Shown here: in pieces, positions 1 through 64,000 of the stretch
How the letters are laid out: every line of letters begins with the position of its first letter
Position numbering within the stretch: the first letter of the stretch is position 1
Assembly (NCBI GenBank): GCA_002167435.2
Contig: NHBR02000079.1
Span: 1-64,000 of the forward strand
DNA: 64,000 bases
Reading direction: 5' to 3'
DNA from: Allomuricauda sp. TMED12
GTDB taxonomy: Bacteria > Bacteroidota > Bacteroidia > Flavobacteriales > Flavobacteriaceae
Program-made: the position numbers and the translations under genes
Notes under the pieces: generated by a model
What the model was told of the DNA's origin: nothing
The model's input: only the letters and a program-made list of their open reading frames with translations
Database searches by the model: none

Positions 1-150
1 ATAAGCGATTTCCCAACAAGAGGCGTAGAACAAAAGGGAATTTGGAACAGTTACAAGTTTAAACTTCCAGTTGCATTATTGATTTTGGTATTTGGAATTT
101 TAGCATTATTGGAAGTCAATAAATACCTTAAGGCATACAAGCAAAAATAG
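1..150 (+). CDS. C-terminal end of a membrane protein (partial)
   Basis: The frame is open from the first base to a TAG at 148-150 and encodes the last 49 residues of a protein that starts upstream of the window. About 20 hydrophobic residues (PVALLILVFGILALL) form one transmembrane helix, followed by a short basic tail ending in KQK. A C-terminal helix of this sort occurs in polysaccharide chain-length or export proteins, which would fit the polysaccharide locus that follows, but no diagnostic motif is visible and the family is not identified. Confidence 0.6.
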   Translation: MSDFPTRGVEQKGIWNSYKFKLPVALLILVFGILALLEVNKYLKAYKQK

Positions 151-210
151 TAAGCCTTTTTCCATAACGAGTAATTTTGATATTGAAGGATATCAAATCA
201 AAATATAAAA

Positions 211-990
211 ATGAGGAGAATCTTGGTTACAGGATCCAATGGTCAACTTGGCCGCTCTTTACAACAAAAAGCCCATGATTTTACAGAACTTTGTTTTGAT
301 TTTAAATCCTCTCAAGAGCTGGATATTACCAAACCAGAGGAGCTGGTTGAGGCCTTTCAAAAAGAAAACTATGATTTCTGTATCAATTGTGCAGCCTTTA
401 CCAATGTAGAGCAGGCCGAGAAACATCCTGAAGAAGCCTTTAAGGTCAATGCGGAAGGCGTGAAGAACTTGGCCGAGGCTTGTAAGAAACACCGTATCAC
501 CTTGATCCATGTTTCTACCGACTATGTTTTTGATGGTAAAAAGAAAGGCGCCTATACCATTGATGACAGAACCAACCCGATCAATGAATATGGTAAGTCC
601 AAACTGGCAGGAGAACAATTTATCCAACAAATCATACCCAACCATTTTATTATTCGTACATCTTGGTTGTACAGTAAGAAGTACGGACATAATTTCTATC
701 GAACAATTTTAAGAAAGGCGTTGGCGGGAGATGATTTGCATATTACGGATGCTCAAAAAGGGTGTCCTACAGATACAGATTCCCTTGCAAAATTTATTCT
801 AAAGGAAATTGTGCTGGGAAAAAAGCCTTTTGGCCTATATCATTTTACTGACGGAAAACCGATGACATGGTATGAATTTGCCCAGCACATACTGAATGAG
901 AATGGGTTAGCCGACAAAGCCAAACTTGTTTTGGACACGAATTATCGTACTTTCGCAAAGAGGCCAAAAAATAGTGTTCTAGCCAATTAA
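211..990 (+). CDS. rfbD: dTDP-4-dehydrorhamnose reductase RfbD/RmlD
   Basis: Catalyses the last step of dTDP-L-rhamnose synthesis, the NAD(P)H reduction of dTDP-4-dehydro-L-rhamnose, in the cytoplasm. The 259-residue protein has the N-terminal dinucleotide-binding motif GSNGQLG (8-14), the STDYVFDG segment (102-109) and the short-chain dehydrogenase YxxxK pair (Tyr127, Lys131). It ends in the family-typical RPKNSVL. It is slightly shorter than the usual 280-300 residues but looks intact. It is the first of four consecutive rhamnose genes, so the product is a nucleotide sugar for the glycan made by this locus. Confidence 0.95.
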   Translation: MRRILVTGSNGQLGRSLQQKAHDFTELCFDFKSSQELDITKPEELVEAFQKENYDFCINCAAFTNVEQAEKHPEEAFKVNAEGVKNLAEACKKHRITLIHVSTDYVFDGKKKGAYTIDDRTNPINEYGKSKLAGEQFIQQIIPNHFIIRTSWLYSKKYGHNFYRTILRKALAGDDLHITDAQKGCPTDTDSLAKFILKEIVLGKKPFGLYHFTDGKPMTWYEFAQHILNENGLADKAKLVLDTNYRTFAKRPKNSVLAN

Positions 991-1022
991 CCAGAAAACG
1001 CTAAAATTTTAAGGGAGCTTAC

Positions 1023-2084
1023 ATGGAAAAGAACGTGCCAAAGAAAATTTTAATTACCGGAGGCGCTGGCTTTATTGGATCCCATGTGGTTAGGCGGTTT
1101 GTCGCCAAGTACAGTAACTATAAAATCTGCAATCTTGACGCATTGACTTATGCTGGCAATCTGGAGAATCTTAAAGATATTGAGCAAGAACCAAACTATA
1201 CTTTTGTAAAAGGGGATATTTCCGAGCAAGATTTTGTTAACAACCTCTTCTCTCAGAATCTATTTGATGGGGTAATACATTTGGCTGCGGAATCCCATGT
1301 AGACCGATCCATTACCGACCCTTTGTCTTTTGTGAAGACCAATGTGCTAGGTACGGTCAATTTATTGAATGCTTCTTTGGAATTGGCCAAATCCAACCCA
1401 AACTTTTTGTTTTATCATATCAGTACTGATGAGGTTTATGGAAGTTTGGGCAAAGACGGTTTGTTTACGGAGCAAACGGCATACGACCCCAATTCACCAT
1501 ATTCAGCCTCAAAAGCGAGTTCAGATCATTTTGTAAGGGCATATGGAGAAACCTATAAATTACCATACATTATTTCCAACTGCTCCAATAATTATGGCCC
1601 CAATCAGTTTCCCGAAAAACTGATTCCATTGTTCATTAACAATATCATACAAAATAAGGCTTTGCCCGTATATGGCGATGGAAATTATACCAGGGACTGG
1701 CTGTTTGTTAAAGATCATGCTAAGGCCATTGATTTGATATTCCACAAAGGAAAAAAGGGTGAAACCTATAATGTTGGCGGTTTTAATGAATGGAAGAATA
1801 TAGATTTGACCAAATTATTGTGCCGATTGATGGACAAAAAATTTGATAGGGAAGAGGGGACATCGGAAAAACTGATAACTTTTGTAAAGGACCGTCCTGG
1901 ACACGATTTAAGGTACGCTATCGATGCAAGCAAGATTAATCAAGAGTTGGGTTGGGAACCATCGGTTACCTTTGAGGAAGGGTTAAAAAAGACCATTGAT
2001 TGGTATTTCGACAATCAGGAATGGTTGGATCATGTAACATCGGGAGACTATTTGGAATATTATAAAAAGCAATATCAAGCCTAA
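1023..2084 (+). CDS. rfbB: dTDP-glucose 4,6-dehydratase RfbB/RmlB
   Basis: Second enzyme of the dTDP-L-rhamnose pathway; it converts dTDP-glucose to dTDP-4-keto-6-deoxyglucose using bound NAD. The 353 residues carry GGAGFIGSH (13-21), the STDEVYG segment (134-140) whose Asp136 and Glu137 are the family's catalytic acid and base, and the YSASK motif (160-164). Length is normal. It lies 32 bp after rfbD and 5 bp before rfbA, so it is almost certainly in the same transcript. Related 4,6-dehydratases for other sugars exist, but the presence of rfbA, rfbC and rfbD makes the rhamnose assignment strong. Confidence 0.97.
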
Positions 2085-2089
2085 ATTAT

Positions 2090-2959
2090 ATGAAAGGAAT
2101 CATCTTGGCAGGAGGAACTGGTAGTAGACTGCATCCACTTACCCTTTCGGTAAGCAAGCAATTGATGCCTATATACGATAAGCCGATGATTTATTATCCA
2201 TTGTCCACCTTAATGTATGCCGGAATCAGGGAAATTCTGATTATTTCCACTCCTAAGGACCTTCCATTATTCAAAGAGCTTTTGGGGGATGGGAAGAAGT
2301 ACGGATGCTCCTTTTCCTATGCTGTTCAGGGTTCCCCAAATGGACTTGCGGAGGCATTTATAATTGGAGAAGAGTTTATAGGCAATGATAAGGTCGCCCT
2401 GATTTTGGGGGATAATATTTTTTATGGCGCTGGCTTATCCATGCTTTTGCAGAGCAACATTGACCCTGATGGTGGCGTAATCTATGCCTACCGGGTAAAT
2501 GACCCTCAGCGATATGGAGTAGTGGAGTTTGATGAAAGGGGAAAGGCTATCAGCATAGAAGAAAAGCCCAAAAAACCTAAATCAAATTATGTTGTACCAG
2601 GTATTTACTTTTACGACAACGAGGTCATATCCATAGCAAAAAGTATCAAGCCCAGTGCTAGAGGAGAACTGGAGATCACCGATGTGAACAAGGAATATTT
2701 AAAAAGAGGAAAGCTCAGTGTAAGTATATTGGACCGGGGCACTGCGTGGTTGGATACCGGGACTTTCCAGGCCCTAATGCAAGCCTCTCAGTTTATAGAA
2801 GTTATCGAAGAACGTCAAGGCTTGGTAGTGGGCTCCATCGAAGTTGCAGCTTTTGAAATGGGCTTTATTGACAAAAAACAATTTGAAGCACTTGCGGAAC
2901 CATTGATGAAGAGCGGTTACGGAGAAAGATTATTGGGCATTTTGAACAAAGAAGCATGA
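2090..2959 (+). CDS. rfbA: Glucose-1-phosphate thymidylyltransferase RfbA/RmlA
   Basis: Starts the dTDP-rhamnose pathway by joining glucose-1-phosphate and dTTP to give dTDP-glucose and pyrophosphate. The 289-residue protein begins with the nucleotidyltransferase signature [11 protein letters not shown] (8-18), followed by [16 protein letters not shown], and contains EITDVN and the [11 protein letters not shown] segment typical of short RmlA proteins. Length is standard. Its last codons overlap the rfbC start (ATGA at 2956-2959), a sign of translational coupling. Confidence 0.97.
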
Positions 2960-3498
2960 TCAAAGTAACGGAGACTAAATTAAAGGGGTGTTTTATCATA
3001 GAGCCAACAATTTATAAAGATGAACGGGGCTATTTTTTTGAGAGTTACAACCACAAGGATTTTTGTGAAGCGATTGGCCAAGAGGTTAATTTTGTTCAAG
3101 ACAACCAGTCTTATTCTAGAAAAGGCGTTTTAAGAGGCTTTCACTTTCAAAAAGGAGAGCATGCACAGGCCAAACTGGTTTCGGTTTTGGACGGAATAGT
3201 TCAGGATGTTGTGGTCGATTTACGTAAAGATTCTCCTACCTTTGCGCAACATTTTTCAATTGAGCTGAACAACGATAACAAAAAACAATTGTTCGTACCA
3301 CGAGGATTTGCACATGGTTTTTTAACGTTGAGTGATACAGCATCAGTTTTATATAAATGTGATAATTATTATAATCCAGGGGCCGAAGGCGGTATTCATT
3401 TTAACAGCCCTGAACTGAATATAGAGTGGTGGATTGGTCCGAACGATTTGCTACTCTCTGAAAAAGATAAGAACTTGCCAAAATATTTGGAACACTAA
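2956..3498 (+). CDS. rfbC: dTDP-4-dehydrorhamnose 3,5-epimerase RfbC/RmlC
   Basis: Epimerises C3 and C5 of dTDP-4-keto-6-deoxyglucose to give the L-rhamno configuration. The 180-residue cupin protein has the catalytic His63 in RGFHFQ and Tyr133 in VLYKCD, the two residues known to act in RmlC, and the conserved [10 protein letters not shown] segment. It overlaps rfbA by four bases and precedes cysQ by 17 bp. The gene order D-B-A-C completes the rhamnose set. Confidence 0.96.
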
Positions 3499-3515
3499 CC
3501 CAAAAGACGATAAAA

Positions 3516-4328
3516 TTGAACCCCATTAATTTAGACCATCAACTTTTACTTGCCATTAAGGCTTCTGTCGATGCTGGTAATGCGATTATGCAAATATATG
3601 ATTCGGCAGATTTTGGCACCGAGTTTAAAAAGGATGATTCACCATTGACAAGAGCAGACTTGGAATCCAACAGGGTGATTATGTCTTACTTAACCCAAAC
3701 AAGCATTCCGATAATTAGCGAAGAGAATAAGAATCTTGAATACAGTGAACGAAAAGCTTGGGATGTATGTTGGATGGTAGATCCATTGGACGGAACAAAA
3801 GAATTTATTAAACGAAATGGGGAGTTTACGGTCAATATAGCATTGATTAAAAATGGGACCCCGATTCTTGGGGTTATCTATGTGCCTGTTTCCCGAGAAC
3901 TCTATTATGCCAATGTTGAAAAGGGCAATTCCTATAAAATCACCTTAGAGGGAGATACGAAAACATTGCCAGATGATTTGTTTGGCAAGGAGAATATAAT
4001 GGAACCAAAGCAAAAAGGGAATAGTTCAACAAGGGTAGTGGGCAGCCGTTCCCACATGAACGAGGAAACGGAACTTTTTATAAAAAAGCTAAAGGATGAA
4101 GGGAAAGAGGTGGATATCGTTTCAAAAGGCAGCTCTTTAAAATTTTGCTTAGTAGCGGATGGAGGAGCTGATATTTATCCCCGAGTTGCACCCACTATGG
4201 AGTGGGATACGGCAGCGGGCCACGCTATTTGTGCCGCTATGGGATTAAAGGTCACAAATTGGGAAACTGGAAAGGATTTGGTTTACAATAAAGAAAATCT
4301 GTTGAACCCATATTTCTTAGTGAAGTAA
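3516..4328 (+). CDS. cysQ: 3'(2'),5'-bisphosphate nucleotidase CysQ
   Basis: Hydrolyses 3'-phosphoadenosine 5'-phosphate (PAP), the by-product of PAPS-dependent sulfation, to AMP. The inositol-monophosphatase-like fold is shown by the metal-binding pair EE (69-70), DPLDGTKEF (from 89) and EWDTAAGHAI (from 229). The likely start is TTG at 3516, because no in-frame ATG precedes the conserved N-terminal helix. It stands at the head of the sulfate activation set and runs directly into the next gene. With a sulfotransferase downstream and no cysH nearby, PAP removal after polymer sulfation is the likely role; this last point is inference. Confidence 0.92.
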   Translation: MNPINLDHQLLLAIKASVDAGNAIMQIYDSADFGTEFKKDDSPLTRADLESNRVIMSYLTQTSIPIISEENKNLEYSERKAWDVCWMVDPLDGTKEFIKRNGEFTVNIALIKNGTPILGVIYVPVSRELYYANVEKGNSYKITLEGDTKTLPDDLFGKENIMEPKQKGNSSTRVVGSRSHMNEETELFIKKLKDEGKEVDIVSKGSSLKFCLVADGGADIYPRVAPTMEWDTAAGHAICAAMGLKVTNWETGKDLVYNKENLLNPYFLVK

Positions 4329-4763
4329 ATGACGCAAGAGGTTTCGTATAAAAGGCATTTGGCCAAGACCATAACATGGAGAATGGTAGGCACGCTGGAT
4401 ACTATAATTCTCTCTTGGATTATTACTGGAAACCCGTTTACCGGACTTAAGATAGGTTTGGCAGAAGTGGTCACCAAAATGGCACTGTACTACTTTCATG
4501 AGAGAATATGGGTCAAAGTTGGTATTGGTGATAGTCGTAGAAGGCACTTGATAAAAACGGTAACCTGGAGGGTTTTGGGCACTTTAGACACTATAATTTT
4601 GTCTTGGATAATCTCAGGCGATCCCTTTACAGGACTAAAAATTGGATTAGCCGAGGTTGTTACAAAGATGATACTTTATTATTTTCACGAAAGGTCTTGG
4701 TATAAAATTAATTATGGTCTGGATAAAAGAAAACGAGTAAAAAAATGGAGGAGAACATCATAA
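4329..4763 (+). CDS. Membrane protein with two tandem DUF2061 domains
   Basis: A 144-residue protein made of two nearly identical copies of DUF2061, about residues 10-61 and 74-125. Both copies read TWRxxGTLDTIILSWII, then PFTGLKIGLAEVVTKM, then LYYFHER; by eye 44 of 52 aligned positions match. Each copy has a short hydrophobic hairpin, so the protein is probably an inner-membrane protein with about four helices. DUF2061 has no known biochemical role. Lying immediately after cysQ and overlapping cysC by 19 bp, it is probably tied to sulfate activation or sulfate handling, but that rests on context only. Confidence 0.9.
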   Translation: MTQEVSYKRHLAKTITWRMVGTLDTIILSWIITGNPFTGLKIGLAEVVTKMALYYFHERIWVKVGIGDSRRRHLIKTVTWRVLGTLDTIILSWIISGDPFTGLKIGLAEVVTKMILYYFHERSWYKINYGLDKRKRVKKWRRTS

Positions 4764-5335
4764 GGCACGACTATAAAATTGGAGTGAATGAAAGAAGAAA
4801 GGCCAATGGCCATAATTCATTCCTAATATTTTTTACAGGTCTCTCGGGTTCGGGAAAATCCACAATAGCCAATGGCCTGGAACAAAAATTGGTAGAAGAA
4901 AAGATCAAGACCTATACCCTTGACGGTGATAATGTGAGAAAGGGAATCAATAAGGATTTAAGTTTTTCAGCAGAAGATCGTTCAGAAAACAATAGAAGAA
5001 TAGGGGAAGTGGCAAATCTATTTGTAGATGCAGGAATGATAGTTTTGGCAGCCTTTGTGGCCCCTTTTGAAAAAGACCGGAATTCCATAAAGGAAGCCGT
5101 GGGCAATGAGAACTATGTTGAGGTTTTTGTAAATACCAGTCTACAGGAATGTGAAAGAAGAGATGTTAAAGGACTGTACAAAAAAGCAAGAAAAGGTGAA
5201 ATAAAGGATATGACGGGTATTTCCAGTCCATATGAAGTACCTTTGCGCCCAGATATCACTTTAACGGAAAAAGAGTCCGTTGAAGAGGCAGTAAATAGAA
5301 TATATGAATTGATCCGACCCAAATTACAATTGTAA
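4745..5335 (+). CDS. cysC: Adenylyl-sulfate kinase CysC
   Basis: Phosphorylates adenosine 5'-phosphosulfate (APS) to PAPS, the universal sulfate donor. The 196-residue protein has the P-loop GLSGSGKST (32-40), the DGDNVRKGI substrate segment, and DLSFSAEDRSENNRR with the arginines that bind APS. It overlaps the DUF2061 gene by 19 bp and its stop codon overlaps the cysD start (TAATG). A free-standing kinase without a linked PAPS reductase points to sulfation of a polymer rather than cysteine synthesis. Confidence 0.96.
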   Translation: MEENIIRHDYKIGVNERRKANGHNSFLIFFTGLSGSGKSTIANGLEQKLVEEKIKTYTLDGDNVRKGINKDLSFSAEDRSENNRRIGEVANLFVDAGMIVLAAFVAPFEKDRNSIKEAVGNENYVEVFVNTSLQECERRDVKGLYKKARKGEIKDMTGISSPYEVPLRPDITLTEKESVEEAVNRIYELIRPKLQL

Positions 5336-6240
5336 TGAGTAAGTATTATTTAAACTATTTAGACGAATTAGAGTCCGAAGCCATTTTTGTGTTAAGGGAG
5401 GTTTGGGCCCAGTTCCAAAACCCGGTAATCTTGTTTTCCGGAGGAAAGGACTCCATTGTGGTGACCCACTTGGCCAGAAAAGCATTCCATCCCAGTAAAA
5501 TTCCATTTGCTTTGATGCATGTGGACACTGGGCACAATTTCCCTGAAACCATAAAATTCAGGGATGACCTCATAGAAAGTTTAGGGGTACGACTCATTGT
5601 GGGATCTGTTCAGGAATCCATAGACCAAGGAAGGGTCGCTGAGGAGAAAGGAAAAAACGCAACAAGAAATGCCCTCCAAATAACAACATTACTGGATGCT
5701 ATTGAATCCAATAAAGTGGACTGTGCCATTGGTGGAGGAAGAAGAGATGAAGAAAAGGCACGTGCAAAGGAACGTTTCTTCTCTCATAGAGACGATTTTG
5801 GCCAGTGGGACCCCAAAAACCAGCGCCCAGAGCTATGGAATTTGTTCAATGGAAAACAGTTTGAAGGAGAGCACTTCCGCGTATTCCCAATAAGTAATTG
5901 GACAGAAATGGATGTTTGGAACTATATTAATCGAGAAAAAATACAAATTCCATCCCTTTACTTTGCTCACGAAAGAGAAGTGGTCTGGAGAAGCAACTCA
6001 TGGATTCCCAACTCGGAATTTTTAAAATTGGAGGATGGAGAAGAGGTTTTGACCAAGAAAATACGGTTTAGGACCCTTGGAGATATCACCATCACAGGGG
6101 GCATTGAGTCAGATGCGGACACTGTGGAGAAAATAGCTCAAGAGGTATCGGCAATGAGACAAACCGAACGAGGTAACCGAAGTGATGACAAGCGCTCGGA
6201 AACAGCAATGGAAGACAGAAAAAAACAAGGATATTTTTAG
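5335..6240 (+). CDS. cysD: Sulfate adenylyltransferase subunit 2 CysD
   Basis: Catalytic subunit of the heteromeric ATP sulfurylase, which adenylates sulfate to APS. The PP-loop SGGKDS sits at residues 35-40, and the family-typical GGGRRDEEKARAKERFFS stretch and the ending GYF are present. At 301 residues it has the normal length. The start ATG overlaps the cysC stop by one base, and cysN begins 6 bp after its stop, so the complex is made from one transcript. Confidence 0.96.
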   Translation: MSKYYLNYLDELESEAIFVLREVWAQFQNPVILFSGGKDSIVVTHLARKAFHPSKIPFALMHVDTGHNFPETIKFRDDLIESLGVRLIVGSVQESIDQGRVAEEKGKNATRNALQITTLLDAIESNKVDCAIGGGRRDEEKARAKERFFSHRDDFGQWDPKNQRPELWNLFNGKQFEGEHFRVFPISNWTEMDVWNYINREKIQIPSLYFAHEREVVWRSNSWIPNSEFLKLEDGEEVLTKKIRFRTLGDITITGGIESDADTVEKIAQEVSAMRQTERGNRSDDKRSETAMEDRKKQGYF

Positions 6241-6246
6241 AGAGAT

Positions 6247-7500
6247 ATGTTGGACAACAATCAGCTATTAAGATTTACTACGGCAGGAAGTGTGGATGAT
6301 GGGAAAAGTACCCTCATCGGAAGACTGCTATATGATTCAAAGTCAATTTTTGAAGATCAACTGGAGGCCATTGAGAGCACCAGCAAGAAAAAAGGACATG
6401 AAGGCGTGGATTTGGCGCTTTTTACCGATGGGCTTCGTGATGAAAGAGAGCAGGGTATCACCATCGATGTTGCTTACCGCTATTTTACAACACCAAAGCG
6501 GAAGTTCATTATTGCTGACACTCCTGGGCATATTCAGTATACCCGTAATATGGTTACAGGAGCCTCAACTGCAAATGCAGCGATTATTTTGGTTGATGCC
6601 AGGCACGGTGTTATAGAACAGACCAAAAGGCACGCTTTTATAGCCTCGTTGTTACAAATACCACACGTCATCGTTTGCATCAACAAGATGGATTTAGTGG
6701 ATTTTAGCGAGGAGGCGTACAACAAGGTTATTGGTCAATTTGAAGAGTTTTCCTCTAAACTGCTTGTTAAAGATGTTCGATTTATACCGATCAGTGCCTT
6801 GTTGGGAGACAACGTAGTGAACCGATCCGAAAATATGGACTGGTACCAAGGAGCTCCGTTATTGCATACGTTGGAAACCATGCACATAAGCAGTGACGTT
6901 AATAAAGTAGATGCTAGATTCCCGGTACAAACTGTTCTGAGACCACAAAGTGAAGAATTTAGAGATTATCGTGGTTATGCTGGAAGAATGGCAAGCGGTG
7001 TGTTGAGAAAAGGCGATGAGGTTACTGTAATGCCCTCGGGCTTCACGTCAAAAATAAAATCCATAGACACTTTTTCAGGTGAAGTGGAAGAAGCCTTTGC
7101 ACCAATGTCTGTTTCCATTACTTTGGAAGACGATATTGATATCAGTAGAGGTGATATGATAGTACGTTCTAATAATAAACCAGAGGCGCAACAGGATATT
7201 GAGGTAATGCTCTGCTGGTTGAACAATTCTCCTGCCAAACCAAGGGCCAAATACACTATTAAGCAGACTTCTAATGAGCAAAAAGCGATGGTAAAAGAGG
7301 TGTTGTATAAAATTGATATCAATACATTGAGCCGTAGCTCCGATGAAACCGATGTGGCAATGAACGACATTTGTAAGGTAAAAATAAGAACCACGAAACC
7401 TTTAATGGTAGACCCCTACCGTGAGAACAGGACAACGGGAAGTATCATTTTGATCGATGATGCTACCAATGAGACGGTGGCAGCGGGGATGGTAGTTTAG
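6247..7500 (+). CDS. cysN: Sulfate adenylyltransferase subunit 1 CysN (GTPase)
   Basis: Regulatory GTPase subunit of ATP sulfurylase; GTP hydrolysis drives the unfavourable formation of APS. Motifs are G1 GSVDDGKST (14-22), DTPGH (91-95) and NKMD (146-149), then EF-Tu-like beta-barrel domains. At 417 residues it lacks any C-terminal CysC fusion, which agrees with the separate cysC gene. It closes the sulfate activation set; a 105 bp gap with no clear signal follows before the A/T-rich variable region. Confidence 0.95.
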   Translation: MLDNNQLLRFTTAGSVDDGKSTLIGRLLYDSKSIFEDQLEAIESTSKKKGHEGVDLALFTDGLRDEREQGITIDVAYRYFTTPKRKFIIADTPGHIQYTRNMVTGASTANAAIILVDARHGVIEQTKRHAFIASLLQIPHVIVCINKMDLVDFSEEAYNKVIGQFEEFSSKLLVKDVRFIPISALLGDNVVNRSENMDWYQGAPLLHTLETMHISSDVNKVDARFPVQTVLRPQSEEFRDYRGYAGRMASGVLRKGDEVTVMPSGFTSKIKSIDTFSGEVEEAFAPMSVSITLEDDIDISRGDMIVRSNNKPEAQQDIEVMLCWLNNSPAKPRAKYTIKQTSNEQKAMVKEVLYKIDINTLSRSSDETDVAMNDICKVKIRTTKPLMVDPYRENRTTGSIILIDDATNETVAAGMVV

Positions 7501-7605
7501 CGAGTTTAGATTGCCTCTAACTTTTGAGTTGTCAGTTCTTTGATAAAATTTGACCATGCACATATTTGGCTGTGAATCTCATTATAAACCTTTCTGGATA
7601 AGTGA

Positions 7606-8907
7606 ATGTCTTTAAAAAAGAAACTTCATAATATAACCAACGATTTTGACTCAAAGGAAATACTTGAGAAGGGTTTTGCATTTTTACTGATTCGAATAGG
7701 AGGCCTTTTTATGGCATATGTGTTTACTTATTTGGTCACTAAAAAATATGGGGCTTCCGTCTACGGATTGGTCTCGATCTGTTTTTCTTTGTTTCTATTT
7801 GCCAGTATAATGGGTAGATTGGGTCTTGACATAAACTTGGTAAAATTTTATGCTGCGGAAGAAAAATGGAAGGACAAAGGCCTATTTTATAAAGCTTGGT
7901 TAAAATCGTTCGTTGCATCATTGTTTTTTGCGGTTGTTCTTTATGCTCTAAAGGACGTGTTTGTTTTTAAAATTTTTAAAAAGCCTCAATTGGCTCCATA
8001 CATAATATGGACAGCAATAGCAATACCTTTTTGGACGTCATCCTTGATGTGTGCAAGCTTATTAAGGGCGAAGAAAAGCAACAACTGGTTTGCTTTCCTA
8101 AATAACCCAGGAAGATTCACTTTTACCGCTCTAAGCTTATTGATATTAGGTTTGATGATGGATACACCTTTAAACGCTATTAAAGCACATTTTTTTGGTG
8201 TTCTTGTACTTTCCCTTGTTTCACTTTTTCTTGCGGTTAGAACCCTGGAGCAAGTTTCATTCACATCAAAGACGAACTCTTGGTCTTTTTTACGCGACTC
8301 ATTTCCTATGATGTTATCTTCCACTATTCTTATAATATTAGGGTGGCTTGACACATTTATTCTTGGAATATATGAAACTGATGAGAACGTAGGAATATAT
8401 AACGTAGCACTAAGGCTAGCTACCTTGACCAGTTTTACACTTCAGGCCATAAATTCAATTTTGGCACCCAAATTGGCAAAATATCATCAGGAAAAAAATA
8501 TAACATCTTTAAAAAAAATTGTCAAAATTACTACAGCATTAAATTTTTATAGCACCTTAATCATTGTTATTGCAATAGTGGTTTTTCACAAACCCTTGCT
8601 TAACATTTTTGGTGAAGAGTTTATCAAAGGAGGGATTATTTTGGTTATTTTGTGTTTAGGTCAGCTAATTAATTCAATTTCGGGTTCCGTGGGAACAATA
8701 TTGCAAATGGTCGGTAAACAAAAGGTGTATCAAAACATAGTGGTGTTGGCCTTATTTCTGAATATTATTCTTAACCTGACCCTTATTCCTTTATATGGGG
8801 GCGTTGGTGCAGCAATTTCGACTGCAGTTAGCATAGCAAGTTGGAATCTTTTAGGAGCTGTATATTTAAAAAGGAAAGTTAATATTACATCATATTACAA
8901 TTTTTGA
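7606..8907 (+). CDS. Wzx-like polysaccharide flippase
   Basis: A 433-residue polytopic membrane protein with about twelve hydrophobic segments from residue 25 to the end. An N-terminal amphipathic start is followed by FLLIRIGGLFMAYVFTYLVT, and the middle and end show the GxxGAAISTAVS pattern common in oligosaccharide flippases of the MATE/MVF superfamily. Such proteins move undecaprenyl-linked repeat units across the inner membrane. It lies between the sulfate activation genes and the sulfotransferase, and its base composition turns A/T-rich toward the 3' end. Substrate cannot be told from sequence. Confidence 0.88.
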   Translation: MSLKKKLHNITNDFDSKEILEKGFAFLLIRIGGLFMAYVFTYLVTKKYGASVYGLVSICFSLFLFASIMGRLGLDINLVKFYAAEEKWKDKGLFYKAWLKSFVASLFFAVVLYALKDVFVFKIFKKPQLAPYIIWTAIAIPFWTSSLMCASLLRAKKSNNWFAFLNNPGRFTFTALSLLILGLMMDTPLNAIKAHFFGVLVLSLVSLFLAVRTLEQVSFTSKTNSWSFLRDSFPMMLSSTILIILGWLDTFILGIYETDENVGIYNVALRLATLTSFTLQAINSILAPKLAKYHQEKNITSLKKIVKITTALNFYSTLIIVIAIVVFHKPLLNIFGEEFIKGGIILVILCLGQLINSISGSVGTILQMVGKQKVYQNIVVLALFLNIILNLTLIPLYGGVGAAISTAVSIASWNLLGAVYLKRKVNITSYYNF

Positions 8908-8912
8908 AGAAT

Positions 8913-9815
8913 ATGAATGAAAATGATATAAGACCAAACACATTTTTGATTGGGGCTCAAAAATCAGCAACCACATCTTTATACAATTGGATTGCACAAC
9001 ACCCTGATGTTTGTGGTCCTGAAAGTATTAAAGATTATCCTTTTTTTATTAAAGAAGAACTCTATGAGAAAGGAATAGAATCCCTAAAGGAGGAGTATAT
9101 AAAAGAGGGATATTCAAAACAAAAAATTGTATTGCAAGGTTCTGTCCAATATATGTTTTTTGAAGAATCTATTGATAGAATATATTCCTTCGATCCAAAT
9201 AGTAAATTGATATTAGTCTTAAGGAACCCTGTTGATAGAGCGATTTCTGCATACAACTATTTTAAGAAATTGAATATAGAAACTCTATCTTTTCCTAAAG
9301 CAATAGCGGAGGAAGAATTTAGGCTTAAAGGGGATCTTAGGACTATTTGTGATTTAACGTATATTAGTCATGGTTATTATTTTAAGCAACTATCCAATAT
9401 ATACAAAAAGTTTTCAAAGGAACAGGTTCTTGTTTTGTTTTTTGATGATGTTAATAATAATCCAGACGAAACAACGAAAGAGGTGTTTAAATTCCTTGAG
9501 GTGTCTGAAGACTTTAAACCAAATTATAAACGCTTAAATGTTACGGGGTCGGTTCGATTTAAAGTATTGCAAAACTTGATTTTTAATAAAAGCAAAACAA
9601 AGAAAATATTGGTTGATACAATAATAGACCCTCTAATTCCTTTGCATAAAAGGACTAAACTTAGATGGTGGTTCAAAGAATGGAATACTAAAAAAGAAAA
9701 TATTAATAAAGATGTTTTATACACATCTGAAAGAGAAGAATTGAAACTTCAATTTAGAGAGGATATCGAGAAACTTGAAAACTTATTAAGAGTTGATTTA
9801 AGCCACTGGAAGTAA
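8913..9815 (+). CDS. PAPS-dependent sulfotransferase
   Basis: Transfers the sulfo group of PAPS to a hydroxyl, probably on the polysaccharide or its lipid-linked repeat. The 5'-phosphosulfate loop GAQKSATTSL (14-23, with Lys17) and the 3'-phosphate segment LVLRNPVDRAISAY (Arg104, Ser112) identify the family (Sulfotransfer_1/3 type). A TTG at 8904 that overlaps the flippase stop codon would add three residues; the ATG at 8913 is taken as start. The gene is markedly A/T-rich. Together with cysC, cysD, cysN and cysQ just upstream it gives a complete sulfation route. Confidence 0.9.
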   Translation: MNENDIRPNTFLIGAQKSATTSLYNWIAQHPDVCGPESIKDYPFFIKEELYEKGIESLKEEYIKEGYSKQKIVLQGSVQYMFFEESIDRIYSFDPNSKLILVLRNPVDRAISAYNYFKKLNIETLSFPKAIAEEEFRLKGDLRTICDLTYISHGYYFKQLSNIYKKFSKEQVLVLFFDDVNNNPDETTKEVFKFLEVSEDFKPNYKRLNVTGSVRFKVLQNLIFNKSKTKKILVDTIIDPLIPLHKRTKLRWWFKEWNTKKENINKDVLYTSEREELKLQFREDIEKLENLLRVDLSHWK

Positions 9816-9904
9816 CAACCATTGTTAATTTTAATTATATATCTAGAGGGTAGTATTTTAAAGACACTGTCTTTATTACTTAAAAAGATATGGTATAATG
9901 TGTT

Positions 9905-10151
9905 TTCAAGGGTCAAAATCCTCTAGAATTCTCCAATCGGTTCAAAACCGATGAAAATTACAAGGAATATTTGGCACCGATAAAGGCCAAAAGTGAATAC
10001 AACTGTACCCAGTGCAACCATATGGCCTGTCAAATCCGCAAGGACTTAGCAATACAGCGTAATATCTGTGGACATATTGAATGCCTATCAGGAACTGGGC
10101 ATCATCCTGAACCAGTTCCTTGCGACCTATGAAAAAAGGGTCGGGCTATAG
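9905..10151 (+). pseudogene. Remnant of an IS1595-like transposase
   Basis: No full reading frame is left. Reading from 9905 gives FKGQNPLEFSNRFKTDENYK, then a zinc-ribbon pattern (CTQC, CQIRKD, NICGH) that resembles the N-terminal domain of IS1595-family transposases. After about 10080 the frame shifts, and a second short stretch (AYQELGIILNQFLATYEKR) leads to a TAG at 10149. The catalytic core is missing, so this is a deletion derivative and is inactive. It marks the junction between the sulfotransferase and the polymerase genes. Confidence 0.6.
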
Positions 10152-10175
10152 AAAAGCCCAACCCCGGTTATTTTT
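10138..10175 (+). terminator. Rho-independent-type hairpin after the transposase remnant
   Basis: A ten-pair stem with one mismatch joins GGGTCGGGCT (10138-10147) and AGCCCAACCC (10155-10164), with loop ATAGAAA, followed shortly by TTTTT (10171-10175). It lies in the 512 bp between the sulfotransferase and the polymerase and may end the upstream transcript, or may be left over from the insertion element. The remainder of the gap, 10176-10327, shows no other feature. Confidence 0.55.
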
Positions 10176-10327
10176 AACTTTCAGACTTTATTGGGGGATA
10201 GTGTCGCTTAGTGACCTGATTTTTATGAATAGCTTGTTGCCCTTAATTCATATATTTGAAGCGTCCTCCTGTTTTAACTATAGAGGTTAAAATCAAAATC
10301 AAGGACTCTCCTTATATTATTTTAATA

Positions 10328-11557
10328 ATGTCAATAAAAATTCAATTAAAACTGAACAGAAAAAAGTTTTTTAGAGTTATTGCTGTTCTATTTCCTTTTT
10401 TTTTAATTTTTTTATCTGAGGCATTGCAGATATCATATAAAGAGTTGTCAGGTATTTTAAAGGCATTTGCTGCTGTTTACATGATTTTCTATTCAATGCT
10501 CAGCTTAAAATACCCTAGTAGCTTATTGTTGTTATTGCTTTTATTTATCCCTGTCTTTGGTTATGGGATATTTAATTCTTTTAATATTAATGCTGCAATT
10601 CCCGAAGGAATAAGGTATTTGTTCCCTGTTGTTGTTTTATTTTATGGTTATTCAATAAGAAGCCATTTTACAATTTTGTTAAAAGCATTAATTCTTTTTG
10701 TAATATTTAATGATTTTGTGCAAATAATTAACTATATAAATTGGATAAGAGGGGTGGATCAGTGGTTTTATCAGTATCTTCCAAATGGTGAAAGATACTA
10801 TCATTCATCTTCTGGAATCATAAGAGCTACTGGTATTGTTGTTTTTTTTGCAATTTTTGGATTTATGAACCTTATGGCTTTTTTTCTAACCAAGAAGTTT
10901 TATACGGGTAAAAGAAAGAGACTAATTCTGACAATTTTTGCAATTTCAATATTTTTAAGTTTTTCATATAAAACTATTGGCACATTTTTATTATTACTTT
11001 TTTTAGAAGTTAAAAATAAACTTAAGTTTTTTAAAATTGCTTTTTTAGTATTCATAATTGCTATTATAACTATGCCATCTACCCTTGTCAGTATGGGGGA
11101 GAGTTTAAGCATGAGAATTCAGCAATATATAACTGTAGGTGATTCTGCGAGATCTGAATCATATCGCGTTATGTTCTATGAAATGGCTAATTTTAACATG
11201 TTCGGTAGAGGAATAGGTTCTTTTGGAGGGCCTGAGTCAGTAAGGTATAATTCACCATTTTATGATGAAGTAAATTTTGATTGGTACAAAACGACAAACC
11301 TCAAAACCACAGATACTTATTACCCACATCTATTTGTAGAACTTGGCGCGGTAGGAGGCTTGGTTTATTTATTATTAATATTATCCCCAATTTTTATGAA
11401 ATGGCCAAAGAATAAATTTCATATTGTCTTTATAATTTATTTTTCATTATTCTTTGATTCATTATTTTCTTTTTCTTTAAACAACATAGCTTTTCTGATG
11501 GTTTCATTATTGTTAATATTTCCCATGTATTATTTTGATTTTGAAAAGAAAATCTAA
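10328..11557 (+). CDS. Wzy-like O-antigen/EPS polymerase
   Basis: A polytopic membrane protein of 409 residues with about ten hydrophobic segments and a long periplasmic loop before the last helices. That loop contains NMFGRGIGSFG and, later, YPHLFVELGAVGGLVYLLL, matching the short H-x-F-x-E-x-G motif region of Wzy/O-antigen ligase proteins (PF04932-like). ATG 10328 is preferred; an upstream TTG would add 24 charged residues unlike the family. The gene is strongly A/T-rich. It would join repeat units on the periplasmic side. Confidence 0.75.
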   Translation: MSIKIQLKLNRKKFFRVIAVLFPFFLIFLSEALQISYKELSGILKAFAAVYMIFYSMLSLKYPSSLLLLLLLFIPVFGYGIFNSFNINAAIPEGIRYLFPVVVLFYGYSIRSHFTILLKALILFVIFNDFVQIINYINWIRGVDQWFYQYLPNGERYYHSSSGIIRATGIVVFFAIFGFMNLMAFFLTKKFYTGKRKRLILTIFAISIFLSFSYKTIGTFLLLLFLEVKNKLKFFKIAFLVFIIAIITMPSTLVSMGESLSMRIQQYITVGDSARSESYRVMFYEMANFNMFGRGIGSFGGPESVRYNSPFYDEVNFDWYKTTNLKTTDTYYPHLFVELGAVGGLVYLLLILSPIFMKWPKNKFHIVFIIYFSLFFDSLFSFSLNNIAFLMVSLLLIFPMYYFDFEKKI

Positions 11558-11568
11558 GTATTAAAAAA

Positions 11569-12507
11569 ATGCATAGTAAAATGCCTTCGAAAAAAGCGAT
11601 ACTAATTACATGGGTAGTCTTACTAGTTTATTTTACTACTTACTTTATTATAAATGCCGAAAAAACATTTTTTCAGTTAAAATATGATTGGGATAATATT
11701 AAAATTGTTGAGAACTTAGGAAGTGTAACAGTAGACTCCATTTCTCATGATTTTTTAGTGCTTCAAAATGACTGCTTAGGGCTAAATAATCAGTTAAATT
11801 CTAATAACACTTTTATAATCGGAAAAAGTGAGAGTTTTTTTAGGGCTTCAAATGTGAAATGTAAAAATGGAAAGGTTGTTTTTTCAGGGATAAAATGGAT
11901 AAACAGTAAGCCTAAACGGACAATAAAAAAAACAGATTTCAAAATAGCCGATCTACCAATTGCTCAATCAGGAAATAAAAAAGTAATTACAATTGGTGAT
12001 TCCCAGATAATATGGAGGGAAGGAAGGGATTTTAGAAAGGACTTGTCAAAAAATAAAAATCTAATTTTCATTGGAGATCAAAAAGATGTGTATGGCTATC
12101 CCCATGAAGCTATATGGAATGGGAAATGCGTTGATTTTTTAGATAAACTTAAGAATATAGATATTGCAGATTATTATATTTTATTTTTTGGGGCACATGA
12201 TAAGAAAACTAATTTTAATGAATTGAGGGATTGTATACATGAAACCTTTAAACTTTTATTAAAGAGAAGTGGAACAGGAAAAATCCTTGTTATAACTTTA
12301 CCGCCATCAACTAATCCTGAATTTAATAATTACAATCAAATTTTCAACAAAATCCTGTTAAAAGAGGCAGGTAACAAGAGAATAAAAACAATCAATATCA
12401 ATGAATATTTGCAAAAGGAAGAAAATTATTTGTATGAAGACAATGTACACTTAAATAAAAAAGGATACTGTTTATTAAATAAGCTTCTTATTGAAGAGTT
12501 AAGATGA
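11569..12507 (+). CDS. SGNH-fold hydrolase/acyltransferase-like membrane-anchored protein
   Basis: Residues 11-29 form one N-terminal membrane anchor; the remaining 280 residues are predicted to be periplasmic. The C-terminal half shows the SGNH catalytic blocks: GDSQ at 143-146 (Ser145) after a beta strand, a block-III-like FFGAHD, and DNVHLN with Asp291 and His294. Such domains add or remove O-acyl, usually acetyl, groups on surface glycans. The ATG overlaps nothing upstream, but the stop overlaps the next start by four bases. Acetylation of the polymer is inference. Confidence 0.72.
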   Translation: MHSKMPSKKAILITWVVLLVYFTTYFIINAEKTFFQLKYDWDNIKIVENLGSVTVDSISHDFLVLQNDCLGLNNQLNSNNTFIIGKSESFFRASNVKCKNGKVVFSGIKWINSKPKRTIKKTDFKIADLPIAQSGNKKVITIGDSQIIWREGRDFRKDLSKNKNLIFIGDQKDVYGYPHEAIWNGKCVDFLDKLKNIDIADYYILFFGAHDKKTNFNELRDCIHETFKLLLKRSGTGKILVITLPPSTNPEFNNYNQIFNKILLKEAGNKRIKTININEYLQKEENYLYEDNVHLNKKGYCLLNKLLIEELR

Positions 12508-13730
12508 TATATAAGAGAATAACAATAGGCAGTAAATTTTTTTATTGGTCATTAATTTTAGTTTTAATGACTTTACCGTTTCCAAAGTATAATATAAATT
12601 CCTTTAGTATAATAATTTGTTTTATATTTTGGCTGCTACACAATCAATGGAAGGTCAAATTCGGAAATTTAAAAAAACATTTTTTGTTTTTTTTATTACT
12701 TAGTTCACTTTTTTGGATAGCACTTATTGGATTAACTTATACCCAAGATGTTAATGAAGGACTAAAAAAATTACAACAAAAAATCCCTTTTGTACTTTTT
12801 CCCTTAATATTTTTGTCTATAAATTTTAATAAAAGAGATATAAATTTCTTGTTTAAATATTTTAGCTATTCTGTTGTTTTAGCTTCACTGTTTGCTTTGG
12901 CAAAAGCTTGCTATTTTAAGTTTAATAATTTGGGCAATTTTTTTTATTATGATCAATTATCAATAGTACTTGATAAACATACCACCTATTATTCTTTATT
13001 TACTGTCCTTTCCATTTTGTATTTTACAAATGAGATTTTGAAGAAAAAAATTGGCAATAGTATTAAAGAAATAATTTTTATTGCATTTTTATTCTTAATG
13101 TTATATTTCTTAAGCGTCCGAATAAGTATTGTGAGCTTAATTTGCGCTTTTTTTATATTGATCTTTAATAATAAAATTTCAAAAAAGAAGCGGATTGGCT
13201 TTTTACTTGTAACAGTCACTACCTTTTTTATTTATTTGACACCTAATTTTCAGCAAAGGTTTAATGCGGAGGCTCCCAATGGGGCTGAGATTTCCGATGT
13301 AGAATTACGTCGGGTTCACTGGTTATCAGTAGTTGAAACTATATTTGATAACAATTTGTTTTTTGGAGCAGGAACAGGTGATGGACATTTTAATTTATAT
13401 AAGGTATATAAGGAGAATAACTTTGAAAGTGGATATGTCCATAAATATAATGCGCACAACCAATTTTTGGAAATAGTTTTATACTTTGGGTTATTAGGGC
13501 TTTTTATATTTATGTTTATGTTCTATATTCTTTTAAAAAAGAATATAGAACATGCTAATAATTTTGAAACAGCTATTATTGTAGTTTTTTTAATATTTAT
13601 GAGTACAGAATCAATTTTGGAAAGACATAGTGGAATTGTGTTGTTCGCTTATTTAATGTCTGCATTGTTAGCATGTGCGATTACGGAATATAATACTACC
13701 TCAAAAGAATTTAATGAACTTGGAGAATAA
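12504..13730 (+). CDS. O-antigen ligase/polymerase family membrane protein
   Basis: A 408-residue polytopic membrane protein with about eleven hydrophobic segments. The conserved periplasmic loop region reads GAGTGDGHFNLYK and later YNAHNQFLEIVLYFGLLGL, which fits the H-N-x-F/W-L-E signature of the O-antigen ligase superfamily (PF04932). It is the second such protein in the locus after the one at 10328; one may polymerise and the other may ligate or handle a second polymer, but sequence alone cannot assign which. Very A/T-rich. The following glycosyltransferase start overlaps its 3' end by 17 bp. Confidence 0.8.
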   Translation: MIYKRITIGSKFFYWSLILVLMTLPFPKYNINSFSIIICFIFWLLHNQWKVKFGNLKKHFLFFLLLSSLFWIALIGLTYTQDVNEGLKKLQQKIPFVLFPLIFLSINFNKRDINFLFKYFSYSVVLASLFALAKACYFKFNNLGNFFYYDQLSIVLDKHTTYYSLFTVLSILYFTNEILKKKIGNSIKEIIFIAFLFLMLYFLSVRISIVSLICAFFILIFNNKISKKKRIGFLLVTVTTFFIYLTPNFQQRFNAEAPNGAEISDVELRRVHWLSVVETIFDNNLFFGAGTGDGHFNLYKVYKENNFESGYVHKYNAHNQFLEIVLYFGLLGLFIFMFMFYILLKKNIEHANNFETAIIVVFLIFMSTESILERHSGIVLFAYLMSALLACAITEYNTTSKEFNELGE

Positions 13731-14769
13731 TACTTTAAAAAAAAAAACAATTTTATTGATAGGTCCTTATAGTTCGGTTGGAGGAGTTAGTATTCATATT
13801 AAAAGACTTTCAGCTCATTTAAAAGATTTTTACAATTTCGATTTTATAGATGAATCTCCCTTGTGTGATATATCTGGCAATGTGTATAACATTCGTAGTA
13901 AGAACCTACTTAAATACATTAAATTAATTGTACAATCAGATATTGTCCATATCCATACTGGAGTATGGTGGTTAAGATGTTTTCATATTTTTACTGCTTT
14001 TCTTTTAAGAAAGAAAGTTATAGTGACAATTCACTCCCTTAGCAACCTATCAAATAATATTTTGATTCAATTCACTAGACTGTTTTTAATTCTGAATAAG
14101 AAAACTATAACAGTTAGTGACGAGGTAGCACAAAAGATTAAACCTAAAGCAGAATATATTTTGCCTGCTTTTTTGCCTCCAGTTATGGAAGAAGAGAAAA
14201 CGTTACCTAAAGAGATTTTAAGAATTTTAGAAGAATGTAAAGATTCAAAGATTATAGTTAGCAATGCATTCAAATTAGTGCTTCATAAAAATGAAGATTT
14301 ATATGGATTAGATTTGATGATTGATGTTGCCCGTATGGTTAAGAAAGAGAAAAAGAGATATAAAATAATTTTTGTTGTGGCAACGATAAATGATAGACTT
14401 AGATTATATGATTCTTATATGGGTATAATTAAAGAGGAAGAATTAGAAAGTGTTATTTCTTTAATACCGTATTCCATATCTTTTGTAAGGTTAATGCAGA
14501 AAAGTGATTTGGTGGTTAGGGCTACCAATACTGATGGAGATGCATTAACAGTAAGAGAAGCGATGTTTTTTAAAATTCCAATTATTGCTTCAAATGTTGT
14601 TAAAAGACCTGAAAATGTAATTTTGTTTAAAAATAGAGATAGTATTGATTTGTTTTCGAAAATTACCAAAGTTTTGGAAAATGGAGAATGTAATGACATG
14701 ATAAACAACCAAAATGATTATGACATAAGCTATTATCAAAATTATTACCATTCAATTTACTCATCTTAA
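13714..14769 (+). CDS. GT4-type glycosyltransferase
   Basis: A cytoplasmic GT-B glycosyltransferase of 351 residues. The N-terminal domain begins with ILLIGPYSSVGGVSIHI, the glycine-rich acceptor loop (Gly17-Ser26), and the C-terminal domain has TDGDALTVREAMFFKIPIIA, which corresponds to the donor-binding E-x7-E region of GT4 enzymes. ATG 13714 is chosen; a GTG at 13675 would extend it further into the preceding gene. It probably adds one sugar to the lipid-linked repeat. Donor and acceptor are unknown. It ends the A/T-rich block. Confidence 0.82.
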   Translation: MNLENNTLKKKTILLIGPYSSVGGVSIHIKRLSAHLKDFYNFDFIDESPLCDISGNVYNIRSKNLLKYIKLIVQSDIVHIHTGVWWLRCFHIFTAFLLRKKVIVTIHSLSNLSNNILIQFTRLFLILNKKTITVSDEVAQKIKPKAEYILPAFLPPVMEEEKTLPKEILRILEECKDSKIIVSNAFKLVLHKNEDLYGLDLMIDVARMVKKEKKRYKIIFVVATINDRLRLYDSYMGIIKEEELESVISLIPYSISFVRLMQKSDLVVRATNTDGDALTVREAMFFKIPIIASNVVKRPENVILFKNRDSIDLFSKITKVLENGECNDMINNQNDYDISYYQNYYHSIYSS

Positions 14770-14893
14770 AATATAAAACTCTTAATAACTTTTTGAGCAT
14801 AGAAATAATTGTGTTGAATTAAGTTTGCATTAGATTTATTCAATAACCATCAATCTCTCTTAAAGTTATTTCCAATAAAATCAAGATAAAACA

Positions 14894-17044
14894 ATGAAAC
14901 AAGTAATACAAAACTTTAAAACAGGAGATTTATATATAGATGATGTTCCACTACCGGCTATTAGCAATAAAATGGTTCTAGTCGAAAACAAATTCTCACT
15001 TATAAGTGCGGGAACCGAAAGAGGAACTGTAAAAGTAGCTAAAGCGAATCTTATTGGCAAAGCAAAGCAACGGCCGGACTTGGTAGCCCAGGTACTTCAA
15101 AATATGAAAAAAGAAGGGATTAAGGCTACCTTGGACAAAGTGAGGACAAAATTGGATTCTCTAAAGGCTCTTGGATATAGTACATCAGGAACAGTAAAGG
15201 CATCCCTGGACAGCAATGGCAAGTTTAGACCAGGGGATAGAGTGGCCTGTGCAGGTCAAGATTATGCTTCGCACTCCGAGTATGTTGGCGTGCCCCAGAA
15301 TTTAGTGGCAAGAATCCCTGATAATGTAAGTTTTGAAGAAGCCAGTTATACCACTTTAGGAGCAATAGCATTACAAGGGGTTCGACAAGCAGAACCAAGA
15401 CTTGGGGATAAGATTTGTGTTATTGGACTAGGGCTTTTGGGCCAGATAACAGTTCAACTGCTAAAAGCAAACGGTTGCAGGGTTTTTGGAATTGATTTAT
15501 CTCCAAGTTTGGTCGAGACCTCAAAAAAGAGCGGTGCAGATGAGGCACTATTACGAAATGATGACAATCTGTTGACCGCAGTTGACAATTTTACCAACGG
15601 GCATGGATTTGATAGCGTTATAATAACCGCTGCAACCACATCAAACGACCCGATAGAACTTTCTGCAGTTATAAGTCGAAAAAAAGGGAAAGTTGTTGTT
15701 GTGGGCGCAGTAAAAATGGATGTGCCAAGAGACCCGGATTTTTATAGGAAAGAATTAGAACTGAAAATGTCCTGTTCTTATGGTCCTGGACGGTATGACG
15801 TAAACTACGAAGAAAACGGAAATGATTATCCATTGGCTTATGTACGTTATACGGAGCAGAGAAACATGGAGGCTTTTTTAGACTTGGTATCCCAAGGGGC
15901 AATTAGACTAGACGAATTAACTACACATGTCTTTGACATACTAGAGGCAGAAAAAGCATATGAAATTGTAATGGGGAACAATCCAGAACCCCATATCGGT
16001 ATTTTATTATCTTACCCTGAGTCGGATGGGAAAGACTCGACAAGTATTTCATTGTCTAAAAACGCAGAGATTGAAACGTTGAGTGTTGGTTTTATTGGGG
16101 CCGGGAGTTTTGCACAAAGCTATTTGGTGCCATATGTAAAATCTTGGGGAGCTACTCTGGAAACAGTAGTAACCACAAAAGGGATTTCAGCAAAAAATGT
16201 TGCCGATAAATTTTCTTTTAGAAATGCTTCGACCTCTTCCGCGGACATAATTAAAAATGAGACGATTAATACGGTTTTTATTGCCACGCCGCATAATTCA
16301 CACGCTAAATATGTTGTTGAATGTTTGCGGTCAGGAAAAAATGTTTTCGTTGAAAAGCCCCTGGCAATGAATATGGAGGAGCTTTTGGAGGTCAAGGACG
16401 CCTATGATAATAACCATGGACAGTTAATGGTTGGGTTTAACAGGAGGTTTTCACCTTTGGCAAAATCCATCAAAAATGAATTCAAAAATAATGGTGAGCC
16501 GAAGGTTATTAATATAAGGGTCAATGCGGGGTTTATTCCTAAAGACCATTGGACACAAAACCCAGAACTTGGAGGTGGTCGTATTATTGGAGAGATGTGT
16601 CATTTTATAGATCTTTTTCAATTTTTTGCCGAATCAAGACCCACCAAGGTTTATGCTGAATGTATAAGAACAACCAATAACCAAATTACACCAGAGGACA
16701 ATATCTCCGTAATAGTATCATTTGAAGATGGTTCCGTTGGAAATTTATTGTATTTGGGCAACGGAGACAAATCGATGCCAAAAGAGCTGGTGGAAGTATT
16801 TTCTGGGGGAAAAATTGGAAGAATCTTTGATTTTAGAAGAGGAAGTGTTCACAAAAAAAATAAAGAAGTAAAACTAAAAGAGTCAGGAAAAGGTCACAGG
16901 CAGGAGGTAAGTGTGTTTTTGGACTCCCTGAACAAGCGGAACATTGAATTACCCCTGACTTTTGAATCTATTTATGACACAACTCAAGTGACATTTAAAA
17001 TCTTGGACTCCCTGAGCACGGGCTTACCGCAACAAATAATCTGA
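14894..17044 (+). CDS. Two-domain oxidoreductase: MDR dehydrogenase fused to Gfo/Idh/MocA
   Basis: A 716-residue natural fusion. Residues 1-350 are a medium-chain (alcohol) dehydrogenase-like domain with VIGLGLLGQ near 176-184. Residues 396-716 form a Gfo/Idh/MocA oxidoreductase with GFIGAGSFAQ near 399 and EKPLAMN near 487. The combination is known in bacterial polysaccharide loci (often listed as bi-domain-containing oxidoreductase) and may oxidise and reduce a nucleotide- or polymer-linked sugar with internal NAD(H) recycling; the substrate is not known. Base composition returns to the window average here. It is followed after 10 bp by the toroid protein. Confidence 0.85.
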   Translation: MKQVIQNFKTGDLYIDDVPLPAISNKMVLVENKFSLISAGTERGTVKVAKANLIGKAKQRPDLVAQVLQNMKKEGIKATLDKVRTKLDSLKALGYSTSGTVKASLDSNGKFRPGDRVACAGQDYASHSEYVGVPQNLVARIPDNVSFEEASYTTLGAIALQGVRQAEPRLGDKICVIGLGLLGQITVQLLKANGCRVFGIDLSPSLVETSKKSGADEALLRNDDNLLTAVDNFTNGHGFDSVIITAATTSNDPIELSAVISRKKGKVVVVGAVKMDVPRDPDFYRKELELKMSCSYGPGRYDVNYEENGNDYPLAYVRYTEQRNMEAFLDLVSQGAIRLDELTTHVFDILEAEKAYEIVMGNNPEPHIGILLSYPESDGKDSTSISLSKNAEIETLSVGFIGAGSFAQSYLVPYVKSWGATLETVVTTKGISAKNVADKFSFRNASTSSADIIKNETINTVFIATPHNSHAKYVVECLRSGKNVFVEKPLAMNMEELLEVKDAYDNNHGQLMVGFNRRFSPLAKSIKNEFKNNGEPKVINIRVNAGFIPKDHWTQNPELGGGRIIGEMCHFIDLFQFFAESRPTKVYAECIRTTNNQITPEDNISVIVSFEDGSVGNLLYLGNGDKSMPKELVEVFSGGKIGRIFDFRRGSVHKKNKEVKLKESGKGHRQEVSVFLDSLNKRNIELPLTFESIYDTTQVTFKILDSLSTGLPQQII

Positions 17045-17054
17045 TTTTCTTTTT

Positions 17055-18230
17055 ATGGATATGGTACACGAATCCTTCAATAGACTAAAAGAGTATTGTG
17101 AAAAAGAAGGCTACAAAGGATGGGACCCATACGATGGATTAAATAGTTGGGTAACACAGAGGACTTTCTTGGGAAAGTCAAGCTATTTTAGGTTGGCATG
17201 GATCCAGTTGTTCAAAAGAAGCCCCTTTAACCTTAGAAAGCTATTCGGGGTAGGGAAAGGATATAATTCCAAAGGACTTGGACTATTTGTAATTGCGTAT
17301 TGCAATATGTACAGGGCAAACATGGAGCGGGAGGAATCTCTAAAAAAAATCTCATTTCTGGCGGACAAATTGGTGCATTTAAGCTCAAAAGATTACTCGG
17401 GTGCTTGTTGGGGGTATAATTTTGATTGGCAGGCCAGAGCTTTTTTTCAGCCCAAAGGAATGCCTACAGTTGTGGCGACCAGTTTTGTTGTGGAGGCTTT
17501 GTTTATGGCCTTTGATATTACGGGAAATCAGTTGTACAAAGATGTAGCATTAAGCAGTTCCAAGTTTGTCCTGAATGACCTCAATAGAACGTATGATGAA
17601 AGCGACAACTATACCCTATCTTATTCCCCAAAAGATAAGACCCAGGTTTTTAATGCAGGCTTATTGGGCGCCAAACTCCTTGCACAATGTTATAAATATG
17701 ACGGCAATCAACAAAATTTGGTCGAAGCCAAGAAAATTTGCACATATGTTTGTAACAAGCAAAATAAAGATGGTTCTTGGGCATATAGTAACCTGCCGTA
17801 CCACCAGTGGATAGATAGTTTCCATACAGGGTTCAATCTGGAATGCATATATGCATACGCCACAATATCCAGTGACGATACTTTTCAAAAAAATATTGAT
17901 ATCGGGTCGAAATATTATTTGGAAAATTTTTTTTTAGAGGACGGCACGCCCAAGTATTACAACAATAGAATATATCCCATAGACATCCACGCTCCTGCGC
18001 AATTGATTGTTACCCTTTTCAAAATGGACTATTTTTATGAGAATGAAGAACTAGCCCAAAAGGTTTTGTCTTGGACTATTGAACATATGCAGGATAAAAG
18101 AGGTTTTTTTTATTATCAGAAAAAGAAAGGGATAAGTTCTAGGATTCCATATATGAGATGGGCTCAATCTTGGATGATGTATTCCATGAGCTACTATATT
18201 TTTAAACAAAAAGACAATGTCCCGCATTAA
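17055..18230 (+). CDS. Putative alpha/alpha-toroid protein of a polysaccharide locus
   Basis: A soluble 391-residue protein without a signal peptide. Repeating helix-turn units rich in aromatic residues, for example WGYNFDWQ, DGSWAYSN and WIDSFHTGFNLE, resemble the (alpha/alpha)6 barrels of glycan lyases, epimerases and terpene-cyclase-like enzymes. I do not recognise an assigned function. It lies between the two-domain oxidoreductase and a GT26 glycosyltransferase, overlapping the latter by 14 bp, so a role in modifying a sugar of the repeat unit is likely but unproven. Confidence 0.7.
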   Translation: MDMVHESFNRLKEYCEKEGYKGWDPYDGLNSWVTQRTFLGKSSYFRLAWIQLFKRSPFNLRKLFGVGKGYNSKGLGLFVIAYCNMYRANMEREESLKKISFLADKLVHLSSKDYSGACWGYNFDWQARAFFQPKGMPTVVATSFVVEALFMAFDITGNQLYKDVALSSSKFVLNDLNRTYDESDNYTLSYSPKDKTQVFNAGLLGAKLLAQCYKYDGNQQNLVEAKKICTYVCNKQNKDGSWAYSNLPYHQWIDSFHTGFNLECIYAYATISSDDTFQKNIDIGSKYYLENFFLEDGTPKYYNNRIYPIDIHAPAQLIVTLFKMDYFYENEELAQKVLSWTIEHMQDKRGFFYYQKKKGISSRIPYMRWAQSWMMYSMSYYIFKQKDNVPH

Positions 18231-18954
18231 TATTCTTCAGACATATATTGACAATCTGAGCATGTCCGAAACTTTAAGTAGAGTTTTTGATGCAATAGAC
18301 CAAAATGAACAGATACACCATGTCGTGGTAAATGCCGGAAAGATAGTGGCAATTCAAACCGACCCCAGACTTAAGCAGAGCGTAAACAACAGTGACCTTA
18401 TTAATGCAGATGGTCAAGCTGTAGTCTGGGCATCTCGTTTTTTGGGAAAGCCTCTGAAGGAAAGGGTGGCGGGAATTGACCTAATGACAAATCTGGTCGA
18501 ATCTGCCCATAAAAATGGACATAAGATTTTCTTTCTTGGGGCTAAAGAAGAAATTGTAAAGCAAGTGGTAAATGTTTATTCCAAGAAGTATTCAGAAAAG
18601 TTGATCGCGGGGTATAGAAATGGTTATTTTCGAGCGGAGGATGAGGGCAAGATAGCTCAAGAAATAGCCGATAGTGGGGCGAATATTTTATTTGTAGCAA
18701 TAAGCTCACCTAAAAAGGAAATTTTTTTGTATAAGAATAAGACTATCCTAAAACCTGTTAATTTTATTATGGGTGTAGGAGGTAGTTTCGATGTGGTTGC
18801 CGGTAAGGTGAAAAGAGCTCCACGATGGATGCAAAAGTCCGGACTGGAATGGTTTTATCGGTTAGTACAAGAACCCAATAGAATGTGGAAAAGATACTTA
18901 GTAGGAAATAGTAAGTTTATTCTTTTGGTTTTGAGGGAGCGCTTTAAATTTTGA
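18217..18954 (+). CDS. WecG/TagA/CpsF family glycosyltransferase (GT26)
   Basis: Adds the second sugar, commonly ManNAc or ManNAcA, to an undecaprenyl-linked sugar in family members studied. The 245 residues contain the conserved LINADGQAVVWASRFLG (Asp65 is the expected catalytic base), RVAGIDLM, FFLGAKEEI, SPKKE and GVGGSFDVVAGKVKRAP, then the RYL segment at the membrane-binding C terminus. It overlaps the toroid gene and precedes the initiating transferase, which fits early steps of repeat-unit assembly. Confidence 0.92.
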   Translation: MSRINILQTYIDNLSMSETLSRVFDAIDQNEQIHHVVVNAGKIVAIQTDPRLKQSVNNSDLINADGQAVVWASRFLGKPLKERVAGIDLMTNLVESAHKNGHKIFFLGAKEEIVKQVVNVYSKKYSEKLIAGYRNGYFRAEDEGKIAQEIADSGANILFVAISSPKKEIFLYKNKTILKPVNFIMGVGGSFDVVAGKVKRAPRWMQKSGLEWFYRLVQEPNRMWKRYLVGNSKFILLVLRERFKF

Positions 18955-18987
18955 TACCTTTGAAAATCACAGTTTTCAAGTCAATAA

Positions 18988-20340
18988 ATGCTCTTCAGAC
19001 AATACAGATATTCAAACCTTATAACACCAATTTCATATTTAATGGATTTGGCGGTGCTGAACACATTCTTGTATATCTTGCCAATCAACTTCCAAACCCC
19101 TGTCTTGATTCATGTTTACATTTCAATGGCATGGTTGATTATTTCAACGAAAAATGAGTTTTACACTGTTTACCGCTTTTCTAAGGTAACCTACATCTTT
19201 AGATTGCTATTTGTACAGTTTGTATTCTTCTTTTTGGTGCTTTATGCATTTATTGGTTTTTTTAAACAGCCAATAATCAGTAGGCTGGCCCTTGGAGAAT
19301 ACTTCATTATCGTTTTCTTGATTATTTCGACCCTCAAACTGTTGAGCTACTTTTTGTTGATGGAATACAGGGAAAGAGTTAATGGAAACCTTAGAAACGT
19401 GGTCATTATCGGAAAAAACAAAAAGACCGATCAGCTTAGGCAAGTTTTTAATGAAAGAACGGAGTTTGGATATAATTTTCAAAAGCAATTTGCCCCGCAA
19501 TCAAAAGAATTTGATATCCAGGCTTGTTTGGACTACATACTAGAGAAAAACATTGATGAAATTTATTGTTCGGTATCAGAACTTGGAAACAAAGAATTAG
19601 CCAAATTTATAAGCTTTGCAGACAACAATTTAAAAACACTAAAGTTTATACCCGATAATAAAAATATCTTTTCCAAAAAGCTGAAGTTTGAATATTATGA
19701 TTATATCCCCGTTCTCTCACTTAGGGACATCCCTTTAGATAATCCCATAAACGCATTCATCAAAAGGTCGTTCGACATTGTGTTTTCCTTGGTCGTAATA
19801 ATTGGTCTACTTTCATGGCTAACCCCAATTTTGGCGCTGTTGATTACCTTGGAGTCTAAAGGCCCTGTGTTTTTTAGACAAACGAGAAATGGAATTGATA
19901 ATAGAGAGTTTTATTGCTATAAATTCCGTTCTATGGCTCCCAATGTTAATGCCGACCATATCCAAGCTACAAAAAACGATATGAGAATCACGAAAATCGG
20001 AAAGTTCATTAGAAAGACCAGTATCGACGAGCTTCCCCAATTTTACAATGTGTTGTTCGGAACCATGTCCGTTGTGGGACCACGACCACATATGGTAAAG
20101 CATACCAATGAATATGCGACAAGTGTGGACAAGTATATGGTCCGCCATTTTGTAAAACCAGGAATTACCGGTTTGGCTCAAGTGAGAGGCTATAGAGGAG
20201 AAATTGAAACCGATACTGATATTCAAAACAGGATTAAATTCGATATTTTTTATATTGAAAACTGGTCATTGTTCTTGGATTTAAAAATTATGGCCCAAAC
20301 TATTATAAATGCATTTAAAGGAGAAGCCAAAGCCTATTAG
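18988..20340 (+). CDS. Initiating sugar-phosphate transferase (WcaJ/WbaP type)
   Basis: Transfers a sugar-1-phosphate from a nucleotide sugar to undecaprenyl phosphate, the first step of glycan assembly. The 450-residue protein has four N-terminal transmembrane segments (about 10-125), a central CoA-binding-like domain and, from residue 258, the bacterial sugar transferase domain (KRSFDIVFS, then FRQTRNG, KFRSM, RKTSIDELPQ and VGPRPHMVKH). ATG 18988 is in the frame of these motifs. The catalytic Asp-Glu pair is seen in DELPQ. Sugar specificity is not clear; glucose or a related hexose is usual. Confidence 0.9.
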   Translation: MLFRQYRYSNLITPISYLMDLAVLNTFLYILPINFQTPVLIHVYISMAWLIISTKNEFYTVYRFSKVTYIFRLLFVQFVFFFLVLYAFIGFFKQPIISRLALGEYFIIVFLIISTLKLLSYFLLMEYRERVNGNLRNVVIIGKNKKTDQLRQVFNERTEFGYNFQKQFAPQSKEFDIQACLDYILEKNIDEIYCSVSELGNKELAKFISFADNNLKTLKFIPDNKNIFSKKLKFEYYDYIPVLSLRDIPLDNPINAFIKRSFDIVFSLVVIIGLLSWLTPILALLITLESKGPVFFRQTRNGIDNREFYCYKFRSMAPNVNADHIQATKNDMRITKIGKFIRKTSIDELPQFYNVLFGTMSVVGPRPHMVKHTNEYATSVDKYMVRHFVKPGITGLAQVRGYRGEIETDTDIQNRIKFDIFYIENWSLFLDLKIMAQTIINAFKGEAKAY

Positions 20341-20346
20341 AATCTA

Positions 20347-21324
20347 ATGAAAAAAACACTCATCACCGGAGCAGCGGGATTTTTAGGATCCCACCTTTGT
20401 GATCGGTTCATTGCCGAAGGCCATCATGTTATTGGTATGGACAACTTAATCACGGGGGACATTAAGAATATTGAACATCTGTTTCACTTAAAGCGGTTCG
20501 AGTTCTTTCATCACGATGTGACAAAATTTGTGCATGTTCCGGGTAAAATGGATTATGTTCTTCACTTTGCATCTCCGGCAAGTCCAATCGACTATTTGAA
20601 GATCCCCATCGAAACACTAAAGGTTGGCTCGTTGGGAACACTTAACTTATTGGGATTAGCAAGAGATCATGGAGCTCGTATTTTAGTGGCGTCCACCTCT
20701 GAAGTGTATGGAGATCCATTGGTGCACCCACAAAACGAAGACTATTTTGGAAATGTGAGCCCAATCGGTCCTAGAGGTGTGTACGATGAGGCCAAACGCT
20801 TTATGGAATCCATTACCATGGCCTATCATAGGCACCATGGTTTGGACACCCGTATTGTTCGCATCTTCAACACCTACGGTTCCCGAATGCGGTTGAACGA
20901 TGGAAGGGTGGTACCTGCTTTTATGGGTCAGGCACTTCGAGGTGAAGATTTGACCGTTTTTGGAGATGGCTCACAATCACGTTCGTTTACCTATATCGAT
21001 GATCAGATTGAGGGAATCTACCGTTTATTAATGAGTGATTACGTGGAACCCATCAATATTGGAAATCCTGATGAGACCACCATTCTGGAATTTGCGGAAG
21101 AAATCATCAAACTAACCGGTACAGATCAAAAAATTGTGTTCAAACCATTGCCTCAAGACGACCCAATGCAACGACAGCCTGATATTTCGAGAGCTAAAGA
21201 AATTTTGGATTGGGAGCCCAAAGTGCATCGTTCCGAAGGACTTAAAAAGGTGTTTGAGTATTTTAAATCACTTCCGCACGATGAGTTGTGGGAAGCGCAC
21301 AGAGATTTCTTTCCAAATAGCTAG
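20347..21324 (+). CDS. UDP-glucuronate decarboxylase (UDP-xylose synthase) family
   Basis: An extended short-chain dehydrogenase of 325 residues that most resembles UXS enzymes, which turn UDP-glucuronate into UDP-xylose. It has GAAGFLGSH (8-16), the [20 protein letters not shown] block characteristic of [12 protein letters not shown] (116-123), Tyr146 and Lys150 in YDEAK, and [10 protein letters not shown]. It is the last gene of the polysaccharide locus, only 6 bp after the initiating transferase. No UDP-glucose dehydrogenase is visible in the window, so UDP-glucuronate must come from elsewhere. Confidence 0.9.
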
Positions 21325-21343
21325 ACAAGTTCCCGTCAAAACG

Positions 21344-21351
21344 TATTTTTG
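21344..21351 (+). promoter_or_regulatory. TAnnTTTG promoter box before purD
   Basis: TATTTTTG lies 15 bp before the purD ATG and matches the -7 consensus TAnnTTTG of Bacteroidota sigma factors. No convincing TTG -33 element is seen at the expected distance, so this is a weak call. It falls at the boundary between the polysaccharide locus and the purine gene. Confidence 0.4.
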
Positions 21352-21366
21352 CCAAAACGTTGAATC

Positions 21367-22641
21367 ATGAACATCTTGGTCTTGGGTTCTGGTGGCCGTG
21401 AGCATGCCATTTCCCTCAAAATTTCTCAAAGCCCCAAAATATCGAAACTGTTTGTTGCCCCTGGTAATGCGGGAACTGCTCAAATTGCGACCAATGTTGA
21501 GGTTGGGGTAAACGATTTTGAAGCCATCAAAAAATTGGTGTTAAAGGAAAAGATTGACTTAGTGGTGGTAGGACCAGAGGATCCTTTGGTAAATGGAGTA
21601 CACGATTTTTTTCTGAATGATGATGAACTAAAATCTATCCCAGTTATTGGCCCAGAAAAAGCAGCAGCAGAGCTCGAAGGCAGCAAGGAGTTTGCCAAAG
21701 AATTTATGATGCGACACAACATTCCAACAGCGGCCTATCAAAGTTTCACAAGTGAAACATTGGAAGAAGGGTATGCTTTTTTGGAAACCTTAAATCCACC
21801 ATATGTACTTAAGGCCGATGGTTTGGCTGCAGGAAAAGGTGTTTTGATCCTCCAAGATATCCAAGAGGCCAAAGACGAATTAAAATCCATGTTGGTCGAC
21901 TCCAAATTCGGAAACGCAAGTGCTACGGTGGTCATCGAAGAGTTCTTGGACGGTATAGAATTGAGCTGCTTTGTACTTACGGACGGTACTAACTATAAAA
22001 TTCTGCCGACCGCGAAAGACTATAAAAGAATAGGTGAAGGCGATACTGGACTCAACACAGGGGGTATGGGGGCTATTTCCCCAGTTCCTTTTGCCGATAC
22101 TGTCTTTATGGACAAGATAGAGCGCCAAATTGTAAAACCTACCGTAGACGGCCTTAAAAAGGACAGTCTACCCTATGTGGGTTTTATCTTTATCGGATTG
22201 ATAAAAGTCGGTGAGGAACCCAAAGTGATCGAGTACAATGTTCGCATGGGCGATCCAGAGACCGAAGTGGTAATCCCGCGACTAAAATCTGATTTGGTCG
22301 AGATACTATTGGCCATGGCCAACGGAACTCTGGACCAAGTGGACCTTCAAATTGACGAAAGAGCAGCAACCACTGTTATGGCCGTGTCTGGTGGTTATCC
22401 CGAAGCGTATGAAAAAGGCAAAAAAATTACAGGAACGGAAAACATTGAAGATTCCATTGTGTTTCATGCAGGTACCAAACTATCCGATGGAAAGGTGGTC
22501 ACCAATGGAGGGCGAGTAATAGCGATTACTTCCTTTGGAAAAGATTTTAAGGAAGCATTAAAAACATCCTATCAAAATATGGAGAAGCTCCATTTTGATG
22601 GAATGTACTATAGAAAGGATTTAGGATTCGACCTAGATTAG
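21367..22641 (+). CDS. purD: Phosphoribosylamine-glycine ligase PurD
   Basis: Second step of de novo purine synthesis: ATP, glycine and phosphoribosylamine give GAR. The 424-residue ATP-grasp protein has VLGSGGREHA at the N terminus, KADGLAAGKGV (ATP-binding), EFLDGIELSCF, GGMGAISPVP and the metal-binding EYNVRMGDPE. Full length. The stop overlaps the convergent gene at 22638 by four bases, so the two are transcribed toward each other with almost no space for termination. Confidence 0.97.
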   Translation: MNILVLGSGGREHAISLKISQSPKISKLFVAPGNAGTAQIATNVEVGVNDFEAIKKLVLKEKIDLVVVGPEDPLVNGVHDFFLNDDELKSIPVIGPEKAAAELEGSKEFAKEFMMRHNIPTAAYQSFTSETLEEGYAFLETLNPPYVLKADGLAAGKGVLILQDIQEAKDELKSMLVDSKFGNASATVVIEEFLDGIELSCFVLTDGTNYKILPTAKDYKRIGEGDTGLNTGGMGAISPVPFADTVFMDKIERQIVKPTVDGLKKDSLPYVGFIFIGLIKVGEEPKVIEYNVRMGDPETEVVIPRLKSDLVEILLAMANGTLDQVDLQIDERAATTVMAVSGGYPEAYEKGKKITGTENIEDSIVFHAGTKLSDGKVVTNGGRVIAITSFGKDFKEALKTSYQNMEKLHFDGMYYRKDLGFDLD

Positions 22642-22859
22642 ATGTAAGAGTGAGAGCTTATGCTCTTATCTTCCTCCCCACTTTCGTTGAAAATTTTCAA
22701 CTGGCCCATCCAATAAACAGCTGCAATTAAACCAATAACAAAGAAAATCCAGTTAATGGTATTGGCGCCCCACCAGCTATGCATAAAGCGGAAAAAATCG
22801 TATGGTGCGAAAAGGTAGTTTACAAATAAGTCTTCTATACCGTAAAAAAACTTGCTCAT
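22638..22859 (-). CDS. Small conserved membrane protein (DUF6341-like)
   Basis: A 73-residue protein with one strong transmembrane segment (NWIFFVIGLIAAVYWMG) and an aromatic N terminus (FFYGIEDLFVNYLFAPYDFF). It resembles a short Flavobacteriaceae-specific protein found beside purD and now catalogued, as far as I recall, as DUF6341; older annotations call it uracil phosphoribosyltransferase, which this sequence clearly is not. Function unknown. It is convergent with purD and divergent from the next gene. Confidence 0.75.
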   Translation of the reverse strand: MSKFFYGIEDLFVNYLFAPYDFFRFMHSWWGANTINWIFFVIGLIAAVYWMGQLKIFNESGEEDKSISSHSYI

Positions 22860-22898
22860 GTTGGTTATATTTACTCTACAAAAGTAGCAAAAGATAGG

Positions 22899-23828
22899 AT
22901 GATTTCAAGCTTTTTCGGAAAAACAAAACCCATAAATTATATTGTCCTTGCCATCTTTTTGTTTCTTTTTTACTTCGCCAATATTTTTTTTCAGCTGAAA
23001 GAACAAAGAATCAATGAAGTTATTCCCTTGGAAATCTTGCTGTTCGTCACGTTGTTGTTGGCTGTTTTCATCATCAATTTAATTGTAAGAACCGAAAAGG
23101 CTACGGAGTTTAACTCCTATGCGATGGTCTTTTTTGTGCTCTTAATTGTTGCCTTTTCTGATGAATTGGTTCTTCAAAATGTAATCTTTGCCAACTTTTT
23201 TCTACTCTTGGCCTTTTGGAGAATATTGTCCATCAAATCCATTAGAAATGTAAAGAGCAAGATTTTTGATGCCTCGCTATTGATTACCATTGCAAGCCTT
23301 TTCTATGATTGGGCCATCGCATTTATGCTACTGGTCTTTTTTGTGATTTTGGTTTACGATAGGAAAACATTCAAAAATTGGCTGGTTCCGTTCCTTGGCA
23401 TGGCCACCATTTTTATATTAACGTTCACTGTACTCCAATTAAAAGGCTCTTTGAGCTTTTTTGAAGAGCACTATCAATTCTCCTTAGGACTTTTTACTAC
23501 CAAATCATTCTTCCAGGTATTGAATGTAAAGACCTTGATTTATCTTATTTTGACCGTTATAGTTTCTATTTTGGTATTTGTGCGGCTTCGAAATGTAAGT
23601 GGGGGCAAACTGCTTTTGCTTAGAATTGTTTTTCTTGTTTTTTTATTGGGAACGGGCATTATTTTCTTTACCCCGGCGGATGCCTCTCCCGTGTTGATCA
23701 CCTTTTTCCCCGCAGCCGTTTTTCTGACCAACTATTTCGAAAGCATTAAAAAAAGAAAACTCCAAGAAGTGGTTTTGATACTCTCAATTGTGATTGCCTT
23801 GGTGCTTTTTGCCTTTCACCTGAAATAA
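22899..23828 (+). CDS. Polytopic membrane protein, DUF6427-like
   Basis: A 309-residue integral membrane protein with eight to nine hydrophobic segments, beginning MISSFFGKTKPINYIVL. It matches my memory of the DUF6427 family, which is restricted to Bacteroidota and sits near purD in flavobacteria. No catalytic motif is visible and no function is known. It is divergent from the small membrane gene (40 bp apart) and 42 bp before the DUF4254 gene. Confidence 0.75.
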   Translation: MISSFFGKTKPINYIVLAIFLFLFYFANIFFQLKEQRINEVIPLEILLFVTLLLAVFIINLIVRTEKATEFNSYAMVFFVLLIVAFSDELVLQNVIFANFFLLLAFWRILSIKSIRNVKSKIFDASLLITIASLFYDWAIAFMLLVFFVILVYDRKTFKNWLVPFLGMATIFILTFTVLQLKGSLSFFEEHYQFSLGLFTTKSFFQVLNVKTLIYLILTVIVSILVFVRLRNVSGGKLLLLRIVFLVFLLGTGIIFFTPADASPVLITFFPAAVFLTNYFESIKKRKLQEVVLILSIVIALVLFAFHLK

Positions 23829-23844
23829 GTACATCATAAAGCAA

Positions 23845-23852
23845 TATCTTTG
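23845..23852 (+). promoter_or_regulatory. TAnnTTTG promoter box before the DUF4254 gene
   Basis: TATCTTTG exactly matches the Bacteroidota -7 consensus and lies 18 bp before the ATG at 23871. A -33 TTG at the usual spacing is not evident. The short leader would suit a promoter for the DUF4254-GT9 pair. Confidence 0.45.
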
Positions 23853-23870
23853 AACAAATTTATGTAAGCT

Positions 23871-24476
23871 ATGTTCAGCGATTTTGCCTTCAAGATATTT
23901 CAGGAAAGTATAGATACCTATCACATTAAAGATGATGTGTACCAGGAATTTTCCAACCCTTATCCAAAGGATAAAGTGGAGCATTTGCTCTATAGAAAAA
24001 ATTGGATAGATACGGTACAATGGCATTATGAAGATATTATCCGTGACCCGGAGATTGATCCCGTGGCGGCATTGGACCTCAAAAGAAAAATTGACGCCAG
24101 TAATCAGGATCGCACGGATTTGGTAGAGTATATTGATGGTTATTTTTTAAATAAATACCAATCGGTACAGCTAAAGGCTGATGCGACTATCAATACCGAA
24201 AGTCCAGCTTGGGCCATTGACCGGCTTTCTATTTTAGCACTGAAAATCTATCATATGCGAGAAGAGGTAAGCCGTAAGGATGCTTCACCGGGGCATATCC
24301 AAAAGTGTAGTGATAAACTGGCGATACTCCTCGAACAGAAAAAAGACCTTTCCACAGCCATTGATCAATTGTTGGCTGACATTGAGGCTGGGGACAAGTA
24401 CATGAAAGTCTATAAGCAGATGAAAATGTACAACGATGATGAACTAAACCCTGTGCTTCGTGGACAAAAAGGGTAA
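23871..24476 (+). CDS. DUF4254 domain protein
   Basis: A soluble, mainly helical 201-residue protein without signal peptide. The N-terminal half (YPKDKVEHLLYRKNWIDTVQWHYEDIIRD is split by motifs, key residues being W43, W47 and H48 region) and the later ESPAWAIDRLSILALKIYHM segment are typical of DUF4254, a family without assigned function. The gene overlaps the following GT9 glycosyltransferase by 17 bp, a pairing that recurs in Bacteroidota and hints at a role in LPS or glycan synthesis. This link is inference. Confidence 0.85.
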   Translation: MFSDFAFKIFQESIDTYHIKDDVYQEFSNPYPKDKVEHLLYRKNWIDTVQWHYEDIIRDPEIDPVAALDLKRKIDASNQDRTDLVEYIDGYFLNKYQSVQLKADATINTESPAWAIDRLSILALKIYHMREEVSRKDASPGHIQKCSDKLAILLEQKKDLSTAIDQLLADIEAGDKYMKVYKQMKMYNDDELNPVLRGQKG

Positions 24477-25509
24477 ACAGACCCATATTTTAATCATTAG
24501 GTTATCTGCCATGGGCGATGTGGCTATGACCGTACCCATTATTCGAACACTTACAGTAGAATATCCAGAGCTACAACTTACTGTTCTTACCAAAAAACCG
24601 TTTATGCCCATTTTTGATGGGATTGAGAACGTACAGGTTAAAGAAGCAGACGTTAAAAGACGGCATAAAGGGTTGATGGGTCTTTGGCGACTGTACAAAG
24701 AGCTGAAACCTTTAAAGCTTGATGCCGTAGCCGATTTGCACAATGTGTTGCGTAGCCGCATTCTCAAAAAGTATTTTGCCTTAGAGCGGGTACCTTTTGT
24801 TCAAATTGATAAGGGCCGTAAGGACAAGAAAGCACTTACCCGCCCCAAGAACAAAGTTTTTGAGCAATTAAAAAGCACCCATCAGCGATACGCAGATGTT
24901 TTTACAGAACTTGGTTATCCTATTGATTTATCCAATGCCAAACCATTGGAGCGAGTTCAACTCTCCGAAAAAGTGTTGAAACTAGTGCAGCAGGATACCA
25001 AAAAATGGGTGGGGATTGCGCCTTTTGCAGCGCACGAGGGTAAGATGTATCCATTAGAGTTCACTGAAGAGATAATCCAATCGCTAAATAATACCGATAA
25101 GTATAAAATACTATTGTTTGGCGGTGGAGCTAAAGAAGTTGAAGTGTTGGAACAGCTTGCTAACACTTACCAAAATGCCCTGTGCATGGCAGGCAAGCTA
25201 AATCTTTCCGAAGAATTGCAATTGATTTCCAATTTAGATGTGATGTTGTCCATGGACAGTGGAAATGCACATATGGCTGCCAATTATGGTATTCCCGTGG
25301 TGACCCTTTGGGGGGTAACCCATCCGTATGCTGGATTTTATCCGTTTGGGCAACCCATGGAAAATGCACTCATGGCCAATCGTGAAGCCTATCCCTTAAT
25401 TCCAACCTCGGTTTACGGCAACAAAGTACCTGCAGGGTATGAAAATGCCATGAAAACTATCAAGCCAGATAAAGTGTTGAAAAAAATGTTGGATATTTTG
25501 GAGGTATAA
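24460..25509 (+). CDS. Glycosyltransferase family 9 (heptosyltransferase-like)
   Basis: A GT-B enzyme of 349 residues related to WaaF/WaaC, which add heptose to the LPS inner core. The start is GTG at 24460. It has HILIIRLSAMGDVAMTVPII at the N terminus, with the conserved Asp of SAMGD, then GIAPFAAHEGKMYPLEF and, in the donor domain, SMDSGNAHMAANYGIPVVTLWG, the GT9 signature. The actual sugar in flavobacterial core oligosaccharides is unknown. No signal or membrane segment. It is coupled to the DUF4254 gene. Confidence 0.9.
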   Translation: MDKKGKQTHILIIRLSAMGDVAMTVPIIRTLTVEYPELQLTVLTKKPFMPIFDGIENVQVKEADVKRRHKGLMGLWRLYKELKPLKLDAVADLHNVLRSRILKKYFALERVPFVQIDKGRKDKKALTRPKNKVFEQLKSTHQRYADVFTELGYPIDLSNAKPLERVQLSEKVLKLVQQDTKKWVGIAPFAAHEGKMYPLEFTEEIIQSLNNTDKYKILLFGGGAKEVEVLEQLANTYQNALCMAGKLNLSEELQLISNLDVMLSMDSGNAHMAANYGIPVVTLWGVTHPYAGFYPFGQPMENALMANREAYPLIPTSVYGNKVPAGYENAMKTIKPDKVLKKMLDILEV

Positions 25510-25721
25510 TCGAGCCAAAATGAAAATATTTTTCGGACAACAGACTTCACTATTTTATAGAGTAGCTCAGTTAAACAATATCTATCAACTGAAAACGTAG
25601 ATTTATAAATTAATAATAGACGTTCATCAGTTTATCAAATATCTATTGCTGTATAATTCGGAATTTCACTTTGTAACAACCATGAAATACCTATATGGCA
25701 CTTTTTGATTTATATAAGCGG

Positions 25722-26339
25722 ATGAAACATTTTGTAATGCCTACAATTTGCTTAACTGCGGTGAATTTGTCGAATGCCCAGTTTTATGAAAATAATGGAA
25801 TCTATTTGTCAAGTGAAATCAATTCAGGCAGTTATAATGTTGGGGTGGATTTTAACGTTAATTACGTTTACAAAGAAAAATATTCTTTAAAGTTAGGTTG
25901 TTCAGGGTTTCTTAAAAAACCCAAATCAACACCAGAAGATTATATTCCTGGTGTAGAAAAAATTCTAAGTTTTTGGCTTTCTGGACCATTTGATGAAATG
26001 ATGAACTATCAAGTTGGATTTGGAAGAGTATATAAATTAAATGATGCAGGAACTTTTAGGGCAAACATATCTTTAGGTTTTGGATATTCAGAATTTAGAA
26101 ATGTTGTTACTTGGCAAAAAAGAAATGTATTCTTATTTACCAGGAATTATGACGTTAATTATGAGAGCTACAGTTCGGGAAGTTTAATTATAAATCCAAA
26201 AATAGAATTTCCAGTTGTCAGCTTTTACGGTTTAACAGTTTCCCCACTTTTAATGATTAGCAAAAAACAAACGTATTTAGGGATAGGTGTAGGTCAAATG
26301 ATTGGTATAATAAGAAAGAAAAAAATAATAAATCATTGA
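25722..26339 (+). CDS. Hypothetical secreted/outer-membrane protein
   Basis: From ATG 25722 the 205-residue protein starts MKHFVMPTICLTAVNLSNAQ, a signal peptide with cleavage after the Ala of NAQ or close to it. An ATG at 25695 would add nine residues and spoil the signal. The mature part alternates aromatic and polar residues in beta strands (GIYLSSEINSGSYNVGVDF, ANISLGFGYSEF), which suggests a small beta-barrel. No family is recognised. It stands alone after a 185 bp A/T-rich gap and is convergent with arsS; composition hints at recent acquisition. Confidence 0.6.
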   Translation: MKHFVMPTICLTAVNLSNAQFYENNGIYLSSEINSGSYNVGVDFNVNYVYKEKYSLKLGCSGFLKKPKSTPEDYIPGVEKILSFWLSGPFDEMMNYQVGFGRVYKLNDAGTFRANISLGFGYSEFRNVVTWQKRNVFLFTRNYDVNYESYSSGSLIINPKIEFPVVSFYGLTVSPLLMISKKQTYLGIGVGQMIGIIRKKKIINH

Positions 26340-26355
26340 ATTAATTCCCAAAAAG

Positions 26356-27444
26356 TCAAGCCACCGTCCCTTGGCAACTACTTCCCGCTCCTGCAGTACA
26401 ACCATAGCAATGTTGTGAGATGATAATATCCCGGTTGCTCAGCACATCATCATTATAATCCTTAATGTGTTTTACCTTACTCGCCACTTTGAGGTCCAAC
26501 ATTTGGTTGAAATCGCAATCGTAAAGCCAACCGTCCCAACTCACAGAGATGGTATTGGTGCACATCACACTTTCCACTGCGGCAGGGTTATAGGCCTCTA
26601 CCAAGGAGTACATATAATCTTCATAATTGTCGGAAGCGATGAGGTAGTCCAAAAATCGTGAAATCGGCAGATTGGTAATGGCAAAAAGGTTGTGAAAATC
26701 AATATCAAAATCCTCTTTCAAGGCTTTTTTAAAGTCTTGCTCCATGGCAGCTTGATCAGCAGGTAAAAAAGCTCCCGAAGGATTGTACACCAAATCCAAG
26801 CGCAAATCGTTGTTTGGCATGCCGTAGCCCACCTTATTGAGCATTTGCAATGCTTTTATGGATTTATCAAAAACCCCATCACCACGTTGTTTGTCCGTTT
26901 TGCCGCGAGTGTAGTGTGGCATGGAGGATACTACGTGTACATTGTGCTTTTTAAAGAATTCGGGCAGATCATGGTACTTTTTATTCGCCAAAATAATGGT
27001 CAAATTGGAACGAACGATGAAATCCTGAATTCCCGCTTTGGAGGCTTCTTCCACAAACCAGCGAAAATCAGGGTTCATTTCAGGCGCGCCTCCAGTAAGG
27101 TCCAGAGTGTGGGCTCCCGTGTTTCGAATTACATTCAAACATTGTTGCATTGTCTCCCTTGTCATAATTTCCTTTCGGTCTGGACCCGCATCCACATGGC
27201 AATGTCCACAGACCTGGTTGCACATATACCCCACATTGATTTGGAGCACTTCCAGCGTTTTGGGTCGCAAGGGAAATTGACCTGTTTCGGCAATTTTATC
27301 CTTAAAGTATGGGAGATCGCCATCTGCAAAGAGTTCCCCGTTCAGGATTTCCAATTGCATTTGGGCATTGGCCAATGCATCTTTCTTTGCTTTTAATGAT
27401 TTTTTCGCTGCTTTTTTTATGTCTGTGAGTATGCTCTGCGTCAT
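26356..27444 (-). CDS. arsS: Arsenosugar biosynthesis radical SAM protein ArsS
   Basis: Radical SAM enzyme that attaches the 5'-deoxyadenosyl group to dimethylarsenite on the way to arsenosugars. The 362-residue protein has the cluster motif CNQVCGHC (Cys75, Cys79, Cys82), the SAM-binding LTGGAPEMNP, and the C-terminal cysteine-rich CYGCTAGAGSSC extension characteristic of ArsS. Some relatives carry selenocysteine in this tail; here only cysteine codons are present. It lies 15 bp after the AhpD-like gene in the same transcript. No arsM methyltransferase is in the window. Confidence 0.88.
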   Translation of the reverse strand: MTQSILTDIKKAAKKSLKAKKDALANAQMQLEILNGELFADGDLPYFKDKIAETGQFPLRPKTLEVLQINVGYMCNQVCGHCHVDAGPDRKEIMTRETMQQCLNVIRNTGAHTLDLTGGAPEMNPDFRWFVEEASKAGIQDFIVRSNLTIILANKKYHDLPEFFKKHNVHVVSSMPHYTRGKTDKQRGDGVFDKSIKALQMLNKVGYGMPNNDLRLDLVYNPSGAFLPADQAAMEQDFKKALKEDFDIDFHNLFAITNLPISRFLDYLIASDNYEDYMYSLVEAYNPAAVESVMCTNTISVSWDGWLYDCDFNQMLDLKVASKVKHIKDYNDDVLSNRDIIISQHCYGCTAGAGSSCQGTVA

Positions 27445-27459
27445 TAATCTAAAATAGGT

Positions 27460-27795
27460 TTACATGGAAAGTTTGTCGTACTTGTTCATCATCTGAACCC
27501 CGTGTACCAAAGTGGCCCCACTTTCGATTGCGGCTCCTGCGTGCACGGCTTCCATCATTTCTTCTTTGGTAATTCCGCGCTGTAGGCCATCTTTAGTATA
27601 AGCATCAATACAGTACGGGCATTTTACCACATGCGATACGGCCAAGGCAATCAAGGATTTTTCTCTGGCACTCAGAGCACCCTCCTCAAAAACTTTACCG
27701 TAGTAGTCGAAAAACTTGTTGCCCAGTTCCTCGCTCCATTCGGTAATCTTACCAAATTTTCTCAAATCTGCTGGGTCGTAATATGATTTGGCCAT
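27460..27795 (-). CDS. AhpD-like protein associated with arsenosugar synthesis
   Basis: A 111-residue carboxymuconolactone-decarboxylase/AhpD-fold protein. The redox pair CPYC (Cys59, Cys62) is followed by the usual helix with ITKEEMMEAVHAGAAI. Members with this sequence are regularly encoded next to arsS and are named arsenosugar biosynthesis-associated peroxidase-like proteins. Its reaction is not established; thiol peroxidase or a redox partner for ArsS is plausible. It is the first gene of the two-gene unit. Confidence 0.85.
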   Translation of the reverse strand: MAKSYYDPADLRKFGKITEWSEELGNKFFDYYGKVFEEGALSAREKSLIALAVSHVVKCPYCIDAYTKDGLQRGITKEEMMEAVHAGAAIESGATLVHGVQMMNKYDKLSM

Positions 27796-27926
27796 GTTTC
27801 TTTATTTAATGTTCCTTCTAAACATACAACAAATATCGCTATTCCCTTAGGTCGAAAAAACATGGTCAGAATTACATATTTTGAAATAAAATTGCCTTCT
27901 GATTGATTGTGAGGTCTCTAAATAAA

Positions 27927-27951
27927 AAAGAGCGACAACTGCCGCTCTTTT
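27927..27951 (-). terminator. Terminator after the fasciclin gene
   Basis: Perfect eight-pair stem AAAGAGCG (27927-27934) and CGCTCTTT (27943-27950) with an eight-base loop. On the minus strand the stem is followed by TTTTTTA, so it should stop transcripts of the fasciclin gene that ends at 27982. Confidence 0.75.
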
Positions 27952-27981
27952 CCAAATTCAAAATCAACCAACTAAATAAAA

Positions 27982-28542
27982 CTATTTTGTAGAAGGAAGC
28001 ACTACGGTATCCACCACATGGATTACACCATTGGACTGGTTTACATCGGCTATGGTTATGGCGGATACATTTCCCGCGCCATCCTTGATCATAATCATGC
28101 CATTATCCGTCATGGCTGTGAGGGTGTCTCCGTTTACCGTGGTAAGCTCGGTCATACCTTTCCCTTTTTTGATCCATTTCATCAAGTCTTTTGCGCTGTA
28201 CTTTCCCGCAACCAAGTGATAGGTAAGTACGCCTTGCAATTGCGACTTGTTTTCTGGCTTTAGCAAGGTAGCAACCGTTCCTTCAGGTAATTTTTTGAAA
28301 GCACTGTTGGTAGGAGCAAATACGGTAAATGGTCCTTCACCCTGCAAAGTCTCTACCAATCCAGCTGCTTTTACAGCGGCAACCAAAGTAGTGTGGTCTT
28401 TGGAGTTTACCGCATTGGAAACAATATCCTTGCTCGGGTACATAGCAGCACCGCCTACCATTTTAGTTTGAGAAAACCCGTTTGTGATTGTCAAAAATCC
28501 AACACAGGATAATATTAGCGTCAATGTTTTAAAAGATTTCAT
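27982..28542 (-). CDS. Secreted fasciclin (FAS1) domain protein
   Basis: A 186-residue exported protein: an N-terminal signal peptide (about 1-25, ending GFSQ) followed by a single FAS1 domain covering roughly 45-184. The FAS1 motifs are TLVAAVKAAGLVETL, FTVFAPTNSAF, LTYHLVAGK and NGVIHVVDTVVLPS. FAS1 proteins act in adhesion to surfaces or matrix. The gene is alone, with a terminator downstream. No lipobox is seen. Confidence 0.92.
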   Translation of the reverse strand: MKSFKTLTLILSCVGFLTITNGFSQTKMVGGAAMYPSKDIVSNAVNSKDHTTLVAAVKAAGLVETLQGEGPFTVFAPTNSAFKKLPEGTVATLLKPENKSQLQGVLTYHLVAGKYSAKDLMKWIKKGKGMTELTTVNGDTLTAMTDNGMIMIKDGAGNVSAITIADVNQSNGVIHVVDTVVLPSTK

Positions 28543-28650
28543 GTGATTTTATTTTTAGTTTATATAATCACTTACGGAGTTTTTTGAAAGAGGGTTTGGT
28601 TTTTTTGAAAGATTTGATGGTTTTAAACGAAATACAACATTGCGGCAACC

Positions 28651-28678
28651 TTGGTAATTACTCAAAATGCTAACTTTA
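28651..28678 (+). promoter_or_regulatory. Possible promoter of the patatin gene
   Basis: TTG at 28651-28653 is followed after 17 bp by TAACTTTA (28671-28678), one base off the Bacteroidota -7 consensus TAnnTTTG. The ATG of the patatin gene follows at 28701. The arrangement fits a Bacteroidota housekeeping promoter but is a single weak match. Confidence 0.4.
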
Positions 28679-28700
28679 TGCTCTAAATTCAATTATCCGA

Positions 28701-29474
28701 ATGCTTGAAAACAAATCTATAGGCCTTGTACTTTCGGGAGGTGGTGTTCGTGGAATGGCACACATAGGGCTGATCAAAGCCATGCGCGAACACGATCTTG
28801 AAGCCAACGTAGTGGCAGGCACAAGTATTGGGGCATTGGTAGGAGCCCTTTATGCCAACAATAACACGGTGGAAGAAATGCTTGATTTTTTTAAAAAAGT
28901 ACCATTGTTCCAGTACAGTTTTTTTACCATAAATAAACCTGGATTTATTGATACAGAGCGTTATGCAAGCATTTTTGAGAAATTTTTCCCAGAAAATAGG
29001 TTTGAAAGTTTAGAAAGACTTCTGTACGTAGTTGCCACCGATTTGCTAAGTGGCAAAGAAAAAGTCTTTAGTAAGGGCCAACTTATTAAACCCTTACTGG
29101 CATCAGCTGCGCTTCCCCCTGTGTTCAGTCCAGTGGATATTGATGACATTCTTTATGCAGATGGAGGCATCATGAACAATTTTCCAAAGGAATATGTCGA
29201 GGATAAAACTGAATTCATTATTGGTAGTAATGTATCCGTTACTGTACCATTACAAAAGAAGGATTTACGGAACTCTTTTCAACTTACTGGACGAGTGACC
29301 AGTTTAATGATCCATGCATCCAACGATGAGAAACTACATGAATGCAATCTTTTTATCGAACCCAAAGAATTAGATCAAATTGGGGTACTGGACAAAAAAG
29401 GTATTGAAAACGCCTTCAATGTTGGCTATGAGCATGGCAGCAGGGCTTTGGAAAAAATGTTGTCCAAAACCTAG
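28701..29474 (+). CDS. Patatin-like phospholipase (RssA family)
   Basis: A cytoplasmic serine lipase of 257 residues. The oxyanion motif GGGVRG (13-18), the nucleophile elbow GTSIG (40-44, Ser42) and the DGG motif near 154 that supplies the catalytic Asp are all present. It resembles bacterial YchK/RssA. It is convergent with the reductase gene, with only 14 bp between the two stops. Physiological substrate unknown. Confidence 0.9.
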   Translation: MLENKSIGLVLSGGGVRGMAHIGLIKAMREHDLEANVVAGTSIGALVGALYANNNTVEEMLDFFKKVPLFQYSFFTINKPGFIDTERYASIFEKFFPENRFESLERLLYVVATDLLSGKEKVFSKGQLIKPLLASAALPPVFSPVDIDDILYADGGIMNNFPKEYVEDKTEFIIGSNVSVTVPLQKKDLRNSFQLTGRVTSLMIHASNDEKLHECNLFIEPKELDQIGVLDKKGIENAFNVGYEHGSRALEKMLSKT

Positions 29475-29488
29475 GCTAATACACCGCC

Positions 29489-30535
29489 CTATACATCGTC
29501 GTAGTCCACCGTAATTTTAGATGTAGTGGGATGAGACTGACAAGTCAACACAAAGCCATCCGCAATTTCTCTATCGGTAAGAATCTGGTTCTTTACCATT
29601 TCGGCCTTTCCTTCGGTTAAACGTGCAATACAACTACTGCAAACACCACCTTGGCAAGAATAAGGAGCATCGATGTCCTGTTTTAAAACAGCATCGAGCA
29701 CCAATTCCTTTTTATCCATAACAAAAGTAAAGGTCTCATCGTCCAAGATTACTTTTACTTCGGTTTTACCTTCCAGTCCTTCGGCAAGTTCATCTTTGGC
29801 GTCCTCGCTGGTAAAAAGCTCAAAATGAATTTTATCTTCTGTAACACCATTCTCTTTTAGAGTATCGGTCACCTGATGAATCATTTCTTCCGGTCCACAT
29901 AGGTAGAAACTATCGAAAGATGTTCCCTTAAACTTATTTTTTAGTACAAAATTTACCGTTGATCGCTCAATCCTTCCAAACAAGGCCTCGTCTACATTGG
30001 ACCTACTATACACATATTGTACAAAAAAGCGTTCAGCATATTTTTCCTTTATGGCTTGAATTTCCTTAAAGTACATGGTTTCTTCTGGAGATTGGTTGCC
30101 AAAGACCAATACAAAGGTATTTTCCGGATTGCTTTCCAAAACGGTTTGGGCAATGCTCATAATCGGTGTTATACCACTCCCGGCAGCAAATGCAGCAATC
30201 TTTTTTGGTGTGGTTTCTTCAAAAACAAAACGGCCTTCGGGAGGCATAACCTCCATGGTGTCACCAGCTTTTATACTTTCGTTGGCATACACAGAAAAAG
30301 TACCGTCCTCCATTTTTTTGATGCCCACGGTTAATTTTCCTGAAGATGGCGGAGAAGAAATAGAGTACGCTCTGCGCAGTTCCTTTCCATTCAATTCATG
30401 TTTTAGGGTAATGTATTGCCCGGCCTTGAAGCTGTAAACTTCCTTAAGGTTTTCTGGAATATCAAAAGTAAGGGCCACGGCATTTGGGGTTAGTTTGTCC
30501 ACCGCGGCTATTTTTAAAGCATGGGATTCGCTCAT
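29489..30535 (-). CDS. PaaE-like ferredoxin-NADP reductase family flavoprotein
   Basis: A 348-residue electron-transfer protein with three domains: FAD-binding (about 1-100; RRAYSISSPPSSG), NAD(P)-binding (about 105-235; AFAAGSGITPI and YLCGPEEMI) and a C-terminal plant-type 2Fe-2S ferredoxin (about 262-348; Cys in YSCQGGVCSSC and a final LTCQ). This is the architecture of PaaE, the reductase of phenylacetyl-CoA epoxidase. No paaA-D genes are nearby, so it may serve another oxygenase or desaturase. Confidence 0.88.
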   Translation of the reverse strand: MSESHALKIAAVDKLTPNAVALTFDIPENLKEVYSFKAGQYITLKHELNGKELRRAYSISSPPSSGKLTVGIKKMEDGTFSVYANESIKAGDTMEVMPPEGRFVFEETTPKKIAAFAAGSGITPIMSIAQTVLESNPENTFVLVFGNQSPEETMYFKEIQAIKEKYAERFFVQYVYSRSNVDEALFGRIERSTVNFVLKNKFKGTSFDSFYLCGPEEMIHQVTDTLKENGVTEDKIHFELFTSEDAKDELAEGLEGKTEVKVILDDETFTFVMDKKELVLDAVLKQDIDAPYSCQGGVCSSCIARLTEGKAEMVKNQILTDREIADGFVLTCQSHPTTSKITVDYDDV

Positions 30536-30653
30536 GTAAAGAATTTTGCTGCAAAATTAAGCATTACGCTTCTTTTGAGCATCTATTTTAAGAAAAAGCA
30601 TAGGTTTTGTAACAAATCAGATAAATTAGACACCAACTAAAAAAACGCTAACC

Positions 30654-32123
30654 ATGCTCAAACATTTTATTGGACTCCAATGGAAGTCATTTTTTAGGTC
30701 TGCAAGTTTTAAAACAGAAATCTGGTTTAAAATATTGATGGCCTTAGGTGCTCTTTGGTTCATACTTGTATTTTCAAGTATGGGTTTGGGAGCTTATGTT
30801 CTTATAGAGAAATCCGGTTTGGGCGACCCTCTGCGTGTGGTTAACCGATTTATGATCTATTATCTGGCTTTTGACCTTGTATTTAGGTACATGTTGCAAA
30901 AAATGCCCGTCACCAATATTAAACCTTTGTTGTATTTGCCTATGAGCAAAACCAAAGTGGTCAACTTTTCGTTGGGGAAAACGGTCATTTCATTCTTTAA
31001 CCTTGCCCATGCGTTCTTCTTTATTCCTTTTAGTATCGTGTTGCTCGTGGAAGGGTATCCACCAGTACAAGTTATTGGATGGCACTTAGCTTTGATGGCA
31101 CTTTTTTACTGTAACAACTTCCTAAATGTTATGGTAAACAACCAGAATTCCATTTTTTATCTGTTAGCTGCTTTATTTATCGTGGCAGGAGCCTCACAAT
31201 ATTATCAATGGTTTGATATTACCATTTACACCCAACCCATTTTCGACTTTTTCTATGACATGCCATGGACGGCCGTAATCCCATGGATTATTTTGGCGGG
31301 AATGTATTATGGAGCCTTCTCTTATTTTAAAAAGCACATGTATCTGGATGGTGGCTTGGCCAAAAAACAGACCGAGGCCAAAACAGAGAACTTGGAATGG
31401 TTAGATCGCTTTGGCAATTTGGGAACTTTCTTAAAAAACGATATCAAACTTATCAAAAGAAACAAGAGGTCTCGAACGGCCGTAATTATGGGCTTTTTCT
31501 TTATTTTTTATGGATTGCTCTTTTTTACTAGCGCCATTGAGGTCTATGATGGTCCATTTTGGAAAATCTTTGCGGGGATTTTTGTTACCGGAGGGTTCTT
31601 GTTCAGCTTTGGACAATACGTGCCCAGTTGGGACAGTAGTTATTATCCCCTTATGATGAGTCAGAATATTAAATACAGGGAATACCTGTCCTCAAAATGG
31701 TACTTGGTCATTATTGCAACTATCATTTCCACCATTTTGGCCACATTTTATCTCTATTTTGGATGGGAAGCCTATGCTGCAGTGTTGGTTGGTGGCATTT
31801 ATAATATAGGAATCAATAGTTATTTGGTACTTTGGGGAGGCGCCTATGTAAAAACTCCGATTGAGCTGACCTCCAACAAAAAAGCATTTGGAGATAAACA
31901 GGCCTTTAACGCCAAAACACTATTGCTCACTTTGCCCAAATTGGTGTTACCCATTATAATTTATGCCATTGGCCATTTTTTGATTAGTCCCACTGCAGGG
32001 TACATTTTTGTAGCTGTTTTTGGATTACTTGGATTTGCCTTCAAGGAAAAGGTGTTTACCATGATTGAGGGCATTTACAAAAAAGAAAAGTACAAAACAC
32101 TGCAAGCATATAAACAGAAATAA
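30654..32123 (+). CDS. DUF5687 family ABC-type membrane component
   Basis: A 489-residue polytopic membrane protein with about ten hydrophobic segments, starting MLKHFIGLQWKSFFRSASF. It matches the Bacteroidota family DUF5687, whose members are paired with an ABC ATPase. The ATPase gene follows after 23 bp, so the two probably form an exporter or a membrane-linked ABC complex. The substrate is unknown. Confidence 0.85.
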   Translation: MLKHFIGLQWKSFFRSASFKTEIWFKILMALGALWFILVFSSMGLGAYVLIEKSGLGDPLRVVNRFMIYYLAFDLVFRYMLQKMPVTNIKPLLYLPMSKTKVVNFSLGKTVISFFNLAHAFFFIPFSIVLLVEGYPPVQVIGWHLALMALFYCNNFLNVMVNNQNSIFYLLAALFIVAGASQYYQWFDITIYTQPIFDFFYDMPWTAVIPWIILAGMYYGAFSYFKKHMYLDGGLAKKQTEAKTENLEWLDRFGNLGTFLKNDIKLIKRNKRSRTAVIMGFFFIFYGLLFFTSAIEVYDGPFWKIFAGIFVTGGFLFSFGQYVPSWDSSYYPLMMSQNIKYREYLSSKWYLVIIATIISTILATFYLYFGWEAYAAVLVGGIYNIGINSYLVLWGGAYVKTPIELTSNKKAFGDKQAFNAKTLLLTLPKLVLPIIIYAIGHFLISPTAGYIFVAVFGLLGFAFKEKVFTMIEGIYKKEKYKTLQAYKQK

Positions 32124-32146
32124 CACACCATTAATACATAAAATAC

Positions 32147-32842
32147 ATGATCACAGTTCATAATTTAACCAAGACCTACGGAGAGCAAACCGTATTGAAC
32201 ATTGACCAGTTAGAAATTCCAAAAGGGCAGAGTTTCGGACTGGTAGGAAACAATGGAGCAGGGAAAACAACCTTGTTCAGTCTATTGTTGGATTTGATTC
32301 AGCCTTCATCGGGGCACGTTATAAATAAAGATGTGCAAGTAGATCAGAGTGAAGCTTGGAAACCATTCACTTCTGCCTTTATTGACGAAACCTTTTTAAT
32401 TGGGTACCTCACTCCAGAAGAATATTTCTACTTTATCGGAGAATTGCGCGGAAGAAACAAGGCCGATGTGGACGCCTTATTGTCCAATTTTGATGATTTT
32501 TTCCACGATGAGATATTGGGCCAGAAAAAATATTTGCGCGACCTTTCCAAAGGAAACCAAAAGAAAGTGGGCATTGTGGCCAGCTTTATCGGTAACCCTG
32601 AAGTGGTGATTTTGGATGAACCCTTTGCCAATTTGGACCCAACCACCCAAATTCGACTAAAAGGAATCATAAAAGACTTAGCGGCCAAAGAAGGCGTAAC
32701 CGTTCTTGTATCTAGCCATGATTTGATTCACGTTACCGAAGTCTGTGAACGTATTGTGGTACTGAACAAAGGGGAAATTGTAAAGGACCTACATACTTCT
32801 GCGGAGACCATGAAAGAACTGGAAGCTTTCTTTGCAGGTTGA
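32147..32842 (+). CDS. ABC transporter ATP-binding protein
   Basis: A 231-residue nucleotide-binding subunit with Walker A GNNGAGKTT (34-42), a DLSKGNQKKV signature motif, which deviates from LSGGQ as in many Bacteroidota exporters, Walker B VVILDEPFANLDP and the switch His in VLVSSHD. It is the partner of the DUF5687 membrane protein. Confidence 0.93.
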   Translation: MITVHNLTKTYGEQTVLNIDQLEIPKGQSFGLVGNNGAGKTTLFSLLLDLIQPSSGHVINKDVQVDQSEAWKPFTSAFIDETFLIGYLTPEEYFYFIGELRGRNKADVDALLSNFDDFFHDEILGQKKYLRDLSKGNQKKVGIVASFIGNPEVVILDEPFANLDPTTQIRLKGIIKDLAAKEGVTVLVSSHDLIHVTEVCERIVVLNKGEIVKDLHTSAETMKELEAFFAG

Positions 32843-32882
32843 TTGGAAACACTTTATTACATTTATGTTATAAAGTAAAAAC

Positions 32883-33574
32883 ATGAGCAGCGACCTAGAT
32901 TTGTTGGTTGATTTTTATCAATGGGAAAAGCAACGTCTGTTGCTCGAAATTGACGAAAATAAAAGAGAACAAGATTATTTTCAGTAGATTATAGTTACCA
33001 GGAATTAGGTCGTATCCAAAGAGAATTGGATTGCTTGTTGACACTTAAGAATCCAGAGTACCCCAAAATTAAAAACCTAGAAAAGGAAATTGACTTTTAC
33101 TCAGAAAGAGATTGGCCGCATCCAAAAATGGCTGAGTATTATGCTCCAAAAGTCGAGGCTTTTAGGAAAGAACTAGAAAAGTTAAAGAGCAAGAAGGAAT
33201 TTATCTGTTCTGATGAGACTCAAATCCTAGATGATGCGCTGTTTTCATTGGTAAATGATGAAATTGAAGGTTTCTCCATTTTTGACGAAATAGAAATGCA
33301 TTTTAAAATGGATATATCCAAAAATGAAGTCGGTGAGATTCGATTGGATTTAAAGGTTGGAGAAAGAGCTAGTGCTGAACAATTGAAAAAGCATAGGCTT
33401 TCGGATGTCCCAAAATTAATTTATGACGAGTCCTCTAAAAGTTTGATTGCTCTCTTCAAAGTGGACCGTTTTAAAAATGTGCTTCCCATCAAACAGACGA
33501 TTTCTAAAATTGTAATTGCAACAAACGGATACTGGGGTATCGGGAATACAATTTTCTTAAAACTTCATCCCTGA
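32883..33574 (+). pseudogene. Uncharacterised gene split by an apparent frameshift
   Basis: ATG 32883 opens a 34-codon frame (MSSDLDLLVDFYQWEK...) that stops at TAG 32985-32987. The next frame is open from 32963 to 33574 and continues with VDYSYQELGRIQRELD and a coiled-coil-rich, charged protein. One extra T in the TTTT run at 32978-32981 would join them into a protein of about 230 residues. Otherwise only a TTG at 33026 could start the second part (182 residues). I do not recognise the family. The cause may be a mutation, a sequencing error or ribosomal slippage. Confidence 0.55.
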
Positions 33575-33658
33575 TTATCATTTAATGCATTTTATCGATA
33601 AGCCTTATAATAATCCGCTCATTTTTGAGTTTAAGGTTACACAAGATTATCGATAATT

Positions 33659-36190
33659 TTGAAGCTTCATCATACATTTTTAGGTGCCATTGTTTTGGGA
33701 GGACTTGTATTTAATGCATGTTCCACCCAAAAAGACAAATTCATCAACCGAAATTGGCACGCACTCAACACCAAGTACAACACTTTGTACAATGGTAATC
33801 TGGCCTTTCAACAGGGGCTGGAAGAAATCAATGCCAATTATCGGGATGATTATTGGGAAATTCTTCCTGTGGAACGACTTAAGGTCACCGATGAGATAAA
33901 ACTCGATTCAGAGGATAACAACCCCAACTTCATTATTGCGGAGGAAAAGGCTACCAAGGCCATCCAAAAGCACAGTATGGACATTAAGGACGAGGAGCGC
34001 AACCCACAAACAGACGAGGCATTTTTGTTGCTGGGAAAAGCACGTTATTTTGATCAGCGCTATATCCCTGCCTTGGAATCCTTCAACTATATCCTTCGGA
34101 AATATGTGGAGAGCGATAAGCTGAACGAAGCCACCATTTGGAGGGAAAAAACCAACATGCGTTTGGATAACCCCGAAGTGGCCATTAAAAACTTGAAGCG
34201 CCTGTTCAAGTACGAAAAATTGAAAGATCAAGAATACGCAGACGCCAATGCGGTTTTGGCCCAGTGTTACATCAACCTAAATATACCCGACACAGCCATC
34301 CAGAAACTGAAAATATCCCAAGCCTATACCAAAAAGAACCCAGAAAAGGGAAGGTACCTTTTCATAATCGGGCAGTTGTACGATCAATTGGGACATAAGG
34401 ACAGTGCCAACTATGCATACAACAAGGTTATCGATCTCAACCGCAAATCGCCCAGGGTGTACATGATCAATGCACATCTAAAAAAAATACAGAATACAGA
34501 GCTTACCGAGGCAAACAAAGAGGAAATGTTGGAATACTTGACCGATTTGGAAGAAAATCGCGAGAACAGACCTTTCTTGGACAAGATTTATCGGCAAGTA
34601 GCCCAATATCATATGTCTTACGAATCAGATAGCACGGCCCTGGCCTATTACAACAAATCATTACGGGCGCCCCAAGGGGAACGAAAACTGAATGCCCTGA
34701 ATTATCAGAGCTTGGCGGATTATTATTTTGATGAAGATGAGTATAGAGTTGCAGGCTCTTACTATGATAGTACCTTGACCAATCTCAATGAAAATACAAG
34801 AAAGCACCGCAGCATTAAAAAGAGGCTGGATAACCTAGAGGACGTTATTAAATATGAAGATGTTGTTCAGCATGCCGATAGCGTAATCACTTTATACCAA
34901 ATGCCAGTCGCAGAACGCAAGGCTTATTTTGAAGACTACATCGCCGAAATAAAGCGTAAAGAGGAAGCGGCAGCTGAAAAGGAATTGGAACGAACCACTG
35001 CTGGTTTCGCAACATTTGCCAATAGCAAGGGAGGCAAAGAGAACCAAGGTAAGTTCTATTTCTATAACATAACCAGTTTAGGGTATGGTAAAAACGACTT
35101 CAAGACCCGTTGGGGGAATAGAAGTTTGGAAGATGATTGGCGCTGGAGCAACAGGTCCAAAATTTCCATTTCCGAAGCAACGGGAGAGGAAGTTGTTGAC
35201 AGCGAGGAAAATTTAACCGAGGACCAAAAGTATTCGGTAGATTATTATTTGGGACAAGTCCCAACCGATGTAACCGAAATAGATAGCCTAAAAGGTGAAC
35301 GGAACTTTGCCAATTATCAATTAGGGTTGATCTATAAAGAAAAGTTCAGGGACAATTTGCTGGCTGCGGCGAAGTTGGAGCGCGTATTATCATCGAATCC
35401 AGAAGAGCGATTAATACTCCCATCAAAATACAACCTTTATAAGATTTACGAGGAAACTGGAAGTCCATTGGCTGTAAGTATGAAGCAGAGCATCATCACT
35501 AATCATCCCGATACTCGATATGCAGAAATTTTATTGAACCCACAGGCTGTGCTCGATGGAAACACCGATAGTCCAGATGCGAGGTATGCGGCTTTGTTCA
35601 AACAATATCAAAAGCAAGAGTTTTTAAGGGTAATTACCCAATCGGAAGAGTATATCAACAAATTTACCGGAGACCCTATTGTGCCCAAGTTCGAAATGCT
35701 GAAAGCCAATGCCATTGGTCGCTTGCAGGGGTTTGAGTCTTTTAAGGAGGCTTTGAACTATGTAGCGTTGACCTATCCGAACAATCCCGAAGGGAAAAAA
35801 GCGGAGCAAATGGTGGAAGAACAGTTGCCTAAGTTGGAGAATAATGTGTTCTCCCCAGAAACAGGCTCCTCTGGAACAGGGAATTGGAAAGTAGTGTTCC
35901 CTTTTAAAATCAGAAATGATGAACAAGCAACCAAGCTAAAAAATCGTTTGAAAGAAGTAATCGAAGAACTGCGCTATGACAATATGGTTTCCAAGGACAT
36001 TTATAATTTGGAAGATGAATTTGTGGTGGTGCACGGTTTCCGTTCCAAGGACTTTGCCCTCGGCTTCGCAGAACTTATAAAAAAGAATAGGGACTACCTT
36101 ATTAAAGATGAGAATTTTGTAGTTTTATCGGATAATTACAAAATCATACAAGTCCATAAAAATTTAGAATCATACAAAGCACAATTTTAA
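33659..36190 (+). CDS. sprE: Type IX secretion/gliding lipoprotein SprE (PorW)
   Basis: A large 843-residue tetratricopeptide lipoprotein. The TTG start at 33659 gives a signal sequence ending in VFNAC, with the lipid-modified Cys about residue 21, followed by CSTQKDKFINRNWHALNTK, the conserved SprE/PorW opening. TPR-like helices cover roughly 90-430 and 540-700, and the last 90 residues form a separate domain. PorW/SprE supports the type IX secretion machinery and gliding in Bacteroidota. Its place before a bactofilin and the atp genes is the usual flavobacterial order. Confidence 0.88.
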   Translation: MKLHHTFLGAIVLGGLVFNACSTQKDKFINRNWHALNTKYNTLYNGNLAFQQGLEEINANYRDDYWEILPVERLKVTDEIKLDSEDNNPNFIIAEEKATKAIQKHSMDIKDEERNPQTDEAFLLLGKARYFDQRYIPALESFNYILRKYVESDKLNEATIWREKTNMRLDNPEVAIKNLKRLFKYEKLKDQEYADANAVLAQCYINLNIPDTAIQKLKISQAYTKKNPEKGRYLFIIGQLYDQLGHKDSANYAYNKVIDLNRKSPRVYMINAHLKKIQNTELTEANKEEMLEYLTDLEENRENRPFLDKIYRQVAQYHMSYESDSTALAYYNKSLRAPQGERKLNALNYQSLADYYFDEDEYRVAGSYYDSTLTNLNENTRKHRSIKKRLDNLEDVIKYEDVVQHADSVITLYQMPVAERKAYFEDYIAEIKRKEEAAAEKELERTTAGFATFANSKGGKENQGKFYFYNITSLGYGKNDFKTRWGNRSLEDDWRWSNRSKISISEATGEEVVDSEENLTEDQKYSVDYYLGQVPTDVTEIDSLKGERNFANYQLGLIYKEKFRDNLLAAAKLERVLSSNPEERLILPSKYNLYKIYEETGSPLAVSMKQSIITNHPDTRYAEILLNPQAVLDGNTDSPDARYAALFKQYQKQEFLRVITQSEEYINKFTGDPIVPKFEMLKANAIGRLQGFESFKEALNYVALTYPNNPEGKKAEQMVEEQLPKLENNVFSPETGSSGTGNWKVVFPFKIRNDEQATKLKNRLKEVIEELRYDNMVSKDIYNLEDEFVVVHGFRSKDFALGFAELIKKNRDYLIKDENFVVLSDNYKIIQVHKNLESYKAQF

Positions 36191-36210
36191 CCCCAAAACC
36201 CTAGAACACA

Positions 36211-36630
36211 ATGTTTTCTGACAACAAAAAACCCCGGCCTATGAATGAGTTTGGCGGACAGCCCAATAGAATCGAAAAGAACACCAAAATTAAAGGTGAC
36301 ATCACCTCCGAAGCCGACTTCAGGATAGACGGTAAATTGGAAGGTAATGTGACCACCTCCGGTAAAGTTGTCATAGGAAAGGATGGCTATATTAACGGAA
36401 AAGTAGAATGTGTAAACGCTGATATAGAAGGAAGGTTCAATGGGGAGCTTATGGTAAAGGATTTACTTTCCCTTAAATCGTCTGCAACTATCGAAGGAAC
36501 TGTAAGCGTGGCCAAATTGGCCGTAGAACCCGGAGCTACTTTCAACGCTGCCTGTACCATGGGAAAAGGTGCTGTATCCGCCCCTAAAATGCAGTCCGCA
36601 AAGAAAGATGAGCCAGCAAAAGCATCCTAA
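36211..36630 (+). CDS. Bactofilin (polymer-forming cytoskeletal protein)
   Basis: A 139-residue protein with the bactofilin core (about 20-115): short beta-helix repeats such as TKIKGDITSEADFRIDGKLE, GKVVIGKDGYINGKVE and ADIEGRFNGELMV. Flanking tails are short and charged. Bactofilins polymerise without nucleotides and act in cell shape or placement of envelope machines. It lies 20 bp after sprE and overlaps atpZ by 23 bp. Confidence 0.93.
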   Translation: MFSDNKKPRPMNEFGGQPNRIEKNTKIKGDITSEADFRIDGKLEGNVTTSGKVVIGKDGYINGKVECVNADIEGRFNGELMVKDLLSLKSSATIEGTVSVAKLAVEPGATFNAACTMGKGAVSAPKMQSAKKDEPAKAS

Positions 36631-36838
36631 GAAATACAAAAAAACGATTAACACTGCTGCCCGTTTGTCTGGTTCTGCCATTCAAATGGGCATTGTTATT
36701 TATTTAGGCGTGTGGGGAGGAAAATGGCTCGATACCCATTTTGAGACCGAGAAAGTGTTCTTACCCATTTGTACAATCTTGGCCGTTGCGATTTCCATAT
36801 ATTTGGTGATACAACAACTGAAAAAAATCAACGATTGA
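36608..36838 (+). CDS. AtpZ/AtpI family protein
   Basis: A 76-residue membrane protein with two transmembrane helices (SAIQMGIVIYLGVWGGKWLD and VFLPICTILAVAISIYLVI). ATG 36608 gives the typical short basic N terminus; an upstream ATG in the same frame lies deep in the bactofilin gene. AtpI/AtpZ proteins help c-ring assembly or carry Mg/Ca for ATP synthase. It sits at the head of the atp cluster. Confidence 0.85.
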   Translation: MSQQKHPKKYKKTINTAARLSGSAIQMGIVIYLGVWGGKWLDTHFETEKVFLPICTILAVAISIYLVIQQLKKIND

Positions 36839-37224
36839 AGTTTAAGGCCTTCCCTATATTTTTTGTTTCCTTTTTAGCTTTGGGGTTATTGGGGTTGTTT
36901 TTAGCCCAATCCACTTATCTGGAGAACAAAGGCTACGATATCTCATCCTTACAATTTACAAAAAGCTATGTGCTGAATGCGATAATGGCATTGATCGTTT
37001 TTTTTGCCATTTATATTTTTAGGGACAAATACCGGGATTTACTTGGTTTCTTTTTTTTGGGAGGGAGCCTTTTAAAGTTTACTCTTTTTTTCATTTTTCT
37101 TTATCCAGGTTTTAATCAGGATGGTTCTTTGGAGCGTTTGGAGTTCCTTGTGTTTTTTGTGCCGTACGGATTTGCCCTGGTACTGGAAACTTTCTTTTTG
37201 GTGAAACTGCTTAATACTGTGTAA
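36835..37224 (+). CDS. Small membrane protein of the atp cluster (DUF6168-like)
   Basis: A 129-residue protein with four predicted transmembrane helices. The best start is TTG at 36835, overlapping the atpZ stop (TTGA), because upstream codons in this frame read through atpZ. Its position between atpZ and atpB matches that of the accessory gene seen in flavobacteria and, as I recall, catalogued as DUF6168. It occupies the place of the second AtpI-like protein in other phyla; function unproven. Confidence 0.72.
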   Translation: MKFKAFPIFFVSFLALGLLGLFLAQSTYLENKGYDISSLQFTKSYVLNAIMALIVFFAIYIFRDKYRDLLGFFFLGGSLLKFTLFFIFLYPGFNQDGSLERLEFLVFFVPYGFALVLETFFLVKLLNTV

Positions 37225-37302
37225 CAAAGCCTAGAAATTCTTAGAAAAAAACAAAGAAAAAAATAATACTCAAAAAAGCTTTTTTCTTTTGACCGAGGAA
37301 TG

Positions 37303-37310
37303 TATTTTTG
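37303..37310 (+). promoter_or_regulatory. TAnnTTTG promoter box before atpB
   Basis: TATTTTTG fits the Bacteroidota -7 consensus and lies 33 bp before the atpB ATG. The nearest upstream TTG (37289) is closer than usual, so the -33 element is doubtful. A promoter here would let the ATP synthase subunits be expressed apart from sprE and bactofilin. Confidence 0.4.
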
Positions 37311-37342
37311 CACCAATTTTTGAGGACCCATAGTTGGATCAT

Positions 37343-38482
37343 ATGCGAAATTCTTTTTTCAGTAAAAAATTAGTTGCCGTAATTTTTTTGATTGCGGGAT
37401 TTGTATCGGCCCAAAACCATGAGGGAGAAGAAGTTGAAACAGGTGCCCACGATCTAAAGACACAGATTAAGGAATACATCGACCATCACCTTCTGGATTC
37501 TCATGATTTCAACCTGTATTCTTATACTACAGACGAAGGTGAACATAAATATATCGGATTCCCACTTCCGGTGATTCTTTGGGACAATGGATTAAAGGTT
37601 TTTTCTTCTTCCCAGTTCGAACATGGAGAGAATGTTGCCGAAGTAAACGGGAATTACTACACCCTTTATCACAATAAGATTTACAAAACAGACGCTGAAG
37701 GAACCATCAATTTTGGTGGCCATCACGCAGAGGAGATTCACGAAGAAGATGCATTTGGAGAGAATTTGGTAGTGGATGATGCGCATCCGACCAACGAAAA
37801 ACCATTGGATTTTTCAATTACCAAAAACGTTGTTTTCATTATGGCCGTGGCGCTTTTAATGTTTTTGGTGTTCCGTTCCATGGCCAAACGATACCAAAAA
37901 AGTACTATGCCAAGAGGTTTGGGAAGGTTCTTGGAGCCTTTGGTGCTTTTTGTTCGTGACGAGATTGCCGTACCAAACATTGGAGAGCATAAACATAAGA
38001 AGTACATGAGTTATTTGCTCACTGTCTTCTTTTTCGTTTGGGTCATCAACCTTTTGGGGCTGACGCCGCTTGGGGTTAATGTAACCAACAACATTGCCGT
38101 TACTTTTGCCTTGGCAATGATTACTTATCTTATTACAACATTTACAGGAAACAAGAATTACTGGAAGCACATCTTTTGGATGCCAGGCGTGCCCGTTCCC
38201 ATGAAAATTATATTGGCACCCATCGAATTGTTGGGAACGCTCATCAAACCATTTTCGTTGATGATTCGTTTATATGCCAACATTACTGCGGGTCACATAG
38301 TATTAATGAGTATTATCGGGCTAATGTTCATATTTAAGAACTGGATAGGAAGCCCATTGTCCTTCTTGTTGGCATTTGCACTTTCTTTATTGGAACTGTT
38401 GGTGGCCGCATTACAGGCATATATTTTTACCATGTTGTCTGCCCTATATTTTGGTATGGCGGTTGAAGAGGATCATCATTAA
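37343..38482 (+). CDS. atpB: F0F1 ATP synthase subunit a
   Basis: Membrane subunit forming the proton half-channels against the c-ring. From ATG 37343 the protein is 379 residues, longer than the common 250-270 because, as in other Bacteroidota, it has an N-terminal signal sequence and a periplasmic His/Glu-rich region (about 20-155) before the membrane core. The essential arginine is in the SLMIRLYANITAGH helix, and LLELLVAALQAYIFTML is the last helix. A TTG at 37334 is a less likely start. Confidence 0.95.
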   Translation: MRNSFFSKKLVAVIFLIAGFVSAQNHEGEEVETGAHDLKTQIKEYIDHHLLDSHDFNLYSYTTDEGEHKYIGFPLPVILWDNGLKVFSSSQFEHGENVAEVNGNYYTLYHNKIYKTDAEGTINFGGHHAEEIHEEDAFGENLVVDDAHPTNEKPLDFSITKNVVFIMAVALLMFLVFRSMAKRYQKSTMPRGLGRFLEPLVLFVRDEIAVPNIGEHKHKKYMSYLLTVFFFVWVINLLGLTPLGVNVTNNIAVTFALAMITYLITTFTGNKNYWKHIFWMPGVPVPMKIILAPIELLGTLIKPFSLMIRLYANITAGHIVLMSIIGLMFIFKNWIGSPLSFLLAFALSLLELLVAALQAYIFTMLSALYFGMAVEEDHH

Positions 38483-38518
38483 TTAAGATAGAACGTTTAA
38501 TTTTTAAATTCATATATC

Positions 38519-38710
38519 ATGACAGGTTTAAATTTCGTAGGTGCTGGTTTGATCGTAATCGGAGCAGGATTGGGTATCGGTAGAATCGGTGGACAGGCAA
38601 TGGAAGCCATTGCTCGCCAACCTGAAGCTTCTGGTAAAATTCAAACTGCTATGTTGATCGCAGCAGCCCTTATTGAAGGTATCGGTTTCGCCGCTCTTTT
38701 TGCAGCTTAA
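38519..38710 (+). CDS. atpE: F0F1 ATP synthase subunit c
   Basis: A 63-residue proteolipid hairpin forming the rotor ring. Two helices are joined by the ARQPE loop (32-36). The ion-binding carboxylate is Glu53 in ALIEGIGF. The usual residues of sodium-binding rings around this Glu are not evident, so proton coupling is likely. A strong hairpin follows the gene and may protect its message. Confidence 0.96.
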   Translation: MTGLNFVGAGLIVIGAGLGIGRIGGQAMEAIARQPEASGKIQTAMLIAAALIEGIGFAALFAA

Positions 38711-38725
38711 TCCGTAACAGTATTA

Positions 38726-38759
38726 ATGAAGGCCATAGCGGTTGGCTATGGCCCTTCAT
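38726..38759 (+). promoter_or_regulatory. Strong stem-loop between atpE and atpF
   Basis: ATGAAGGCCATAGC (38726-38739) pairs with GCTATGGCCCTTCAT (38745-38759), leaving one bulged C and the loop GGTTG. No T-run follows, so this is not a standard terminator. It probably blocks exonucleases or marks a processing site, raising the amount of subunit c relative to downstream subunits. That role is inference. Confidence 0.65.
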
Positions 38760-38804
38760 TGATTTAAAGTGATATAGTTTAAAAGAATTAATATTTTAAG
38801 ATAA

Positions 38805-39305
38805 ATGGAAAAGTTAATCGAACAGTTTTCCTTAGGGTTGTTTTTCTGGCAATTGTTGCTCTTTGTGGCCCTTTTGTTCTTGTTGAGGAAATATGCATGG
38901 AAGCCAATTCTTGGTGCTGTTGAAAAGCGCGAAGAAGGTATTAAGGACGCCCTTGATGCCGCTGAAGCTGCAAAAAAGGAAATGCAGAACGTTACTGCGG
39001 ATAGCGAAAAACTTTTAAGAGAAGCCAGACTGGAAAGAGATGCTTTGTTAAAAGAGGCCAGAGAGATAAAAGACAGCATTGTTTCTGAAGCCAAAGAGCA
39101 AGCTCAGGTTGAGGGAGACAAGATGATCAAGAAGGCCCAAGCCACAATAGAAAGTGAAAAGAAAGCCGCCGTTGCCGATATTAAAGCGCAAGTAGCTAAT
39201 TTATCTATTGAAATTGCTGAAAAAGTAATCAAAGAAGAATTGTCCAGTAAAGGCAAACAACAAAAGTTGGTTGAGGATATGTTGGGCGATATTAAACTGA
39301 ACTAG
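38805..39305 (+). CDS. atpF: F0F1 ATP synthase subunit b
   Basis: Peripheral stalk subunit of 166 residues: one N-terminal membrane helix (about 8-28) and a long charged alpha-helical coiled coil. It contains the family segment KPILGAVEKREEGIKDALDAAE. It starts 94 bp after atpE, the longest gap inside the cluster apart from the repeat before atpG. Confidence 0.96.
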   Translation: MEKLIEQFSLGLFFWQLLLFVALLFLLRKYAWKPILGAVEKREEGIKDALDAAEAAKKEMQNVTADSEKLLREARLERDALLKEAREIKDSIVSEAKEQAQVEGDKMIKKAQATIESEKKAAVADIKAQVANLSIEIAEKVIKEELSSKGKQQKLVEDMLGDIKLN

Positions 39306-39311
39306 TTGAGC

Positions 39312-39851
39312 ATGAACCAGAACAGGGCAGCCATACGCTACGCAAAAGCAACCTTGGATTTCGCAGTCGAAAAGAAAGCGGCAGAAGCCGTTGAAAAAGA
39401 TATGCGAGAGATAGCTGCGACCATTTCTGATAGCGAGGAACTTCAGAACCTTTTGGAAAGTCCCATTATAAAATCAGAAGTGAAAAAGAACAGTTTGTTG
39501 GAAATCTTCAAGGGTGCCAACGAAATCACAAAAGGTCTTCTTCAAACATTGATAGGCAATAAGAGAATTGCCATGCTACAGGAAGTGGCGTTCAAATACA
39601 TCATTCTTCACGAAAAACTGAAGGGTGAGGAGGTAGCTTATGTGACCACTGCATTTCCATTGACCGCGGAGTTGGAGAAGAAAATTTTGGATACGGTTAC
39701 CAAGGCAACCGGTAACAAGGTGACCCTTGAGAATAAAATCGATGAGAGCATCATCGGAGGATTTGTACTAAGGGTGGGAGACACCCAATACGATGCAAGC
39801 ATCGCAAACAAATTGAACGGATTAAAAAGAGAATTTACAAATAGTCTATAG
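39312..39851 (+). CDS. atpH: F0F1 ATP synthase subunit delta
   Basis: Connects the peripheral stalk to the alpha3beta3 head. The 179-residue protein starts [18 protein letters not shown], the usual opening; a TTG at 39306, directly after the atpF stop, would add two residues. The C-terminal region has the conserved [18 protein letters not shown] segment. Two bases separate it from atpA. Confidence 0.94.
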
Positions 39852-39853
39852 AA

Positions 39854-41434
39854 ATGGCAGGAGTAAAAGCCGCTGAGGTATCAGCAATTTTGAAAAAACA
39901 GTTATCAGGTTACGAAGCAACCGCTTCTTTGGATGAAGTAGGTACCGTATTACAAGTAGGTGATGGTATTGCCCGTGTATATGGACTTGCCAATGTCCAG
40001 TATGGGGAGTTGGTGGAGTTCGATGGTGGTATGCAAGGTATCGTTCTTAACTTGGAGGAAGACAACGTCGGTGTTGTATTGTTGGGCCCATCCAAAGAGA
40101 TTGTGGAAGGTGCTACGGTTAAGAGAACCGAGCGTATTGCTTCCATTAACGTTGGTGAAGGAATTGTTGGCCGTGTGGTGGACACTTTGGGTAAACCAAT
40201 CGATGGTAAAGGACCTATTTCTGGTGAAACTTACGAAATGCCTTTGGAGCGTAAAGCTCCAGGAGTAATTTTTAGACAACCCGTTGACGAACCTATGCAA
40301 ACAGGAATCAAGGCAATTGATGCGATGATTCCAGTAGGTCGAGGGCAAAGGGAACTGGTAATTGGTGATAAACAAACCGGTAAAACCACCGTTTGTATCG
40401 ATACCATTCTGAATCAAAAAGAATTTTATGATGCGGGTGAACCGGTATATTGTATCTATGTTGCCATAGGTCAAAAAGCATCTACGGTAGCTGCCATCGC
40501 CAAAACTTTGGAAGAAAAAGGAGCATTGGCCTATACAACCATTGTTGCTGCTAACGCTTCCGATCCTGCCCCAATGCAGGTATATGCTCCATTTGCTGGC
40601 GCAGCTATCGGTGAGTTCTTCAGAGATACAGGGCGACCAGCCTTGATCATCTATGATGATTTGTCAAAACAAGCGGTTGCTTACCGTGAGGTTTCCTTGC
40701 TTTTGAGAAGACCTCCAGGACGTGAAGCATACCCTGGTGACGTTTTCTTCTTGCACTCAAGATTGTTGGAGCGTGCCGCTAAGGTTATTGCCGATGATGG
40801 TATTGCGAAGACCATGAACGACCTTCCAGATTCATTGAAACCAATGGTAAAAGGAGGAGGTTCTTTGACAGCCCTTCCAATTATCGAGACACAGGCAGGT
40901 GACGTATCCGCATATATCCCGACCAACGTAATTTCCATTACCGATGGTCAGATATTCTTGGAGCAAGACTTGTTCAACCAAGGGGTTCGTCCTGCGATCA
41001 ATGTAGGTATCTCTGTGTCACGTGTGGGAGGTAATGCCCAAATCAAATCCATGAAAAAGGTGGCAGGTACCTTGAAATTGGACCAGGCCCAGTTCCGTGA
41101 ATTGGAAGCTTTTGCCAAGTTCGGTTCCGATTTGGATGCTGCTACCTTGAGCGTAATTGAAAAAGGACGTAGAAACGTGGAGATCTTGAAACAAGGTCAG
41201 AACGATCCGTTTACCGTGGAAGATCAGGTAGCTATCATCTTCGCAGGTTCCAAGAACTTATTGCGTGATGTTCCTGTGAACAAGGTAAAAGAATTTGAAA
41301 AAGATTACTTGGAGTTCTTGAACGCTAAGCACAGGGATGTTTTGGATACGCTTAAATCCGGTAAATTGACCGACGAAGTTATCGACACCCTAACTGCTGT
41401 TTGCAAGGACCTTTCAAGCAAGTATAAAGCATAA
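39854..41434 (+). CDS. atpA: F0F1 ATP synthase subunit alpha
   Basis: Regulatory nucleotide-binding subunit of F1, 526 residues. It has the P-loop GDKQTGKTT (about 170-178), the ATP synthase alpha/beta signature near [14 protein letters not shown], and the catalytic arginine region in that same segment. Full length. The next gene, atpG, is separated by a 99 bp repeat-containing spacer. Confidence 0.98.
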
Positions 41435-41438
41435 CAAT

Positions 41439-41524
41439 TGTCATTTCTGATGTACCCTGAGTGAAGTCGAAGGGGGCACAGGAATCCATAACCAAAATGA
41501 TTCCGCACTTTATGCGGAATGACA
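41439..41524. repeat. Palindromic TGTCAT-type repeat between atpA and atpG
   Basis: The spacer is bounded by TGTCATT (41439-41445) and its inverse AATGACA (41518-41524). Inside are CCCTGAGTGAAGTCGAAGGG, a sequence of the kind dispersed in flavobacterial genomes, and a perfect eight-pair hairpin ATTCCGCA/TGCGGAAT (41500-41520). The right end is only 9 bp from the atpG ATG. Its ends match the repeats near 52440-53290, so it looks like another member of the same REP-like class. Confidence 0.75.
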
Positions 41525-41533
41525 AAGAAGAAT

Positions 41534-42394
41534 ATGGCGAATCTAAAGGAAATACGTAACAGGATATCATCCATCTCATCAACGATGCAGATTACCAGTG
41601 CCATGAAAATGGTTTCTGCTGCAAAGTTGAAAAAGGCCCAGGATGCTATTACGGCTATGCGTCCCTATTCCGATAAGCTGACCGAGCTCTTGCAAGGGCT
41701 TAGTGCAAGTTTGGAAGGAGACGGAGGAAGTGAGTATGCCGATAAAAGATCTGTAAATAAAGTTTTGGTGGTTGCCATTACTTCTAACAGGGGTCTTTGC
41801 GGTGGATTTAACTCCAATATCGTCAAGCAGAGCAATAGCTTGGTATCCAATACTTACCCGGGTAAACAAGTTGACTTTTATACCATTGGTAAGAAAGGGC
41901 ATGACATCCTAAGAAAGAAACATACCATTTTGGGGGACCAAAGCAAGGTGTATGATGATTTGACTTTTGACAACGTTGCCGAGATAGCCGAACTTTTAAT
42001 GCGTTTGTTCACTAAAGGCGATTATGATAAAATCGAGTTGGTATACAACAAGTTCAAAAATGCCGCGACACAGATTGTGATGACCGAACAGTTCTTGCCC
42101 ATTGTTGGTGCAGAAGGTGATAATGCAATTGCAGCGGATTATATTTTTGAACCATCCAAAGAGGAGATTGTAAAAGAATTGATACCTAAATCTTTGAAGA
42201 CACAGTTGTTCAAGGCTATTAGGGATTCTTTTGCGAGTGAACATGGCGCCCGTATGACAGCGATGCACAAGGCAACCGATAATGCCGCCGAACTTAGAGA
42301 TGAATTGAAATTGACCTATAATAAGGCTCGTCAAGCTGCCATTACCAATGAAATCCTTGAGATTGTTGGTGGTGCCGAGGCGTTGAACAATTAA
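41534..42394 (+). CDS. atpG: F0F1 ATP synthase subunit gamma
   Basis: Central rotor shaft of F1, 286 residues. It begins MANLKEIRNRISSISSTMQI and ends with the conserved KLTYNKARQAAITNEILEIVGGAEAL. An ATG five codons upstream (41519) lies inside the palindromic repeat and is not used here. The beta and epsilon subunits (atpD, atpC) are not in the window, as expected for Bacteroidota where they form a separate unit. Confidence 0.97.
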   Translation: MANLKEIRNRISSISSTMQITSAMKMVSAAKLKKAQDAITAMRPYSDKLTELLQGLSASLEGDGGSEYADKRSVNKVLVVAITSNRGLCGGFNSNIVKQSNSLVSNTYPGKQVDFYTIGKKGHDILRKKHTILGDQSKVYDDLTFDNVAEIAELLMRLFTKGDYDKIELVYNKFKNAATQIVMTEQFLPIVGAEGDNAIAADYIFEPSKEEIVKELIPKSLKTQLFKAIRDSFASEHGARMTAMHKATDNAAELRDELKLTYNKARQAAITNEILEIVGGAEALNN

Positions 42395-42416
42395 GATTTC
42401 ATATTTTTGTGATATT

Positions 42417-42450
42417 AAAAGGCTACCAAATCGGTGGCCTTTTTGTTTTT
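42417..42450 (+). terminator. Terminator after atpG
   Basis: AAAAGGCTACC (42417-42427) pairs with GGTGGCCTTTTT (42433-42444), with a single G-T wobble and loop AAATC, and the 3' arm runs into a T-rich tract. It marks the end of the atp transcript. Confidence 0.85.
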
Positions 42451-42533
42451 CTTAGCGTATTATGGTTTAGGTACTAATGGCTTTTGCGTAACTTGTAGCC
42501 ACCTAATCAAGGTTTTTAAAGAAGCAACACCTA

Positions 42534-43997
42534 TTGAATCCACTAAAGAGGCTTTTTAAACAAACGTTTATCTACGGTTTGGCCACGGTAATGCCAAGAG
42601 TGCTCTCTTTCTTATTGGTACCCTTATATACCTCCGTAATGAATCCTGAAACCTACGGCGAGATTTCAGTGATTTTCTCATGGTTTGCCATTTTTAATGT
42701 GGTGCTCGCTTATGGTATGGAAACGGCCTTTTTCCGATTTTTCAATAAGCATGCCAATAAAGAACATGTAATTTCAACCTCTTTGATATCATTGTTGATT
42801 TCTTCCTTGGTGTTTTTCGGGGCAGCACTGATGTTCAAAGAGACGTTTGCCTCACTCATTGATATCAAGGAATCATTGATCATCTACATCATCCTGATTC
42901 TGGTTTTGGATGCGCTGACCATTGTTCCATTTGCTTGGCTCAGGGCAAAGGAGCGACCACTTCGGTATTCCATTGTAAAAGTTACAAGTGTGGCGATCAA
43001 TTTGCTGCTGAACATTTTCTTCTTGACCCTGCTGCCGAAAATGGCCGAAAGCGGACAGTCATTTTGGTCGGAAATATATAAGGATGACTTTCAGATAGAA
43101 TATGTCTTTATCGCCAATGTCATTTCCAGCGGCGTGGCCTTTTTGTGGGTCAGTGGTATTTATTTTGAAAGCAAATACAAGTTCGACAAACATTTGTGGA
43201 AGGAAATGCTCAAATATTCCCTACCCATAATGGTGGCTGGACTTGCATTTACGGTTAATGAGGTATTTGACCGTATTCTGTTGGATAGATTGTTGCCCGA
43301 AGACATTGCAAAAGCTGAAATCGGAAAATACTCGGCCTGCTACAAGCTGGCGGTGTTTATGACCCTGTTCGGCACCGCTTTTCGGTTGGGTGTGGAACCG
43401 TTCTTTTTCAGTCATGCTAATACAGAAAACCCCAAAAAGGCCTATGCCCAGATTACCAACTATTTTGTTGTCATGGGAAGTCTTATCTTTTTGGGTGTGA
43501 TGGTGTTTATAGACCCTTTGAAAAAATTATTGGTTCGTGACCAAGCATTTTGGGAAGCCCTTGACGTGGTTCCCATTATACTTTTGGCAAGTTTCTTCTT
43601 GGGCATTTACCATAACCTATCCGTATGGTACAAGGTAACCGACCGAACCAGGTTCGGCGCTTATATTTCATCTATAGGCGCAATTATTACCTTGGTCATC
43701 AATATAAGTCTTATCCCCAAAATAGGATATATGGCATCGGCCTGGGCCACTTTAGCCGCCTACGGTAGCATGATGTTCTTGTCCTATTACTTCGGTAAAA
43801 AATACTATCCCGTTCCTTACAATATGCGGAAGATAATCTTCTACCTTTCCATATCACTCGTGTTTTCAATACTTTCATTCTATGTTTTTAATAGAAATTT
43901 AATAGCTGGTAGCATACTACTTTTGTTATTTTTGGGGTTAGTGTATAAAATGGAAGGAGATAAACTTAGAAGCATTTTTATAAAACGTGAAGATTAA
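42534..43997 (+). CDS. Polysaccharide/lipid flippase (Wzx/MATE-like)
   Basis: A 487-residue membrane protein with about fourteen hydrophobic segments; the start is TTG at 42534. The opening [20 protein letters not shown] and [20 protein letters not shown] are typical of the polysaccharide synthesis flippase family (PF01943/PF13440). Distinct from the flippase at 7606, it is in the conserved group flippase-dut-nucleotidyltransferase and more likely serves a core envelope glycan. It overlaps dut by 11 bp. Confidence 0.88.
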
Positions 43998-44421
43998 GAT
44001 CATTAACAAATCAGGACATAAGTTGCCCCATTATGAAACCCTTGCTTCGGCAGGGATGGATTTAAGGGCGGATTTGAAATCACCCATAACATTGAAACCT
44101 TTGGAAAGGGCCATTGTCCCGACAGGACTTTATATGGAACTTCCCGTGGGTTATGAAGCACAGGTAAGACCTCGAAGCGGATTGGCTGCAAAAAAAGGGA
44201 TAACGGTGCTCAATGCACCAGGCACCATCGATGCCGACTACCGTGGAAATGTTGGGGTAATCCTGGTCAATTTGTCCAACGAGGATTTTACAGTTGAAAA
44301 TGGCGAGCGTATCGCTCAAATGGTGATTGCCAAGCATGAGCGTTCCGAATGGGAAGAGGTGAAGTCATTATCAGAAACCGATAGGGGCGAAGGTGGATTT
44401 GGAAGTACTGGTACTAAGTAA
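43987..44421 (+). CDS. dut: dUTP diphosphatase
   Basis: Trimeric dUTPase of 144 residues that keeps uracil out of DNA. All five motifs are visible: [28 protein letters not shown] (catalytic Asp, Tyr), [10 protein letters not shown] and the C-terminal [10 protein letters not shown]. The start is GTG 43987, inside the end of the flippase gene. Confidence 0.97.
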
Positions 44422-44422
44422 A

Positions 44423-44442
44423 ATTCCTGCGAATGCAGGAAT
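44423..44442. repeat. CCTGC-type palindrome upstream of a GIY-YIG gene
   Basis: ATTCCTGC (44423-44430), loop GAAT, GCAGGAAT (44435-44442): a perfect eight-pair hairpin directly after the dut stop codon, followed by CTTTTAGG. It could end dut transcription. It shares the CCTGC/GCAGG core and four-base loop with the palindrome at 44843 on the other side of the nuclease gene. Confidence 0.75.
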
Positions 44443-44481
44443 CTTTTAGGTAAAGAAAGGTACCCAGATGACATTGGAATC

Positions 44482-44793
44482 ATGAAGTTTTGGAATGTTT
44501 ATATAATGAGTAACAAACCAAAAGGTGTACTTTATATAGGAGTTACTGATAATCTTGATGAAAGAGTAAAAGAGCATAAATTAAAAGTTTATCCGCAATC
44601 TTTCACAGTTAGGTACAATTGTGACAAATTGGTCTATTTCGAGAAGTTTGAAAATGGGGAAGCGGCTGTAAAGCGAGAGAAACAAATGAAGAGATGGAAG
44701 AGAGACTGGAAAATCAGATTAATAGAAGGTTTTAACCCCGATTTGGTTGATATCAGTCTTAATTGGAAATTTAATTATAATAAATTAAGATAA
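44482..44793 (+). CDS. Small GIY-YIG nuclease domain protein
   Basis: A 103-residue stand-alone GIY-YIG domain of the UPF0213/UvrC-N class. The first motif reads VYIMSN...GVLYIGVTDNLDERVKEHK, supplying the two Tyr residues, the Arg and the His; the metal-binding Glu is likely in EAAVKREKQMKRWKR. No DNA-binding domain is attached. It separates dut from the nucleotidyltransferase and is flanked on both sides by CCTGC-type palindromes, which suggests a small inserted unit. Role unknown. Confidence 0.88.
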   Translation: MKFWNVYIMSNKPKGVLYIGVTDNLDERVKEHKLKVYPQSFTVRYNCDKLVYFEKFENGEAAVKREKQMKRWKRDWKIRLIEGFNPDLVDISLNWKFNYNKLR

Positions 44794-44842
44794 ACCTTGT
44801 TGAATCAAGGGAAAGAAAAGAAAGTTTAACTACAAAAAGGAG

Positions 44843-44862
44843 ACACCTGCCTACGCAGGTGT
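44843..44862. repeat. CCTGC-type palindrome downstream of a GIY-YIG gene
   Basis: ACACCTGC (44843-44850), loop CTAC, GCAGGTGT (44855-44862): a perfect eight-pair hairpin. It ends 7 bp before the ATG of the nucleotidyltransferase gene, so in the mRNA it would sit over the ribosome entry region. Same core and geometry as the palindrome at 44423. Confidence 0.75.
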
Positions 44863-44869
44863 GTAACAT

Positions 44870-45886
44870 ATGAAAATAATAGTTCCAATGGCGGGAAGAG
44901 GATCCCGTTTAAGACCACACACATTGACAGTTCCAAAACCATTGATACCCGTTGCGGGAAAACCAATAGTACACCGATTGGTCAGCGATATAGCTAAGGT
45001 TTTGGGCGAGCCTATCGAGGAAGTCGCCTTTATTTTGGGAGACCCTGCCTTTTTTGGAGACGATGTTGTGGAAAGCTTAATGGAGCTGGCCGATGAACTC
45101 GGTGCCAAAGGATCCATTTACAGACAGGACAAACCTCTCGGAACAGGTCATGCCATTATGAGTGCCAAAGATTCCTTGAGCGGACCAGCAGTCATTGCCT
45201 ATGCCGATACGTTGATACGTGCTGATTTTGATTTGGACAAATCTGCAGATAGTGTAATCTGGGTTAAACAAGTGGAGCGTCCAGAAGCTTATGGAGTGGT
45301 TAAACTAAACGGAAACAATGAAATTGTTGAATTGGTCGAGAAGCCAAAAGAATTTGTTTCTGACCTCGCCGTAATTGGTATTTACTACTTCAAAGATGTG
45401 GGGGTGCTTAAAAACCAACTTCAACATGTATTGGATAATGATATTACCCATGGTGGTGAATATCAAATCAATGATGGTATTAAACGCATGATGCAAAAGG
45501 GCATGAAATTTGTACCAGGTAAAGTGGATGAGTGGATGGATTGCGGCAATAAAAATGTTACAGTGGAAACCAATCAGCGTATGTTGAGCTTTTTGGAAAA
45601 AGAAGGTGAAAGTATGATTGCCGATTCGGTACAACAGGAAAATGCGAATATTGTGGAACCTTGTTTCATTGGAGAGAACGTGTTACTCAAAAACACCACT
45701 GTTGGGCCTTTCGTTTCGGTCGGTCCAAATACGGTAATAGAAAATTCAACAATAAAAAATAGTCTCATCCAGAGCGACAGTAAAATAAGCAATGCTAATT
45801 TGGACAATGCCATGATTGGCAACCACGTGGTGTACAATGGTAATTTTGAGACCATTAGTATTGGAGATTATTCCGTTTTGGAATAA
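44870..45886 (+). CDS. Sugar-phosphate nucleotidyltransferase with left-handed beta-helix tail
   Basis: A 338-residue enzyme that makes a nucleotide sugar. The N-terminal catalytic domain has VPMAGRGSRLRPHTLTVPKP (5-24), and VEKPKEF for product binding. Residues about 255-338 form hexapeptide repeats (IGENVLLKNTTVGPFVSVG) of a left-handed beta-helix. It is of the glucose-1-phosphate thymidylyl-/uridylyltransferase class; unlike RfbA at 2090 it has the longer form. Substrate not certain. It is followed by envelope genes. Confidence 0.85.
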   Translation: MKIIVPMAGRGSRLRPHTLTVPKPLIPVAGKPIVHRLVSDIAKVLGEPIEEVAFILGDPAFFGDDVVESLMELADELGAKGSIYRQDKPLGTGHAIMSAKDSLSGPAVIAYADTLIRADFDLDKSADSVIWVKQVERPEAYGVVKLNGNNEIVELVEKPKEFVSDLAVIGIYYFKDVGVLKNQLQHVLDNDITHGGEYQINDGIKRMMQKGMKFVPGKVDEWMDCGNKNVTVETNQRMLSFLEKEGESMIADSVQQENANIVEPCFIGENVLLKNTTVGPFVSVGPNTVIENSTIKNSLIQSDSKISNANLDNAMIGNHVVYNGNFETISIGDYSVLE

Positions 45887-45927
45887 CTTTATAATAGATT
45901 TTTAGTTTGATGGGGACTTAGGATGTT

Positions 45928-46845
45928 ATGAAAAGGACGTTTTTTCTTTGGATAGTTTTGATAGTGTCAGCAATGGCACACAATGCTGCCTGTGCCCAAG
46001 AAGAGCGGGAAAGTTCCGAAGTCTACCTAGAAGAATATACCGATGAGTTTCAAGAAAACTTCTTTGAAGCCTTAAAACAAAAAGGCATCCAAAACTACGA
46101 CAGGGCCGTGGATTTGTTTTTGAAATGCAAGCAATTGGAGCCTAACAATAGTGTTGTGGACTACGAATTGGCAAAAGCCTATATGTTGGACAAAAAATAT
46201 GTGCAGGCCCAAGATTATGCAATTGAAGCCCTGCTATCGGAGCCAACCGACTATTGGTATTTGGATAACTTGCTGACCATTCTTGATAAGCAAGGAACTC
46301 CAATAGAAACAATTAAACAAAGAATACCTTACGATAACACGAAGCTACAACAGAATATGGCTGTTTCCCTTTTTAACTTGAAAAGATACAGTGAAGCTTT
46401 AAAAGTGCTGGACGATCTGGAGAACTTCCAGTTAAAATCAGAACTGAAACGTAAGATAAGCGACTCCCTTCAAAAAGATACGCAACCGGAAACTGCACCA
46501 ATTGTGGAGAGAGAAGTGGATATGGATGACCCTGTGGCACAACTAAAAAATAAAATGGAGCAGTTAATTACGGCTTCGGAATTTAAAAAGCTGTTGAGCA
46601 ATTCCCAAGAAGCGTTGGATTCCTACCCGTTACAGCCCTATTTTTATTACGCTTACGGAACAGCTTTGAATAACACAGGCAACCCGAACAAAGGCATTGA
46701 GGTTTTGGAAAGTGGACTCGATTACTTATTGGACGACGAAGGTTTGAAGAATAAAATCTATAAACAGCTTTCCGAAGGGTACTCCAAGATTGGGAACACT
46801 CAAAAAGCAAACGAATATTTGAACAAGATTAATACAGGATTATAA
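45928..46845 (+). CDS. Secreted tetratricopeptide repeat protein
   Basis: A 305-residue periplasmic protein: signal peptide about 1-24 (ending ACAQ) and TPR helices from about 35-130 (FFEALKQKGIQNYDRAVDLF; YELAKAYMLDKKYVQAQDYA) and about 210-305. A TPR protein at this position before a DUF4292 lipoprotein and an EnvC-like gene is typical of flavobacteria. Partner unknown. Its stop overlaps the next start by one base. Confidence 0.85.
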   Translation: MKRTFFLWIVLIVSAMAHNAACAQEERESSEVYLEEYTDEFQENFFEALKQKGIQNYDRAVDLFLKCKQLEPNNSVVDYELAKAYMLDKKYVQAQDYAIEALLSEPTDYWYLDNLLTILDKQGTPIETIKQRIPYDNTKLQQNMAVSLFNLKRYSEALKVLDDLENFQLKSELKRKISDSLQKDTQPETAPIVEREVDMDDPVAQLKNKMEQLITASEFKKLLSNSQEALDSYPLQPYFYYAYGTALNNTGNPNKGIEVLESGLDYLLDDEGLKNKIYKQLSEGYSKIGNTQKANEYLNKINTGL

Positions 46846-47624
46846 TGCACCTATATAAAAACATAACTAGAATTTCCATATTAATGGTTTTTCTTCTCAC
46901 CCTCGGGTCTTGTAAGAGCACCAAGTCTATTTCGGGAGGAGAGGTTAATGCAAGAATGTCCGCCAAAAATATTATCACTGCACATTACTCCAATCAGCCG
47001 AAATTTAAAACATTGAGAGGTAGGGTTAAGATTGATTATGCCAACGGCGACGATTCGCAAGGTGTAAATGTGAGCCTTCGAATGGAAAAGGATAAGGTAA
47101 TTTGGATGAGTGCACCTCTCGGTGTGGTTAAAGTTCATATTACTCCAAACAAGGTGTCTTTTTATAACAAGCTCCAAAATGAATATTTTGATGGAGATTT
47201 TAGTTATTTAAGTAATCTGCTCGGAACAGAATTGGATTTTGAAAAGGTACAGAACCTGCTGCTTGGAAATGCCGTTTTGGACTTAAGAAAGGAAAAGTTC
47301 AATTCAGAAGTGTATAATGGGAACTATCAATTGAAACCGAAAAAGGCCAGAGAACTTTTTAAAATATTGTTTCAATTGGAGCCCAAGAATTTTAAAATTG
47401 CCGAACAAGAAATATCGCAACCAGAAAACGCTAGACAGTTAATGGCTAAATATACCTATCAGGATATTTCTGGAAACGTATTGCCCGAGGAAGTAAAGAT
47501 TATAGCCGAAGAATCTGGTGATTTAACCACCATAGATTTGAGTTTTCGCAATCTAGAACTTAATAAACCAATGAATTTTCCCTATAAAGTACCAAAGGGG
47601 TACGATAAAATTACATTAAAGTAA
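46845..47624 (+). CDS. DUF4292 lipoprotein
   Basis: A 259-residue exported lipoprotein: the signal ends in LLTLGSC (lipobox Cys23), and the mature part is beta-rich, with GRVKIDYANGDDSQGVNVSLRMEKDKVIWMS segments typical of DUF4292, a LolB/LolA-like Bacteroidota family. The likely place is the inner face of the outer membrane. Function unproven; a role in lipoprotein or envelope assembly is suggested by fold and by neighbours. Confidence 0.82.
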   Translation: MHLYKNITRISILMVFLLTLGSCKSTKSISGGEVNARMSAKNIITAHYSNQPKFKTLRGRVKIDYANGDDSQGVNVSLRMEKDKVIWMSAPLGVVKVHITPNKVSFYNKLQNEYFDGDFSYLSNLLGTELDFEKVQNLLLGNAVLDLRKEKFNSEVYNGNYQLKPKKARELFKILFQLEPKNFKIAEQEISQPENARQLMAKYTYQDISGNVLPEEVKIIAEESGDLTTIDLSFRNLELNKPMNFPYKVPKGYDKITLK

Positions 47625-47625
47625 T

Positions 47626-48852
47626 ATGAAAGGTAAATTTTCATATTTTATTTATTGTCTGTTAGTTATATTTTTAATTTCAACCAGCTCGTATGCTCAA
47701 ACGAGTGAACAAAAAGTACTGGAGGCAAAACGGGAACGTTTGCAAAAAGAAATCAAAGAAATCAACAGATTGCTTTTTGCGGAGAGGAAAGAAAAGGGTT
47801 CGGTTTTGGATCAAATGGAAGCATTGGACAATAAAATCAATGTTCGTCAAGAGCTTATACGAGTTACTAATCAACAGTCAAATCTCCTCAATAGACAAAT
47901 CAATGTTAACATTAGGAATATTAGTAAGCTACGGGAGGATTTAAAAATCCTAAAAGACGATTACGCCAACTTGATTCAAAAAACCTATCAGAACAAATCC
48001 CAAAGTAACAGATTGATGTTTTTGTTGTCGGCGGAAAACTTTTTTCAGGCTTTTAAAAGACTTCAATACATGCAGCAATATGCAAAGCATAGGAAAAAGC
48101 AGGGTGAAGGAATCGTTAAGAAAACCGAGGAGCTCACACAATTGAATCAGGATTTGGTCCGTCAGCGTAAAGAAAAGGAACAGCTCTTAGTGGAAAATCA
48201 AAGAGCCAAGACCGAACTTTCCAAAGAAATAGAGTCTCAAAGGAAGCTTTTAACGAGCATCAAACAAAATGAAGCAAAGTACACCACTGCAATTGCAAAT
48301 AAACAAGCTGAGGCACGTAAAATTGATCGAGAGATTGAAAGATTGATCAAAAGTGCTATCGCCAGTTCCAATAAGAGCTCTGGAAAATCAGCCAGCAGCG
48401 CAACTTTTGCATTAACGCCCGAAGCAAAATTGTTGGCGGACAATTTTTCATCCAACAAGGGAAGATTGATCTGGCCAGTGGAAAAAGGGGTAAAAAGCCA
48501 AGGATATGGGGTATATGCGGATAAACTTTATCCAGGAATAAAACACAGAAACAATGGTGTAACCATTACCACCGATGCTGGGAGTAAGGCGAGGGCTATT
48601 TTTGAAGGAGAGGTTATTGCTATTTTATCCGTTCCCGGCGGCAGCAAAGGAGTTCAGATAAAGCACGGTAACTATATCAGTACGTATTATAATTTGTCCA
48701 ATCTGTACGTTAAAAAAGGTGACAGGGTTGCCGTTAAAGAGGTTTTGGGTGAAATAAATACCAATCGGTTTGACGGCACTACAAAATTGAAGTTTTATCT
48801 TTATAAGGACTCCAATCGTTTGAATCCCGAAGATTGGATTTATCAACTTTAA
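47626..48852 (+). CDS. EnvC-like protein with degenerate LytM (M23) domain
   Basis: A 408-residue periplasmic protein with a signal peptide (1-24), a long coiled coil (about 25-250) and a C-terminal LytM fold (about 285-400). The zinc ligands of active M23 peptidases are missing: the usual HxGxDI is replaced by HRNNGVTI, YAHLS by YYNLSN, and LHFE by KLKFYLY. This is the EnvC design, where a catalytically dead LytM domain activates cell-wall amidases at division. Direct peptidoglycan cleavage is unlikely. Confidence 0.88.
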   Translation: MKGKFSYFIYCLLVIFLISTSSYAQTSEQKVLEAKRERLQKEIKEINRLLFAERKEKGSVLDQMEALDNKINVRQELIRVTNQQSNLLNRQINVNIRNISKLREDLKILKDDYANLIQKTYQNKSQSNRLMFLLSAENFFQAFKRLQYMQQYAKHRKKQGEGIVKKTEELTQLNQDLVRQRKEKEQLLVENQRAKTELSKEIESQRKLLTSIKQNEAKYTTAIANKQAEARKIDREIERLIKSAIASSNKSSGKSASSATFALTPEAKLLADNFSSNKGRLIWPVEKGVKSQGYGVYADKLYPGIKHRNNGVTITTDAGSKARAIFEGEVIAILSVPGGSKGVQIKHGNYISTYYNLSNLYVKKGDRVAVKEVLGEINTNRFDGTTKLKFYLYKDSNRLNPEDWIYQL

Positions 48853-48857
48853 TTTCT

Positions 48858-49694
48858 ATGAAGAAAATAACAGATTTACAAGGCTCTTTTGAATTGCACA
48901 ATGGGGTCCAGATGCCCTATTTTGGATTGGGCGTTTATCTTTCAAAAGATGGAAGCGAAGTCATTAATGCAGTAAAGGAGGCTTTGAACCATGGTTATAG
49001 ACATATCGATACGGCGGCCATTTACAATAACGAAGAAGGGTTGGGTAAAGGAGTTCAAGAAAGTAATGTGGATCGAAAGGATATTTTTTTGGTGAGCAAG
49101 GTCTGGAATACTGACCAAGGATATGATGCTACACTTAAGGCTTTTGATGCCAGTTTGGAACGTTTGGGAACCGATTACCTAGACTTGTATTTGATTCATT
49201 GGCCAAAAGGTGAGTTGAGCAAAGAAACATGGAAGGCCCTCGAAAAATTGTACAAGGAAAAACGTGTAAGAGCTATTGGAGTGAGTAACTTTTTACAGCA
49301 TCATTTGGAAGATTTGCTTACGTCTGCTGAGATTGTGCCCATGGTGAATCAAATGGAATTCCACCCTTATTTAGTGCAACAGGATTTGATAGATTTCTGT
49401 AAATCCAAAGAAATCCAATACGAAGCATGGTCCCCGCTGATGCAGGGAAACATCTTTGATTTGGACATTATGAAGAATCTCGCTTCAAAATACAACAAGA
49501 CCATCGCCCAGGTAGTATTGCGTTGGGATCTTCAAAAAGGGGTGGTCACTATACCAAAGTCATCCAAAAAAGAGCGAATTATTGCAAATTCTGACCTTTT
49601 CGATTTTGAACTTTCGGAAGAGGACGTGCAATTGCTCGATGGATTGGACAACGGTAAACGATTTGGCCCAGATCCAGACAATTTCGATTTTTAA
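48858..49694 (+). CDS. Aldo/keto reductase
   Basis: A 278-residue NADPH-dependent (alpha/beta)8-barrel oxidoreductase. The catalytic tetrad is visible: Asp in RHIDTAAIY with Tyr shortly after, Lys in LVSKVWN and His in YLIHWPKG. The NADPH-binding IPKSSKKERI loop is near the end. ATG 48858 gives the normal N terminus; an upstream TTG overlaps envC. Resembles 2,5-diketogluconate reductase-like enzymes; substrate unknown. Confidence 0.9.
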   Translation: MKKITDLQGSFELHNGVQMPYFGLGVYLSKDGSEVINAVKEALNHGYRHIDTAAIYNNEEGLGKGVQESNVDRKDIFLVSKVWNTDQGYDATLKAFDASLERLGTDYLDLYLIHWPKGELSKETWKALEKLYKEKRVRAIGVSNFLQHHLEDLLTSAEIVPMVNQMEFHPYLVQQDLIDFCKSKEIQYEAWSPLMQGNIFDLDIMKNLASKYNKTIAQVVLRWDLQKGVVTIPKSSKKERIIANSDLFDFELSEEDVQLLDGLDNGKRFGPDPDNFDF

Positions 49695-49698
49695 AGAC

Positions 49699-50211
49699 TT
49701 ATGAAGTGAACAGGGCCTTTAGCTCTGTGGCATCTGCCGGCTTCATTTTACCGGCAAGAACCAAACTCAACTGTTTTCTTCGAAGTGCGGCTGCATAACG
49801 CTCCTTTTCCAAGTCCGTTTCTGGCTCCAAAGGAGGAACTTCGGTAGGTTTTCCGGTATCATCTACAGCTACGAAGGTATAAATCGCTTCATTGGCCTTG
49901 GTGCGCTCCCCGGTAAAGCGATCTTCTATCCAAACATCCAGAAAAATCTCCATTGAGGTCTTAAATGCCCTGGAAACTGATGCCTCCACGGTTACCACAC
50001 TGCCAAGAGGAACAGCACGATTAAACGCCACATGGTTAACCGAAGCGGTCACTGTAATTCTACGGCTGTGCCTACGGGCCGAAATACTAGCGGCTCGGTC
50101 CATACGGGCCAATAATTCCCCACCGAAAAGATTGTTGAGGGGGTTGGTTTCGCTTGGCAATACCAAATCGGTCATTACCGTGCGGGATTCACTAGGAGTT
50201 TTAGCGCGCAT
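49699..50211 (-). CDS. Acyl-CoA thioesterase (hotdog fold)
   Basis: A 170-residue single hotdog-domain thioesterase related to YciA/BACH. The pattern NPLNNLFGGELLARMDRAASI contains the family's conserved Asn and Asp, followed by VNHVAFNRAVPLGSVVTVEASV. It hydrolyses acyl-CoA; chain preference unknown. It converges with the aldo/keto reductase with only four bases between stops. Confidence 0.9.
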   Translation of the reverse strand: MRAKTPSESRTVMTDLVLPSETNPLNNLFGGELLARMDRAASISARRHSRRITVTASVNHVAFNRAVPLGSVVTVEASVSRAFKTSMEIFLDVWIEDRFTGERTKANEAIYTFVAVDDTGKPTEVPPLEPETDLEKERYAAALRRKQLSLVLAGKMKPADATELKALFTS

Positions 50212-50273
50212 ACCTTTAAATTTTGCGCAAAGATATTGAAGTGCGGAGTGGTTTTAAAAGAAAGCGCGATTAT

Positions 50274-51218
50274 TTATTTTTCGGAAAGCATCCAAGCATC
50301 CCTTGAATCTTCGGCTTTTACCTTTCTTAAAAAGACAAGTGCTTCTTTCGGGTTTTCAAAGCTATCATAGGCTACTTGGTGAAGCCCATATTTGTTCACG
50401 CCCAAATAAAAAGCATTATAACCCTTTTCTTTCAGTTGATTCACCTTTTTATCGGCATTTTCCTCTTCACGGAAAGCTCCGGCAATTACGTGGTGTTTAC
50501 CCAATTGTCTTTTGGTCACACTAATGTTGATGGCAGGTAGTTCCAATGGAGAACTCTCAAAAAAGGTAGCTTCTTGAATCAAGCGTGAAACTTCTTGTTG
50601 GGCATCTTGCTGCGCTGCCACTTCTTTTTGTTGAATATCACCATAAGTGCGGTAAGAAGTAACGCCTAAAGAAACGGCCAATAAAAACACAGCGGCATAC
50701 TTTAACCAAGGTCTGAAAGAAGTTTGTTCCCTTTTCTCAGGAGTGATTATGAATGGAATGCGTTCTTCCATTTCCTCTACCTCTTCTTTTATGACTTCAC
50801 GCTGAATGGGTGTGGCAGCAAAGGTGGATAGACCAAAGGAAGATGTTAAAAAGTTGATTTTTTCTTCAGGCTGAAACTGAATTCTTTGCTCATTGTTGTG
50901 CCAAAGTTTTCCAATCCCAAAAAGCTCTATACTTTCACCCTGAGCCAATTTTTTGTTCCAATCCTCAGCAATGTTTTCCATTTCTTGAAGTATTTCTTCA
51001 TACCCCAAATTCTTTTCTTTGGAAATGTGGGATACCAACAAACCATCATTCTTGGAAAGTTGGGCGTTAAAGGAAATGGCCTTGCTTGGGGGTATCAAAG
51101 TGTTGGTGGCTGAATCAATTTCTGCAGATTTACCATGTGCCAAAAAAGCGCCAAAACCCGGCACTACGACACAGTTATAATCGAACAATAGTTTTTCTAT
51201 GTATGAATCAATCCGCAT
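50274..51218 (-). CDS. CCDC81-type HU domain and SPOR domain membrane protein
   Basis: A 314-residue protein starting MRIDSYIEKLLFDYNCVVVPG, the opening of Bacteroidota HU-CCDC81 domains (two small domains, about 1-130). One transmembrane helix lies near 175-192 (YAAVFLLAVSLGVTSY) and a SPOR domain at the C terminus (about 240-314; HHVIAGAFREEENADKKVNQL). SPOR domains bind denuded septal peptidoglycan, so it probably links the cytoplasm or nucleoid with the division site. An upstream in-frame start at 51323 would add 35 unusual residues and overlap dprA. Confidence 0.88.
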   Translation of the reverse strand: MRIDSYIEKLLFDYNCVVVPGFGAFLAHGKSAEIDSATNTLIPPSKAISFNAQLSKNDGLLVSHISKEKNLGYEEILQEMENIAEDWNKKLAQGESIELFGIGKLWHNNEQRIQFQPEEKINFLTSSFGLSTFAATPIQREVIKEEVEEMEERIPFIITPEKREQTSFRPWLKYAAVFLLAVSLGVTSYRTYGDIQQKEVAAQQDAQQEVSRLIQEATFFESSPLELPAINISVTKRQLGKHHVIAGAFREEENADKKVNQLKEKGYNAFYLGVNKYGLHQVAYDSFENPKEALVFLRKVKAEDSRDAWMLSEK

Positions 51219-51323
51219 AGCCACAAATATTGCAAAAAAAGGGACAGTACAAAATATGCTGGATAACTTTTTATTAACATTTGAAAATCTGTATTTTGTG
51301 AACAACTTTGACTCCCAAATCAA

Positions 51324-52430
51324 ATGACTGAACCTGAAATTATTGCGGCTTTACGGCTGCAAAGTATTCCCAATATCGGGGATGTTACGGCAAAAAAATT
51401 AATTTCCCATTGCGGAAGCCCAACGGCTGTTTTTGAGGACAAACTACACCACCTCTTAAAAATAGACGGTATTGGGAAAATGACCTTAAAAGGTCTATAC
51501 GATGCTATCCATCTTGAAGAAGCCCAAAAAGAGTTCGAGTTTTTGTCCAAAGAAGACATAACCGTCTCTTATTTTATGGACGACGGGTATCCAACGCGTT
51601 TGAAGCATTGTGTAGATGGCCCTATCCTTCTATTTCAAAGGGGAAATATCAATTTACAGCACCAAAAGGTCATCAGTGTGGTCGGAACCAGGAACGTGAC
51701 CAACTATGGAACATCGTTTTGCAATCAATTTATTGAAGAGATTGCCCCATTAAACCCGATTATTGTGAGCGGATTGGCCTATGGAGTGGATATAGCCGTT
51801 CAAAAAGCGGCCATGGACCATGGATTACAGACTATTGCCTGTATGGCGCATGGACTTAATCAGATTTATCCCAAGGTCCATTCCAAATACAAATCCAAAA
51901 TTGAAGGGAATGGTGGTTTTATGACGGAATTTTGGAGCAGCAGCCAACCCAATCGAGAAAACTTTTTAAAACGTAACCGAATTATTGCTGGAATCAGTGA
52001 AGCTACCATAGTCATCGAGTCCGCAGAGAAAGGCGGCAGTTTGGTGACAGCGGATTTGGCCCACGGATACCACAGAGAGGTATTTGCCGTTCCTGGAAGG
52101 GCAACCGATAATTGGAGCAAAGGCTGCAATGACCTTATCAAATACCAAAAAGCGCATTTATTGACCTCCGCCGCAGAGTTAATTTATTTATTAGGGTGGG
52201 AAATTGAGGAGGAAAAGCAGGAAAAAGCGGTGCAAAAACAACTGTTCATCGAGTTGGACGAAACAGAACAGTCAATCTACTCTTACTTGCAGTTGAACGG
52301 CAAACAGTTGCTGGATACCGTGGCTTTGGAGTGTAATCTGCCCATTTTTAAGGTTTCGTCAACTTTGCTGAACATGGAAATGAAGGGCGTGATCCGACCA
52401 TTGCCCGGTAAAATGTTCGAGGCGGTCTAA
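51324..52430 (+). CDS. dprA: DNA-processing protein DprA
   Basis: Loads RecA on incoming single-stranded DNA during natural transformation. The 368-residue protein has an N-terminal helix-hairpin-helix region (about 1-65), the Rossmann-like core (GTRNVTNYG, VSGLAYGVDIAVQKAA, NRIIAGISEATIVIESAEKGG) and a C-terminal winged-helix (DprA_WH; about 305-368). It is divergent from the SPOR gene. A repeat cluster begins immediately after its stop codon. Confidence 0.95.
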   Translation: MTEPEIIAALRLQSIPNIGDVTAKKLISHCGSPTAVFEDKLHHLLKIDGIGKMTLKGLYDAIHLEEAQKEFEFLSKEDITVSYFMDDGYPTRLKHCVDGPILLFQRGNINLQHQKVISVVGTRNVTNYGTSFCNQFIEEIAPLNPIIVSGLAYGVDIAVQKAAMDHGLQTIACMAHGLNQIYPKVHSKYKSKIEGNGGFMTEFWSSSQPNRENFLKRNRIIAGISEATIVIESAEKGGSLVTADLAHGYHREVFAVPGRATDNWSKGCNDLIKYQKAHLLTSAAELIYLLGWEIEEEKQEKAVQKQLFIELDETEQSIYSYLQLNGKQLLDTVALECNLPIFKVSSTLLNMEMKGVIRPLPGKMFEAV

Positions 52431-52439
52431 TGGATGTTT

Positions 52440-52525
52440 TACTGAGCCCAGCGAAGTATCTCAATACTGTCAAAAATCGGCAAGCGATTCTTTAGCTCCA
52501 CTAAGTTTCGCTTCAGAATGACAAG
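52440..52525. repeat. REP-like palindromic unit 1
   Basis: Starts ACTGAGCCCAGCGAAGTATC and ends TTTCGCTTCAGAATGACAAG. The two ends are inverted relatives: the right end read backwards is CTTGTCATTCTGAAGCGAAA. The unit is about 86 bp and begins 10 bp after the dprA stop. The closest relatives are the units at 52541, 52891 and 53202. Confidence 0.7.
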
Positions 52526-52540
52526 CAGCCGGAAAATTTG

Positions 52541-52576
52541 TGTCATACTGAGCAAAGCGAAGTATCTCAAAAAACG
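52541..52576. repeat. REP-like half unit just before a GIY-YIG gene
   Basis: TGTCATACTGAGCAAAGCGA followed by AGTATCTC, a good match to the left arm of the unit at 53202, but without its right arm. It ends 2 to 5 bp before the two possible ATG codons of the nuclease gene, so the gene appears to start where the left arm stops. Confidence 0.75.
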
Positions 52577-52580
52577 AATG

Positions 52581-52883
52581 ATGAATAAACATTATGTCTA
52601 CATTTTAACCAACAAGAATAAAACTGTCTTGTACACTGGAGTTACCAACGATTTAACTCGTAGGTTAATTGAGCATATTGACAACATCGAACAAGGAAAG
52701 AAGACGTTTGCAGCAAAATATCGGTGCAAACATTTGCTTTATTATGAGCAATATGACTGGATTCAAGAGACAATTGCTCGTGAAAAGGAAATAAAAGGAT
52801 GGGTTAGGGCTAAAAAAGTAAACTTAATAAAGTCTATTAACCTTGACTTGGATTTTTTAGAAGAAGGATTTCTTTTTACATGA
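52581..52883 (+). CDS. Small GIY-YIG nuclease domain protein embedded in repeats
   Basis: A 100-residue single GIY-YIG domain: HYVYILTNKNKTVLYTGVTN with both motif Tyr residues, then DLTRRLIEHI (Arg, His) and the Glu of IAREKEIKGW. It is related to, but clearly diverged from, the copy at 44482. ATG 52581 (or 52578) is chosen; the frame also runs upstream through the repeat (to 52518), where it would merely translate repeat DNA. REP-like units lie directly on both sides. Function unknown. Confidence 0.88.
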   Translation: MNKHYVYILTNKNKTVLYTGVTNDLTRRLIEHIDNIEQGKKTFAAKYRCKHLLYYEQYDWIQETIAREKEIKGWVRAKKVNLIKSINLDLDFLEEGFLFT

Positions 52884-52890
52884 ATTTTCA

Positions 52891-52975
52891 TGTTGTACGA
52901 TGTGAAGTATCTCAACAATACCATTAATCTTTGTGATTCTTCATCCTCGTTTTACTCTGATTCAGAATGACAGGA
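52891..52975. repeat. REP-like palindromic unit 3 (diverged left arm)
   Basis: The left arm is eroded (ATGTTGTACGATGTGAAGTA, then TCTCAA) but the right arm GATTCTTCATCCTCGTTTTA, CTCTGATTCAGAATGACAGG is well kept and closely matches that of the unit at 53202. It begins 7 bp after the GIY-YIG stop codon. Confidence 0.7.
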
Positions 52976-53201
52976 TGCTACTTATCCCCTAAATTGTACA
53001 ACTAAACGAATTGGAATACCTGAAGACAACCGTTTATCGAACAAGGTCGCAACAGAACAGTCACCCTGTTTTTGCATGCAGTTTAACCGAAACTTGCCAC
53101 TACAAATCGGGATTTGAATGGCTTTTTGCGCAAAAACCTAGGTTTTCCACTCACTTTTCGAACCAAAGATAATGGCTTATCGAGCCTTATGTCCGATAAC
53201 A
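52976..53201. other. Spacer between two repeat units with a 53-codon open frame
   Basis: This part of the 414 bp gap before trpS carries no recognised gene. An open frame from TTG 53011 to TAA 53170-53172 would encode 53 residues containing RTRSQQNSHPVFACSLTETC and GFEWLFAQKPRF. I recognise no family; it may be a gene remnant or chance. Confidence 0.3.
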
Positions 53202-53288
53202 TGTCATGCTGAGCGTAGCTAAGTATCTAAAATTATGATTAGATCTGAGATTCATCATCCTCGTTCCACTCGGATTTGGAATAACAGG
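53202..53288. repeat. REP-like palindromic unit 4 (complete, about 87 bp)
   Basis: Left arm TGTCATGCTGAGCGTAGCTA, AGTATCT; right arm GATTCATCATCCTCGTTCCA, CTCGGATTTGGAATAACAGG. The ends TGTCAT and ATAACA are imperfect inverse copies. It carries no gene and lies 9 bp beyond the trpS stop codon, which faces it. It serves here as the reference form of the repeat. Confidence 0.75.
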
Positions 53289-53297
53289 AAGGACAAT

Positions 53298-54266
53298 TTA
53301 ATATCCTAACTTTTCACGAACTCGAGCCAAAACCTCATTGGCTACTTTTCGCGCTTTTTCTGCGCCAAAAGCTAGAGCTTGGTCGATTTCGTTTTTGTGG
53401 TTCATATAGTATTCGAACTTTTCCCGAGGTTCTTCAAATTTATCCAAAATAAGTTCGTACAATGCCTGTTTGGCATGTCCGTAACCGTAATTTCCTGCCA
53501 AGTAGTTGGCACTCATTTCCTCAATCTGTTCAGGAGAAGCCAAAAGTTTGTACAAGGCAAAAACATTGTCCTTGCTGGGGTCCTTGGGTTCTTCCATGGG
53601 AGTACTGTCCGTAACAATGCCCATAATCTGCTTGCGCAGTTTTTTGTCCGTTTGGAATAGATTGATGAGGTTGCCACGGCTTTTGCTCATTTTTTCACCA
53701 TCTGTTCCCGGTACGTACATGGTTTGCTCGTGTACCTTGGCTTCGGGCATAACAAAAGTTTCTCCCATTTGGTTGTGAAATCGGGATGCCACATCGCGTG
53801 TCATTTCCAAATGTTGTAGTTGGTCTTTTCCTACGGGAACAATGTCCGCATCGTACAATAAAATATCCGCGGCCATAAGCATGGGATAAGTAAACAGTCC
53901 GGCGTTTACATCTTCCAATCTGTCCGCCTTGTCCTTAAAGGAATGGGCCAAGGTTAATCTTTGATATGGAAAAAAGCAACTAAGGTACCAGGCCAATTCT
54001 GCGGTTTGAGGAATATCGCTCTGTCTGTAAAAAACGGTTTTTTCAATATCCAACCCAAACGCCAACCAAGCCGCCGCAATGGCATAGGTATTATTTCGCA
54101 ACAGTTCACCATCTTTAATCTGGGTCAGTGAGTGCATATCGGCAATAAAAAGAAAGGAATCGTTTTTGGGGTCTTCAGCCATTTCAATGGCAGGAGCAAT
54201 TGCACCCAATATATTCCCTAAGTGAGGTGTTCCTGTACTTTGTATTCCTGTCAGAATTCGGGCCAT
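53298..54266 (-). CDS. trpS: Tryptophanyl-tRNA synthetase
   Basis: Class I aminoacyl-tRNA synthetase of 322 residues. The HIGH-like motif is in QSTGTPHLGN near the N terminus (start MARILTGIQ), and the KMSKS motif is in DGEKMSKSRGN. The start ATG at 54266 is standard; upstream in-frame codons to 54302 are not conserved in the family as far as I know. Its 3' end abuts a REP-like unit. Confidence 0.97.
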   Translation of the reverse strand: MARILTGIQSTGTPHLGNILGAIAPAIEMAEDPKNDSFLFIADMHSLTQIKDGELLRNNTYAIAAAWLAFGLDIEKTVFYRQSDIPQTAELAWYLSCFFPYQRLTLAHSFKDKADRLEDVNAGLFTYPMLMAADILLYDADIVPVGKDQLQHLEMTRDVASRFHNQMGETFVMPEAKVHEQTMYVPGTDGEKMSKSRGNLINLFQTDKKLRKQIMGIVTDSTPMEEPKDPSKDNVFALYKLLASPEQIEEMSANYLAGNYGYGHAKQALYELILDKFEEPREKFEYYMNHKNEIDQALAFGAEKARKVANEVLARVREKLGY

Positions 54267-54350
54267 GCTTAATTTTTGCCCGTAAAAGTAAGCATCCCGC
54301 ACATATAAAAAAAGCGGTTATGAGCGCTAAAATGTTTTAGGGGCACTAAG

Positions 54351-54593
54351 TTATTTTTTGAAAAGCCCCGCTATAAATAGAATTGCCACCGCACCAATTA
54401 CCCCAGTGATTAAATCGCCGAGAATACCAGAACTTATGTGAATGCCCAAGGCTCCAAATAGCCAGTTGCCAACGGCACCCCCGACAATTCCTAAAATAAT
54501 GTTCAATACGGCACCGAACCCACCACCTTTCATAATTTTACCGGCAAGCCAGCCTGCGAGAGCCCCAATCAGCAATGCATATAAAATACCCAT
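54351..54593 (-). CDS. GlsB/YeaQ/YmgE family membrane protein
   Basis: An 80-residue, glycine-rich protein of three membrane helices (MGILYALLIGALAGWLAGKI; GAVLNIILGIVGGAVGNWLFG; LITGVIGAVAILFIAGLFKK). This is the transglycosylase-associated/GlsB stress-response family; despite the name no enzymatic activity is established. ATG 54593 matches the family start. It is divergent from plsC. Confidence 0.9.
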   Translation of the reverse strand: MGILYALLIGALAGWLAGKIMKGGGFGAVLNIILGIVGGAVGNWLFGALGIHISSGILGDLITGVIGAVAILFIAGLFKK

Positions 54594-54650
54594 GCTATAA
54601 GATTTTATGGTTAGTCCTATAAAGATATTCAAAAATTCTACTTTTGGCCC

Positions 54651-55385
54651 ATGGTTGGAACAATCAAAAACGTTGGTTATGCATTGTACAGGGGATGGTT
54701 CTATGTGCTGGTTACCGTTCCCATTTTATTATTTTTCCCTTTTTTACTGCTATTTACCATTTCGGAAAAGACCTACCCCCAATTTTTTTGGTTGGCCCGG
54801 AATTTATGGGCAAGACCCATTTTGTATGGAATGGGCTGTTTTCCCAGAATAATCCGTGAGCAACGAATGCAGAAGGGAAAGAGTTATATGTTGGTGGCCA
54901 ACCACACCAGTATGTTGGACATTATGCTGATGCTTCATGTTAGTAGAAATCCTTTTGTTTTTGTTGGAAAAAAGGAATTGGTGAACATTCCCATTTTTGG
55001 GTTTTTCTACAAAAGGGTGTGTATAATGGTAGATCGTGATAACGTTCGAAGCAGAACAGGAGTATATCGTCGAGCCCAGAGAAGGTTGGATCAAGGATTG
55101 AGTATCTGTATTTTCCCAGAAGGAGGGGTTCCCGAAGAGGATATTGTTTTGGACAAGTTCAAGGACGGAGCCTTTAAAATGGCCATTGCACATAAGATTC
55201 CAGTTGTGCCCATGACCTTTTACGATAATAAAAAAAGATTCTCATTCACGTTTTATAGTGGTGGACCCGGACGAATAAGAGTAAAAGTCCACCAATTTTT
55301 TGAAACAGGCATTTTGAGCCCAGAAGACACCTCCACTTTGAGAGAAGAGGTCAGGGATGTGATTTTAAAAGAATTGAAGGCATAA
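54651..55385 (+). CDS. plsC: 1-acyl-sn-glycerol-3-phosphate acyltransferase
   Basis: Makes phosphatidic acid by acylating lysophosphatidate at the inner membrane. The 244-residue protein has an N-terminal hydrophobic segment (about 17-37), the HX4D catalytic motif in NHTSMLD (His85, Asp90), FVGKKEL and the FPEGGVPEE motif. Full length. Another lysophospholipid or ornithine lipid as acceptor cannot be excluded. Confidence 0.93.
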   Translation: MVGTIKNVGYALYRGWFYVLVTVPILLFFPFLLLFTISEKTYPQFFWLARNLWARPILYGMGCFPRIIREQRMQKGKSYMLVANHTSMLDIMLMLHVSRNPFVFVGKKELVNIPIFGFFYKRVCIMVDRDNVRSRTGVYRRAQRRLDQGLSICIFPEGGVPEEDIVLDKFKDGAFKMAIAHKIPVVPMTFYDNKKRFSFTFYSGGPGRIRVKVHQFFETGILSPEDTSTLREEVRDVILKELKA

Positions 55386-55398
55386 AACACACTTTCTT

Positions 55399-56565
55399 CT
55401 ATGCAAGATTTGGAAGGTTTAAAATGATGTTCTTTTCATGAAGACTATTATTGAATGAACTGGAGGTTTCATGTGAGATATCATAACCTTTAACAGTATT
55501 GAGAAGTTCAACTTGCTCTTTCCATTCCATAATATTTTCCCTGTACCAATGATTTTCCAGAGTTTTGGACTCTAAACCTTTACACTGATATTGCACTTCT
55601 ATTTTTACAATATCTTTTAAGGCTTTTATACCAATGTTGAAGTGTTGGTCGATGACACCGTTTATGATTGATTGCTCAACAATGTTTTCAAAGAGCATTA
55701 GTATTACAAATGATGGTATAACAGCTTCTTTGAGCTCATTGTTTTCCTTTTCAATGGATATGGAATAGTCAAAAGAACCATCATACCTCAACTTTTGAAG
55801 CTTTAGATACCAATGCAACATATCAATCTCGTTATAAAGGGAGGCCGAGTCCTTCCCCAGCTGTTTTAAATAAAAGCGGACAAGCTTACTAAATGTGGAG
55901 AAATAATCCAGAGCGAATTTTGTATTCTGTGTTGTAATAAAATATTGGATGGCGTTCAATGCATTGAATACAAAATGGGGATTAAGCTGCGAATTGAAGG
56001 CTTTTAGCTTTAACTCCAGCATCTCCTCTTTTACTTGAATAAGTTTAGTTTGTTTTTCAATAAGTTCCTTATTAGCCCTAACACTTTTAATTTTTATAGC
56101 ACAAACCGAAGCTATTGCGGAGAGCATTTTTAGATGTCGTTCGGAGAAAAAGCCTTTTTCTGGATGCTCGCAATCAATGACCCCATAAAGTTCGTCTTCA
56201 TACATTATGGGCACACATATTTCCGAAAGTCTAGTGTCATCATCCACAATATAACGGGAATCTTGAGAGGTATCAGGAATTAATTCTGGTTTTCCGGTTT
56301 TTGCGACGCTTCCGGTAATTCCTTGGCCAATGGATATCTCCACCGGATTATAAATTTTTTGGTCTTTAGGGCTTTTTGGACCGTAGGCAGCTTTTTGGAC
56401 AAGCAAATCTTCGCTTTCGTCCACCAGATAAATAACGCAATCCACAAAACCTAATTTTGAGATACAGTTTTTTGCGACATCCCATAGTATGTCTTCTTCA
56501 TTTTCCTTGCCCATTAAGGATTTGGAAAAATATATCAGTATATCTTCAAACTGACTGTCTATCAA
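55399..56565 (-). CDS. GAF-domain LytS-type sensor kinase, apparently degenerate
   Basis: A soluble 388-residue protein with an N-terminal GAF domain (about 15-160) and a LytS-type histidine kinase region (PF06580) with SQLNPHFVFNALNAIQYF, His197. The ATP-binding part is abnormal: the N-box reads ENIVEQSI instead of the ENAIxHG seen in its neighbour, and no glycine-rich DxGxG box can be found before the end. It may not bind ATP and could act as a partner of the kinase encoded just downstream on the minus strand. Confidence 0.8.
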   Translation of the reverse strand: MIDSQFEDILIYFSKSLMGKENEEDILWDVAKNCISKLGFVDCVIYLVDESEDLLVQKAAYGPKSPKDQKIYNPVEISIGQGITGSVAKTGKPELIPDTSQDSRYIVDDDTRLSEICVPIMYEDELYGVIDCEHPEKGFFSERHLKMLSAIASVCAIKIKSVRANKELIEKQTKLIQVKEEMLELKLKAFNSQLNPHFVFNALNAIQYFITTQNTKFALDYFSTFSKLVRFYLKQLGKDSASLYNEIDMLHWYLKLQKLRYDGSFDYSISIEKENNELKEAVIPSFVILMLFENIVEQSIINGVIDQHFNIGIKALKDIVKIEVQYQCKGLESKTLENHWYRENIMEWKEQVELLNTVKGYDISHETSSSFNNSLHEKNIILNLPNLA

Positions 56566-56643
56566 AACGATATGGTTTTATATCAATGGTTGGAATTTAC
56601 AAAAAACACTAAGTTACACATCCATTTTTGTTAGTTATTTCCA

Positions 56644-58518
56644 TTATTTTATAGGAATAGTAATAATGACTTTGGTTCCCAAGGATGCCTTATTATTATC
56701 GAATTTATCTATTATCTCCACTTCTCCAGATCCAAATTGCCAGAATTCCAATCTAGCAATGGTAATATTCAAACCTCTTGATTTTCTTTTGCTGCCATAG
56801 GGCCTTTTTGGTTGATTGCTACTATTTCTTCCTATCCCGGTATCATCAATAATACACATAATGGCATTTTTTGATTTTTTGAAAGATACATGTAGTTTTT
56901 TTACCCCTTGTTTTTTGGGTAGAAGACCATGCAATATTGCATTTTCAACAAATGGTTGGGAAATCATAAATGGAATTTCTATTTCGTCAATTGCAAGTTG
57001 TTCTTCAATTTCCAGGGTATACGAAAAAGCATTGTCAAAACGAAGCGATTCCAATTCCAGATAGTCTTTCAGCATTTTTGTTTCTTCTTCCAACGTGGCG
57101 TACAACTCAATGGAGCTTTCCAGAACATTTCTGGCAAGACGACTGAATTTTCTCAAATAATTAAGTGCGATTGAGTTTTTTCCAGTTAGAATCAAATGCT
57201 GAATTGACGCCAAAGCATTAAAAATGAAATGGGGACTGATCTGTGCCATTAAGGCCTTGTTCTTGTTGAGCAGAGCTTCTTGTTCAAAATTCAACCTTTC
57301 TATATGCTCAAGAAAGAGTTTATAAATTAAGGCAAAAGCAAAAATTATGATTTCAATTGTTGAGCCAATGTATAGGGGGACTTTATTATAATAACCCATT
57401 GGGTCCGCATCACCTTTCAAATAAAAATGCACCCCTGTACCAATCATAAATGGAGTGACTCCCAAAACAAAAAGATAATACACTAATTTTTTGGTCTTTA
57501 TCAAAACATAGACGACAAACAATGTGGAAAATATTGAGTCCCATATGGGAAGTACTTTCATAAGGTGAATATGGGCCATATAGTTGTCAAAAAAGTAATA
57601 AGCAAAATCAACCAAAAGGAAAATAATATGGAGGTATATTGAAAACAACGCAATATAGTACAGGAAACGATCTTCTTTTTTTAGATTCAAGTAGAAAAGG
57701 GCAAACAACAGATATGCTATGCCTATGAAAAAGGTAATATCTTCGAACAACCAAACTTTGAAAAGGGGGTTGTTGGGCAAAAAATTATGAAAAAAAACAT
57801 ACTCATCCTTAATGGCATAGATGAGCATGAACATTGTGTACAAAGAATACATCAAAAACTCCCATCTTCTGAAATACCCAAAGAAAACGAGTATAATAAT
57901 GGTCATGAGCCCAGCAATCCCAACGAAGATATAGCTGTAAAGAAATTGCTCCGTATCATTCCAAGATAAAAGGTCTTTGATGGAAACCTTGGTGTATCCA
58001 AACTTCCAGTTCTTCAGGTTTTCTATAAATAGAACCCGTTTTGTTTTTAGGAAGAGATAACGACCATTGATAATATAATTGGAGTCAACCCGTGTTTCCG
58101 AAAAATATTTGGCAGATTTTATTTGATTTCCAGCAGTATTGTTGTCAAATCTTCCGATGGCTTTTTTAGAAATCATTTGATTACCCCAATAAAACAGCTC
58201 AGCATGGTCGAAACTGTTGTATACCAAATACCAAGTATTGCCACTTGTAAGGAAAGGCAACTCTTTCCCTAAATCCAATCTTATCCAAAAGATATCCTTT
58301 GGATGGGTTTTTTCTGAATGATCTGTAATGGGGGCAAATAAGGTTGTATCCTTTAAAATGTCATTAATTGTAAGGCTATCGTTCCGTGTCACAAATATTT
58401 CAAAAGGTATTTGACCCTCCACAAAGGAGAAATCGCCTTTTGTTTGGGCCAAACTCAAAAAGCCAATAAAAATAAAAGTAACAACAAGAGTTTTTTTCCA
58501 CACTCCTTCCATCCTCAT
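56644..58518 (-). CDS. 7TM-DISM LytS-type sensor histidine kinase
   Basis: A 624-residue membrane sensor: signal peptide (1-25), a periplasmic 7TMR-DISMED2-like beta domain (about 30-175), seven membrane helices (about 190-395) and a LytS-type kinase region with QISPHFIFNALASIQH near 430. The N-box QPFVENAILHG near 525 and the G-box DDTGIGRN near 562 are intact, in contrast with the neighbouring GAF protein. No response regulator is adjacent. The ligand is unknown. Confidence 0.9.
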   Translation of the reverse strand: MRMEGVWKKTLVVTFIFIGFLSLAQTKGDFSFVEGQIPFEIFVTRNDSLTINDILKDTTLFAPITDHSEKTHPKDIFWIRLDLGKELPFLTSGNTWYLVYNSFDHAELFYWGNQMISKKAIGRFDNNTAGNQIKSAKYFSETRVDSNYIINGRYLFLKTKRVLFIENLKNWKFGYTKVSIKDLLSWNDTEQFLYSYIFVGIAGLMTIIILVFFGYFRRWEFLMYSLYTMFMLIYAIKDEYVFFHNFLPNNPLFKVWLFEDITFFIGIAYLLFALFYLNLKKEDRFLYYIALFSIYLHIIFLLVDFAYYFFDNYMAHIHLMKVLPIWDSIFSTLFVVYVLIKTKKLVYYLFVLGVTPFMIGTGVHFYLKGDADPMGYYNKVPLYIGSTIEIIIFAFALIYKLFLEHIERLNFEQEALLNKNKALMAQISPHFIFNALASIQHLILTGKNSIALNYLRKFSRLARNVLESSIELYATLEEETKMLKDYLELESLRFDNAFSYTLEIEEQLAIDEIEIPFMISQPFVENAILHGLLPKKQGVKKLHVSFKKSKNAIMCIIDDTGIGRNSSNQPKRPYGSKRKSRGLNITIARLEFWQFGSGEVEIIDKFDNNKASLGTKVIITIPIK

Positions 58519-58658
58519 GTGAAACCGATCTGTAATAGCCTTGACTATTGTTTGTATTGATTAAATCTTGTGCTTGGGTAGTAAAATAGGTGTTAAATAC
58601 CACCACACATGGGTTTATATTTACCTCAAAATACTAAAAATTTATAAATGAACAACAT

Positions 58659-58690
58659 ATAAAAAAAGTGCCCTACATAAACAGGACACT
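58659..58690 (-). terminator. Terminator after the anti-sigma/barrel gene
   Basis: On the minus strand AGTGTCCT pairs with AGGGCACT (seven pairs and a wobble) and TTTTTTT follows, ending near 58660. A second perfect hairpin, GATTGCC/GGCAATC (58696-58715), lies just before it. Both are downstream of the gene ending at 58738; the rest of the 219 bp gap to the kinase gene shows no feature. Confidence 0.7.
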
Positions 58691-58737
58691 TGATTGATTG
58701 CCTAAAGGGGCAATCTTCCTAACCAACTTCTTTTATA

Positions 58738-60183
58738 TTAGAACCTAAAACTAAAACCGCTATAAACCCCGATTGAATAGGGTTGAAAGTTGCCCGAAAC
58801 ATTGGAAAACGTGTTTAATTGATACTTGAAGACCGGTTCAACATTGATTTTAATCTTTGGAGAAAACCTATAATTGAGACCCATGCCCACATTGGCACTA
58901 AAGTTTAAGGAATTTATATTGTTGGCCTCGCCGATTTCGGTCACTAAAGTGTTGGATTCCAACAAAACTGAATTATCCACCAAAAAGAGGGAGCTAAAGC
59001 CACCGATAAGGTCAACACCAAACTTTTTGTCCAAAACAGCATAGTTTACCTCTAAAGGAACCTCGATATAGCCAAGTTGCTGAAGCATTTTACCATCTAG
59101 TGACGGGACGCTGTTCAACGCCACTTCTTTGGATAAGGTAGATGGAGAAGCTTTTGCGGATTCCCTGCTTTCCACCACTAAGGTTGATGAATTCGGGTTG
59201 TAATCTATATTGGAAATTTTATCTCCTGATGCTGCGCGTAAGGTAGAAGAGAACAGTACATCATTGGTACTATATCCAAAATTTACTCGGTGTACCCCCG
59301 AACGTATCTTTAGTTTTTGTCCTACTTCATAAGAAACGGTAAGCCCATAACTTAAATTAAGATTACCGGATTTTGAGTTTGAGGAAAAATCCGGACCAAT
59401 TGGGGAGCCGTCCCCGGAAGCATCAAAATAAACAGGGGCCAGAGAAGGCCCAACGGACCATTTGCCTGGTTTGTTTTTGTCGGCCACTTTATCTAAATCC
59501 TCTTGCTCTTTAATTGCATCATAAATCGATTGTTCCCCAACGTTGTCCTTTGTCTCTTCATGGATCGCTATGGCTTCCTCTGAGTTTGAAGTAGTAGCAA
59601 TTGCTTGTTTACCGTTAGACTCATTACTGTTGTTGTTCGGGATAATCGATGGGTTGTTTTTGGCAACCTCATTGTTGTCGGAAAAAAGAGATTCCGATTG
59701 CTCTAAACTAACCGCTTCTTTGTCCCGAATGGGTAGAGTATTCTTTTGTGGGCTCGACGAGATGCTTGTGGCAACTTCTGTTTTGTTGCCAGAGGTGTTC
59801 AAATTGTTGTTTTCAACGTAGCTTTCTTTTTCCACAAATTCCCCACTACTGATTTCATTGTCCGAATCCCTGGACAGGGAAGGAGAATCGAAATTATCTG
59901 CACCCTCTTCGGCATCATTGGTCGATTCGGGGGAGGTTATGTTCTCACTATCGGAAATAATCTGTTGTTTTACAGGCTCTTCTGCAAATGGATTGATTGT
60001 TAGCAGCAATATTGCAAGAGCAGCTGCCACACCGCCAAGGCTCCACCAAAATGGAATTATACGCTTCTTTTGTTTTTTGTTGTCCAAAGAGTGTTCAATG
60101 GCATCCCAAACCTTTTGGTCCGGAACCTCTTGAAAGTCCCGAAATCGTTCTTTGAACAATTGCTCTAAATTCTTTTTCCCCAT
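58738..60183 (-). CDS. Anti-sigma-like N terminus fused to an outer-membrane-type beta-barrel
   Basis: A 481-residue protein. Residues 1-42 are cytoplasmic and charged (FKERFRDFQEVPDQKVWDAI), like the start of Bacteroidota anti-sigma factors; 44-63 form one transmembrane helix; 70-235 are a low-complexity Ser/Asn/Glu-rich linker; about 240-481 are beta strands ending in GVYSGFSFRF, with the terminal Phe of outer membrane proteins. It starts 11 bp after the ECF sigma gene, so it probably controls that factor. How it spans the envelope is unclear. Confidence 0.78.
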   Translation of the reverse strand: MGKKNLEQLFKERFRDFQEVPDQKVWDAIEHSLDNKKQKKRIIPFWWSLGGVAAALAILLLTINPFAEEPVKQQIISDSENITSPESTNDAEEGADNFDSPSLSRDSDNEISSGEFVEKESYVENNNLNTSGNKTEVATSISSSPQKNTLPIRDKEAVSLEQSESLFSDNNEVAKNNPSIIPNNNSNESNGKQAIATTSNSEEAIAIHEETKDNVGEQSIYDAIKEQEDLDKVADKNKPGKWSVGPSLAPVYFDASGDGSPIGPDFSSNSKSGNLNLSYGLTVSYEVGQKLKIRSGVHRVNFGYSTNDVLFSSTLRAASGDKISNIDYNPNSSTLVVESRESAKASPSTLSKEVALNSVPSLDGKMLQQLGYIEVPLEVNYAVLDKKFGVDLIGGFSSLFLVDNSVLLESNTLVTEIGEANNINSLNFSANVGMGLNYRFSPKIKINVEPVFKYQLNTFSNVSGNFQPYSIGVYSGFSFRF

Positions 60184-60194
60184 GATCGTTCTAT

Positions 60195-60725
60195 TTAAGC
60201 AATGTTAATTTTTGTTTTCTCAATTTTATCTCTCAAAATGGCTTTGGCCCTTGCCAAATTCGATTTTGAAGTTCCTGTGGATGTCCCCAACATCTCACCG
60301 ATTTCTTTGTGGCTATAACCGTCCAGTACATAGAGGTTAAATGTTAACCTGTATTTATGTGGAAGTTCTTGAATGTACCCCAATAATGTAGACAGACTTA
60401 TATCCGTGTCCTCTGTATCTACTTCTACCTCATCTTCGGTATTTTCCGATACCACATTGAGGTATTGGTCTTTTCTATATTTCTGAAGTACAGTATTTAC
60501 CGTTATCCTTTTGATCCAACCTTCAAAAGATCCTTTAAAATTAAACTGATGGACTTTGTCGAATATGGTCATAAAACTATCGTGCAGATTATCTTCTGCC
60601 TCCGTTTTATTCCGAGAATACTTGAGGCACATACCGAAAAGAATACCGGAATATCTCCGGTATAGCTCAGCTTGCGCCTGTCGGTTTCCCTTTTGACAGT
60701 TATGTATCAGTTCATCAAGATCCAA
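60195..60725 (-). CDS. ECF-type RNA polymerase sigma factor
   Basis: A 176-residue extracytoplasmic-function sigma factor. Region 2 spans about 5-90 (AELYRRYSGILFGMCLKYSRNKTEAEDNLHD; FKGSFEGWIKRITVNT) and region 4 about 115-170, with the DNA-recognition helix in YSHKEIGEMLGTSTGTSKSNLARAK. It heads a two-gene unit with the anti-sigma/barrel protein. Targets are unknown. Confidence 0.93.
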   Translation of the reverse strand: MDLDELIHNCQKGNRQAQAELYRRYSGILFGMCLKYSRNKTEAEDNLHDSFMTIFDKVHQFNFKGSFEGWIKRITVNTVLQKYRKDQYLNVVSENTEDEVEVDTEDTDISLSTLLGYIQELPHKYRLTFNLYVLDGYSHKEIGEMLGTSTGTSKSNLARAKAILRDKIEKTKINIA

Positions 60726-60753
60726 ATGTTGGTCAATTCTGGATTGTTGCTAT

Positions 60754-61197
60754 CTAATTTGTGGGTGCCCCTTCCTCGGCTATCGGTACGGTATACTCCA
60801 AATATGTGGCATTGCCATCGGCATCATCACCCGCATAAAACCTAAAAGTGTACTCTTCGGTATAAATTACATTAAATTTTAAAGTGGCCACAACTTCTTC
60901 TATGGCCTGGGTACAAGCTCGGTTTTCGTCCGTGAGCACTGAACCTATCACTACAACATCCCGACCGGTTACAGAGGTTTGTACCACATCAAAACCTTCA
61001 AAAAAAGTACAGCCGTTAGGCCTTTGGTAAGTTACTTCAATATCGTAAGTTTTACCAAATTCAAAAAATTCAGGTACATCGGCCTCAATTGTATTTAAGG
61101 CAGTAAAGTAAAAATTGGGGGAATCATCGTCCACCTCACAAGATATGAACCATGAGCATGCCACAATTAACATAAAGGGCATTAGCACTTTTTTCAT
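60754..61197 (-). CDS. Small lipoprotein, function unknown
   Basis: A 147-residue protein with a lipoprotein signal (MKKVLMPFMLIVACSWFISC, Cys20 as acylation site). The mature part is acidic and beta-rich, with two cysteines in NGCTFFEGF and NRACTQAI that could form a disulfide. I do not recognise the family. It lies 28 bp before the sigma factor and probably shares its transcript. Confidence 0.75.
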   Translation of the reverse strand: MKKVLMPFMLIVACSWFISCEVDDDSPNFYFTALNTIEADVPEFFEFGKTYDIEVTYQRPNGCTFFEGFDVVQTSVTGRDVVVIGSVLTDENRACTQAIEEVVATLKFNVIYTEEYTFRFYAGDDADGNATYLEYTVPIAEEGAPTN

Positions 61198-61297
61198 AAT
61201 AAAAATCCTTTTTATCCCTTAGATGTGCAGCACAGACAAGGGTTGCGTAGGATTTTCACAACCAAAAGTTAATCTACCCAAAAAATCGTTTAAAAGG

Positions 61298-62305
61298 TTA
61301 TTCGCTTACCGCTGAGATTGCTTCCCTTATTTTATCCTCCAATTCATCGGATAGTTCTGGGTTGTCCATCAGTAGTGATTTTACGGCATCTCTTCCTTGC
61401 CCCAATTTGGTGTCCCCATAACTGAACCAAGAACCACTTTTCTTGACAATTTCATAAGCAACTCCCAAATCGAGTATTTCTCCGATTTTGGATATTCCTT
61501 CTCCATACATAATATCGAACTCTGCAGTTCTAAATGGTGGAGCGACCTTGTTCTTCACAACTTTTACGCGGGTTTTGTTACCTTGAACATCCCCGTCCGT
61601 ATTTTTGATCTGGGTAGATCTTCTAATATCCAATCTTACCGAAGCGTAAAATTTTAAGGCATTACCACCGGTGGTGGTTTCCGGATTCCCGAACATTACC
61701 CCTATTTTTTCCCGTAACTGGTTGATGAAGATTACGGTACATTTTGTCTTGCTTATGGTGGAGGTCAACTTTCTTAATGCCTGTGACATTAAACGAGCAT
61801 GTAATCCCATTTTGGAGTCACCCATTTCACCTTCGATCTCGCTTTTTGGAGTTAGCGCCGCTACGGAATCCACTATTACGATATCAATGGCGCCGGAACG
61901 TATCAAGTTTTCTGTAATTTCCAAAGCTTGTTCCCCATGGTCGGGCTGAGAAATAATTAAGTTATCGATATCAACACCCAACTTTTTGGCATAAAAACGA
62001 TCAAAAGCATGTTCTGCATCAATAAAAGCGGCTATTCCACCGGCTTTTTGAGCTTCTGCAATAGCATGTAAGGTCAAAGTGGTTTTACCAGAAGATTCTG
62101 GACCGTATATTTCAACCACTCTTCCTCTGGGGTAACCTCCAACGCCCAGGGCAATATCCAATCCCAATGAGCCAGAAGGAATAACCTCTACATCTTCAAC
62201 GACACTGTCCCCCATTTTCATGACAGCACCTTTACCATAGGTTTTGTCCAATTTATCAAGTGTAAGTTTAAGGGCTTTTAATTTTGCTTCTTTTTCTTTG
62301 CTCAT
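61298..62305 (-). CDS. recA: Recombinase RecA
   Basis: Strand-exchange ATPase of 335 residues. Walker A is GPESSGKTT (68-76), the Walker B strand [10 protein letters not shown] follows, then the conserved MSQALRKLT and [22 protein letters not shown] (loop L2). Full length with a short C terminus. It is divergent from trhO; no clear LexA-type operator can be asserted in the 276 bp between them. Confidence 0.98.
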
Positions 62306-62504
62306 GGTAAAAAACGATTAGGAAGGCTAAAATACCATTTCTTTCAACATGCCACAAAGGCCACGCAACCTTTTTAATAACATTACATCTTAAGCATACT
62401 AACTCATCTTTATAGAGCTTATAACAGCTCACAATTGCTAGAAAGAAGAAAATTCAGCTATGAAAAAGAGAAAGTGGATTAAAGGGGCCGATCATAAGGC
62501 CCTT

Positions 62505-62537
62505 TTGATTTACTCTCCCTTCTAATTCCTATCTTTG
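62505..62537 (+). promoter_or_regulatory. Promoter of trhO
   Basis: TTG at 62505-62507 (within TTTTG) and TATCTTTG at 62530-62537 match the Bacteroidota -33 and -7 elements, with a 22 bp spacer. The trhO ATG follows 43 bp later. This is the best promoter match in the window. Confidence 0.6.
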
Positions 62538-62581
62538 CGGCAAATTTCAAAGAACCATTCTTTAACTTAATCAAGTATAGC

Positions 62582-63613
62582 ATGCAACTGTACAACACAT
62601 TAAGTGCAAAAGAAAGGGAAGCTCTTATTGAGGAAGCTGGAAAAGAGCGGCTTACCATCTCTTTCTATAAATATGCACATATAGGCAACCCTCAAATTTT
62701 GAGGAACCATCTTTTCTTGACTTGGAACGACATGGACGTTCTCGGTCGAATTTACGTAGCTCATGAAGGAATAAATGCTCAACTTTCGGTTCCCGCAGAA
62801 AACTTTAACGTTTTTAAGGAGCATTTGGATGGTATATCATTTTTGGAAAATGTAAGATTGAATATCGCCATTGAACATGATGATAAATCATTTTTGAAGT
62901 TAAAAGTGAAGGTTCGTAAAAAGATTGTGGCCGATGGGTTGAACGACGCCACTTTTGATGTCACAAACAAAGGAATCCATGTGGGTGCGGAACAGTTCAA
63001 TGAACTTATTGAAGACCCAGACACCGTTTTGGTGGATATGAGAAACCATTACGAAAGCGAGATAGGCCATTTTAAGAATGCCGTGACACCCGATGTGGAT
63101 ACTTTTCGTGATTCTTTGGACATTATTGAGCAAGATTTGGCCGAGTACAAAGAGGACAAAAAATTGGTGATGTACTGCACAGGTGGTATTCGTTGCGAAA
63201 AAGCCAGTGCCTATTACAAACACAAAGGCTTCAAAAATGTGTTTCAGCTGGAAGGAGGAATCATAGAATACACCCGCCAAGTGAACGATAAAAACTTGGA
63301 AAATAAATTTATGGGCAAAAACTTTGTTTTTGACCACAGGAGAGGGGAGCGTATTTCCAATGAGGTGATTGCACATTGCCATCAATGCGGCAAACCTTGC
63401 GACACCCATGTGAACTGTGCTAATGAAGCTTGTCATTTGCTTTTTATCCAATGCGAGGAATGTGCCGAAAAAATGAATAATTGCTGCTCTGTGGATTGCA
63501 TGGAAGTACATGCATTGCCGTATGAGGAACAAAAACGTTTGCGAAAAGGTAAGAGGGCCAGCAACAAAATATTCAAAAAAGGGCGTTCACCTGTATTGAA
63601 ATACAAAAATTAG
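62582..63613 (+). CDS. trhO: tRNA uridine(34) hydroxylase TrhO (rhodanese family)
   Basis: Oxygen-dependent hydroxylase that forms 5-hydroxyuridine at tRNA position 34. The 343-residue protein has an N-terminal acylphosphatase-like domain (about 1-110), a central rhodanese domain with the active-site loop CTGGIRCEK (Cys199, Cys205) and a cysteine-rich C-terminal region (HCHQCGKPCD, CEECAEKMNNCCSVDC). Length matches YceA/TrhO. The first codon is ATG 62581-62583 region, one codon after a TAGC. Confidence 0.92.
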   Translation: MQLYNTLSAKEREALIEEAGKERLTISFYKYAHIGNPQILRNHLFLTWNDMDVLGRIYVAHEGINAQLSVPAENFNVFKEHLDGISFLENVRLNIAIEHDDKSFLKLKVKVRKKIVADGLNDATFDVTNKGIHVGAEQFNELIEDPDTVLVDMRNHYESEIGHFKNAVTPDVDTFRDSLDIIEQDLAEYKEDKKLVMYCTGGIRCEKASAYYKHKGFKNVFQLEGGIIEYTRQVNDKNLENKFMGKNFVFDHRRGERISNEVIAHCHQCGKPCDTHVNCANEACHLLFIQCEECAEKMNNCCSVDCMEVHALPYEEQKRLRKGKRASNKIFKKGRSPVLKYKN

Positions 63614-63671
63614 TATTTCACTGCTGCAACAAATTGTAGTATATTTACGCTAGTAATTTTTATGAACCCTT

Positions 63672-63700
63672 TTTAAGGAAGTGCTTTAAGTTTCCTTAAA
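63672..63700. promoter_or_regulatory. Hairpin in the leader of the PSP1-domain gene
   Basis: TTTAAGGAA (63672-63680) pairs perfectly with TTCCTTAAA (63692-63700) around an eleven-base loop, 14 bp before the ATG at 63715. It may influence mRNA stability or translation of the next gene, or be the weak end of the trhO transcript. Confidence 0.4.
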
Positions 63701-63714
63701 TCAAGATATTAAAT

Positions 63715-64000
63715 ATGGCGTGTAGCAGTTGTTCAACCGGCAAGGATGGACAACCGCGTGGTTGCAAGAACAATGGAACTTGTGGCACTGATGGTTGTAA
63801 TAAGCTAACGGTCTTTGACTGGCTTTCCAATATGTCGTTGCCCAACGGTCAAAAACCTTTTGATTGCGTTGAGGTACGTTTCAAGAATAGTAGAAAGGAG
63901 TTCTTTAGGAATTCGGAGAATCTCACATTGTGCATTGGGGATGTAGTGGCCACTCAGGCCAAGTCTGGACACGATGTTGGGGTAGTGACCTTGACCGGGG
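63715..64000 (+). CDS. PSP1/RicT-like protein (partial, cut by window end)
   Basis: The first 95 codons are present. The protein starts MACSSCSTGKDGQPRGCKNN, with clustered cysteines and CGTDGCNKL, then DCVEVRFKNSRKEFF and GDVVATQAKSGHDVGVVTLTG, which is the opening of PSP1/YaaT (RicT) proteins. In Bacillus, RicT is part of a Fe-S-containing complex that aids RNA processing; flavobacterial members have this cysteine-rich extension. No stop codon before 64000. Confidence 0.85.
   Translation, partial: MACSSCSTGKDGQPRGCKNNGTCGTDGCNKLTVFDWLSNMSLPNGQKPFDCVEVRFKNSRKEFFRNSENLTLCIGDVVATQAKSGHDVGVVTLTG

Follow-up and report, generated by a model that had tools for sequence, protein, structure and literature searches.

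Many small stand-alone GIY-YIG nuclease genes across bacterial phyla are accompanied by palindromic repeats, which match the protein clade within a genus

A family of stand-alone GIY-YIG nucleases forms a specific, old, and clade-matched partnership with palindromic repeats that are mostly headed by GTC(A), and this partnership is well supported by the genome comparisons described here. The family is represented twice in a stretch of 64,000 nucleotides from Allomuricauda sp. TMED12 (GenBank assembly GCA_002167435.2, contig NHBR02000079.1, positions 1 to 64,000), which we call the window. Since many relatives of the window gene lie among matching repeats of their own, the GIY-YIG family looks like a missing partner that maintains or spreads palindromic repeats in bacterial genomes.

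The window gene lies in the spacer between dprA and a trpS-like gene, where the initial annotation had described a GIY-YIG gene nested among palindromic repeats. This arrangement is real: the protein matches PF01541, and the arm pattern of the repeats, at a tolerance of up to 3 mismatches, has 3 matches in the window, compared to no match in any of 100 dinucleotide-preserving shuffles. The features of the site are as follows.

51324 to 52430, forward strand: dprA, the upstream neighbor that marks the orthologous site (PF02481, E value 2.4e-70)
52436 to 52523, forward strand: REPIN-like unit 1, complete, with the left arm at 52436-52463 and an inverted right arm at 52486-52523 (direct reading)
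52542 to 52569, forward strand: lone left arm GTCATACTGAGCAAAGCGAAGTATCTCA, immediately upstream of the GIY-YIG gene, an exact match to the family D arm pattern
52581 to 52883, forward strand: stand-alone GIY-YIG nuclease gene of 100 amino acids, protein clade D (PF01541, E value 1.4e-15)
52887 to 52972, forward strand: unit 3, with a degraded left arm at 52887-52914 and a right arm at 52935-52972
53203 to 53286, forward strand: weak fourth unit close to trpS, with a left arm at 53203-53228 and a decayed right arm at 53247-53286
53298 to 54302, reverse strand: trpS-like gene, the downstream neighbor, encoding a class I W/Y tRNA synthetase (PF00579, E value 6.6e-56)

The order at the site is thus a full unit, the lone left arm with the gene, and another full unit, all in one orientation, followed by the weak unit at 53203-53286. 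An alternative ATG for the clade D gene is located 3 bp upstream of 52581. The arms start with (T)GTCA or GTTTT and have stems of the ATACT..AGTAT type. The outer ends had been called inverse copies of each other at 10 of 11 positions, which direct reading confirms. The initial annotation is right in its description but missed one point: the downstream repeat does more than close the gene's own unit with a right arm (52935-52972), since a degraded left arm is also present and makes the unit whole. This unit 3 (52887 to 52972) aligns by eye with the sole REPIN of genome G018 at the same site. An Rfam search of 52300-53350 gave no match up to an E value of 1. The complete unit used as a DNA query against its own genome matched itself alone, and the arm pattern was required to find other copies. 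The trpS-like gene adjoins dprA in 27 of the 30 loci examined, counting the own genome. A conserved stretch resembling AACAGAACAGTCAC(C/T)CTGTTTTT is present at about 53050-53075 of the window and in L129, L130, L131, L132, L135, and L140; it is found in the dprA-trpS spacer of relatives with and without repeats and is perhaps a shared terminator.

PF01541 has eight matches in the genome of the window (G000), including four in short frames that stand alone. Each of these four genes is flanked by a different palindrome, namely, GTCATACTGAGC..GCGAAGTATCT, TTCCTGC..GCAGGAA, GTCAGGTCGAGCGCAGTCGAGACC, and GGTGGCTGAGCGGAGTCGAAGCCAC. The second of the stand-alone genes in the window belongs to the TTCCTGC..GCAGGAA family.

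44424 to 44441, strand unassigned: clade B palindrome TTCCTGCGAATGCAGGAA, upstream of the second gene
44482 to 44793, forward strand: second stand-alone GIY-YIG gene, clade B
44845 to 44860, strand unassigned: palindrome ACCTGCCTACGCAGGT, downstream of the second gene, similar to family B and not labeled B by the pattern

Elsewhere in the same genome, positions 1501-1610 of L010 on contig C15 hold a D arm beside a GTCAT palindrome (ATTCCG..CGGAAT) and a clade A-type GCTGAAACAAGTTCAGCATGACG. This stretch is a mosaic of palindrome families on a contig with no GIY-YIG match.

A check for enrichment of GIY-YIG genes beside repeats in other genomes had been suggested from the window, and its outcome is positive. 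A GTDB genome scan with an alignment of the four G000 proteins and one peptide pattern yielded 517 confirmed stretches, the best 79 loci of which were used; 76 of these have usable flanks and form the cross-phylum set. Bracketing was scored as the best local alignment, in either orientation, between the 250 bp upstream and the 250 bp downstream, with a threshold of at least 20. Among these best loci, a shared repeat brackets 53 of 76 GIY-YIG genes versus 9 of 443 other open reading frames (ORFs) at the same loci, and control ORFs shorter than 150 amino acids are bracketed in 4 of 71 cases. The shared pieces are mostly palindromic, with (T)GTCAT..ATC frames. A further Bacteroidota-wide search, limited to the 29 best-scoring other loci and hence not a random sample, showed bracketing in 20 and a TGTC hairpin in 24 of the 29. 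The family is present in 108 of 198 Bacteroidota genomes and 64 of 103 genera, with up to 10 matches per genome; a search of a phage collection for it returned no match.

The repeats beside the genes have a recognizable head. Hairpins defined by TGTC followed by a 5-bp stem starting with A have a density of 3.7 per kb up to 300 bp from the gene versus 0.08 to 0.09 per kb at a distance of 3 to 6 kb, an enrichment of about 40-fold, and shuffled sequence contains 0.06 per kb. At least one such hairpin lies near 58 of 80 cross-phylum genes. Without any hairpin model, TGTCAT is the top enriched 6-mer beside the genes and is found in the flanks of 70 of them, and a scan for hairpins near the genes with no requirement for a head returned noise. 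The bracket is absent from 23 of the 76 cross-phylum genes and the TGTC hairpin from 22 of the 80. Where a cross-phylum gene has TGTC hairpins upstream as well as downstream, the closest arms are oriented +/- in 13 cases, +/+ in 9, -/+ in 6, and -/- in 4. The flanking arms are inverted for many clade F and G genes and direct at the window gene.

Within the genus, a match to the family is found in 54 of 60 genomes, and the genus set consists of 93 genes drawn from a larger number, matches at contig ends or with low rank being left out. Ninety of these genes have usable flanks, and 53 of the 90 are bracketed. One of seven palindrome families is found within 300 bp of 86 of the 93 genes, with the same label on both sides in 60 cases, while the seven patterns label none of 930 shuffled flanks. 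The patterns were written after the flanks had been viewed and are hence not blind; the informative part of the labeling is the near absence of cross-labels, which are limited to D beside two G genes. Mapped onto the protein tree, the palindrome labels require 6 changes, which is the minimum for seven labels, compared to 50 to 62 changes in 200 label shuffles.

Every one of the 10 clade D genes lies at dprA, and clade G has 14 of its 15 genes at one site, so that for these two clades the pairing could be inherited along with the site. The palindrome stays with its clade at 2, 3, 3, 4, and 3 sites for clades A, B, C, E, and F, respectively; over all clades, there are 18 clade-site combinations. 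One site is swapped: G027 and G032 have a clade A gene with A repeats there, and G057, the only B genome at the site, has a clade B gene with B repeats (G036 and G056 have theirs at another site). Both neighboring genes are shared at this site, with about 90% identity over 372 amino acids and 76 to 80% over 230 amino acids. The multisite clades and the swapped site argue against site inheritance as the full explanation. Within a clade, the genes are mostly found at orthologous sites, which suggests that the gene itself rarely moves.

A comparison of the repeats at orthologous sites had also been proposed, and the dprA-trpS site does show gene, repeat-only, and empty states among relatives. The site could be read in 30 of the 60 genomes, with the gene in 8 (that of G044 containing stops), a remnant in 1, REPINs only in 4, and none of these in 17. 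Neighbors on the dprA tree can differ: G047 has the gene and an array in a 985-bp spacer versus a 2-bp spacer in G037, G010 has one REPIN (108 bp) versus a 2-bp spacer in G046, and G015 and G000 have the gene versus REPINs only in their near neighbors G036 and G018. No clear target site duplication was seen by eye at this site, and the differences may reflect gain or loss alike. Decayed copies of the GIY-YIG gene are found in G039, G044, and G057.

Copied blocks are found in three genomes. G133 has two copies (659 and 722 bp, 88% identical) that lie 6.4 kb apart, and the edges of the block are exactly TGTCATTCCC on the left and ATGACAGA on the right, both being the outer ends of arms. G151 has a tandem copy with 96% identity, and G125 has an inverted copy about 9 kb off, with 89% identity over 347 bp. 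Plain homologous recombination between repeats could also change the arrays, including the making of tandem copies.

The repeat families differ in their dispersal. For family F, a hand count over the 60 genomes gives 28 exact copies, 23 of which are no more than 150 bp from a GIY-YIG gene. Copies of families D and G are in addition scattered elsewhere in the genomes, with 0 to 55 D arms per genome and none of the reversed D pattern in all 60 genomes. Copy number is associated with finding the cognate gene (raw P values of 6e-4, 2e-4, and 7e-9 for D, G, and F, respectively, with kinship ignored), and a modest excess is left after removal of the copies assumed to be local (P values of 0.04, 0.0025, and 0.03, with kinship again ignored); in these tests, genomes whose genes were unfetched are scored as lacking the gene. 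Five genomes without a found D gene have 17 to 27 D arms. G016 has a cluster of twelve copies of GTCGCTGAGCGNAGTCGAAGCGAC, which is a family F palindrome with compensatory changes, within 14 kb (C1:3971938-3985760); among the GIY-YIG matches listed, the nearest is about 55 kb off.

The symmetry of the palindromes is kept. A set of 69 distinct D-type arms was drawn from 33 loci. At the variable stem position, 65 of these arms have a Watson-Crick pair, with all four pair types represented, and 2 have a G-T pair; at the inner R/Y stem position, 67 have a Watson-Crick pair and 2 have a G-T pair. Many two-mismatch variants of families F and G are, by eye, compensatory pairs. Single D and G arms show no gain in folding stability over shuffles when DNA energies are used, and family F shows a weak signal (z score of -1.9), so that the hairpin claim rests on covariation. 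The covariation could equally come from recognition of the palindrome by a dimer.

Relatives beyond the Bacteroidota show a similar arrangement. Among 15 plasmid-collection loci picked from the matches listed, 11 are bracketed (5 of 6 and 6 of 9 in two sets); the negative loci are L217 (score of 17), L224, L228, and L229, whose scoring overran the gene end and is therefore not a fair one. A chromosome of Aeromonas caviae filed among the plasmids has 3 copies of CGTCATTCCCGCNNNNGCGGGAATC in 4.94 Mb, allowing up to 2 mismatches, and all 3 are located at the GIY-YIG gene. In Azospirillum lipoferum, the gene (L221:2992-3285) is positioned amid CGTCATCCCCGCGAAGGCGGGGATCCAG units between sufB and sufC of an iron-sulfur gene cluster. 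The stems are CGTCATCCCAGGG in Rhizobium sp. CIAT894, CGTCATCCTCGGG in Shinella and Neorhizobium, CGTCACCCCGGG in Sphingobium, and CGTCGCCCCGTG in Novosphingobium. The S. meliloti unit is CTCATCCCTGTG, in which the head is without its G; we take this palindrome to be RIME. On a Planktothrix plasmid (L216:3001-3285), a GIY-YIG gene with TGTCATTCTGAG repeats lies between the gene of an MmeI-like enzyme and drmA of a DISARM locus.

A Neisseria gonorrhoeae record includes a GIY-YIG relative inside an array of CGTCATTCCCGCGCAGGCGGGAATC, which matches the dRS3 motif ATTCCC(N8)GGGAAT. This adjacency is weak on its own because the record contains 237 matching copies, and it gains weight from the family-wide pattern.

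The window gene belongs to a widespread, UPF0213-like family of stand-alone GIY-YIG proteins, each about 100 amino acids long, with predicted nuclease activity. The residues Y7, Y18, G20, R28, H32, E68, and K79 are present in 98 to 100% of 171 aligned rows, and they include the conserved Y, Y, G, R, and E of the GIY-YIG superfamily, all of which are found (Y7, Y18, G20, R28, and E68). The AlphaFold2 model of the window protein has a mean pLDDT of 95, and its only PDB fold match at an E value below 1e-3 is the UPF0213 protein 1ZG2. PF01541 is the only Pfam domain found in the protein, and neither Pfam nor the fold match to UPF0213 indicates the catalytic domain of an HUH (Y1) transposase. The group I intron endonuclease model TIGR01453 matches in part, under its cutoff.

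The likeliest explanation, because of the analogy to RAYTs and the copied blocks, is a RAYT-like partnership built on a GIY-YIG nuclease, in which the enzyme cuts and spreads its cognate repeats. We regard it as somewhat probable and infer binding, cutting, and the route of copying from these comparisons. Each clade would be dedicated to one short palindromic repeat as its partner, which would typically have a GTC(A) head, a short covarying stem, and often an inverted second arm that makes it a REPIN-like unit. The enzyme may recognize its cognate arm by dimerizing on the palindrome or by binding an extruded hairpin and cut there, and the cut would be repaired from, or joined to, another copy, yielding new copies of the unit, occasionally with the gene inside or beside it. 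GIY-YIG enzymes hydrolyze DNA without a covalent intermediate, and the spreading would thus use break repair or gene conversion, unlike the transesterification of the RAYT type. A wider reading, on which we are nearly evenly divided, is that this would be a second and independent REP-nuclease partnership. One ancient GIY-YIG family would then be the dedicated partner, in Bacteroidota, Proteobacteria, Cyanobacteria, Chloroflexota, and beyond, of a palindrome superfamily whose head is mostly GTC(A) and to which the Neisseria dRS3/NIME and the rhizobial palindromes would belong, and spread would take place by cutting and repair and not by transposase chemistry.

Some free-standing GIY-YIG genes are homing enzymes, and the gene might likewise be a selfish element that lands in the repeat arms by cutting them and having itself copied in during repair, with the repeats made in some other way. 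The partial match to TIGR01453, below its cutoff, and the relative inside an operon between sufB and sufC are consistent with homing. The repeats of family F (23 of 28) and of Aeromonas (3 of 3) lie at the gene, however, and are therefore hardly an independent target there; furthermore, the repeat sequence shifts with the protein clade, the genes are mostly fixed at one site, and the window protein has no second Pfam domain. Homing is thus a possibility that we consider unlikely. A domesticated host enzyme, which would trim or resolve palindromes during replication or regulate itself through the flanking palindromes while any repeat spread proceeds independently, seems quite unlikely as well. 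Although the sites are mostly fixed within clades and the catalytic residues are intact over great distances, as would suit such an enzyme, each clade was found in less than half of the genomes of the genus (10, 18, and 15 of 60 for D, F, and G, counting fetched genes only), several clades occur in one genome, G039, G044, and G057 have decayed copies, and the arms are dispersed away from the gene.

The inverted ends around many clade F and G genes might suggest an ordinary insertion sequence or MITE, in which the repeats would be the termini of an element with an overlooked transposase and the GIY-YIG gene would be cargo. In the arrays read at the dprA site, however, the GIY-YIG gene is the only gene between the arms, and an IS4 transposase is found beside one relative (L220) but not beside the other annotated relatives, making this origin very improbable. 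We give the least credence to a safe-harbor coincidence, in which the arrays mark tolerant intergenic DNA that collects small ORFs with no functional tie between gene and repeat. The 237 copies in the gonococcal record do make adjacency there little proof, but other ORFs are bracketed in only 9 of 443 cases (4 of 71 for those under 150 amino acids) versus 53 of 76 GIY-YIG genes, the clades match their repeats, and all 3 Aeromonas copies are at the gene.

The repeats concerned (dRS3, rhizobial mosaic elements, and Bacteroidota TGTCAT repeats) are abundant in many genomes and, to our knowledge, the enzyme that makes them is an open question outside the RAYT-linked REPs. The repeat families described here come with a candidate enzyme of about 100 amino acids that can be expressed and tested in vitro. 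If a RAYT-like partnership with a GIY-YIG nuclease is true, partnerships of palindromes and nucleases would have two or more origins, in unrelated folds, and a mobile repeat could be sustained by a nuclease that acts through hydrolysis. The cognate pairs, seven of them in one genus, would then offer ready material for studying how such a small nuclease recognizes a palindrome.

Among the open-license PMC articles listed in a literature search, covered mostly by title and the opening of the abstract and without preprints, none joins a GIY-YIG protein to REP, REPIN, dRS3, or the repeats described here. A term search of the GIY-YIG phylogenomics paper (PMC1564403) finds no occurrence of "palindrom", "UPF0213", or "COG2827" in the part of the text covered. 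The UPF0213 proteins 1ZG2 and 1YWL are of the same size and domain as the window protein and are deposited as hypothetical proteins. The homing endonucleases of the I-TevI type share the catalytic core and possibly a selfish nature. They differ from the window protein, which has 100 amino acids and one Pfam domain with no extra recognition domain such as NUMOD; no host intron or intein is seen here, and the partner is a palindromic repeat family.

Passages of PMC3898611 give dRS3 as ATTCCC(N8)GGGAAT, with almost 700 copies in the meningococcus, and name the Nf1 phage integrase as the enzyme linked to it; the term GIY-YIG is absent from the main text of that paper. The GTCAT-stem-ATC frame is common to dRS3 and the D repeats of the window, but the window repeats have another stem and do not contain the ATTCCC(N8)GGGAAT motif.

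The closest comparison is to REP sequences and their RAYTs, a resemblance pointed out in the initial annotation that is strongly supported by the bracketing (53 of 76 versus 9 of 443) and by the repeat family tracking the protein clade. Passages of PMC2817692 describe RAYTs as flanked by inverted REPs, as coevolving with them, and as correlating with REP number. As far as such passages describe REP/RAYT systems, REPINs, and BIMEs, the shared features are a short gene between imperfect palindromes, a fixed head before the stem, and tandem arrays of units. Coevolution of the gene and its flanking palindrome, as in these partial descriptions, is seen here in the 6 label changes versus 50 to 62, obtained with non-blind patterns, and the greater number of repeats with a cognate gene may have a counterpart here in the modest excess that is left once local copies are removed, with kinship ignored. 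The differences are the enzyme, which is GIY-YIG here and HUH/Y1 in RAYTs; the head, which is mostly (T)GTC(A) here and GT(A/G)G in REPs; the arms around the gene, which here are often direct and not inverted; and the copy number, with 0 to 55 D arms per genome here compared to usually over 100 REPs in the descriptions available. Since the HUH fold and the GT(A/G)G head are absent, this is not a RAYT system, although it is RAYT-like in plan.
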